A stretch of DNA of 38,668 bases from Mycobacteriales bacterium (GTDB lineage Bacteria > Actinomycetota > Actinomycetes > JAFAQI01). Where the stretch lies: the NCBI GenBank assembly GCA_035504215.1, contig DATJSI010000095.1, positions 1 to 38,668 on the forward strand, written 5' to 3'. This document shows, one piece after another, positions 1-38,668 of the stretch. Position numbers and translations under genes: made by a program. The notes under the pieces are model-generated. The model saw nothing but the letters and a program-made list of their open reading frames with translations. It searched no databases and had not been told where the DNA came from. Each line of letters opens with the position of its first letter. Position 1 is the first letter of the stretch.

Positions 1-35
1 CCCGGTCCAGCGTGAGCGGAGGCTAGCGTAGAGCC

Positions 36-659
36 ATGAGTGCTCCCCTCCCGGAAGGCCCGGCCATGCGCGCCGCCGCCTCGGGTCTGAACCTCACCGA
101 CTCGGTCTACGAGCGGCTCCTGCGCGAGCGGATCGTCTTCCTCGGCAGTCAGGTGGACGACCCGATCGCCAACCAGATCTGCGCGCAGCTGCTTCTGCTC
201 TCGGCCGAGGACGCCGAGCGCGACATCTTCCTCTACATCAACTCGCCGGGCGGCTCGGTCAGCGCGGGCATGGCGATCTACGACACCATGCAGTTCATCA
301 CCAACGACGTGGCGACGGTTGCGGTCGGCTTGGCGGCAAGCATGGGCCAGTTCCTGCTCTGCGCGGGCGCCAACGGCAAGCGCTACGCCACCCCGCACGC
401 GCGGATCATGATGCACCAGCCCTCCGGTGGGATCGGGGGTACGGCGAGCGACATCGCGATCCAGGCCGAGCAGATGCTCTACACCAAGAAGGTGATGCAG
501 GAACGCATCGCCTTCCACACCGGTCAGACCATCGAGCAGATCGAGCGCGACTCCGACCGGGATCGCTGGTTCACCGCCGACGAGGCGAAGGACTACGGGT
601 TCGTCGACCAGGTCGTGGCGCGGGCCAACCAGGTGCCGTCCGAGGGCGCGGTCTCCTGA
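36..659 (+). CDS. clpP1: ATP-dependent Clp protease proteolytic subunit ClpP1
   Basis: Serine peptidase subunit of the cytosolic Clp protease; it stacks with ClpP2 into a tetradecamer and degrades proteins unfolded by ClpX or ClpC. The 207-residue protein is normal for the family. The triad is visible: Ser102 in AASMGQ, His127 in MMHQP and Asp176 in SDRDRWF, with the same spacing as in E. coli ClpP (25 and 49 residues). The start is uncertain: the ATG at 36 has GGAGG at 18-22, but an in-frame ATG at 66 has a better-placed GGAAGG at 53-58, and the first ten residues may be absent or processed. clpP2 follows after 32 bp, so the two are surely one operon; paired ClpP1/ClpP2 is the usual actinobacterial arrangement. 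Confidence 0.97.
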
Positions 660-691
660 CCGGCGCATGACGAGTTCAGGAGCTGACTGAC

Positions 692-1336
692 ATGCCTCAA
701 CCACCCCAGGGTCGCTACATCCTCCCGACCTTCACCGAGCGCACGAGCTACGGGTTCAAGGAGCTCTCGCCGTACACCAAGCTGTTCGAGGAGCGGATCA
801 TCTTCCTCGGCGTGCAGATCGACGACGCGTCCGCCGACGACGTGATGGCCCAGCTGCTCTGCCTCGAGCAGATGGACCCGGACCGCGACATCTCGGTCTA
901 CATCAACTCTCCCGGCGGCTCGTTCACCGCGCTCACCGCGATCTACGACTGCATGCAGTTCATCCGGCCGGAGATCCAGACCGTCTGCCTCGGCCAGGCC
1001 GCGTCGGCCGCCGCCGTACTGCTCGCCGCGGGTACGCCGGGCAAGCGGCTCGCGCTGCCCAACTCGCGCATCCTCATCCACCAGCCCTACAGCGAGGGCG
1101 GCGGGCAGAGCAGCGACATCGAGATCCAGGCCAGGGAGATCATGCGCATGCGCGCGCTGCTCGAGACCTTCATCTCGCGGCACTCGAACCGCACGATCGA
1201 ACAGGTCAAGGAAGACATCGAGCGCGACAAGATCCTCACCGCCGACGAAGCAGTCGAATACGGCCTGGTCGACGAGGTCATTCGCAGTCGCAAGCTTTCG
1301 GCCGTACCTCCGCCGAAGCCCGTCGAATCGTCCTGA
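692..1336 (+). CDS. clpP2: ATP-dependent Clp protease proteolytic subunit ClpP2
   Basis: Second ClpP paralogue, which assembles with ClpP1 into the mixed two-ring protease of actinobacteria. It has 214 residues. The triad is Ser105 (QAASAAA), His130 (LIHQP) and Asp179 (IERDK), again with 25- and 49-residue spacing. The YINSPGGS oxyanion strand is at about 70-77. AGGAG at 678-682 lies 9 nt before the ATG and supports this start. The Pro-rich tail (VPPPKP) is typical of ClpP2-like paralogues. It is cotranscribed with clpP1; clpX follows after 209 bp, a gap long enough for its own promoter, although I see no convincing one. Confidence 0.97.
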
Positions 1337-1545
1337 TCGACTAGGCCATCCGGCCGATTCGTTTGGCGACACGCCCGGTCAGGTATCGATCCGCGCCGGA
1401 TTAGGGGGGACGATGTCGGTCCGGCGCGGTACCGTCGTAGATGGGTCTCGGCACCGGGCCGGGCGCCATGACGGGCGGCTCGGGTCGAGCGGTCCGTCCG
1501 GCAGGTCGAGCCGTGTAGGTCGAGCGAGGACGTGGAGGGCATCGG

Positions 1546-2817
<1,272 letters not shown>

Positions 2818-2843
2818 CTCGGCTCTGCCGGCCGCTATCCGAG

Positions 2844-2875
2844 TTGTGGGCTGTGCGGTACTGCAGCGCTCACAA
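2844..2875. terminator. possible bidirectional terminator hairpin between convergent genes
   Basis: TTGTGGGC at 2844-2851 can pair with GCTCACAA at 2868-2875 (one G-T pair) around a 16-nt loop. The hairpin lies in the short gap between the convergent clpX and MerR-type genes, where a two-way terminator is expected. No T-run follows, and the stem is modest, so this is weak. Confidence 0.3.
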
Positions 2876-2898
2876 GCTGATCGCGGCGTTGGGTGTGG

Positions 2899-3693
2899 TC
2901 AGTCGAGCGGTTTCATGAACGACCAGAGGTGGCCCTCGCAGTCGTACGCGCCGTACTCGCGGTAGCCGTACGGCTGGTCCATCGGCGCGTAGCGGATCTG
3001 CGCGCCTTCTGCCACCGCGTGCGCATGATGTGCGTCGACGTCGTCCACGATCACCGCCACCATCCCGGTCGCGGCTCCCACCGACTGCGGCGAGCGCAGC
3101 GAGAACTCCGAGCGCTCGGGATGCAGCCACAGCACGCCGTCGCCCGCCTGCAGCTCGCCGTGCACCGCTTCTCCGGACTCGTCGTGGTTGAGCTCCCCCG
3201 GCCCGAGCCCGAAGACCCGGATCAGGTACTCGTAGGCCGCCGGCAGGTCGGCGTAGACCAGGATCGAGATTCGCTTCTGTACGCCGGTGTCGATCGCCGT
3301 CATGTCCTCCAACACCTCCAGTAGGTGGGCGCCGCGCGAGGATGCCTGCGCGGCGGGTTGCGCGAGCAGCCGAGCCAGCCGGCCGCGCAGGCGCTGTTCG
3401 GTCTCCAGCGGCCGGTCCAGCTCGTGCAGGTGAGCGGTCAACACCGACGTTGCGTCGCCGCGGTCGGCATCGAGAGCGACCGGCATGCTTGCCAGCGGCA
3501 GGCCGAGCCGCCGCAGCATGCAGACCCGGTACAAGCGCTCGACATCGCCGTCGCTGTAGAGCCGGTGCCCACCGCCGGTGCGACCCGATGGCGAGACCAG
3601 CCCGATCTCGTCGTAGTAGTGCAGGGTGCGAACCGTCAGCCCGGTGGCCCGAGCGAGTTCTCCGACCCGCCAGCCGATCTCCGAGTCCGTCAC
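2899..3693 (-). CDS. MerR-family transcriptional regulator fused to a VOC (glyoxalase-like) domain
   Basis: Likely a ligand-sensing regulator. Residues 9-32 (RVGELARATGLTVRTLHYYD) are the MerR winged-helix DNA-binding motif, followed by a dimerisation helix rich in Leu and Arg. From about 143 to the end is a VOC fold domain, ending in the typical YGYREYGAYDCEGHLW segment. VOC domains bind small ligands or act as glyoxalase, dioxygenase or drug-binding proteins; here it probably is the effector domain, though the ligand is not visible. I chose the GTG at 3693 rather than an upstream start at 3744, because a MerR-type promoter with its -10 box at 3701-3706 puts the transcript start at this codon, giving 264 residues and a leaderless mRNA. 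It stands alone on the minus strand next to valS, and nothing nearby looks like a dedicated target gene. Confidence 0.85.
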   Translation of the reverse strand: MTDSEIGWRVGELARATGLTVRTLHYYDEIGLVSPSGRTGGGHRLYSDGDVERLYRVCMLRRLGLPLASMPVALDADRGDATSVLTAHLHELDRPLETEQRLRGRLARLLAQPAAQASSRGAHLLEVLEDMTAIDTGVQKRISILVYADLPAAYEYLIRVFGLGPGELNHDESGEAVHGELQAGDGVLWLHPERSEFSLRSPQSVGAATGMVAVIVDDVDAHHAHAVAEGAQIRYAPMDQPYGYREYGAYDCEGHLWSFMKPLD

Positions 3694-3700
3694 GGAACCG

Positions 3701-3731
3701 ACCGTAGGACCTGACGTCGCGTGAGGTGCAA
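3701..3731 (-). promoter_or_regulatory. MerR-type promoter with 19-bp spacer and dyad operator
   Basis: Read on the minus strand, a -35 TTGCAC (3726-3731) and a -10 TACGGT (3701-3706) are separated by 19 bp. An interrupted dyad, ACCT-n-ACG-nnn-CGT-n-AGGT, occupies 3709-3727 inside that spacer. The long spacer containing a dyad is the hallmark of promoters controlled by MerR-family activators. The -10 box ends 7 nt before the GTG, so autoregulation and a leaderless transcript are likely. Confidence 0.7.
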
Positions 3732-3793
3732 GGTCGCCTGCCAACCGGACCGCTCGGCGGGCGGCCGGCGCTCAGTGCACACGCGGCGTGAGG

Positions 3794-6328
3794 TCACATG
3801 GTGACGTCGACGGTCAGCTCGCTTCCTTCGCTCGGCTCGAAGCTGATCGACTCGATCCGCCCGGCTCCCGCGAGGTCGGCGCCCGCCAGCCGGAGCCGGT
3901 CGAGATCCTCCGCAGCACCGCGAACCACCGCGCGCGCGATCGGCGTACGCATCGACACCTGGGCGGTCGACTTAGCGCCCCGCACGTGGGACAGCGCCAC
4001 GCTGACCAGGCCGAGCAAGGCCGGCTCGGCCTCCGCGTCCGAGGGCACCGCGAGCTCTTCGGCGGTCGGCCAGCCGGCCCGGTGGATCGAGCCTTCCCGC
4101 CACCACGACCAGATCTCCTCGGTCACGTATGGCAGGAAGGGCGCGAACATCCGCAGCAGTACGTCGAGCGCCGTGCCGAGGGCTGCCTTCGCCGACTCGA
4201 CGCCGTCGCCGCCGCGCGAGCCGTACGCGCGCTCCTTCACGAGCTCGATGTAGTCGTCGCAGAACGTCCAGAAGAACGTCTCGGTCAGCTCGAGAGCCCG
4301 GGTGTGGTTGTAGCCGTCGAAAGCACGGGTCGCCTCCGACCGGACGTCGGCCAGACCGGCGAGCAGGGAACGGTCGAGTGGTTCGGTCACCGCAGAGACG
4401 TTCGGCGATGCCCCCATGCCGAGCGCGAACTTCGACGCGTTGAGCAGCTTGATCGCCAGCCGGCGACCGATCTTCATCTGACCGGTGTCGAATGCAGCGT
4501 CGGTGCCGAGCCGCGCCGACGCCGACCAGTACCGCACCGCGTCGCTGCCGAACTCGTCGAACAGCTCGATCGGCGTTGTGACGTTGCCCTTGGACTTCGA
4601 CATCTTCTTGCGGTCCGGGTCGAGGATCCAGCCGCTGATCGCGGCGTTCGACCACGGCAGAACGTCGAACTCCAGCTGCGAGCGCACCACGGTCGAGAAC
4701 AACCAGGTGCGGATGATGTCCTGCGCCTGCGGCCGAAGATCCATCGGGAACACGCGCGACATCAGGTCGTCGTCGAAGGTCCAGCGCCCCGCGATCAACG
4801 GAGTGAGCGACGACGTCGCCCAGGTGTCCATGACGTCGGGATCGCCGATGAACCCGCCGGGCGCGCCCCGCTGGCTCTCGTCGTACCCGTCCGGGCAGTC
4901 CGACGACGGGTCGACCGGCAGCGCGCTCTCGGCCGGCACCAGCGGTTCGTCGTACACCGGGTCGCCCGCGGAGTCGAGTCGGTACCAGACCGGGAACGGT
5001 ACGCCGAAGTAGCGCTGGCGGCTGATCAGCCAGTCGCCGGTGAGTCCGTTGACCCAGTGCTCGTAGCGGACCTGCATGTGCGGCGGGTGCCACTGCAGCT
5101 CCTGGCCGCGTGCGATGAGGGTCTCGCGCAGGGTGGTGTCGCGGGCGCCGTTACGGATGTACCACTGCCGCGTGGTCACGATCTCCAGCGGCCGGTCGCC
5201 CTTCTCGTAGAACTTGACCGGGTGCGAGATCGGCGTCGGTTCGCCGTCGAGCAGGCCGGCGGCGCGCAACATCGCCACTGTCTCCTCGCGCGCGCCAAAG
5301 ACGGTCTTGCCGGCCAGGCGGGAGTACGCCGACGCGTCCACGCCGTCGGGGGCGTCGGCGAGCACTCGACCGTCCTCGCCCAGCATCGTGCGCAGCGGCA
5401 GCTGCAGCTCGCGCCACCAGGTCACGTCGGTGAGGTCACCGAATGTGCAGATCATCGCGATGCCCGATCCCTTCTCAGGGTCGGCGAGGTGATGCGCGAC
5501 GACGGGCACCTCGACGCCGAACAACGGCGTCAGCGCGGTCGTGCCGAACAGCGGTTGGTAGCGCTCGTCGTTCGGGTGCGCGACGAGCGCGACGCAGGCC
5601 GGCAGCAGCTCGGGGCGCGTGGTCTCGATCCAGATCGGGTCTCCGCCCGCGCGCCCGAACGCGATCCGGTGGTAGTTCCCCGGGCGCTCGCGGTCCTCGA
5701 GCTCGGCTTGCGCGACCGCCGTACGGAACGTGATGTCCCACAGGGTCGGTGCCTCGGCCTGGTAGGCATCGCCGCGCGCGAGGTTGCGCAGGAACGCCTT
5801 CTGCGAAATCGCGCGCGACCGCGCGTCGATCGTCCGGTAGGGGTCGGACCAGTCGACCGAGAGCGCGAGGCGCCGCCACACGGCTTCGTACGCCTTCTCG
5901 TCCTCTGCGGTGAGCACGTCGCAGAGCTCGACGAAGTTGCGCCGTGAGATCGGCAGATGGTCTTTCGCGTCCTTCGGCGGTGTCTCCGGTGCGGTGAACT
6001 CAGGGTCGTAGGGGAGCGACGGGTCGCAGCGCACGCCGTAGTAGTTCTGCACCCGCCGTTCGCTCGGCAGGCCGTTGTCGTCCCACCCCATCGGATAGAA
6101 GACCTCGCGCCCGCGCATCCGCTGGTAGCGCGCGATCAGGTCGGTGTGGGTGTAGGAGAAGACGTGCCCGACGTGCAGCGAGCCACTCGCGGTGATCGGC
6201 GGCGTGTCGATCGCATAGACCTCGGCCCGAGGGCGCGTGCGGTCGAACCGGTAGGTCCCGTCGGCTTCCCAGGCCGCCGACCATTTGGCTTCCAGCCCGT
6301 CGACGCTCGGCTTGTCAGGCACGTTCAC
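3794..6328 (-). CDS. valS: valyl-tRNA synthetase, archaeal-type
   Basis: Class I aminoacyl-tRNA synthetase that charges tRNA-Val. The HIGH motif is HVGH at 52-55, KMSKS is at 575-579, and the CP1 editing domain spans about 190-330 with TTRPE at 236-240. The form is unusual for a bacterium: TPPITASGSLHVGH and the YPMGWDDNGLPSERRV stretch, plus CTFGDLTD in the editing site, are those of archaeal (and Rickettsia) ValRS rather than the bacterial PPPNVTG...HAGIATQ type, and no C-terminal coiled-coil arm is evident in 844 residues. It starts with the GTG at 6328, back to back with folC. In Streptomyces valS lies at the same place but points the same way as folC, so this copy looks like an inverted replacement. 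No second, bacterial-type valS lies in this window. Confidence 0.93.
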   Translation of the reverse strand: MNVPDKPSVDGLEAKWSAAWEADGTYRFDRTRPRAEVYAIDTPPITASGSLHVGHVFSYTHTDLIARYQRMRGREVFYPMGWDDNGLPSERRVQNYYGVRCDPSLPYDPEFTAPETPPKDAKDHLPISRRNFVELCDVLTAEDEKAYEAVWRRLALSVDWSDPYRTIDARSRAISQKAFLRNLARGDAYQAEAPTLWDITFRTAVAQAELEDRERPGNYHRIAFGRAGGDPIWIETTRPELLPACVALVAHPNDERYQPLFGTTALTPLFGVEVPVVAHHLADPEKGSGIAMICTFGDLTDVTWWRELQLPLRTMLGEDGRVLADAPDGVDASAYSRLAGKTVFGAREETVAMLRAAGLLDGEPTPISHPVKFYEKGDRPLEIVTTRQWYIRNGARDTTLRETLIARGQELQWHPPHMQVRYEHWVNGLTGDWLISRQRYFGVPFPVWYRLDSAGDPVYDEPLVPAESALPVDPSSDCPDGYDESQRGAPGGFIGDPDVMDTWATSSLTPLIAGRWTFDDDLMSRVFPMDLRPQAQDIIRTWLFSTVVRSQLEFDVLPWSNAAISGWILDPDRKKMSKSKGNVTTPIELFDEFGSDAVRYWSASARLGTDAAFDTGQMKIGRRLAIKLLNASKFALGMGASPNVSAVTEPLDRSLLAGLADVRSEATRAFDGYNHTRALELTETFFWTFCDDYIELVKERAYGSRGGDGVESAKAALGTALDVLLRMFAPFLPYVTEEIWSWWREGSIHRAGWPTAEELAVPSDAEAEPALLGLVSVALSHVRGAKSTAQVSMRTPIARAVVRGAAEDLDRLRLAGADLAGAGRIESISFEPSEGSELTVDVTM

Positions 6329-6336
6329 AGCGCACG

Positions 6337-6359
6337 AGTCTAGGAGTCCGCCCTAGGCT
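6337..6359. promoter_or_regulatory. divergent -10 boxes for valS and folC
   Basis: Only 38 bp separate the GTG starts of valS (6328, minus) and folC (6367, plus). Minus-strand TAGACT at 6337-6342 lies 8 nt before the valS start; plus-strand TAGGCT at 6354-6359 lies 7 nt before the folC start. Both fit leaderless promoters. Their -35 regions would overlap the opposite gene start, and I see no good -35 match. Confidence 0.45.
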
Positions 6360-6366
6360 CGGGTCC

Positions 6367-7710
6367 GTGGCTTTCGACGACGTCGATCCGCTGGCCCGGG
6401 TCGACAAGGCGCTCGAGGCGCGCTTCCCGACCCGGATGGTTCCTGACCTGGACCGGATCACGGACCTGCTCGACCTGCTCGGTGAGCCGCAGCGCGCATT
6501 CCCGTCGATCCACATCACCGGCACGAACGGCAAGACCTCGACCGCCCGGATGATCGACGCGCTGCTGCGCGAGCTGGGCCTGCGTACCGGTCGCTACACG
6601 TCTCCGCACCTGGAAAGCGTCACCGAGCGGATCTGTGTCGACGGCCAGCCCCTGACGGCGGAGCGCTTCGCCGAGGTGTACGACGAGGTTGCGCCGTTCG
6701 CGGAGATCGTGGACGGCCGGCACGCGGACCGGGTCACCTTCTTCGAGCTGCTGACCGCGATGGGCTTTGCGGCATTCGCCGACGCTCCGGTCGACGCCGC
6801 CGTGGTCGAGGTCGGCCTCGGCGGTCGCTGGGATGCCACCAACGTGATCCACGCGCCGGTCGCGGTCGTGACGCCGATCAGCCTCGACCACGTCGGCATC
6901 CTCGGCTCGACGATCGAGGAGATCGCGGCGGAGAAGGCCGGTCTCATCCACGAGGGGGCCGCGGTCGTCTGTGCGGTGCAACCCGAGGCGGCCGTGGCAG
7001 TGTTGGTCGAGCGAGCTGCCGAGGTCGGCGCGACCATCGTCGCCGAGGGGCTGACCTTCGGCGTACGGTCCCGATCGGTCGCGGTGGGCGGCCAGCTGCT
7101 GGAACTGCAGGGCCTCGCTGGCGTCTACGAAGAAGTCTTCCTGCCGCTGCACGGGGCCCATCAAGCGACGAACGCGGCCTGCGCGCTGGCCGCGGTCGAG
7201 GCGTTCCTCGGGGCGGCGGATCGTGAGCCGCTCGACGCCGACGCGGTCCGCGCCGCCTTCGCGGGCGTCAGCTCACCCGGCCGCCTCGAGGTCGTGCGGC
7301 GCAGCCCGACCGTTCTGATCGACGGCGCGCACAACCCGGCCGGTGCGGCCGCGTTGGCGGCGGCGCTCGAGGACGAGTTCACCTTCGACCGGCTGGTTGC
7401 CGTGGTCGCGATCCTCGGTGACAAGGACGCGGCCGGCGTACTCGCCGAGCTCGAGCCGGTGGTGACGAGCGTCGTGGCGACCACCAACGGCTCGCCACGG
7501 GCGCTGTCCGCAGCCGAGCTCGGCGCCGTTGCGACCGAGGTGTTCGGCGAGGACCGGGTCGAGGTCGTGCAGCGACTTGACGACGCGATCGACGTCGCGG
7601 TGCAGCGCGCCGAGGCGGACGCAGCCGTCGGTGGCGCCGGCGTGATCGTCACCGGGTCGATCGTCACGGTCGGCGAAGCCCGGCACCTGTTGCGCGGGTC
7701 GAGCGCTTGA
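6367..7710 (+). CDS. folC: folylpolyglutamate synthase / dihydrofolate synthase
   Basis: Mur-ligase-family enzyme that adds glutamate to dihydropteroate and to folates using ATP. The 447-residue protein has the P-loop GTNGKTS at 52-58, the SPHL folate-site segment at about 79-82, the GLGGRWDATN motif, and the C-terminal DGAHNPAG signature of FolC. It starts with a GTG preceded by a close TANNNT box and no Shine-Dalgarno, as expected for a leaderless message. Its TGA overlaps the TTG start of the DUF4233 gene (TTGA), so translation is probably coupled. The same pair is present in Mycobacterium (folC with Rv2446c). Confidence 0.95.
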   Translation: MAFDDVDPLARVDKALEARFPTRMVPDLDRITDLLDLLGEPQRAFPSIHITGTNGKTSTARMIDALLRELGLRTGRYTSPHLESVTERICVDGQPLTAERFAEVYDEVAPFAEIVDGRHADRVTFFELLTAMGFAAFADAPVDAAVVEVGLGGRWDATNVIHAPVAVVTPISLDHVGILGSTIEEIAAEKAGLIHEGAAVVCAVQPEAAVAVLVERAAEVGATIVAEGLTFGVRSRSVAVGGQLLELQGLAGVYEEVFLPLHGAHQATNAACALAAVEAFLGAADREPLDADAVRAAFAGVSSPGRLEVVRRSPTVLIDGAHNPAGAAALAAALEDEFTFDRLVAVVAILGDKDAAGVLAELEPVVTSVVATTNGSPRALSAAELGAVATEVFGEDRVEVVQRLDDAIDVAVQRAEADAAVGGAGVIVTGSIVTVGEARHLLRGSSA

Positions 7711-8045
7711 GCGAAACGCCCGCGCCCCGCGGGCTGTATGCGCTCGGCTCGGCCGGGCTGGTGCTCGAGGCGATCGTCCTGTTGCTCGCCGGCCCGGCGG
7801 TGATCAGCCTCGAGCGCGGGCACGTCTCGGCGTTGAAGGTCGGCTACCTGTTCGGGATGGCAATCCTGCTCATCGTTGCGGCCGTCTGGCTGCGCAAGCG
7901 CGGCGGCAAGACGCTGGCCTCGCTGATCCAGCTCCTGGTGATCGCGGGCGGGGTGATCACCTGGCCGATGTACGTCGTCGGGCTGGCGTTCGCCGCGATC
8001 TGGGTCTACTGGCTACGCCTCTGGCCCCGCTCCCACGCAACCTGA
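7707..8045 (+). CDS. DUF4233 small membrane protein
   Basis: A 112-residue integral membrane protein of the DUF4233 family, found next to folC across actinobacteria; its function is unknown. Hydrophobic segments lie at about 12-33, 44-62, 71-87 and 89-106, so three or four membrane passes are likely, with the basic loop LRKRGGK in the middle. The TTG start overlaps the folC stop. Repeat array A begins at the base right after its TGA. Confidence 0.8.
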   Translation: MSETPAPRGLYALGSAGLVLEAIVLLLAGPAVISLERGHVSALKVGYLFGMAILLIVAAVWLRKRGGKTLASLIQLLVIAGGVITWPMYVVGLAFAAIWVYWLRLWPRSHAT

Positions 8046-8130
8046 CCCCACGCATGGCCCATAGGTGGTGCTGCACCCCCACGCATGGCCCATGGGTGGG
8101 GCCATAGGCCCCTGCATGGGCCATTGGCAC
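8046..8130. repeat. palindromic repeat array A (3 units)
   Basis: Three copies of the core ATGG-S-CCAT are centred at 8058, 8089 and 8120, exactly 31 bp apart, with centre bases C, C and G. The first two are flanked by CCCCAC on the left and GTGGTG or GTGGGG on the right, so each forms a near-perfect 25-bp palindrome. The linker at 8096-8113 can fold as GGGGCC with GGCCCC. The array begins immediately after the DUF4233 stop codon. The 110 bp after it, up to the AbiEi-like gene, show nothing clear. Confidence 0.85.
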
Positions 8131-8242
8131 GGCGAGGCCGGGCGGCCCGGGGCTGCCGTCCACACGGCTCGGGTGCGTCGTGACCGTTCACAGATCAGTA
8201 CCCAGGCGTCCACGGAGCGGCGTCGCGCCTGGACTGTGACCG

Positions 8243-8893
8243 ATGGACAACGCGATGTCGGAGATCCTCAGCCGGCAGGACCACGTCATCACCCGACGCC
8301 AGGCCCTGGAGCTGATGTCGCTGGACGCGCTCAGGCATCGTCTCGGTGGACCCTGGCAGATCATGCTTCCCGGCGTGTATCTGGCCCAGACCGGATCGCC
8401 CTCGCGGCGTCAGCGGCTGCGGGCAGCCCTGCTGTACGGCGGGTCGTCCGCACAGCTGGCGGACGCGACGGCACTGCATGCCTACGGCGTTCGCTACCTC
8501 CCGCCGGACCCAACCGTGCGGGTGTTGCTCGCGGCCGAGGCGAAGCGCGCCAACCGCGATGGTGTCGTCGTTCGCCGTACTCATCGAAGGCCGCAGCCTC
8601 GCATCATCGACGGTCTGCCCCACTGTCCGCCCGAGCGGGCGTTGGTTGAGTTTGCGGCGCGGGTGGGTGAGCGCCGGGTTGCGACCGCCGTGGTCGCGGA
8701 TGCGGTGCAGCGAGGCCTCGCATCCCTCGACCGGATGACGATGGAGGTCGTTCACGTCACTGGTCGCGGTGCCGGGATCGCGCGACTCGCCGTGGGAGAT
8801 GTCGTCGGTGGTGCGCGGTCGGCTCCCGGCTCGCCGGGCGCGGTCTTCCACCAGGCGTTGTGCTGCTCCGCGCGGATCCCGATGGCCCATTAG
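8243..8893 (+). CDS. AbiEi-like antitoxin-domain protein, C-terminally truncated
   Basis: The N-terminal 60 residues ([20 protein letters not shown], then [16 protein letters not shown]) match the winged-helix domain of the large actinobacterial AbiEi/DUF559 family. They are followed by the usual ALLYGG...TALHAYG region and [13 protein letters not shown]. Full-length members continue for about 80-100 residues into a DUF559 nuclease-like domain. This one stops at residue 216: its last codons, reading MAH, are the core of repeat array B, followed at once by TAG. So it appears to be cut off at the array and may be a decaying gene. No partner toxin is next to it. The ATG at 8243 is tentative; I see no clear Shine-Dalgarno, and the ATG at 8255 is an alternative. 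Confidence 0.6.
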
Positions 8894-8960
8894 TGGGGCG
8901 ATAGCCCCACCAATGGGCCATGCGTGGGGCTGGAGCCCCACCAATGGGCCATGCGTGGGC
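8882..8960. repeat. palindromic repeat array B (3 units)
   Basis: Cores are centred at 8886 (ATGGCCCAT), 8917 and 8948 (ATGGGCCAT), spaced 31 and 31 bp. The linkers GTGGGGCGATAGCCCCAC and GTGGGGCTGGAGCCCCAC are 18-nt hairpins with 7- and 8-bp stems. The first core is the last coding segment of the AbiEi-like gene, and the last unit ends 2-3 bp before the -10 box of ndk. Confidence 0.85.
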
Positions 8961-8962
8961 AC

Positions 8963-8968
8963 TAAGGT
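8963..8968 (+). promoter_or_regulatory. -10 box of ndk (leaderless type)
   Basis: TAAGGT lies 7 nt before the GTG of ndk, and there is no Shine-Dalgarno in between. Its -35 region would fall inside the last unit of repeat array B, so the array could influence ndk transcription. Confidence 0.45.
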
Positions 8969-8975
8969 GTCCGGC

Positions 8976-9386
8976 GTGGCGGAGCGCACCCTGGTCCTGG
9001 TCAAGCCCGACGCCGTACGGCGGGGCCTCATCGGCGAGATCGTCGGCCGGCTCGAGAACAAAGGTCTGATGATCCTCGCCCTCGAGCTGCGCACCCTGGA
9101 CACGGACATCGCGACTCGGCACTACGCCGAGCACGAGGGCAAGCCGTTCTTCGGTTCGCTGGTCGAGTTCATCACCGGCGGGCCGCTGGTCGCGATCGTG
9201 GTCGAGGGCCACCGGGCGATCGAGGCGGTTCGCACCCTGATGGGCGTGACCGATCCGGTCGCCTCGACGCCCGGTTCGATCCGCGGCGACTACGCGCTCG
9301 AGATCGGCCAGAACCTGGTCCACGGCTCGGACTCACCGGAGGCAGCGGCCCGCGAGGTCGCCCTGTTCTTCCCCGCGCTGGCCTGA
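8976..9386 (+). CDS. ndk: nucleoside diphosphate kinase
   Basis: Transfers the gamma phosphate between nucleoside triphosphates and diphosphates through a phosphohistidine, balancing NTP and dNTP pools in the cytosol. From the GTG at 8976 it has 136 residues, the normal size. It opens with [12 protein letters not shown], contains GSIRGDYA, and has the catalytic His in [12 protein letters not shown]. An upstream in-frame ATG at 8769 would add repeat-array sequence and is rejected. The folC-DUF4233-ndk order is conserved in Mycobacterium and Streptomyces; here the AbiEi-like gene and two repeat arrays are inserted between. Confidence 0.97.
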
Positions 9387-9424
9387 CTGCCGGCGCCGGC
9401 AGCGGCCGAAATCGGCCATTTCGG
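9387..9424 (+). terminator. two GC-rich hairpins after ndk, probable terminator
   Basis: Starting at the base after the ndk stop, CTGCCGGCGCCGGCAG (9387-9402) is a perfect 16-bp palindrome. It is followed by CCGAAAT (9406-9412) pairing with ATTTCGG (9418-9424), with a competing stem at 9404-9417. There is no T-run, as is common for actinobacterial terminators. Confidence 0.5.
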
Positions 9425-9448
9425 CGTACGTCGGATCGGCGCTAGCAT
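9420..9448 (+). promoter_or_regulatory. possible mreB promoter
   Basis: TTCGGC (9420-9425) and TAGCAT (9443-9448) are separated by 17 bp, about 77 bp before the mreB start. The -10 is fair and the -35 weak; the placement after a probable terminator is the main support. Confidence 0.35.
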
Positions 9449-9525
9449 CAGTCACTGCCCCCAAAAATGCGCAGCTTGAACGAGCACAGCGCTTCCATTC
9501 CCCGATCCGGAAGGCGTGCGCCGAT

Positions 9526-10557
<1,032 letters not shown>

Positions 10558-10568
10558 CCGAGGAAGGA

Positions 10569-10594
10569 CGGTACGACGGGTGACCGTCGTACCG
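10569..10594 (+). terminator. strong hairpin with GTGA loop between mreB and mreC
   Basis: An 11-bp perfect stem, CGGTACGACGG at 10569-10579 and CCGTCGTACCG at 10584-10594, closes a GTGA tetraloop (GNRA type). It lies 12 bp after the mreB stop and 28 bp before mreC. It could be a partial terminator or an mRNA-processing/stabilising hairpin that lets MreB be made in excess of MreCD; no T-run follows. Confidence 0.55.
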
Positions 10595-10622
10595 CTCTGT
10601 CGACGATGAATCGCGCCCGGAC

Positions 10623-11609
10623 ATGAGGAGCTCCCGGCGGGGTCGCCTGGTGCTGACGATCCTGCTGCTGGCCGCCTTCACCCTGATCACGCTCGACTAC
10701 CGCTCGGGCACGCTCAACGGCGTTCGCAACGTCGCCGAGGACGTCTTCGGGCCGATCGAAGATGTGGTCGACGACGTCACCCACCCGATCGGCTCCTGGT
10801 TCTCCTCGGTCGGCCACCTCGGCAGCTACAAGCACCAGAACCAGCAGCTGAAGAACGAGATCGCCAAGCTGCAGTCGCAGCTGCACCTCACCGCGTTGCA
10901 ACAGCAGGAGCTGCACCAGCTGCAGGGGATCTTCAAGCTGGCGAGCATCGCGCAGTACCGCGTCGTGGCGTCGCGGGTCACCGCCTTCGGCGGCGGGCTC
11001 GGCAGCGACCAGACGGTCACGATCGACCGCGGCAGCGCGAACGGAATCGCGGTCAACGAGACGGTCATCGACGGCGACGGGCTGGTCGGCCGCACGATCA
11101 CGGTCGGGCGCAACACGTCGACCGTTCTGCTCGCCGATGATCCGACCTTCGCCGCCGGTGCGCGGCTCTCCGCGAAGCAGCTCGAGGCGGGCAAGGTGCA
11201 GGGCAACGGCGTCAACCAGCCGATGACGCTGACCCTCTACAGCACGACCGTGCGCCCGCAGGTCAACGAGGATGTCGTCACTCTCGGCGACCAGAACAAC
11301 ACGCCGTTCGTGCCTGAGGTGCCGATCGGCCAGATCACCAAGGTCTCGCCGCCGAACGGCGGGCTCGCGCAGAGTGCGACGGTCAAGCCGTTCGTCGACT
11401 TCAACGCGATCGACGTCGTCGCCGTCGTCACCCACGCGCCGTCGTCGGTGAAGCACGACAGCCTGCTGCCGCACCCGCCGAAGCCCACACCCACCGTCAC
11501 CGTGACCACCACGGTGACCGCGACTCCGGGCCAGCCGCCACCGTCGTCACCACCGGCGAGCGGCGGATCATCACCGGCCGTGCCGCCGTCGAAGTCCTCG
11601 AGCCCGTGA
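10623..11609 (+). CDS. mreC: rod shape-determining protein MreC
   Basis: Membrane-anchored scaffold of the elongation machinery, with its main domain outside the cytoplasmic membrane. In the 328-residue sequence, a basic N-terminus (MRSSRRGR) precedes one membrane helix at about 9-24. A Gln/Leu-rich coiled coil follows at about 75-105, then the two-lobed MreC domain at about 115-275. The last 50 residues are a Pro/Thr/Ser-rich tail, longer than in typical MreC and probably disordered. Its stop overlaps the GTG of mreD (GTGA), indicating coupling. Confidence 0.94.
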   Translation: MRSSRRGRLVLTILLLAAFTLITLDYRSGTLNGVRNVAEDVFGPIEDVVDDVTHPIGSWFSSVGHLGSYKHQNQQLKNEIAKLQSQLHLTALQQQELHQLQGIFKLASIAQYRVVASRVTAFGGGLGSDQTVTIDRGSANGIAVNETVIDGDGLVGRTITVGRNTSTVLLADDPTFAAGARLSAKQLEAGKVQGNGVNQPMTLTLYSTTVRPQVNEDVVTLGDQNNTPFVPEVPIGQITKVSPPNGGLAQSATVKPFVDFNAIDVVAVVTHAPSSVKHDSLLPHPPKPTPTVTVTTTVTATPGQPPPSSPPASGGSSPAVPPSKSSSP

Positions 11610-12115
11610 CCGCGCGGCGGATCCTTTACCGACTGGTCATCGTCTTCGTTGCGGCGGTCCTTCAGGTGGTGGTGGTCAACCGGCTGCCGCTGCCGGGCGG
11701 CCGACCGGATCTGCTCGTTCTGGTCGTGGTCGGGATCGCGCTGGCATCCGGCGCCGAGCGGGGCGCGATGTTCGGGTTCTTCGCCGGATTTGTCGCGGAC
11801 GTCCTGCCCCCTGCGGGCCACATCGCCGGCCGGCTCGCCTTCGCCTACACCGTGGTCGGCTACCTCGCCGGCCTGGCCGACGACCCGGAGGAGACCTCTG
11901 TCCTCACCACGATCCTGGTCGTGGCCGGCGGGTCAGCAGCGGTCGTGCTGGTCTACTCCGGGCTCGGCGCGCTGCTCGGCGACGTCCGTGTGACCGCGCA
12001 TTCCACGGTTCATTCGCTCGTCTTCACCGTTGTCTACGATGTGGTACTGGCGCCATTCGTGGTCCCGTTCGTCTCGGCTGTGGCTCGGCGGCTGGAGCCG
12101 GTCGGAGCCCGATAG
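11606..12115 (+). CDS. mreD: rod shape-determining protein MreD
   Basis: Small polytopic membrane protein that works with MreC, PBP2 and RodA. The 169 residues hold about five hydrophobic segments, starting with LVIVFVAAVLQVVVV and the LPGGRPDLLVLVVVGIAL stretch that is characteristic of the family. The GTG start overlaps the mreC stop by four bases. The 67 bp between mreD and mrdA contain no promoter that I trust. Confidence 0.9.
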   Translation: MTARRILYRLVIVFVAAVLQVVVVNRLPLPGGRPDLLVLVVVGIALASGAERGAMFGFFAGFVADVLPPAGHIAGRLAFAYTVVGYLAGLADDPEETSVLTTILVVAGGSAAVVLVYSGLGALLGDVRVTAHSTVHSLVFTVVYDVVLAPFVVPFVSAVARRLEPVGAR

Positions 12116-12182
12116 GCCCGCCGACCAACCGCACAACCGCCCGCACCGCCCGTATGGATCGCCTGACCGAGAGCGTTCACCT

Positions 12183-14390
12183 GTGACCGATCGATCCCAT
12201 CTGCGGCTCGTCGTGCTCAGCGTGCTCGTCGTCTCGCTGGTCGCGACGTTGCTGGGCCGGCTCTGGTACCTGCAGGTGCTTGCGGCGCCGCAGTTCCGCG
12301 CAGAGGTCGACAGCAGTCAGGTTCGCGACGTCGTGACCCAGCCGTCCCGCGGCGATGTGTTCGACGACATGGGCCGGCCGCTGATCGACAACAAGACCGC
12401 GCTGGTCATCTCGGTCGACCGCTCGGCACTCGACCGGCAAGCGGACGGTGGCAAGGCGGTGCTGCACCGGCTGGCGAAGCTGTTGCACACGTCGTACACG
12501 AAGCTCGCGCACGAGACCCGGCTGTGCGGGAAGAACTCGGCGGGGCACTACGTCACTGCGCCGTGCTGGGGCGGTTCGCCGTACCAGCCGATTCCGGTCA
12601 GCCAGCTCAAGCCGGACCTCGCCTCGACCAAGCGTGCGCTCTACATCGCAGAGATGCAGGGGGAGTACCCCGGCGTGACCGCGCAGCTTGCCGCGGTGCG
12701 GAACTACCCACGACCCGACGGCGCGGACGCGAGCGCGATCCTCGGTTACCTCGAGCCGATTCAGGCCGCGCAACTGAAGAAGCTGACCCCGGCGCAGCAG
12801 AACCTGCAGCGCGACAGCGTCGTCGGCGCGACCGGCCTCGAGGAGTACTACAACAACTACCTGCGCGGCCGGCAGGGCTTGAAGCGAGTACGCGTCGACC
12901 ATCTCGGCAACGTCACCGGGACACTCAGCGTCAAGCCGCCGCAGCCCGGCGACAGCATCGTCACGAACATCGACGCCAAGGTGCAGGCCGCGTTGGAGCA
13001 GCAGCTCCAGGACGCGATCACGGCCGCACGCAACGCGGGCAAGACCGCGGACTACGACGCCGGCGTCGTGATGAACGTGCGCACGGGCGGCATCATCGCG
13101 ATGTCGGGCTGGCCGACGTATCAGCCGAACCATGCGCCACCGACGCTGACGGTGAAGCAGTACAAGAAGCTCGAGCACGATCCGGGCCACCCGTTGTTCG
13201 ACAAGGCCTTCGAGGCTGCTGCAGCACCTGGCTCAAGCTTCAAACTGATCTCGTCGTCCGGTTTGCTGTGGGACGGCACCGCGAACACCTACAGCCAGTA
13301 CGACTGCTCGGCGACGTACAACCACAAGCACAACTTCGAGGGCGAAGTCGGGGGCATGGAGACCCTGCACACCGCCATCGTGCAGTCCTGCGACACCGTG
13401 TTCTACCGCCTTGCGCGCAAGGACTGGGATCGGGACTTCACTCTGGTCAAGGAGGGCAAGAAGCCGGTCGAGGGCGTGCAGCACATCGCGCACGAGTATG
13501 GGCTCGGCGAGAACCCCGACCTCGACCTGCCCAACGCGGCAACCGGCCACATCGCCGACCGCAAGAACCAGAAGCTCGCCTGGGAGGCCCAGCGCAAGAA
13601 CTACTGCGCGGGCGCGGCGCGGCGGGCGAAGGGGACCTACCTGCAGAAGCTCGACGCGTTCGACTGTCAGGACGGATGGGAGTTCGAGCCCGGCGACCAG
13701 GAGGACGAGGACATCGGGCAGGGCACCGTGACCGTCTCACCGCTTCAGCTCGCCGTTGCCTACTCGGCACTCGCCAACGGCGGCAAGGTCTTCGAGCCGC
13801 GGGTGGCGAAGGCGATCTACAGCCCGACCGGGCAGTTGATCAAGCGGATCAAGGCGCCGGTCCGCGACCATCTATCCGTGAGCACGGCCGACCTCAACTA
13901 CATCCGGCAGGCGATGTACGGCGTCACCACCGAGAACGGTGGAACCGCCGCCGGCACGTTCCAGGGTTTCCCGATGAACAAGGTCCTCGTCGGTGGCAAG
14001 ACCGGCACCGCCGAGCTGACCGGAACCAACCAGGACGGCGCCTGGTTCGCGTCGTTCGCCGGGCCCGCCGGAGGCAAGCCGCAGTACGTCACCGTCATCG
14101 AGGTGAACAAGGCCAACGAGGGTGCGGTGAGCGCGGCTCCGTACGTGCGCAAGATGTGGGAGGAGCTCTACGGTCTCGGCGGGCACAAGGCGCTGTTCCC
14201 GAACGGTGTGCCGCCGAAGAAGCTGCCGACGATCGCGCCGAGCATCGGCGGGACGGTACAGACCCACCACCACTCGAAGTCGAGCAAGAAGTCGACCCCG
14301 GGCTCGCCGCCACCGTCGCCGAGCACGACCACGGCGGGCGGCGTACCGCCGGTGCTGCCGCCCGAGCTGCGGCCGTGGGCCATGCAGTGA
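12183..14390 (+). CDS. mrdA: penicillin-binding protein 2 (elongation transpeptidase)
   Basis: Class B PBP that cross-links peptidoglycan during elongation together with the glycosyltransferase RodA. I chose the GTG at 12183, just before the N-terminal membrane helix (LRLVVLSVLVVSLVATLL); the ATG at 12030 lies inside mreD. This gives 735 residues. A PBP dimer domain precedes the transpeptidase domain, which has the active-site Ser351 in SSFK (351-354), the second motif Ser402-Cys-Asp404 and KTGT at 606-609. Asp in place of Asn in the second motif (SCD) is common in actinobacterial PBP2. The C-terminal 45 residues are a His/Lys/Ser/Pro-rich tail. The stop overlaps the rodA start (GTGA). Confidence 0.94.
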   Translation: MTDRSHLRLVVLSVLVVSLVATLLGRLWYLQVLAAPQFRAEVDSSQVRDVVTQPSRGDVFDDMGRPLIDNKTALVISVDRSALDRQADGGKAVLHRLAKLLHTSYTKLAHETRLCGKNSAGHYVTAPCWGGSPYQPIPVSQLKPDLASTKRALYIAEMQGEYPGVTAQLAAVRNYPRPDGADASAILGYLEPIQAAQLKKLTPAQQNLQRDSVVGATGLEEYYNNYLRGRQGLKRVRVDHLGNVTGTLSVKPPQPGDSIVTNIDAKVQAALEQQLQDAITAARNAGKTADYDAGVVMNVRTGGIIAMSGWPTYQPNHAPPTLTVKQYKKLEHDPGHPLFDKAFEAAAAPGSSFKLISSSGLLWDGTANTYSQYDCSATYNHKHNFEGEVGGMETLHTAIVQSCDTVFYRLARKDWDRDFTLVKEGKKPVEGVQHIAHEYGLGENPDLDLPNAATGHIADRKNQKLAWEAQRKNYCAGAARRAKGTYLQKLDAFDCQDGWEFEPGDQEDEDIGQGTVTVSPLQLAVAYSALANGGKVFEPRVAKAIYSPTGQLIKRIKAPVRDHLSVSTADLNYIRQAMYGVTTENGGTAAGTFQGFPMNKVLVGGKTGTAELTGTNQDGAWFASFAGPAGGKPQYVTVIEVNKANEGAVSAAPYVRKMWEELYGLGGHKALFPNGVPPKKLPTIAPSIGGTVQTHHHSKSSKKSTPGSPPPSPSTTTAGGVPPVLPPELRPWAMQ

Positions 14391-15565
14391 GCGACATCTC
14401 GGCCTCGACCCGGTCCGCTCCGGTCAGTGCGCGGCGCGAGTCGATCACGTCGCGGGTGCTCGATCGTGAGTCCTACCTGCGCAAGATGGACTGGATCCTG
14501 GTCGGCGCGGTCGCGGTGCTGTGCGTGATGGGCTGCGCGTTGGTGTGGGCCGCGGCCAAGCCGCAGGGCCTCGGCTCGTCGTACCTCAAGAAGGACCTGC
14601 TCAACGTCATCATCGGGGTCGGCCTCGCCGTCGTCGCCGCGCTCGTCGACTACCGGACGCTGCGCGCGTACACGCCGGTGTTGTACGTCGCGTCGGTCAT
14701 CGGGCTGCTCGCGGTGCTGTCACCGCTCGGGCAACGAATCAACGGCGCCCACTCGTGGATCTCGCTCGGTGGCGGCTTCGAGATCCAGCCGTCGGAGTTC
14801 GCGAAGGTGGCGGTGATCCTCGGCATCGCCATGCTGTGCTCGGAGAAACGCGAAGGCAGCACGGTCCCGACCAACCAGGACATCCTGTTCAGCCTCGGCA
14901 TCGCGGGGGTGCCTGTGCTGTTGATCCTCGCCCAGCCCGACGTCGGCTCGACCATGGTCTTCGCCGTGATCATCTTCGGCATGCTGTCGCTGTCCGGGAT
15001 CTCGGCGCGCTGGATCGTCAGCATGCTGGTCGCCGCGGTCCTCGGATCGCTGTTGATCGCTCATCTGCACCTGCTGCACAAGTACCAGATCGACCGGCTG
15101 CTGAGCTTCACGCATCCCGGTGCCGGCGTCGAGAGCTTCGGGCTCAACCAGCACGAGTCTCTGCTCGCGATCGGCCACGGCGGCATCTTCGGGCAGGGGC
15201 TCGGGCACGGCTCCCTGACCAACGGCCAGTACGTGCCCGAGCAGCCCACCGACTTCATCTTCTCGGTCGCGGGCGAGGAGCTCGGGCTGGTCGGCTCGGG
15301 GCTGATCGTGATCCTCAGCGGCGTCGTGCTCTGGCGGGCGTTGCGGATCGCTCGTCTCGCCCAGGACCGGTTCGGGATGCTGGTCGCGGTGGGCATCGCG
15401 TGCTGGTTCGGGTTCCAGGCGTTCGAGAACATCGGGATGAACCTCGGCATCATGCCGATCACCGGCTTGCCGCTGACCTTCGTGTCCTACGGCGGTACGT
15501 CGATGTTCGCTTCGATGATCGCGATCGGGCTGTTGCAGAACGTGCACATCCGCACGGCGCGCTGA
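14387..15565 (+). CDS. rodA: peptidoglycan glycosyltransferase RodA (SEDS family)
   Basis: SEDS-family polymerase that extends glycan strands from lipid II, paired with PBP2. From the GTG at 14387, which overlaps the mrdA stop, it has 392 residues with about ten membrane helices. Family signatures are EQPTDFIFSVAGEELGLVG in the large outer loop and LTFVSYGGTSM near the C-terminus. The first 30 residues are a polar cytoplasmic tail. The long reading frame that extends upstream through mrdA is a shadow and not part of this gene. Confidence 0.95.
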   Translation: MSDISASTRSAPVSARRESITSRVLDRESYLRKMDWILVGAVAVLCVMGCALVWAAAKPQGLGSSYLKKDLLNVIIGVGLAVVAALVDYRTLRAYTPVLYVASVIGLLAVLSPLGQRINGAHSWISLGGGFEIQPSEFAKVAVILGIAMLCSEKREGSTVPTNQDILFSLGIAGVPVLLILAQPDVGSTMVFAVIIFGMLSLSGISARWIVSMLVAAVLGSLLIAHLHLLHKYQIDRLLSFTHPGAGVESFGLNQHESLLAIGHGGIFGQGLGHGSLTNGQYVPEQPTDFIFSVAGEELGLVGSGLIVILSGVVLWRALRIARLAQDRFGMLVAVGIACWFGFQAFENIGMNLGIMPITGLPLTFVSYGGTSMFASMIAIGLLQNVHIRTAR

Positions 15566-15572
15566 TCCCGCC

Positions 15573-15578
15573 TACCCT
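15573..15578 (+). promoter_or_regulatory. -10 box before the TIGR03960 gene (leaderless type)
   Basis: TACCCT lies 6 nt upstream of the GTG at 15585 in the 19-bp gap after rodA, with no Shine-Dalgarno. It suggests that the radical SAM gene has its own leaderless start in addition to possible read-through. Confidence 0.4.
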
Positions 15579-15584
15579 GGCATC

Positions 15585-17519
15585 GTGACGACGAGCCAGC
15601 CGGTCGAGAGCGTGTTCCCCCGGCTCGAACCGCTGCTCCCGCTCGTACGCAAGCCGGTGCAGTACGTCGGCGGTGAGTTGCACGCGACGGTCAAGGACTG
15701 GGACGCCGCGACTGTGCGCTGGGCGCTGATGTATCCCGACGCGTACGAGGTCGGTCAGCCCAACCAGGGCCTGCAGATCCTCTACGAGGTGCTGAACGAG
15801 CAGCCGGACGTTCTCGCGGAGCGCACCTACTGCGTGTGGCCGGACCTCGAGGTGTTGATGCGGCAGCACGGGATCCCTCAGTTCACCGTCGATGCACACC
15901 GGCCGGTGGGTGCCTTCGATCTGCTCGGCGTGTCGTTCGCGACCGAGCTCGGGTACACGAACCTGCTCACCGCACTCGACCTGGCCGGCGTTCCGATCCT
16001 CGCGGCCGCCCGGTCCGACGGCCACCCGATCGTGGTCGCGGGCGGGCATGCCGCGTTCAACCCGGAACCCATCGCCGACTTCATCGATGCCGCGGTGCTC
16101 GGCGATGGCGAGCAGGCCGTGCTTGCCATCACCGACCTCGTCCGTGCGTGGCGGGCCGGCGGCTGTGCCGGGGGCCGCGCCGGCCTGCTGGCCGCGCTCG
16201 CCGAGAGCGGGGTCGCGTACGTCCCGGCGTACTACGACGTGAGCTACCTGCCCGACGGCCGGATCCAGCGGGTCGCGCCCAACCGGCCGGGCGTCCCGTG
16301 GCGGGTGGCGAAGCACACGGTGATGGACCTCGACGAGTGGCCCTACCCGAAGCGGCCGCTCGTGCCGCTCGCCGAGACCGTGCACGAGCGCTACAGCGTC
16401 GAGATCTTTCGCGGCTGCACGCGCGGGTGCCGGTTCTGCCAGGCGGGGATGATCACGCGACCGGTGCGGGAGCGCTCGATCACCACGGTCGGCGAGATGG
16501 TGCAGAACGGCATCGCGGCGACCGGGTTCGAGGAGGTCGGGCTGCTGTCGCTGTCCAGCGCCGACCACAGTGAGATCGGCGAGATCGCCAAGGGCCTCGC
16601 CGACCGGTACGACGGCGAGAACGTTTCGCTGTCGCTGCCGTCGACCCGTGTCGACGCTTTCAACATCACGCTGGCCAACGAGCTGTCGCGCAACGGGCGG
16701 CGTACCGGGCTGACGTTCGCGCCCGAGGGGGGCAGCGAGCGGATGCGTCAGGTCATCAACAAGATGGTCACCGAGGACGATCTGATCCGCACGGTCGCGA
16801 CGGCGTACGGGAACGGCTGGCGGCAGGTGAAGCTCTACTTCATGTGCGGGCTGCCGACCGAGACCGACGAGGACGTGCTCTCGATCGCCGGCATGGCGCG
16901 GCGCGTGATCGCGACCGGGCGTGAGGCGGCGGGGCGCAAGGACATCCGGTGCACGGTGTCGATCGGTGCGTTCGTGCCGAAGCCGCACACGCCGTTCCAG
17001 TGGGCGGCTCAGCTCGACCACGAGTCGGTTGACCACCGGTTGCGGGCGCTGAGGTCGGCGATCAGCCACGATCGCGAGTTCGGCCGTTCGATCGGGCTGC
17101 GCTACCACGACGGGCGGCCGTCGATCATCGAAGGGCTGCTCTCGCGCGGCGACCGCCGGGTCGGCGCCGTGATCCGGCTGGTGTGGGAGCGCGGGCAGCG
17201 ATTCGACGGCTGGAGCGAGCACTTCTCCTTCGAGCGGTGGACCGAGGCGTGTGACGAGGTCTTCGCCGACCAGCCCGTCTCGCTCGACTGGTACACGACT
17301 CGTGAGCGGGCGCTGTCCGAGGTGCTGCCGTGGGACCACCTCGACGCCGGGCTCGACAAGGACTGGATGTGGGAGGACTGGCAGCAGGCGCTCGCCGGGG
17401 GCGAGGTCGAGGACTGCCGCTGGTCGCCGTGCTACGACTGCGGCGTGTGCCCGTCGCTCGGCACCGAGACCCAGGTCGGCCCCACGGGCCGCGCGCTGCT
17501 CCCGCTCACCCCGGTCTGA
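15585..17519 (+). CDS. TIGR03960-family B12-binding radical SAM protein
   Basis: Predicted iron-sulfur radical SAM enzyme of unknown substrate. The 644-residue protein has an N-terminal region in the place of the cobalamin-binding domain (about 80-230, with VVAGGHAAFNPEP near 148-160). The radical SAM cluster motif is Cys278-x3-Cys282-x2-Cys285 (GCTRGCRFC). EGGSERMRQVINK and the later CYDCGVCPSLG stretch near the C-terminus are also family-like. The partner DUF2344 gene follows immediately, as in most actinobacteria and many firmicutes, near RNase E/G and L21. That context suggests, but does not prove, a role linked to RNA or ribosome modification. Repeat array C is inserted between the two partners. 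Confidence 0.88.
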   Translation: MTTSQPVESVFPRLEPLLPLVRKPVQYVGGELHATVKDWDAATVRWALMYPDAYEVGQPNQGLQILYEVLNEQPDVLAERTYCVWPDLEVLMRQHGIPQFTVDAHRPVGAFDLLGVSFATELGYTNLLTALDLAGVPILAAARSDGHPIVVAGGHAAFNPEPIADFIDAAVLGDGEQAVLAITDLVRAWRAGGCAGGRAGLLAALAESGVAYVPAYYDVSYLPDGRIQRVAPNRPGVPWRVAKHTVMDLDEWPYPKRPLVPLAETVHERYSVEIFRGCTRGCRFCQAGMITRPVRERSITTVGEMVQNGIAATGFEEVGLLSLSSADHSEIGEIAKGLADRYDGENVSLSLPSTRVDAFNITLANELSRNGRRTGLTFAPEGGSERMRQVINKMVTEDDLIRTVATAYGNGWRQVKLYFMCGLPTETDEDVLSIAGMARRVIATGREAAGRKDIRCTVSIGAFVPKPHTPFQWAAQLDHESVDHRLRALRSAISHDREFGRSIGLRYHDGRPSIIEGLLSRGDRRVGAVIRLVWERGQRFDGWSEHFSFERWTEACDEVFADQPVSLDWYTTRERALSEVLPWDHLDAGLDKDWMWEDWQQALAGGEVEDCRWSPCYDCGVCPSLGTETQVGPTGRALLPLTPV

Positions 17520-17535
17520 TGCACCGCCCCGCTCC

Positions 17536-17618
17536 GCACGCATGGCCCATCGGTGGGGCTATTGCCCCACGCATGGCCCATAGGTGGGGCTATCGCCCCA
17601 CGGATGGGCCATGCGGAT
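17536..17618. repeat. palindromic repeat array C (3 units)
   Basis: Cores are centred at 17546 and 17577 (ATGGCCCAT) and at 17608 (ATGGGCCAT), each 31 bp apart. The linkers GTGGGGCTATTGCCCCAC and GTGGGGCTATCGCCCCAC are perfect 7-bp stems with 4-base loops. The array fills the gap between the TIGR03960 gene and its DUF2344 partner, and the AT that ends the last core supplies the start of the ATG at 17611. Confidence 0.88.
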
Positions 17619-18402
17619 GAGCCGGCAGCCGGAAGGGCCGCCACCGCCACCGGTCGTCCAGCGGCTGCGGGTCCGGTACGCCAAGCGCGGGCGGTTGCGC
17701 TTCACCAGCCATCGCGACTTCGCCCGCGCGTTCGAACGCGCGCTGCGCCGCTCCGGCGTACCGATCGCGTTCAGCGCCGGCTTCACGCCGCACCCGAAGG
17801 TCTCCTACGCCGGGGCCGCGCCGACCGGGGTGGCCTCGGACGCGGAGTACCTCGAGATCGGGCTGGCGGCGGTCCGCGAGCCGGCCGAGGTCCGGGCCGC
17901 CCTCGACGGCGCCCTGCCGCCCGGGCTGGACATCGTCGAGGTCGTGCAGGCGCCTGCGGACGGCGGCTCGCTCGCCGACCGGATCGAGGCCTCCGCGTGG
18001 CGGATCGTGCTCCCGGGCGTGTCGGCCGAGGCCGCCGGCGCCGCGCTCGACCGCCTGCTGGCGGCGGACGGCGCGCCGGTCGAACGGCTGACCAAGGACG
18101 GCCCGCGGACGGTCGATGCGCGGGCTGTGCTGCTCAGCGCGAGGCTCGCGAACGGCTCGCCGGATCCCGAGCCGGCCGAGGTGAACGCCCGATGTGCGAC
18201 ACTGGAAGTGGTCGTGCGGCATTCATCACCCGCTGTTCGACCCGACGACATCTTGACGGCGTTGCGCGCGATCGGCGCACTGTCGACGCCCGTCACCCCC
18301 GTGGTGACGCGGCTGGCGCAGGGGCTGGTCGACCCAACGTCGCCGGAGGACGCGAGGCGCCTGGTCGACCCGCTGAGCGAGCCCGGCACGGTCCGGGCGT
18401 AG
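17611..18402 (+). CDS. DUF2344 (TIGR03936) radical SAM-linked protein
   Basis: Partner of the upstream radical SAM protein; its function is unknown. The N-terminal part RLRVRYAKRGRLRFTSHRD, then SAGFTPHPKVSYA, is the family signature. The protein has 263 residues from the ATG at 17611 or 261 from the ATG at 17617. The first ATG is partly made of repeat array C, and neither start has a clear Shine-Dalgarno, so the exact start is open. An earlier in-frame ATG at 17584 lies within the array and is unlikely. The gene is followed by a 146-bp leader and rne. Confidence 0.85.
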   Translation: MRMSRQPEGPPPPPVVQRLRVRYAKRGRLRFTSHRDFARAFERALRRSGVPIAFSAGFTPHPKVSYAGAAPTGVASDAEYLEIGLAAVREPAEVRAALDGALPPGLDIVEVVQAPADGGSLADRIEASAWRIVLPGVSAEAAGAALDRLLAADGAPVERLTKDGPRTVDARAVLLSARLANGSPDPEPAEVNARCATLEVVVRHSSPAVRPDDILTALRAIGALSTPVTPVVTRLAQGLVDPTSPEDARRLVDPLSEPGTVRA

Positions 18403-18468
18403 CCCGGCGAGCAGACACCGCCGGCGCCGTCCTCACGGATGCCGTCGCCCAATCGGCTTCCGCCGTGA

Positions 18469-18528
18469 GCCGCTTTCGAGCGGCGTACGGCGACACCTCG
18501 CTCCCGAGCGGGGCGCCAAGGCGCTCCC
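18469..18528 (+). promoter_or_regulatory. rne leader hairpins (possible autoregulatory element)
   Basis: Two hairpins lie in the gap before rne. GCCGCT and AGCGGC close a TTCG tetraloop at 18469-18484. GGGGCGCC pairs with GGCGCTCCC around AA at 18510-18528, leaving one base bulged. They end 20 nt before the start codon. In E. coli, RNase E controls its own mRNA through 5' UTR hairpins; a similar role here is an inference. Confidence 0.45.
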
Positions 18529-18548
18529 GGGAACGGACAGGAGAGTAC

Positions 18549-20993
18549 GTGCTCGACGAAGAGCGCAACGCAGAAACCACTACCACCAACGCTGCAGGCA
18601 GCGAGCCCGCCGCCCCCGCCAGCCGGCGGCGGCGTTCCGCCAGCCGGCCGGCCGGCCCGCCGAACCCCACGACATCGCCGGCGGCACCGGCAGCGCCGAG
18701 CGCAGCGCCGGCCGCGGTCGGCGAGGAGCAGTCGGCAACGCCGGCCAAGCGCACCCGCAAGAAGGCCGCGCCGGCAGCTGGGGCCGGCTCGACCGATACG
18801 GCCGCTGCCCCGGCGAAGCGGACCCGGCGTAAGGCCGCCGCGGCCACTACCGGGTCCGAAGAGGCCTCGTCGACCGTCGAGCCGGCCCGGCCGGCGGCAA
18901 AGGCCACCGCGGCTCCGGCCGTGTTGTTCCAACCGCCGCCGTCGGAGCCGGCGCCGCCACGCCGCCGCGCGAAGGCCGCGCCCGCGGCCGACTCCGAGTC
19001 CGGATCGTCCGAGGCCTCGGGAGCTGCGGGAGAAACCCCAGCCGACGGTGAGTCGGACGATGGCGCTCGCTCTGGCCGGCGCCGCCGCGGCCGCCGTGGT
19101 CGCGGTGGCCGGGGCGGCAGCGGCGAGGCGGCCGACGCCGCTGACGAAGCCACCGAGGACGGTGGGTCCGGCGAGGCAGCTGGCGAAGCCGACGCGGACG
19201 GCGCGGACGGTGACGACTCGCCCGCCGGCAGCCGCCGCCGGCGGCGCCGCCGGCGGCGTTCGGGCTCGGGAGACGGCGACGAAGCCGGCGACTCCGACGA
19301 TCCCCCGAACACCGTCGTCCATGTGCGAGAGCCACGCAAGGCCACCGATGACGGCGTACGCGGGGTCAAGGGATCGACCCGTATGGAGGCGAAGCGGCAA
19401 CGCCGCCGTGACGGGCGGGAGACCGGTCGCCGCCGCCCGGCGATCATCACCGAGGCGGAGTTCCTCGCCCGCCGCGAGGCGGTCGAGCGGGTCATGGTGG
19501 TCCGCCAGGGCGACGAGCGCACGCAGATCGCGGTGCTCGAGGACGGCATCCTGGTCGAGCACTACGTCACCCGCAAGAACGCCGCGTCGATGGTCGGCAA
19601 CGTCTATCTCGGCAAGGTGCAGAACGTGCTGCCGAGCATGGAGGCGGCATTCGTCGACATCGGCCGCGGCCGCAACGCCGTGCTGTACGCCGGCGAGGTC
19701 AACTACGACGCGAGCGCGCTGGAAGGCAAGCCGCCGCGGATCGAGCAGGCGCTCAAGAGCGGCCAGTCGGTCCTCGTGCAGGTCACCAAGGACCCGATCG
19801 GGCACAAGGGTGGCCGGCTCACCAGCCAGGTCAGCCTGCCCGGCCGCTACATGGTCTACGTGCCGGACGGCCGGCTGTCGGGGATCAGCCGCAAGCTGCC
19901 GGACACCGAGCGGTCCCGGCTGAAGAGCATCCTCAAACGGCTCACGCCGGAGGACGCGGGCGTGATCATCCGTACGGCGGCGGAGGGCGCTACCGAGGAG
20001 GCACTCGAACGCGACCTCAACCGGCTGAAGGCGCAGTGGGAGGTCATCGACACCAAGTCGAAGTCCGCCAGCGCCCCGAGCCTGATCTACAGCGAACCCG
20101 ACCTGGTGATCCGCGTCGTACGAGACATCTTCAACGAGGACTTCAGCTCACTCGTCGTGCAGGGCGCGGACGAGTGGGACACCATCGACAACTACGTGCG
20201 CTGGGTCGCGCCCGACCTTGCCGAGCGGACCAAGCGCTGGGACGAGCCGAGCGACGTCTTCGAGGCGTATCGAGTCGACGAGCAGCTGGCCAAAGCGCTG
20301 GAGCGCAAGGTTTGGCTGCCGAGCGGTGGCTACCTGGTGATCGACCGCACCGAAGCCATGGTGGTCGTCGACGTCAACACCGGGAAGTTCACCGGCCGCG
20401 GCGGCAACCTCGAAGAGACGGTGACCAAGAACAACCTCGAGGCGGCGGAGGAGATCGTGCGCCAGCTTCGGCTGCGCGACCTCGGCGGGATCATCGTCAT
20501 CGACTTCATCGACATGGTGCTCGAGAGCAACCGCGACCTGGTGCTGCGTCGCCTGCTCGAGTGCCTCGGGCGCGACCGTACCCGCCATCAGGTCGCCGAG
20601 GTCACCTCGCTCGGTCTGGTTCAGATGACCCGCAAGCGGGTCGGCGAAGGCCTGCTCGAGTCCTTCAGCGAGACCTGCCCGGAGTGCGGCGGCAGCGGCG
20701 TGATCCTCACCTTCGACCCGGTCGCCGGCAAGCGGCCGAAGAAGGCGGCGAAGGCCACGTCGGGCAAGGACGGCAAGCGATCCGGATCGGGCTCGGGGAA
20801 GTCTGCGAAGTCGAAGGCGGGCGACGCCGATGCCGGGGCTTCCGCGGAAGGGAACGCTGGGGCCAAGGGTGGCCGCAAGCGCCGCAACGCCTCGCCCGAC
20901 GGCGAGTCCGCGGCCGCGAGCGAGGCCGCGACGGGGGCCGAGGCCGCGACGGGGGCCGAGGCAGCAGCGGAGCCGCTCGCCGCGACCCCCTAA
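18549..20993 (+). CDS. rne: ribonuclease E/G
   Basis: Endoribonuclease for mRNA decay and for rRNA and tRNA processing. I chose the GTG at 18549 because AGGAG at 18539-18543 precedes it by 5 nt; this gives 814 residues. The first 280 residues are Ala/Pro/Arg/Lys/Asp-rich and disordered, with SRRRRRRRRRSGS-like basic runs that probably bind RNA. The S1 and 5'-sensor region starts near 300 (VVRQGDERTQIAVLEDG). The DNase I-like domain has the metal-binding Asp608 (VVDVNTGKF) and Asp652 (VIDFIDM), and the zinc-link Cys710 and Cys713 in CPECGG. The C-terminus is Lys-rich and then Ala-rich, with an 18-bp tandem duplication at 20923-20958. The disordered N-terminal arm before the catalytic core is typical of actinobacterial RNase E. 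Confidence 0.95.
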   Translation: MLDEERNAETTTTNAAGSEPAAPASRRRRSASRPAGPPNPTTSPAAPAAPSAAPAAVGEEQSATPAKRTRKKAAPAAGAGSTDTAAAPAKRTRRKAAAATTGSEEASSTVEPARPAAKATAAPAVLFQPPPSEPAPPRRRAKAAPAADSESGSSEASGAAGETPADGESDDGARSGRRRRGRRGRGGRGGSGEAADAADEATEDGGSGEAAGEADADGADGDDSPAGSRRRRRRRRRSGSGDGDEAGDSDDPPNTVVHVREPRKATDDGVRGVKGSTRMEAKRQRRRDGRETGRRRPAIITEAEFLARREAVERVMVVRQGDERTQIAVLEDGILVEHYVTRKNAASMVGNVYLGKVQNVLPSMEAAFVDIGRGRNAVLYAGEVNYDASALEGKPPRIEQALKSGQSVLVQVTKDPIGHKGGRLTSQVSLPGRYMVYVPDGRLSGISRKLPDTERSRLKSILKRLTPEDAGVIIRTAAEGATEEALERDLNRLKAQWEVIDTKSKSASAPSLIYSEPDLVIRVVRDIFNEDFSSLVVQGADEWDTIDNYVRWVAPDLAERTKRWDEPSDVFEAYRVDEQLAKALERKVWLPSGGYLVIDRTEAMVVVDVNTGKFTGRGGNLEETVTKNNLEAAEEIVRQLRLRDLGGIIVIDFIDMVLESNRDLVLRRLLECLGRDRTRHQVAEVTSLGLVQMTRKRVGEGLLESFSETCPECGGSGVILTFDPVAGKRPKKAAKATSGKDGKRSGSGSGKSAKSKAGDADAGASAEGNAGAKGGRKRRNASPDGESAAASEAATGAEAATGAEAAAEPLAATP

Positions 20994-21052
20994 CCCCGGC
21001 CCGGAACCTCGGCCCGGAACCTCAGCGAACGACGGGGAGGGGTCCGCGGGGA

Positions 21053-21466
21053 CTAGTCCGCGACGAGGTCGCCGCCCACTCCGTCGTCGAGCGAGGCGAC
21101 GGGATCGTCGATCCGCGCCACGAGGTCCGGGCCCGCCGGCGCGAGGTCTGCGCCCGCCGGCGCGAGGTCTGCGGGCGGCGGTGCGGGGCCCGTGCCGGCC
21201 GGCGCCGATCGGGTGAGCGCCCCGGCGTACGACGTGCCGGTCGCCGCGTGGTCGGCCTCGGACTGCTCGCTCAGCGCCTCCCGGCTGCTCGAGAGCGCCG
21301 CATCGATCGCGCCGAGCGCCTGCTCGGTGTCTCCGGCGGCGAGGGCGTACTTCGCGATCGCTAGCTGCTGAACGAGGTCGTCGCTGCGCTCGAGCGCCGC
21401 GCCGGAGCCACCGGCGTCGGTTGCCGAGCCCACCTCGTCGTCCGGCTCAGCCGGTCGCGCACGCAC
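21053..21466 (-). CDS. hypothetical protein with Ala/Pro/Asp repeat tail
   Basis: A 137-residue acidic protein that I do not recognise. The GTG at 21466 has a very strong GGAGGG six bases upstream (21473-21478 complement), which decides the start; a longer frame up to 21652 is less likely. The middle (LVQQLAIAKYALAAGDTEQA, then ALGAIDAALSSSREAL) reads as one or two amphipathic helices. The C-terminus contains a 7-residue repeat (PAGADLA, PAGPDLV) encoded by a 21-bp tandem repeat near 21135-21175. No membrane segment follows the chosen start. It faces rne and is divergent from rplU; a GGACTAGTCC palindrome at 21050-21059 covers its stop codon. Confidence 0.55.
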   Translation of the reverse strand: MRARPAEPDDEVGSATDAGGSGAALERSDDLVQQLAIAKYALAAGDTEQALGAIDAALSSSREALSEQSEADHAATGTSYAGALTRSAPAGTGPAPPPADLAPAGADLAPAGPDLVARIDDPVASLDDGVGGDLVAD

Positions 21467-21591
21467 GAGCTGCCCTCCCGATAGTTGCGATGAGGAAATT
21501 GTCGTGCCCACGGCATCGGCCGCTGTAGCGATAGCCGGGAGAATGATCAATAGGGGCCATATCCGGGCCGCAGCGCATGGCCCGTGCCGGT

Positions 21592-21621
21592 TTGACCCGT
21601 CGGGTGAACAGTCCGTACCCT
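21592..21621 (+). promoter_or_regulatory. promoter of the rplU-rpmA-obgE operon
   Basis: TTGACC (21592-21597) and TACCCT (21616-21621) are separated by 18 bp, a good housekeeping sigma-type match, and would give a leader of about 90 nt before rplU. It is one of the best -35/-10 pairs in the window. Confidence 0.6.
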
Positions 21622-21625
21622 GATC

Positions 21626-21680
21626 GGTCGGATCCGCTTCGTGTGCCGCCAATCGGCTAGGCCCGCCGGATCCTCCGACC
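21626..21680 (+). promoter_or_regulatory. rplU leader stem-loop
   Basis: GGTCGGATCCG (21626-21636) can pair with CGGAT (21667-21671) and CCGACC (21675-21680), leaving a 3-nt bulge, around a 30-nt loop. It lies in the 5' leader of rplU. Control of L21/L27 synthesis through the leader is known in other bacteria; here it is only suggested by the fold, and the predicted transcript start would cut into the left arm. Confidence 0.35.
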
Positions 21681-21718
21681 GACGCCCACGTGAGGCGCTA
21701 GCAGCAGGGAGCTCGACC

Positions 21719-22036
21719 GTGTACGCGATCGTCCGCAGTGGCGGCCACCAGCACAAGGTCGCGATCGGCGACACGTTGACGGTCGACCGGCTCGCCGGCG
21801 CGCCCGGTGACTCGGTCACCCTTCCTGCGGTGCTGCTCGTCGACGAGGGCGGCGCCATCACGACCGACGCGGATGCGCTCGCCAAGGCCACCGTCACCGC
21901 CGAGGTCGTCGGTGAGGTCAAGGGCCCGAAGATCTCGATCCACCTGTTCAAGAACAAGACCGGCTACCACCGGCGGCAGGGCTTCCGCGCGAAGCTCACG
22001 ACGCTGCGCGTGACCGGCATCGAAACCGGGAAGTAG
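21719..22036 (+). CDS. rplU: 50S ribosomal protein L21
   Basis: Large-subunit protein that binds 23S rRNA next to L20. The GTG at 21719 with AGGGAG at 21706-21711 (7 nt spacing) gives 105 residues, the normal size; the upstream ATG at 21641 would add an unrelated extension. [18 protein letters not shown] at the start and [18 protein letters not shown] near the end are standard L21 sequence. Heads the rplU-rpmA-obgE-proB series. Confidence 0.97.
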
Positions 22037-22040
22037 CGCC

Positions 22041-22322
22041 ATGGCTCACAAGAAGGGTGCGTCCTCCAGCCGGAACGGGCGCGACTCCGCTGCCCAGCGA
22101 CTCGGCGTGAAGCGGTTCGGCGGCCAGCAGGTCAACGCCGGCGAGATCCTCGTCCGCCAGCGCGGCACCCACTTCCACCCGGGCGACAACGTCGGCCGCG
22201 GTGGCGATGACACGTTGTTCGCGCTCGTCGCGGGCGCGGTCCAGTTCGGCCGCCGGCGCGGGCGCCGGGTCGTGAGCATCACGACGGCCGACGCCGCCGC
22301 GACGGCCGACAGCACGGCCTGA
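22041..22322 (+). CDS. rpmA: 50S ribosomal protein L27
   Basis: Large-subunit protein whose N-terminal tail reaches the peptidyl-transferase centre. The 93 residues begin [20 protein letters not shown], the unprocessed bacterial form without the firmicute N-terminal cleavage extension. They continue with [20 protein letters not shown] and the [19 protein letters not shown] block. The ATG lies 4 bp after the rplU stop. Confidence 0.97.
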
Positions 22323-22332
22323 CCTTCGCGGC

Positions 22333-23856
22333 ATGGCCGCGACCTTCGTGGACCGGGCCGTGCTCCACGCATCCGCCGGCGACGGCGGGAACGGCTGCGC
22401 GTCCGTCCTTCGTGAGAAGTTCAAGCCACTTGGTGGCCCGGACGGCGGTGACGGCGGGCGCGGCGGCGACGTCGTACTCCTCGTCGACCCGAGCGTGACC
22501 ACGTTGCTGGACCTGCACCGCCATCCGCACCGCCGGGCGGCGAGCGGCAAGCCTGGCCAGGGATCCAACCGCTCCGGCGCCGAGGGCGCCGACCTCGTGA
22601 TCGGGGTCCCGGACGGCACCGTGGTCCGCGCCGCCGGCAGCGGCGAGCTGCTCGCCGATCTGGTGGGCGCCGGCAGCCGGTACGTCGTCGCGCGAGGGGG
22701 TCGTGGCGGGCTCGGCAACGCGGCGCTTGCGTCGGCGCGCCGCAAGGCGCCGGGGTTCGCGCTGCTCGGCGAGCCGGGGGAGTCACGCGAGGCGGTGCTC
22801 GAGCTCAAGAGCGTGGCCGACGTCGCCCTCGTCGGTTTTCCGAACGCCGGCAAGTCGTCGCTCATCGCCGCGTTGTCGGCCGCGCGGCCGAAGATCGCCG
22901 ACTACCCGTTCACGACGCTGGTGCCGAACCTCGGGGTGGTCGAGGCGGGCGACGTCGTGTTCACGGTGGCGGACGTCCCGGGCTTGATCCCGGGCGCGAG
23001 CAGCGGCAAGGGTCTCGGCCTGGAGTTCCTGCGGCACATCGAGCGGTGCGCGGTGATCGTTCACGTCGTCGACTGCGCGGCCGCGGAGACCGAACGCGAC
23101 CCGGTTGGCGATCTCGAGCAGATCGAGGCGGAGCTGGCGGCGTACGACGACGCCATCGACGGCGGGTTGTCGGGTCGGCCGCGGCTGGTCGCGCTCAACA
23201 AGATCGACGTCCCTGACGGCCGTGACCTCGCTGACCTCGTCCGCGATGAGGTGTCCGAGCGATACGGCTACCCCGTGTTCGAGATCTCGGCCGCCACGCA
23301 CGAAGGGCTCCGCGAGCTCGGGTTTGCGATGGCCGAGGCGGTTGCGGCCGCGCGCGCCGCGCACGGCACGCCGGAGCCCGAGCGAATCGTGCTGCGGCCC
23401 GCCGCCACGCGCGACGCCGGCTTCGCGGTCGAGGTGGCCGGCGAGCAGGCGTTCGTGGTGACCGGCGACCGGCCGCGGCGATGGGTGCTGCAGACCGACT
23501 TCGGCAACGACGAGGCGGTCGGGTACCTCGCCGACCGGTTGGCCCGGCTGGGTGTCGAGGACGAACTCGCGAAGCTCGGTGCGCGGGCGGGTGCGGAGGT
23601 GACGATCGGCGAGGTGACCTTCGACTGGGAGCCGACGCTACGAGCGGTCAGCGGGGTGCCGCGCGGCGGCCGCGGGACCGACGAGCGACTCGAGGACCAC
23701 CGCCGGGTCGGGGCGCACGAGCGCAAGGCGGCTCGCAAGGCGCGCCGATCGCCGTACGACGAGGGCGCCGAGGTCGTCGAGGGCGCCGAGGTCGTCGAGG
23801 GCACCGATGGCGCCCTCCGCGCGCAAGCAGTGCCCGACGAGGACGCGGGGGACTGA
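22333..23856 (+). CDS. obgE: Obg GTPase
   Basis: Ribosome-associated GTPase needed for 50S assembly and linked to stress and development. The 507-residue protein has the glycine-rich Obg fold at about 1-157. Its G domain has G1 GFPNAGKSS at 168-176, G3 DVPGL near 214-218 and G4 NKID near 288-291. A C-terminal OCT domain follows at about 340-425. The charged tail contains a duplicated EGAEVV segment from an 18-bp tandem repeat near 23761-23796. The start is 10 bp after rpmA. Confidence 0.96.
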
Positions 23857-23872
23857 TGGGCGAGCGCTGCGC

Positions 23873-24991
23873 ATGAGCAGGGACGTCGTCGCGAGCGCCG
23901 AACGGATCGTCGTCAAGGTCGGCTCGTCGTCACTCGCCCACGAGAAGGGCGGGATCGACGTCGAGCGGCTCGACCGCCTGGTCGACGCGATCGCGGGTCG
24001 GGTGGCGGGTGGTACCCAGGTCGTGCTGGTGTCCTCGGGTGCGATCGCGGCCGGGCTCGAGCCGCTCGGACTGGCCAACCGCCCACGCGACCTCGCGACC
24101 CAGCAGGCCGCGGCGAGCGTCGGTCAGGGCATGCTGGTCGCCCGCTACAGCGCGGCGTTTGCGCGCCACGCGCTCACCGTCGGCCAGGTGCTGCTCACCG
24201 CCGACGACGTCGTACGTCGCGCTCACTACCGCAACGCGGCGCGCACGTTCGAGCGGCTGCTCGGCCTTGGCATCGTGCCGGTCGTCAACGAGAACGACAC
24301 GGTGGCGACCGAGGAGATTCGCTTCGGGGACAACGACCGGTTGGCTGCCCTCGTCACACACATCGTCAACGCGGGCGCGTTGGTTTTGCTCTCCGACGTC
24401 GATGGCGTCTACGACACCGACCCGGCGCACGGCCCGGCCCGCCGCGTGAGCGACGTGCGGGACGGCGCCGATCTCGCCCAGGTGCGGCTCGGGAAGGCCG
24501 GCCGGCGAGGGGTGGGCAGCGGCGGGATGGCGACGAAGGTGGCCGCCGCGCAGATCGCCGCCGGGGCCGGCGTCCCGACGCTCCTGGCGCACGCGGACCA
24601 GGCTGCGGCGGCGCTGGAGGGCGCCGACGTGGGGACGTGTTTCCACCCAACCGGCCGCCGCGCCCCTGCGCGGCTGCTGTGGCTCGCGCACGCGACGAAC
24701 GCCCGCGGCAGCGTCCGGCTCGATCCGGGAGCGGTGGCGGCCGTCGTCGAGCGGCGTACCTCGCTGTTGCCGGCGGGGATCGTGGCGGTCGAGGGAGAGT
24801 TCTCGGCCGGCGACCCGGTTGACCTGCTCGACCCGGCCGGGTTCGCGGTGGCCCGCGGGCTAGTGGCGTACGACGCCGACGAGCTGCCCGCGTTGCTCGG
24901 GCGCTCGACCCGCGAGCTGGGCGAGACGCTGGGTGCGGCGTACTCCCGCGAGGTCGTGCATCGCGACGACCTGGTCATCCTCGACCCCTGA
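23873..24991 (+). CDS. proB: glutamate 5-kinase
   Basis: First enzyme of proline synthesis: phosphorylates glutamate. From the ATG at 23873 it has 372 residues: an amino-acid kinase domain (IVVKVGSSSLA at 11-21, VNENDTVATEEIRFGDND with the substrate loop, and SGGMATKVAAA), then a C-terminal PUA domain from about 275. The start lies 16 bp after obgE, so the two are likely cotranscribed; the longer frame overlapping obgE is rejected. The product feeds ProA, encoded 0.8 kb downstream beyond repeat array D and a PNPOx-like gene. Confidence 0.94.
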   Translation: MSRDVVASAERIVVKVGSSSLAHEKGGIDVERLDRLVDAIAGRVAGGTQVVLVSSGAIAAGLEPLGLANRPRDLATQQAAASVGQGMLVARYSAAFARHALTVGQVLLTADDVVRRAHYRNAARTFERLLGLGIVPVVNENDTVATEEIRFGDNDRLAALVTHIVNAGALVLLSDVDGVYDTDPAHGPARRVSDVRDGADLAQVRLGKAGRRGVGSGGMATKVAAAQIAAGAGVPTLLAHADQAAAALEGADVGTCFHPTGRRAPARLLWLAHATNARGSVRLDPGAVAAVVERRTSLLPAGIVAVEGEFSAGDPVDLLDPAGFAVARGLVAYDADELPALLGRSTRELGETLGAAYSREVVHRDDLVILDP

Positions 24992-25002
24992 CCGCCATAC
25001 GA

Positions 25003-25280
25003 CACCCATGGCCCATCGGTGTCGCCAGGGCGGCACGCATGGCCCATAGGTGTCGCGCGGCGTCGCACCCATGGCCCATGGGTGTCGCGCGGCGTCGCAC
25101 GCATGGCCCATCGGTGTCGCGCGGCGTCGCACGCATGGCCCATGGGTGTCGCGCGGCGTCGCACCCATGGCCCATCGGTGTCGCGCGGCGTCACACCCAT
25201 GGCCCATCGGTGTCGCCAGGGCGGCACGCATGGCCCATCGGTGTCTCGACGGCGCCGCCCCTATGGGCCATCGGTGGGGC
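25003..25280. repeat. palindromic repeat array D (9 units)
   Basis: The largest array fills the 342-bp gap between proB and the PNPOx-like gene. Cores are centred at 25012, 25043, 25075, 25107, 25139, 25171, 25203, 25234 and 25267 (spacing 31, 32, 32, 32, 32, 32, 31, 33). The first eight are ATGGCCCAT and the last ATGGGCCAT. Linkers are of two types: GTGTCGCCAGGGCGGCAC (18 nt, an 8-bp stem with one T-G pair) at both ends, and a 19-nt GTGTCGCGCGGCGTCGCAC form in the middle, one of them with a TCACAC variant. The high identity of the inner units points to recent unit duplication. Confidence 0.9.
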
Positions 25281-25320
25281 TGGGCCTGCCGTGGGCGGTC
25301 GCGGCGTCGTACCCCCGCAG

Positions 25321-25326
25321 TAGCGT
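25321..25326 (+). promoter_or_regulatory. -10 box of the PNPOx-like gene (leaderless type)
   Basis: TAGCGT lies 7 nt before the ATG at 25334, with no Shine-Dalgarno between them. Confidence 0.4.
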
Positions 25327-25333
25327 CCACCGC

Positions 25334-25810
25334 ATGGATGTTGCCGGCCGCCCGCCGATGGCAGCGGGATACGGGATCGCGACCGACGCCGAGGGGATGC
25401 TGCCGTTCGACTGGGCTGAGCAGCGGCTGACCGAGTCGCGCAACTACTGGGTCTGCACCACCCGCGCCGACGGCCGCCCCCACGCGATGCCGGTCTGGGG
25501 CCTCTGGCTCGACGGAGCCGTTTTCTTCTCGACCGATCCCGGGTCGGTCAAGGGCCGCAACCTTGCCGCTCGGCCCGACGCGGTCGTCCACCTGGAAAGC
25601 GGCGACGAGCTGGTCCTCGCCGAGGGTCGCGTCGAACGCATCTCGGGCGCGGAGGTGCCGGCCGAGTTCGCCGACCGGTACGACGAGAAGTACGGCCACC
25701 GCATCGATCTCGCCGACCCGTCATTCGCGTGCTACCGGTTGCGCCCGGATCGCGTCATCGCCTGGCGAGAGAAGGACTTCCCGACGTCGGCGACGGCGTA
25801 CTCGCCGTAA
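25334..25810 (+). CDS. pyridoxamine 5'-phosphate oxidase-like flavin/F420-binding protein
   Basis: Single-domain split-barrel protein of 158 residues. The segments NYWVCTTRADGRPHAMPVWG (about 37-56) and FFSTDPGSVKGRNLAARPDAV (about 64-84) are typical of the PNPOx-like family, whose members bind FMN or F420 and reduce varied substrates; the substrate here cannot be told. The ATG at 25334 follows a close -10 box, and earlier in-frame ATGs lie in repeat array D. The TAA stop forms the first half of the proA -10 box. Confidence 0.8.
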   Translation: MDVAGRPPMAAGYGIATDAEGMLPFDWAEQRLTESRNYWVCTTRADGRPHAMPVWGLWLDGAVFFSTDPGSVKGRNLAARPDAVVHLESGDELVLAEGRVERISGAEVPAEFADRYDEKYGHRIDLADPSFACYRLRPDRVIAWREKDFPTSATAYSP

Positions 25811-25813
25811 AAT
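25808..25813 (+). promoter_or_regulatory. -10 box of proA (leaderless type)
   Basis: TAAAAT, close to the TATAAT consensus, lies 6 nt before the proA ATG and shares its TAA with the stop codon of the preceding gene. No good -35 is visible. Confidence 0.5.
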
Positions 25814-25819
25814 TCACGC

Positions 25820-27064
25820 ATGACGGTTGCCGAGGACGTGCTCGTCACGGCCCGGCGGGCTCGCTCAGCAGCGGCCACGCTCGCGCCGTTCCCGCGGTCG
25901 GCGAAGGACACGGCGTTGCTGGCGATGGCCGATGCCCTCGTGGCGAGCACCGCCGAGATCCTCGAGGCGAACGCGCGCGACGTCGACCGCGATGCCGACA
26001 ACCCGTTGGTCGACCGGCTCCGGCTGGACGAGACCCGGGTCGCGGGGATGGCCGAGGGACTGCGACAGGTAGCCGGCCTGCCCGACCCGGTCGGAGAGGT
26101 CGTACGCGGCTCGACTCTGGCCAACGGCTTGCAGCTGCGACAGGTCCGGGTGCCGATGGGCGTCGTCGGCATCATCTACGAGGCGCGCCCCAATGTCACA
26201 GCGGACGCGGCCGGACTATGCCTCAAGAGCGGCAACGCGGTGCTGTTGCGCGGGTCGTCGAGCGCACGAGAAAGCAACGCGGCGCTGGTCGCGGTGCTCG
26301 CCGCCGCCGCGACGGACGCCGGTCTGCCAGCGGACTGCGTGCAGCTGGTCCCTGGTGACGACCATGAGTCGGCAAAGCATCTGATGCGCGCGCGTGGTCT
26401 CGTCGACGTACTCATTCCCCGCGGCGGTGCCGGGCTGATCCGCAGCGTGGTCGAGGAGTCCACCGTCCCCGTGATCGAGACCGGCGTGGGCAACTGCCAC
26501 GTGTACGTCGACGCCGACGCCGACCTCGACATGGCGCTGTCGATCATCATGAACGCGAAGACGCAGCGGCCCAGCGTCTGCAACGCCGCGGAGACGATGC
26601 TCGTGCACGCCGACGTCGCAACTGAGTTCCTGCCTCGCGCACTCGCGGCCCTGCAGTCGGAAGGGGTCACGATTCACGGCGACGCGGCGACGGCGGCGTA
26701 CTCCGACTCGGTCGTCCCGGCGACTGACGAGGACTGGGCGGCGGAGTACCTCTCACTCGACCTCGCGGTGCGTGTCGTCCCGAGCTTGCCGGAAGCGGTC
26801 GCGCACATCCGCAGGTGGGGGAGCGGGCACACCGAGGCGATCGTCACCGGCTCACTGCCGGCGTCGCAGGCGTTCGTCGCCGGGCTCGACTCGGCCGCGG
26901 TGATGGTCAATGCGTCGACCCGGTTCACCGACGGCGCGCAGTTCGGGTTCGGTGCCGAGATCGGGATCTCGAACCAGAAGCTGCACGCCCGCGGCCCGAT
27001 GGGGCTGACCGAGCTCACGACGACGACGTGGGTCGTCACCGGAAACGGCCAGATCCGCACCTGA
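25820..27064 (+). CDS. proA: gamma-glutamyl phosphate reductase
   Basis: Second step of proline synthesis: NADPH-dependent reduction of glutamyl phosphate to the semialdehyde. The 414-residue aldehyde-dehydrogenase-fold protein has [17 protein letters not shown] near 112-128, the catalytic Cys254 in [12 protein letters not shown], and [20 protein letters not shown] near the C-terminus. The ATG is 9 bp after the previous stop and has a leaderless-type promoter. It ends facing the PRC-barrel gene, with repeat array E between. Confidence 0.96.
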
Positions 27065-27093
27065 CGCCGGCTGGCACCGCCTCGCGCACCCCC

Positions 27094-27240
27094 ACACGCA
27101 TGGCCCACCGGTGCGCTCTGACCCCACGCATGGCCCATCGGTGGTGCTCTGATCCCACGCATGGCCCATCGGTGGTGCCATCACCCCACCTATGGGCCAC
27201 CGGTGGTGCTATCACCCCACCTATGGGCCATGCGTGGGGG
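27094..27240. repeat. palindromic repeat array E (5 units)
   Basis: Cores are centred at 27104, 27134, 27165 (left type, the first reading ATGGCCCAC), 27196 (ATGGGCCAC) and 27227 (ATGGGCCAT), spaced 30, 31, 31 and 31 bp. The right-hand linkers GTGGTGCCATCACCCCAC and GTGGTGCTATCACCCCAC can form GGTG-CACC stems; the left ones fold poorly, so this array is more degraded. It lies between the convergent proA and PRC-barrel genes. Confidence 0.85.
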
Positions 27241-27270
27241 CTCGCAACTGGCCGGTGGCCGGTGAAGCGG

Positions 27271-27630
27271 CTAGCGCTCGGCCTTCCAGCCGCCGTGCCC
27301 GAAGGTTCGGTGCACCCACTCACGGAAGGTGTTGCCCTCGCCGTACTCGGGGTCGGCGTCGAACACCGGGTTGCCCGATGGCGGCGGCAGCTGCGTCACC
27401 GCGTCGTCATCGAGGTCGCACCGGATGTACTCGGTCGTGATCTCGGCGATCTGGTCGCGGTCGACGAACTTCCGGCCGTGGTCGGTCTTGACGATCACGC
27501 CGTCGAACAGGTCCTCCGAGGGGATCTCGAGAACCTTCTCGAGGGTCCCGAACCGCGCCCCGCTCGAGGACAGCACCGGAACGCCCAGCGGCACGCCCTC
27601 GTACGAAACCGGCTCCGCGCCTTCGCTCAC
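27271..27630 (-). CDS. PRC-barrel domain protein
   Basis: A 119-residue protein with a PRC-barrel-like domain (GVPVLSSSGARFGTLEKVLE, then FDGVIVKTDHGRKFVDRDQI), a small beta-barrel used in RNA processing, photosynthetic reaction centres and unknown actinobacterial proteins. I chose the GTG at 27630, with GGAGG at 27636-27640 (complement) 5 nt before it; the neighbouring GTG at 27633 and a longer frame to 27843 are less likely. The acidic C-terminus ends in FGHGGWKAER. Its role is unknown. Confidence 0.75.
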   Translation of the reverse strand: MSEGAEPVSYEGVPLGVPVLSSSGARFGTLEKVLEIPSEDLFDGVIVKTDHGRKFVDRDQIAEITTEYIRCDLDDDAVTQLPPPSGNPVFDADPEYGEGNTFREWVHRTFGHGGWKAER

Positions 27631-27728
27631 CACGACCTCCTCGTCGCCCCTTCGCCAGTCAAGCACCCCGGCAACGGGAGGGCTCGGACCCCGAGCGGCC
27701 GCAGCCAGCCCCGGTCTCGGCGGCGGCG

Positions 27729-27758
27729 TTCCGTACGACGGCCGCGCGCCGGTAGAAT
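27729..27758 (+). promoter_or_regulatory. possible promoter of the MoxR-VWA operon
   Basis: TTCCGT (27729-27734) and TAGAAT (27753-27758) with 18 bp between them lie about 35 bp before the moxR start, divergent from the PRC-barrel gene. The -10 is good and the -35 weak. Confidence 0.45.
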
Positions 27759-27793
27759 CGCGTTCTAGTCCCGTGTCGTCCCAGGGAGTCCGC

Positions 27794-28654
27794 ATGACGT
27801 TGTTCGCGTCCCCGGACGACGTCCGCGAGCGGCTCGCCGCCACCGGCTACCTCGCCGACGACGCGATCGCGACGACCGTCTTCCTCGCCGACGCCCTGGG
27901 CAAGCCGTTGCTGGTCGAGGGCCCGGCCGGCACCGGCAAGACCGAGCTCGCCAAGGCGGTGGCCACCGCAGCCGGTGCCGGGCTGGTCCGGCTGCAGTGC
28001 TACGAAGGGCTGGACGAAGCACGGGCGCTCTACGAGTGGAACTACCGCAAGCAGCTGCTGCGGATCCAGGCCGCCGGCGAGCAGGCGTGGGAAGAGACCC
28101 ACGACGACATCTTCTCCGAGGAGTTCCTGCTCGCGCGGCCGCTGCTCACCGCGATCCGGCGCGCTGACACCACGGTCCTGCTGGTCGACGAGACCGACAA
28201 GGCGGACGTCGAGGTCGAGGGCCTGCTGCTCGAGGTCCTGAGCGACTTCCAGGTGACCGTGCCCGAGCTCGGCACGATCGAGGCGGTACGCCGGCCCTTC
28301 GTCGTCCTCACGTCGAACGCGACCCGCGAGCTGTCGGAAGCGCTCAAGCGGCGCTGCCTGTTCCTGCACGTCGACTATCCCGACGCCGAACGCGAGAAGG
28401 CGATCGTGCTCAGCCGGGTGCCCGAAGTGGTGGATGCGCTGGCGGAGCAGCTGGTGCGCACCATCCGTACTCTTCGCGCGCTGGAGCTGAAGAAGTCGCC
28501 GAGCATCGCCGAGAGCATCGACTGGGCGCGGACCCTCACCGTGCTCGGCGTCGAGAACCTCGACGAGGCAGCGGTCGCGCGCACTCTCGGCGTCGTGCTG
28601 AAGCACGCCAGCGACCAGGCGCGAGCGGTCAAGGAGCTCGGGCTCGACTCGTGA
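27794..28654 (+). CDS. MoxR-family AAA+ ATPase
   Basis: Chaperone-like ATPase that acts with a VWA-domain partner, generally to insert metal ions or mature protein complexes. The 286-residue protein has Walker A GPAGTGKT at 43-50, Walker B LLVDETDKAD near 129-138 and the sensor-1 region VLTSNATRELSEALKRRC. AGGGAG at 27783-27788, 5 nt upstream, fixes the ATG. Its stop overlaps the start of the VWA gene (GTGA). The pair corresponds, by position near nadD and proA, to Rv2426c/Rv2425c of M. tuberculosis; the substrate is unknown. Confidence 0.9.
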   Translation: MTLFASPDDVRERLAATGYLADDAIATTVFLADALGKPLLVEGPAGTGKTELAKAVATAAGAGLVRLQCYEGLDEARALYEWNYRKQLLRIQAAGEQAWEETHDDIFSEEFLLARPLLTAIRRADTTVLLVDETDKADVEVEGLLLEVLSDFQVTVPELGTIEAVRRPFVVLTSNATRELSEALKRRCLFLHVDYPDAEREKAIVLSRVPEVVDALAEQLVRTIRTLRALELKKSPSIAESIDWARTLTVLGVENLDEAAVARTLGVVLKHASDQARAVKELGLDS

Positions 28655-30090
28655 GCGCTGACCCGACGACGAGCGACGGTCCCGGCGCGGGCGGGCTGGT
28701 CGACCGGCACGTCAGCTTCATGGGCGCGCTTCGCGGCGTCGGTCTGCCGGTGTCGATGGCCGAGTCGCTGGACGCCGGCCGCGCGATGGCGGCCATCGAT
28801 CTGCTCGACCGCGAGCAGCTGCGTGCGGCGTACGCCGCGACGGTGGTGAAGCATCCGGCACACCGGCCGGCCTTCGACCGGCTGTTCGACCTGTGGTGGC
28901 CGCCCGCGATCGGCGACGGCGCCCGAGCGGATGACGCCGCAGAACACGCCGACGATCTCGACGAGATCGATCCCGCGGACCTGGCCGGGCTGCGCGAGGC
29001 GCTGCGCGAGCGGCTGCGCGACGTGCTGATCTCTGGCGACGACGAGGCGCTCCGGCGCCTCGCGCGCGAGGCCGTGAACGGCCTCGGCCGGACCGAGAGC
29101 GGGCAGCCCGGCCGCCAGTCGTGGTTCACCTACCGGGTCCTGCGCGCGCTCAATGCCGAGACGTTGATGGCGTCGCTGCTCGAGGCGGTTCTGCACGGTC
29201 AGGAGCGCGGCGGCCTGGCCGAGCGGGTCGCGCGGCAGATGCTCAGCGAGCGCATGCGGCAGTTCGAAGAGTTGGTCGAGTCCGAGGTACGTCGCCGGCT
29301 CGCCGAGGACCGCGGCGCCGAGGCGATCGCGAAGACGGCGGTGAAGCCGCTGGTCGAGCAGGTCGACTTCCTGCGCGCGTCGCGCGACGACCTGGTCGCG
29401 CTACGCCGCGAGGTCTATCCGCTCGCCCGCCGCCTCGCCACCCGGCTGACTGCGCGCCGGCGACTCGGTCGCCGAGGTCGGCTCGATGTCCGGCGTACGG
29501 TTCGCGCGTCGCTGTCCAGCGGCGGGGTTCCGCTGACGACGGTCTTCCGGCCGCACAAGCCGCACAAGCCGGAGCTGGTCGTGCTGTGCGACGTCAGCGG
29601 ATCGGTGGCGGCGTTTGCTCACTTCACCGTGCTGCTCGCGTTCGCCCTCCGCGAGCAGTTCGCGAAGGTGCGCGTCTTCGCGTTCGTCGACACGACGGAT
29701 GAGGTGACGCAGTTCTTCGACCGGGGCGGCGACGTCGTCGATGCGCTTGCGCGGATGTCGGCCGAGGCGGATGTGGTGTGGTTCGACGGGCACAGCGACT
29801 ACGGGCACGCGTTCGAGGTCTTTGCGCAGAAGTGGCCGGATGCGGTCGGCCCCAAGGCGTCGTTCCTCGTGCTCGGCGACGCGCGGACGAACTATCGAGC
29901 ACCGTCGCTGCCCGCACTGCGGTCGATCGTGCGGCAGGCCCGGCACGCCTACTGGCTCAACCCCGAGCCCCGGCAGTACTGGTCGTCGGGCGACTCGGCA
30001 GCGGCGGTGTACGGCGAGGTCGTGCCGATGGTCGAGTGCCGCAACGTCGCGCAACTCCAGCAGTTCGTCGAGGGTCTGCTCCCGGTCTAA
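28651..30090 (+). CDS. VWA domain (CoxE-like) protein
   Basis: Partner of the MoxR ATPase. The 479-residue protein has a long, charged, helical N-terminal part (about 1-280). A CoxE-type von Willebrand A domain follows, with the metal-binding MIDAS motif DVSGS at 314-318 and later DGHSDYG and LGDARTNY segments. The domain is found in proteins that mature carbon monoxide dehydrogenase, but no such enzyme is encoded here, so a CODH role should not be assumed. The GTG start overlaps the moxR stop. Confidence 0.88.
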
Positions 30091-30105
30091 CCCAACCCGC
30101 GCCGG

Positions 30106-30111
30106 TAGCCT
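30106..30111 (+). promoter_or_regulatory. -10 box of nadD (leaderless type)
   Basis: TAGCCT lies 8 nt before the GTG at 30120, in the short gap after the VWA gene, without a Shine-Dalgarno. Confidence 0.4.
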
Positions 30112-30119
30112 TCGGTGGT

Positions 30120-30734
30120 GTGAGCGATCTTGATGACGCCGCACGTCGTCGGATCGGTGTGATGGGTGGCACGTTCGACCCGATCCACAACGGCCACCTG
30201 GTCGCCGCGAGCGAGGTCGCCAGCCGGTTCGCGCTCGACGAAGTCGTGTTCGTGCCCACGGGCGAGCCCTGGCAGAAGACCGACCGGCCGGTCACGGCGG
30301 CCGAGGACCGCTATCTCATGACGGTGATCGCCACCGCCTCCAACCCGCGGTTCTGGGTGAGCCGGGTCGACATCGACCGCCAGGGTCCGACGTACACGAT
30401 CGACACCCTGCACGACCTGCGCGGCCAGTTCGGCGAGGACAGCGAGCTGTTCTTCATCACCGGCGCCGACGCGCTGGCGGCGATCCTGGACTGGCACCGC
30501 TCGGAGGAGCTGTTCACGCTCGCGCACTTCGTCGGGGTGACCCGGCCCGGCCATCACCTGTCGGATCCCGGCTTCCCTGCCGGGGCGGTCAGCCTGGTCG
30601 AGGTGCCGGCGCTGGCGATCAGCTCGACGGATTGCCGGTCAAGGGTGCAGGCCGGTGAGCCGATCTGGTACCTCGTGGCGGATGGGGTCGTGCAATACAT
30701 CGCCAAGCGCAACTTGTACGCGAAAGTAGGGTAA
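30120..30734 (+). CDS. nadD: nicotinate-nucleotide adenylyltransferase
   Basis: Forms deamido-NAD from nicotinate mononucleotide and ATP. The 204-residue protein has the nucleotidyltransferase motif [11 protein letters not shown] at 16-26, ITGADAL in the middle, and the C-terminal [10 protein letters not shown] motif. The GTG at 30120 follows a leaderless-type -10 box; the longer upstream frame is a shadow of the VWA gene. Its TAA shares a base with the ATG of the next gene (TAATG). Confidence 0.94.
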
Positions 30735-32281
30735 TGGCCGGAAAGCGACGCAAGGGCAGGGATCCCGTCCCGCCCCGGCCGGTCGACCCGCCCGCCGAGC
30801 CGGCCCCCGAAGCGCCGACCACGCCGGCCGCGGATTCCGGCGGGTACGACGCCGCCCAGGCGCAGGCCCCGGCGCAACCGCTCGCCCAGCCGGCGGAGCC
30901 GCCGCTCCCAGCTCCCGAGCCGCCGCTGCCGCCGCCCGAGCCGCCGTTGCCCGCGCCCGAGCCACCGCTGCCGCCGGCCGAACCGCCACTTCCGCCGCCC
31001 GTTCCGGCACCGCCGCCGCCGGTCCCGGAACCGCCGTTGCCGCCGCCGACGCCACCGGTCGTGATGGCGCCGCCGGTCACGCGCCGGCAGGCCCGCCTGC
31101 AGCGCAAGCGCCAGCAGCAGCGTCGCGTCGGCATGGCCGGCGGCGTCGCGATCGCGATTGCGGCCGTCGTCGTGGTCGCGGCGCTGGTGTTCGGCGTACA
31201 CAAGGCGGTGAGCCACAACAGCGGCCCGAAACGCACCCAGGCGACCGTTCTGCTGCAGGTGCAGGCCGGCAACCATACGGCTGCGGCGAGCGTGCTGCTC
31301 GCCCATGACCCGGCCACCAAGACCGGGGTCGAGGTGCTGGTGCCGAGCCGGGTGATCGCCGACGTGTGCGGCTACGGCACCCAGAACTTCGGATCGGTGC
31401 TCGCCCTGCCGAATGGCGAGGATGCCTCCCGCTCGGCGCTGTCGAACATGCTGGACAACGTCTCGGTCGACGGCTCCTGGATCGTGTCCGAAGCGCAGCT
31501 CGCCAAGCTGATCGATGTCTTCGGCGGCGTCACCGTCGATGTCGACACCAATGTGGTCCGGCACACCGGTGGCGGCGGCGGGCAGATCCTGATCCCGGCC
31601 GGGTCGAACGAGCATCTCGATGGCACGAAGGCGGTCGAGTACGCGCTCTACAGCAGCGGGTCGGACGGTCAGGCCGCCCAGCTCGCGCGGCTCAGCCGGG
31701 TCGTCGACGGGCTGCTTCAAGCACTGCCGACCAACCCGACCGCGGTGGCGGCTGCGCTGCGCCAGCTCGGTGCGGGCGGTACGTCGACGCTCGGCGCGAC
31801 GAAGCTCTCGAGCCTGCTGGCCGGCTTGGCGGGGGACAGCCGGCGGTCGTCAGGGCTGTTCCCGACCGACCTGCCGGTCACGGCGATCGACGCGGGCGGC
31901 TCGAGCCCGTCGTACGAGGTGGACAACTCCGCGACCGGAGTGCGGCAGCTGGTGCAGACCCAGCTGGCCAACTCGGTTCCGGCCGGCGCGGACAAACAGC
32001 GGACGAGCGTCGAGCTGCTCAACGGCGTCGGCACGCCGGGCCTGGTCCTGAGCGCGTGCGCGCGGCTGTCGGCACACGGCTTCGTGTACGCCGGAAGCGG
32101 CAATGCGGCGACCTTCAACAACCCGACGTCGAGCGTGGAGATCCGCTCGGACAACGACATAGCAGTCGGGGACTCGGTTGCGCAGGCGCTCGGGCTGCCG
32201 ACGAAGGACGTGCAGCGAGAGGGAATCGGCCAGAACGTCGCGGACGTGATCGTGATCCTCGGCGGCGACTACCGGCCCTGA
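30734..32281 (+). CDS. LCP/LytR_C-type envelope protein with proline-rich cytoplasmic arm
   Basis: A single-pass membrane protein of 515 residues. The cytoplasmic N-terminus is Pro/Ala/Glu-rich, with a EPPLPxP repeat at about 56-105 (nt 30895-31050). A basic stretch (RRQARLQRKRQQQRR) precedes one membrane helix at about 134-154. The outer part resembles the LytR-CpsA-Psr region (VFGGVTVDVDTNV, and AVEYALYSS), but the Arg residues needed for LCP phosphotransfer are not obvious. It ends in a LytR_C domain (about 415-513, ELLNGVGTPGLVLSACARL). LCP proteins attach polymers to peptidoglycan; this one may be a degenerate, non-catalytic relative. It overlaps nadD by one base and is probably cotranscribed. 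Confidence 0.8.
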   Translation: MAGKRRKGRDPVPPRPVDPPAEPAPEAPTTPAADSGGYDAAQAQAPAQPLAQPAEPPLPAPEPPLPPPEPPLPAPEPPLPPAEPPLPPPVPAPPPPVPEPPLPPPTPPVVMAPPVTRRQARLQRKRQQQRRVGMAGGVAIAIAAVVVVAALVFGVHKAVSHNSGPKRTQATVLLQVQAGNHTAAASVLLAHDPATKTGVEVLVPSRVIADVCGYGTQNFGSVLALPNGEDASRSALSNMLDNVSVDGSWIVSEAQLAKLIDVFGGVTVDVDTNVVRHTGGGGGQILIPAGSNEHLDGTKAVEYALYSSGSDGQAAQLARLSRVVDGLLQALPTNPTAVAAALRQLGAGGTSTLGATKLSSLLAGLAGDSRRSSGLFPTDLPVTAIDAGGSSPSYEVDNSATGVRQLVQTQLANSVPAGADKQRTSVELLNGVGTPGLVLSACARLSAHGFVYAGSGNAATFNNPTSSVEIRSDNDIAVGDSVAQALGLPTKDVQREGIGQNVADVIVILGGDYRP

Positions 32282-32360
32282 TCGGCGGCGTACCGGGGCG
32301 GCGCGCGCGTGAGTCGTGACAGGCTGTAGGGGACCGTTTCGCCGAAGACCGAGGATCGAC

Positions 32361-32738
32361 TTGACCGCAGCACCCCGCAGCATCGAGCTGGCTGAAGCCG
32401 CCGTGAGCGCCGCCGCCGACAAGCTAGCGACCGACCTTTCCATCATCGACGTCAGTGACCGGCTCGTGATCACCGACTGCTTCGTGCTGGCGGCCGCGTC
32501 CAACGAGCGTCAGGTGAAGGCGGTCGTGGACGCGGTCGAGGAACGGCTGCAGAGCTTCGGCGTGAAGCCGGTACGCCGCGAGGGCGAGCGTGAGGGCCGG
32601 TGGGTGCTGCTCGACTTCGTCGACGTCGTCGTACACGTCCAGCACAGCGAGGAGCGGACGTACTACTCGTTGGAGCGGCTCTGGAAGGACTGCCCGACCT
32701 TGCCGTTGCCCGCGGACGCGCTGCCGCCGGCCTCGTGA
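32361..32738 (+). CDS. rsfS: ribosomal silencing factor RsfS
   Basis: Binds L14 and blocks 30S-50S joining when nutrients are low. The 125-residue protein shows the DUF143 pattern: ITDCFVLAAASNERQVKAVV, then GEREGRWVLLDFVDVVVHV. The start is taken as the TTG at 32361, with GAGGA at 32351-32355; a GTG at 32316 would add 15 residues without family similarity. The stop overlaps the GTG of the phosphatase gene. The nadD-rsfS order is conserved widely. Confidence 0.92.
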   Translation: MTAAPRSIELAEAAVSAAADKLATDLSIIDVSDRLVITDCFVLAAASNERQVKAVVDAVEERLQSFGVKPVRREGEREGRWVLLDFVDVVVHVQHSEERTYYSLERLWKDCPTLPLPADALPPAS

Positions 32739-33376
32739 GCGCGCTGCGCCGGGTGGTCCTGCTGCGGCACGGCCGGACCGACTGGAACGCATCGGGGCGG
32801 TTCCAGGGTCAGCTCGACTCGCCGTTGGATGCCGTCGGTCGGGCGCAGGCCGCGGCCGCGGCGGTTGCGGTCGCTCCGATGCAGCCGAACGCGATCGTGT
32901 CGTCGGACCTCGCGCGGGCGCTCGACACCGCGGCCGTGGTTGCCGCCGAGTGCGGCTTGCCGCTCGAAGCCGACCCGCGGCTGCGGGAGATCCACCTGGG
33001 TTCCTGGCAGGGGTTGACCCGGGCCGAGGCGCGGGAGCGCTTTCCGGAGGAGTACGCGAGCTGGCAGGCAGGCGAGGACCGGCGGCGTGGGGAAGGTGAG
33101 ACCTACGCCGAGGTGGGCGCGCGTGCGGCCGAGTGCGTGACGGAGCGGCTCGGCCGGCTCGGCGGCGACGCGTTGATCATCGCGGTGACGCACGGCGGCA
33201 CGGCACGCGCGACCATCGGCACGCTGATCGGGCTGCCGGCGGATTCGTGGTGGCGGCTCGCGCCGCTGTCGAACTGTCGCTGGTCGTTGCTTGCGGATAT
33301 GGGCCGCGGCTGGCGGTTGGAGGAGCACAACGCCGGCAGCCCGCCCGAGGAGGAGACCGGCGACGACGCGCGCTGA
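32735..33376 (+). CDS. histidine phosphatase family protein (GpgP/GpmB-like)
   Basis: A 213-residue phosphatase of the phosphoglycerate-mutase fold. The phospho-acceptor His12 is in LLRHGRTDWN, the second His in VTHGGTARA, and the LREIHLGSWQGLTRAEA segment is typical. The position after nadD and rsfS equals that of Rv2419c in M. tuberculosis, a glucosyl-3-phosphoglycerate phosphatase. The same function is possible here but not shown by the sequence. Overlaps rsfS by GTGA. The C-terminus is acidic (PPEEETGDDAR). Confidence 0.88.
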   Translation: MSALRRVVLLRHGRTDWNASGRFQGQLDSPLDAVGRAQAAAAAVAVAPMQPNAIVSSDLARALDTAAVVAAECGLPLEADPRLREIHLGSWQGLTRAEARERFPEEYASWQAGEDRRRGEGETYAEVGARAAECVTERLGRLGGDALIIAVTHGGTARATIGTLIGLPADSWWRLAPLSNCRWSLLADMGRGWRLEEHNAGSPPEEETGDDAR

Positions 33377-33463
33377 ACGGACTTAACGCGCGGATCTGCC
33401 CGAATCGGTTGCGCCCGGCCGGTGAATGGTGCGAGTGTGTGCCCAGCCTGACCTGGGGGTCCC

Positions 33464-34537
33464 ATGAGAACTTCAGTGCGCCATTTCGCTGTCAGCACCG
33501 GGCTCGTCGCCCTGGTTGTGACCGGTTCCGCGGTTGCCAGCATGCCGTCGGTCGCGAATGCGCGACCCGCCGCTGCGTCCTTCGACGGGGCGAGCTTCGA
33601 CCCGCCCACCCAGACGCTCACCTCGACCACGCACAAGAAGCTGCGGGTCAACTTCTTCGCCTCGATCGACCAGAACGGTTTGGGTAGCGGGTTCAGCCAG
33701 GCGGCTGGGTTCACCATCACCCGCAAGGGCGTGCCCGAGACGCACGACTGGACCTTCCCGATGAAGAAGGCCTTCACGTTCAGCACGAAGACCGACAAGG
33801 GCTCGATCAAGACCAAGTCGCAGCTCTCGCCGTACGCAACGGTCAACCTGACCTTCGCGCCGAACGGCAAGAAGCACACCTCCACCTGCGGCAAGTACAA
33901 GACCATCCGGGTGCCGGTGAAGGTGAAGGGCTCGTTGACGTTCGACACCCGGTCGGGCAAGCACGGCTGGGGCAAAGTGCACGCGAGTCACCTCTCCGGC
34001 AAGACTGTCATCTACTACGAGACGGGTGACCAGACGACGTGCAATCCGGGCGGTTTCACCCTGGAGTGCGGGTCAGGCATCTCCTGGAACGCATCCCACT
34101 CGATTGGTACGACGGACGGCGACGTCGCCTTCTCGGGATCGATCGACACCGTCAAGGGCAAGACGGTGAAGACCTTCTACGCCAGCCGCACGACGACGTT
34201 GAGCAAGCCCAAGGGCTCGACCCGTGGCGATACGACGTACGTGACGAAGTCGAACTCAACCCTCACGATCGACAAGGCCAATGACGCGACCCTCGTGGTC
34301 AAGGGGACCGGGCCGGTGACCGGATCGGTGACGATGGCGAGCCCGGCTGCCGGCTCAGCGAGTCCGCCGCAGGCATGCGGGAAGGGCAAACACGAGGTCT
34401 TCACGAACTGGCAGGTGACCTACACCAACGGCAAGTCGCCGCTGGCCGTCCACGAGCAGATCGAGGGCACCTACAAGCTCCCGAACATGGGTACTTCCGA
34501 CTACACGAACGACATCGACAAGACGGTCGTCAGCTAA
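33464..34537 (+). CDS. secreted protein of unknown function
   Basis: I do not recognise this 357-residue protein. Residues 1-33 are a clear Sec signal peptide: MRTSVRH, a hydrophobic core (LVALVVTGSAVA) and a likely cleavage site after ANA33. The mature part is rich in Thr, Ser, Lys and Gly with alternating polar and hydrophobic residues, as in beta-sandwich exported proteins. It has about four cysteines (C-G-K in the middle, TTCNP, LECGS, QACGK) that may form disulfides. It stands alone, 87 bp after the phosphatase gene and 48 bp before tRNA-Ala, and may be lineage specific. Confidence 0.7.
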   Translation: MRTSVRHFAVSTGLVALVVTGSAVASMPSVANARPAAASFDGASFDPPTQTLTSTTHKKLRVNFFASIDQNGLGSGFSQAAGFTITRKGVPETHDWTFPMKKAFTFSTKTDKGSIKTKSQLSPYATVNLTFAPNGKKHTSTCGKYKTIRVPVKVKGSLTFDTRSGKHGWGKVHASHLSGKTVIYYETGDQTTCNPGGFTLECGSGISWNASHSIGTTDGDVAFSGSIDTVKGKTVKTFYASRTTTLSKPKGSTRGDTTYVTKSNSTLTIDKANDATLVVKGTGPVTGSVTMASPAAGSASPPQACGKGKHEVFTNWQVTYTNGKSPLAVHEQIEGTYKLPNMGTSDYTNDIDKTVVS

Positions 34538-34585
34538 GCGTCCGGCCACGGCCCCGGACGGCGTCTGTAGACTGGTCGCCGTTTC

Positions 34586-34661
34586 GGGGCTGTGGCGCAG
34601 CTGGTAGCGCACTTGCATGGCATGCAAGGGGTCAGGGGTTCGAGTCCCCTCAGCTCCACCA
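34586..34661 (+). tRNA. tRNA-Ala (anticodon GGC)
   Basis: A 76-nt cloverleaf with encoded CCA. The acceptor GGGGCTG pairs with CAGCTCC and includes the G3-T70 wobble that identifies alanine tRNAs. The anticodon stem CTTGC/GCAAG encloses loop ATGGCAT, giving anticodon GGC. The T arm is AGGGG-TTCGAGT-CCCCT. TAGACT at 34568-34573 is a plausible -10 box. The insertion sequence starts 4 bp after the CCA end, and the tRNA is intact because the 8-bp target duplication begins with its last four bases. Confidence 0.97.
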
Positions 34662-34665
34662 AAGT
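34658..34665 (+). repeat. left target-site duplication of the ISL3 element
   Basis: ACCAAAGT, of which ACCA is the discriminator base and CCA end of tRNA-Ala. It is repeated exactly at 36076-36083 on the other side of the element. Confidence 0.9.
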
Positions 34666-34706
34666 GGGTCTTCGGATCTCAGCGGGGCGCGCCTGCCTGG
34701 AGATGG

Positions 34707-34761
34707 GACGAAGGCGCTTCAGGCTTGAGGTGTGACCCAACAAGTTCGAAGCGCCTTCGTC
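34707..34761 (+). promoter_or_regulatory. inverted repeat around the transposase start
   Basis: GACGAAGGCGCTTC (34707-34720) and GAAGCGCCTTCGTC (34748-34761) are a perfect 14-bp inverted repeat. The 27-base loop between them contains the GAGG ribosome-binding site and the GTG start (34732) of the transposase. In a transcript entering from the tRNA-Ala side this would be a stable stem over the start region. Confidence 0.7.
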
Positions 34762-36045
34762 GTGTTCGAGCCTAGCGAGATCGTCCAGGCACTGGTGGGG
34801 CTCAAGGACGTCCGGGTTCTGTACTACGAGCGTCGCGGGCCGCAGGTCGATCTGGTGATCGAGCAGGTCGTGACCGACCCGCAATGTCCGAGCTGTGACG
34901 GTCCGGCGCGGGTGAAGGAGCGCCCGCTGGTCCGGTATGTCGATCTGCCGGTCTATGGCGCCCCGATGCGACTGGGCTGGCGTAAGCACCGGATGCGCTG
35001 CCCTGATGCGGGGTGTCCGAGACGCAGCTGGGTGCTGGGCGATCATCGGATCGCGGCGAAGGGCTGTCTGCTCACGACCCGGTCGGCGAAGTGGGCGACT
35101 GTGCAGGTCGGTGGCGGCCGGACCGTGTCGGAGGTCGCTGGCGAGCTGGACTGCGACTGGCACACGGTCAACGACGCGGTCACGACTTACGGTGAGGCGC
35201 TGCTGGCGGCGGACCGTAAACGCTGGACCAAGACCCGAGCGATCGGGCTTGACGAGACCAGTTTCGTGCGGCTCGCCGACGCTCACACCAGCTACGCGAC
35301 GACGGTCTGCGATGTCGAACATCACCAGATCATCGAGATCCTGCCCAGCCGTCATTTCGTTGACGTCGCTGGGTTTCTGGACAAGCAGTCCGCCGGCTGG
35401 AAGGGCCAGATCGCCTTCGGCGCGTTGGACATGTCGAACACCTACGCCGCGGTCTACACCGTGGTGCTGCCGAAAGCGGCGCAGGTCGTCGACGCCTTCC
35501 ACGTCATCCGTCTGGCCAACCTGGCGTTAGACACCGTCCGGCGCCGGGTGCAAAACGAGCAGACCGGTCACCGCGGCCGCCGTGGTGACCCGCTCTACCG
35601 CGCTCGGCGGCTGCTGGTCGCCGGCGAAGAACGCCTGACCGACAAAGCGACCCAACGTCTGACCTCGCTGCTCGCCCTCGGCGACCCCCACGCCGAGGTC
35701 GCGATCGCCTACCGGGTCAAAGAGCGACTCCGCGACTTCTACCGCGAACGCGACCCGGACCAGGCCCGAGCGATCCTCACCGAGCTCATCGCACACTGCC
35801 ACCGACCCGCCATGCCAGCCGAGCTCCGCAAGCTCGGTGAGACCCTGAAACGCTGGTTCGACAAGATCTGCAACTACCACCTTGCCCGCGTCAGCAACGG
35901 GCCCACCGAGGCACTGAACAACCTGATCAAACGGATCAAGCGGATCGGGTTTGGGTTCCGCAACTTCGACAACTACCGGATCAGAGCACTGCTCTACGCC
36001 GGCAAACCGAACTGGCGAGTACTGAACTCGATCATCGTCCGATGA
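34732..36045 (+). CDS. tnp: ISL3-family transposase
   Basis: DDE transposase of 437 residues. The N-terminal zinc finger uses Cys52, Cys55, Cys90 and Cys95, followed by a helix-turn-helix near 128-150 (GGGRTVSEVAGELDCDWHTV). The catalytic residues are Asp174 (GLDETSF), Asp233 (ALDMSNTY) and Glu393 (GPTEALNN), the latter inside the family-typical NGPTEALNNLIKRIKRIGFG block. The GTG start lies between the arms of a 14-bp inverted repeat. No frameshift or missing residue is seen, so the element is probably active. Confidence 0.95.
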   Translation: MTQQVRSAFVVFEPSEIVQALVGLKDVRVLYYERRGPQVDLVIEQVVTDPQCPSCDGPARVKERPLVRYVDLPVYGAPMRLGWRKHRMRCPDAGCPRRSWVLGDHRIAAKGCLLTTRSAKWATVQVGGGRTVSEVAGELDCDWHTVNDAVTTYGEALLAADRKRWTKTRAIGLDETSFVRLADAHTSYATTVCDVEHHQIIEILPSRHFVDVAGFLDKQSAGWKGQIAFGALDMSNTYAAVYTVVLPKAAQVVDAFHVIRLANLALDTVRRRVQNEQTGHRGRRGDPLYRARRLLVAGEERLTDKATQRLTSLLALGDPHAEVAIAYRVKERLRDFYRERDPDQARAILTELIAHCHRPAMPAELRKLGETLKRWFDKICNYHLARVSNGPTEALNNLIKRIKRIGFGFRNFDNYRIRALLYAGKPNWRVLNSIIVR

Positions 36046-36075
36046 ACCCAGCACCCCGTCAGGATCCGAAGACCC

Positions 36076-36083
36076 ACCAAAGT
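36076..36083 (+). repeat. right target-site duplication of the ISL3 element
   Basis: ACCAAAGT, identical to 34658-34665. Before insertion, the tRNA 3' end would have run directly into GCTCGCATGAG. Confidence 0.9.
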
Positions 36084-36386
36084 GCTCGCATGAGAACCCT
36101 GCCCCTCGTGAACGCCGTCGCTGTAGACCTCGGGTGTGCCGCCGGCGGTCTGACCTGTGGGCGAGTTTTCGAGACGGTGGTGGACGTAGGCGGGAACGAT
36201 CCGTGAGAGCAGATTGCCGAATGGCTCGTTGCAGTCGACGCTGATGGTTCGCTCGCGCGTTTCCTCGTCTTCGTCGATGTAGATCCTGGTGAGGAAGGCT
36301 TGGTTGACTAGCCGTCGCACTCGATGGCACAGCCTTCCGGTGGTATGACGCTGCATCTGGAGTCTGGGTGTTTGAGTGACAACCAT
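36084..36386 (-). pseudogene. C-terminal remnant of a serine recombinase (integrase)
   Basis: The translated frame contains RRLVNQAFLTRIYIDEDEET and NEPFGNLL, the usual C-terminal segment of large actinobacterial serine recombinases. The catalytic N-terminal domain and the zinc-ribbon/recombinase core are missing; upstream lies an unrelated plus-strand gene. The frame has no stop before the insertion sequence. If the element and one target copy are removed, it reads on into the tRNA antisense strand as LVELRGLEPLTPCMP, a tail commonly seen in recombinases integrated at tRNA-Ala. So this is the stump of an integrase that once ended at the tRNA. Confidence 0.7.
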
Positions 36387-36403
36387 CGGCTGCTGGCCAT
36401 TGA

Positions 36404-37534
36404 ATGGGCGACGTGCTTGTCACAGTGATTCGCGGGCAGGAAGCGGCGCGCGAGGGATGGCGGCTGCTTGAGGCTGGCGCCTCGACCGTAATCGACGAGC
36501 CGCGGGTGGCTGGCGGCGGCTGGTGGTTGGTTGAGGCAGAGGATGCTACGACGCCGGTTACTGGCGCGGAGTTGGCGCTGGGCGTTTCGGCGTTGGGTGC
36601 GGATGCCCTTGTCATCGAGGCGGGCGCGGCAGATGCGGGTCTGATCTGGACCGTCGACGCGGAGTCCAGGGCGGTGAGCGAGGCGTGGTTCGGTCTGATG
36701 GAGCTCGCCGTTGAAGAGTCGGTGACAGTGGCTGCACGCGATCGGGTGAATGCGTGGCTGGCGGCGAATGCGCCGAAACGCCTTCGTGAGCCGAGTCGCT
36801 TGAAGTTATGGACTGGGCTATGCGACATGAGCGGCCGCGAAGCTATTCCATACTTGCTGTCGCGATGGGGCTGGCGCTACGTGCCCGGTCGTGACTCGGC
36901 CGCGCTTTTCTCGAACTGTCTCGGCACCGAGAACCAAGTACCCCCCTGGGTGGGTGAGAGTCCGCTTCGGGAACCATCGTTGCGCTGGGTGTTGGGTCGC
37001 ACGCTGGACATGCAGCTCGGCATGTGGGACGCGGATCACCCTGGGCCTCCGGTCCAGATATGGCCGAACGACAGGGAAGGCCGAGCAGCGTGGAGGCACG
37101 CGCAGTATCAGCGGGAGGTGCTACCGATCCTCGAGTCGACCACGTTGCCGGGAGAGCGCCGTTGGACCGCAATCCGGGGTGAATCGGCGACAAGCGCGTT
37201 CTTCCACTACGACGACCGAGCCCGGCGAGCCTCGGTGGTGGTTGCTCTTCCCGACCGCCCGAGAACACTTCAGGCGATGATCAACGGCCGGATGCGCCTG
37301 ATGCCGTCGCAGGCAGAAAGGGTCGGTCTGACGGAACCGACAACGGATCCGACCCCTGTCGAAGTCGCTATCAGCTCCGTCGGTGAGGCCGAACGCGTCG
37401 CTTGGGCCCTGCTCAGCAATTGGATGCCGGCGACCTGGGGGGTCGACCCGTCGCCCTTCATGGACGTCCCAGACGACGTGCCACGCGGATTCCTCCCGAC
37501 CTGGAGGTGGATGCTGTCCCGCGAGCAAGGCTAG
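36404..37534 (+). CDS. hypothetical protein, island cargo
   Basis: A 376-residue protein that I cannot assign. It is soluble, without signal peptide or membrane segment. It is Trp-rich in places (GGGWWLVEAE, LSRWGWRYVPGRD) and has a conserved-looking middle around FFHYDDRARRASVVVALPDR. The C-terminus ends PTWRWMLSREQG. Codon choice is visibly less GC-biased at third positions than in the surrounding housekeeping genes, in keeping with its place inside the tRNA-Ala island. It starts 17 bp from the recombinase remnant, pointing the other way. Confidence 0.6.
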   Translation: MGDVLVTVIRGQEAAREGWRLLEAGASTVIDEPRVAGGGWWLVEAEDATTPVTGAELALGVSALGADALVIEAGAADAGLIWTVDAESRAVSEAWFGLMELAVEESVTVAARDRVNAWLAANAPKRLREPSRLKLWTGLCDMSGREAIPYLLSRWGWRYVPGRDSAALFSNCLGTENQVPPWVGESPLREPSLRWVLGRTLDMQLGMWDADHPGPPVQIWPNDREGRAAWRHAQYQREVLPILESTTLPGERRWTAIRGESATSAFFHYDDRARRASVVVALPDRPRTLQAMINGRMRLMPSQAERVGLTEPTTDPTPVEVAISSVGEAERVAWALLSNWMPATWGVDPSPFMDVPDDVPRGFLPTWRWMLSREQG

Positions 37535-37764
37535 ATACCGAGCGCCACTCGGCCCACCGGCTAACCGCCTCACGATGGATCGCGGCTATCCTCTGATGGC
37601 AGTAATTCGGCAACAGCGTAAATCTCGCTCGCCATGTCCGTCGGTTCTAGACCCTCAGCTCCACCGAGAACCCCGCAAGTCATAGCAGCGCCGTGTCCCG
37701 CTGGCGAACCGGCTCGGGCTCGCGCTCGACCAGAACTTCGCTGCGAACCTGATCCGCGAGGTCG
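37535..37764. other. non-coding stretch at the right end of the island
   Basis: This 230-bp stretch holds the tRNA-like repeat at 37643-37665 and no gene that I can support. A plus-strand stretch near 37701-37770 reads as protein-like sequence (LANRLGLALDQNFAANL) but lacks a start, and may be a remnant. Confidence 0.4.
37643..37665 (+). repeat. degenerate copy of the tRNA-Ala 3' end (putative att site)
   Basis: CCCTCAGCTCCACC at 37652-37665 is identical to tRNA-Ala positions 34647-34660. It is preceded by GGTTCTAGA, compared with GGTTCGAGT in the tRNA, one base shorter overall. A direct repeat of the tRNA 3' end 3 kb downstream, with an integrase remnant next to the tRNA, marks the far border of an integrated element. 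Confidence 0.7.
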
Positions 37765-38040
37765 TCAGGAGCGGTAGGCGCCCGCGCGTCGTACGACGGC
37801 GACCACCGTCACCACGTGCTGTTGATCGTCGACTCGGTAGATCACGCGGTAGGTCCCGCGGCGTGCGCTGTAACGGTCGCTCAGCGGAGGCTCAAGGCGC
37901 TTGCCGACGCGGTGGGGCTTGGTCAGCAGCGGCCCGACGACGAACTCGTACGCGGCGAACGCAACCGACTCGGGGAGAACGTCAGCGAGTTGGCGCCGCG
38001 CGGTCGGAGAGATAATCAGTTCGTAGCGCGCGTCGCTCAC
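37765..38040 (-). CDS. RelE/ParE-family toxin
   Basis: A 91-residue toxin of the RelE superfamily, likely an mRNA interferase acting at the ribosome. YELIISPTARRQLADVLPE at the start, the RVGKRLEPPLSDRYSARRG middle and the GTYRVIYRVDD strand are typical; the last part has a basic RRAGAYRS. The GTG start overlaps the antitoxin stop (GTGA). The RelE/ParE split (ribosome or gyrase target) cannot be settled by eye, but the Phd-type partner and the RYSARRGTYRVIYR block favour RelE. Confidence 0.88.
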   Translation of the reverse strand: MSDARYELIISPTARRQLADVLPESVAFAAYEFVVGPLLTKPHRVGKRLEPPLSDRYSARRGTYRVIYRVDDQQHVVTVVAVVRRAGAYRS

Positions 38041-38321
38041 GCGGTCTCTCGGCGTCGCTTCATCGCGGCGGTCAATGCCTCGAGATCCTCGCCCTCATCC
38101 CGTGCAAGTTCTGCGTCTGAGGCGGCGAGCTGCCGCAGCACTTCGGTGTCGGACAGGACGGCGATCGTCTCTTCCAGTGCCTCGAGATCTTCGACCGCGA
38201 GCAGCACTGCGGACGGCCGACCATGCACCGTGACGGTGACTCGTTCGTGGTGACCGTGGACTCGGCTGACGAGCTCGGACAGATGCGCCTTGACGTCCGC
38301 GAGCGGCATGACCCCGGACAT
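38037..38321 (-). CDS. Phd/YefM-family antitoxin
   Basis: Antitoxin that neutralises the downstream RelE-type toxin and represses its own operon. PLADVKAHLSELVSRVHGHH and ERVTVTVHGRPSAVLLAVED form the Phd/YefM DNA-binding fold, followed by a helical, acidic toxin-binding tail. Three ATGs are possible (38327, 38321, 38309). I prefer 38321, because a CATACT -10 box at 38329-38334 lies 7 nt upstream and the operator palindrome ends just before it; this gives 94 residues. Confidence 0.87.
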   Translation of the reverse strand: MSGVMPLADVKAHLSELVSRVHGHHERVTVTVHGRPSAVLLAVEDLEALEETIAVLSDTEVLRQLAASDAELARDEGEDLEALTAAMKRRRETA

Positions 38322-38337
38322 GGTCATAAGTATGACC
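38322..38337 (-). promoter_or_regulatory. autoregulatory operator of the toxin-antitoxin operon
   Basis: GGTCATAAGTATGACC on the plus strand is a 16-bp palindrome (7-bp arms GGTCATA and TATGACC) covering the putative -10 box and reaching the antitoxin start. Phd/YefM antitoxins repress their own promoters through such palindromes. Confidence 0.65.
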
Positions 38338-38389
38338 AGATCCGCGTCAGCTTGTCCAGCACGACAGGTGATGCGACGGACGGAAGCTG

Positions 38390-38668
38390 CTACGGCAGGC
38401 CGGCGCGGATGAACTCCTGCTGGAGGCGTGGCCGGCGTCGGTGGGTCTCGCGCAGCTCTGCGATCAGCTCGTCGACCTCGGCCGCCTGGTCGCTGCCGTT
38501 CGCGAGCTTCCGCATCTTCGCGAGCCGCCTGGCCGCGTACCGGTAGTTCTGCGCATTTGCCGTCTCGAGTTCGTTGTGGACGAGCCGGGCATGAATGGGA
38601 AGTACGGCGAGCGGGTCGATCTTCTCGTGGCCTTCACCAGGTCGCTCCACGCACGATCGCTGTCGAGG
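38390..38668 (-). CDS. C-terminal part of a SWIM zinc-finger-type protein (partial)
   Basis: The reading frame runs off the window end. The sequence NYRYAARRLAKMRKLANGS, then EVDELIAELRETHRRRPRLQ and QEFIRAGLP, resembles the C-terminal end of actinobacterial SWIM zinc-finger proteins; the zinc motif would lie outside the window. A GTG at 38650 could start an 86-residue protein. However, the plus-one frame just upstream also reads like protein (DRAWSDLVKA), suggesting that the real gene is longer and carries a one-base frameshift near 38625-38632. Confidence 0.5.
   Translation of the reverse strand, partial: PRQRSCVERPGEGHEKIDPLAVLPIHARLVHNELETANAQNYRYAARRLAKMRKLANGSDQAAEVDELIAELRETHRRRPRLQQEFIRAGLP

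Follow-up and report, generated by a model that had tools for sequence, protein, structure and literature searches.

A RAYT-less family of palindromic repeat arrays at gene ends in an actinobacterial genome

Array D, a run of tandem palindromic units directly behind proB, is best explained as a copy of a genome-specific family of REPIN/BIME-like gene-end palindromes that lacks a RAYT and probably serves to terminate transcription in both directions or as a barrier at the 3' end, a reading to which we assign a probability of roughly 0.55. It was analyzed within the window, the whole 38,668-nt stretch of DNA that makes up contig C95 of its source genome, G000 (a 3.47-Mb draft, in 150 contigs, of an uncultured actinobacterium). 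The repeat in this genome is palindromic, 31–32 bp long, and present in about 35 arrays located just 3' of genes. The repeats themselves, their positions, their polarity, the empty site in a relative and the fold were observed or computed. A sequence-only reading of the same DNA had proposed instead that selection acts on an RNA hairpin formed by the linker between cores, and such a selected hairpin in G000 is not supported by the results described below.

Array D and the repeat family of the source genome

Array D occupies positions 25,003–25,276 of the plus strand and begins 11 bp 3' of the stop codon of proB (23,873–24,991, +), which codes for glutamate 5-kinase with AA_kinase and PUA domains. 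A PNPOx-like gene lies downstream (25,334–25,810, +). The array consists of nine tandem units that carry the core CACNCATGGCCCATNGGTG at spacings of 31, 32, 32, 32, 32, 32, 31 and 33 bp. The centre base of the core is C in units 1–8 and G in unit 9, and this last unit (25,258–25,276) is assigned to the minus strand, with its inverted centre reading ATGGGCCAT on the plus strand. Linker 1 (25,019–25,036, +) is GTGTCGCCAGGGCGGCAC, which is self-complementary over 7 bp and recurs as linker 7 (25,210–25,227, +). Folded alone, this linker forms 7 bp, one of them U-G, around a 4-nt loop at -11.1 kcal/mol. Linkers 2–6 (25,050–25,196, +) are 19 nt long, comprising four copies of GTGTCGCGCGGCGTCGCAC and one variant, GTGTCGCGCGGCGTCACAC. 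They form imperfect hairpins whose stem contains a C-C mismatch (-6.6 to -11.0 kcal/mol). Units 2–6 are near-identical, and this stretch probably represents recently amplified units.

The window contains 21 ATGGSCCAT cores (0.1 expected), and related arrays on its plus strand are located at 8049–8129 (three units with centres C C G), 8877–8957 (three units, C G G), 17,537–17,617 (three units, C C G) and, after proA, 27,095–27,236 (five units, C C C G G). The sole Rfam match in the window is a tRNA gene at 34,586–34,658; matches of the arrays in the Rfam search fell far below gathering cut-offs, and no family could be assigned. Two other identities were considered and rejected. A protein-coding repeat is incompatible with spacings of 31 and 32 bp, which break frame, and with the location of the arrays between called genes; CRISPR is incompatible with linkers that are common within and between arrays rather than unique.

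Exact 14-mer matches to the core number 74 in G000 and 18 in G002 (Frankiaceae bacterium CP_BM_RX_R9_1), a genome from the same family and another genus. If up to two mismatches are allowed, G000 yields 134–138 matches per strand. Across the examined loci, G000 has 35 arrays and G002 has 12; the arrays are extragenic, situated between called genes. Oriented by its central C, the unit reads CACGC-ATGGCCCAT-NGGTG, in which TGGCCC is invariant, and the core is conserved far more strongly than the linker. Core-to-core spacing is 31 bp in 73 cases and 32 bp in 27 cases in G000, and 31 bp in 37 cases and 30 bp in six cases in G002. The symmetric order of spacings in array D (31, five times 32, 31) was evaluated as a general rule and fails in other long arrays. 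Two further arrays with near-identical units, about 1.2 kb apart at positions 140,437–141,667 of contig C50 and outside the set of 35, were also noted. In addition, two long one-direction arrays with mostly alternating 31- and 32-bp spacing lie at the start of contig C37 (L035, 4–431) and at the end of C146 (L052, 4859–5161). They have the look of a single array, at least 24 units long, that was split by assembly and that, if joined, would sit between divergent genes.

Gene ends and the predicted fold

Genes were called with a codon-usage-based caller written for this analysis. Among the 35 arrays of G000, 10 lie between convergent genes, 20 between codirectional genes and two between divergent genes, with three more at contig ends; the corresponding numbers for the 12 arrays of G002 are seven, four, zero and one. 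Expressed as the share of gaps that carry an array, convergent and divergent gaps differ in both G000 (10 of 25 vs 2 of 34, p=0.002) and G002 (7 of 10 vs 0 of 15, p=0.0002). Between codirectional genes, the array is found at a median of 10.5 bp after the stop codon and 89 bp before the next start. No U-tract is present downstream from the arrays (T fraction 0.135, compared with a background of 0.152), and actinobacterial terminators often have none (PMC8355165).

The orthologous proB 3' site carries no array in G002, where the order proB-PNPOx-proA is kept, or in the other readable genomes of the family. Unrelated palindromes fill the same gene end in different genera: the proB 3' end of G004 (L196) holds a different repeat of about 80 bp in direct and inverted copies, and that of G008 (L194) a long near-perfect hairpin.

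Considered as RNA, array D has a predicted folding energy of -195.9 kcal/mol (z = -6.0 relative to dinucleotide shuffles). Prediction favors a single extended rod: unit i is matched with unit n+1-i, and each linker with the one opposite. Over all arrays, the predicted pairs comprise about 450 between cores, 453 from a linker to another linker and 202 within linkers, and linker hairpins that stand alone are mostly found at the rod tip or in short arrays. The earlier idea that a linker hairpin and a core-centred hairpin compete thus captures only part of the picture, because the whole-array rod, which is the dominant predicted fold, is missing from it.

The centre bases carry a consistent polarity, running from C to G in 26 of the 35 G000 arrays and from G to C in none. 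In arrays of two to six units, the change of centre base falls close to the middle, with the patterns CG (six arrays), CCG (nine) and CGG (five) as well as CCGG, CCCGG and CCCGGG. This mid-array switch and the 26:0 polarity are what would be expected of an inverted-repeat element expanded by duplication. Long arrays (9–14 units) are mostly uniform in their centre base, as expected from slippage.

From these observations we infer the role at transcript 3' ends, the order of events and the manner of dispersal. The founding unit was probably an inverted core pair, ATGGCCCAT ... ATGGGCCAT, which together with a short self-complementary linker would constitute a REPIN/BIME-like hairpin. Such a hairpin would land, or be retained, directly 3' of stop codons, and tandem slippage would then enlarge the element into arrays, as may have happened with units 2–6 of array D. 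At the transcribed 3' end of proB, array D would most likely fold into a rod that helps to end transcription, shields the mRNA 3' end, or does both, and an element that is nearly its own reverse complement could serve both genes of a convergent pair. Within the rod each linker would have to match only its opposite linker, so self-complementary linkers would follow from the inverted-repeat architecture and need not be separate switches.

Pairing and covariation of the linkers

The hairpin proposed for array D was described as a kept feature with an 8-bp stem. The linker on which this was based, GTGTCGCCAGGGCGGCAC, is indeed present and folds, but an eighth pair is impossible because it would leave a loop of 2 nt. 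Moreover, only two of the eight linkers of array D have this sequence; five contain the C-C mismatch, and the last one, linker 8, lacks its CAC end. Perfect stems had also been reported for other arrays. Stems of 7 bp formed by GGG-type linkers do occur at 8882–8952 and 17,542–17,612, but the linkers at 8049–8129 and 27,095–27,236 are imperfect. Because most linkers of array D and those of two arrays in the window deviate in this way, the original observation rests on a selected linker. Retention of the GTG and CAC ends, likewise put forward, is broken in linker 8, and these ends are part of the core, which leaves only four stem pairs that are specific to the linker. Across the genome, all seven positions pair in 15 of the 68 distinct 22-nt linkers and in one of 27 23-nt linkers.

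The covariation test that the sequence-only reading called for was carried out with a symmetric fixed stem and one linker per array, and with 3' halves permuted between arrays. Linker self-complementarity in G000 is slightly above chance overall: native linkers form 3.08 of the four pairs, compared with 2.71 in chimeras, and a fraction of 0.004 of the permutations scored at least as high. The excess comes entirely from pair 6/17 (0.98 vs 0.61 when shuffled), and pairs 7/16, 8/15 and 9/14 show none over shuffled linkers when one linker is taken per array. In a count over 64 rows, the covariation score is 0.174, which 0 of 500 shuffles reached, compared with 0.092 +/- 0.015 for the shuffles, with two-sided changes at only two pairs. 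In alignment A1, 34 of the 64 rows do not pair at 16/25. When linkers are divided by the base at position 6 into a G-type (GTGGGGC...) and a T-type (GTGTCGC...), no pair within either class exceeds expectation, observed values being equal to or lower than expected. The compensatory difference therefore comes down to one switch that separates two lineages of linkers, and the outcome in G000 speaks mostly against selection on linker folding. In G002, linkers pair less well than chimeras (2.92 vs 3.92 of seven pairs), with a mean MFE of -2.1 compared with -4.0.

A T-G pair in the stem had been taken as a hint of an RNA fold. In sense orientation, codirectional arrays have seven G-U cells and eight A-C cells, so an RNA-specific excess of wobble pairs is not seen and the hint does not hold. 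Furthermore, template switching during replication creates and maintains perfect stems and gives rise to multi-base compensatory changes (PMC8794818), which means that compensatory changes in a stem need not reflect selection. What endures of the original proposal is the overall self-complementarity above chance and the strong stem covariation of two-unit elements from other actinobacteria.

Relatives, known systems and competing explanations

Within the family of G000, G001 has one two-unit array, and the remaining nine genomes have none. In the sample of the class, G056 is the only genome outside the family with any elements of this kind. Arrays in G002 are nearly all one-directional and are without inverted halves or folding linkers, with core and spacing kept, and only one flanking gene pair is common to array loci of G000 and G002, which gives no sign that arrays are maintained at orthologous sites in the two genomes. 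G002 also contains a higher-order repeat of about 150 bp (L056, 4828–5365) in which several core units alternate with a different palindromic block, CTCGATCGCCGAGCCGCGCGAAGCGGGCGC.

Pairs of ATGGSCCAT boxes 29–32 bp apart were sought across 84,980 species genomes, and many of the matches listed are due to chance. The repeated families among the matches listed are those of Rhodococcus triatomae, R. spelaei, Rhodococcus sp. RD6.2 and KRD197, Labedaea rhizosphaerae, Streptosporangiales Dino_bin12 and Actinomycetes DX2.bin50, with 4–11 copies per genome, again among the matches listed, in the form of two-unit inverted elements. Of the elements examined, 23 lie between convergent, 12 between codirectional and one between divergent genes. 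When six of these genomes were searched with any spacing of 17–47 bp permitted, the boxes were exactly 30 bp apart in 41 of 42 pairs. The boxes are invariant by design of the search; in the linkers, every pair covaries, with 97 two-sided cells where 28 are expected and a covariation score of 0.398 where 0.103 is expected. Template switching without selection could also be the source of this strong signal (PMC8794818). No two-box elements occur in three nearby genomes from the genus of RD6.2. The box common to these scattered genomes may stem from a shared ancestor, from transfer or from chance resemblance within a large number of palindrome families. Three Nocardia species (L122, L145, L161) carry a near-identical CACCGATGGCCCATGGCCGCGAG...CTCGCCGCCATGGGCCAT element with 32-bp spacing that is probably an orthologous site.

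REPINs of Pseudomonas fluorescens SBW25 are REP doublets that form hairpins, and like the present arrays they have two conserved palindromic ends in inverted order, occur in tandem clusters and are extragenic (PMC3116915). Their spacer is conserved in length and in its capacity to form a hairpin, with compensatory changes, and they fold as a hairpin or a "clover" (PMC3116915). Inverted conserved ends that form a hairpin are found in G000, as polarity and rod indicate, and linker length is constrained; compensation is strong in other actinobacteria, amounts to one class switch in G000 and is absent from G002. The cores are 30–31 bp apart rather than the 71 bp of GI REPINs (PMC3116915), and unlike REPINs the family has a clear gene-end bias and, in G000 and G002, long arrays in one direction. 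Mobilization by a RAYT was rejected because the Y1_Tnp domain (PF01797) had no match in any of 16 genomes, including nearly all carriers, under conditions in which control genomes matched as expected.

The REP/BIME elements of E. coli are imperfect palindromes that are intergenic, mostly near 3' ends, and clustered with short linkers. The arrays resemble them in being imperfect palindromes clustered at gene 3' ends with short linkers, but differ in sequence and in their shorter unit. Their units are also mostly direct tandem copies that invert once around the centre of the array, whereas those of E. coli strictly alternate. The GTAG- and CGTC-tagged REP superfamilies are likewise small repeated extragenic palindromes (PMC3733652), but neither tag is enriched near array edges (GTAG in four of 34 arrays, about 11% expected; CGTC in six of 34, about 43% expected). 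Clustered-hairpin terminators in M. tuberculosis and Streptomyces are located within tens of bases of the stop codon and often lack a U-tract (PMC8355165). The arrays are similarly hairpins shortly 3' of stop codons with no U-tract, but they belong to a dispersed, sequence-conserved repeat family, and their part in termination is putative. Searches of the literature for the repeat sequence, for Rhodococcus or other actinobacterial REPs, for actinobacterial REPINs and for bidirectional terminators returned nothing relevant.

Several observations weigh against a terminator. No U-tract follows the arrays; no excess of G-U over A-C points to action as RNA rather than as DNA; at least two arrays lie between divergent genes; and in G002, core and spacing are kept in arrays that lack both folding linkers and inverted halves. 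A terminator also does not need a fixed spacing of about three helical turns, whereas protein binding on DNA could explain it. Indeed, it is conceivable, at a clearly lower probability than the terminator, that the cores are sites for a DNA-binding or transposition protein set about three helical turns apart, and that linker palindromes matter as cruciforms or single-strand hairpins in mobility rather than as RNA. The near-fixed spacing in G000, G002 and the six other genomes, a core with invariant TGGCCC far better conserved than the linker, and the missing G-U bias all agree with this, but the arrays strongly prefer gene ends over divergent promoter regions, and with Y1_Tnp absent from 16 of 16 genomes a mobilizer was not found.

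A purely neutral origin seems slightly less probable again. Template switching would perfect the palindromes, slippage would grow the arrays, and functionless insertions would be tolerated behind genes, where they do least harm. The documented ability of template switching to make and maintain stems with multi-base compensation (PMC8794818) fits this account, as do arrays that are lineage-specific and missing at the orthologous site in relatives. Yet core identity and spacing are held much tighter than the linker, many linker mismatches persist, so that correction would be incomplete, and tolerance alone could produce the gene-end bias but not the C...G polarity. The linker hairpin as a selected RNA structure that competes with a core-centred one is the least probable of these explanations. 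The overall covariation in the 64-row count and the strongly covarying elements of other actinobacteria speak for it; against it stand a G000 signal confined to one pair and one class switch with nothing inside the classes, the frequently unpaired 16/25, the non-folding linkers of G002 and the rod as preferred fold.

Beyond G000, we suggest only tentatively that a bipartite element at gene ends is common to scattered lineages of actinobacteria. It would consist of two ATGGSCCAT boxes 30–31 bp (about three helical turns) apart and a drifting linker that keeps its pairing, and a non-RAYT factor would spread or recognize it; G000 would then be a lineage in which it has expanded into tandem arrays. 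The linker results also call for caution, because compensatory-looking changes between paralogous repeats may reflect one class switch or template switching. Hairpin repeats of the REPIN type usually go together with RAYT transposases. A RAYT-less family of like anatomy that recurs in several actinobacterial orders, with one shared 9-bp box at a near-fixed spacing, would mean that there is another route of dissemination or recognition.
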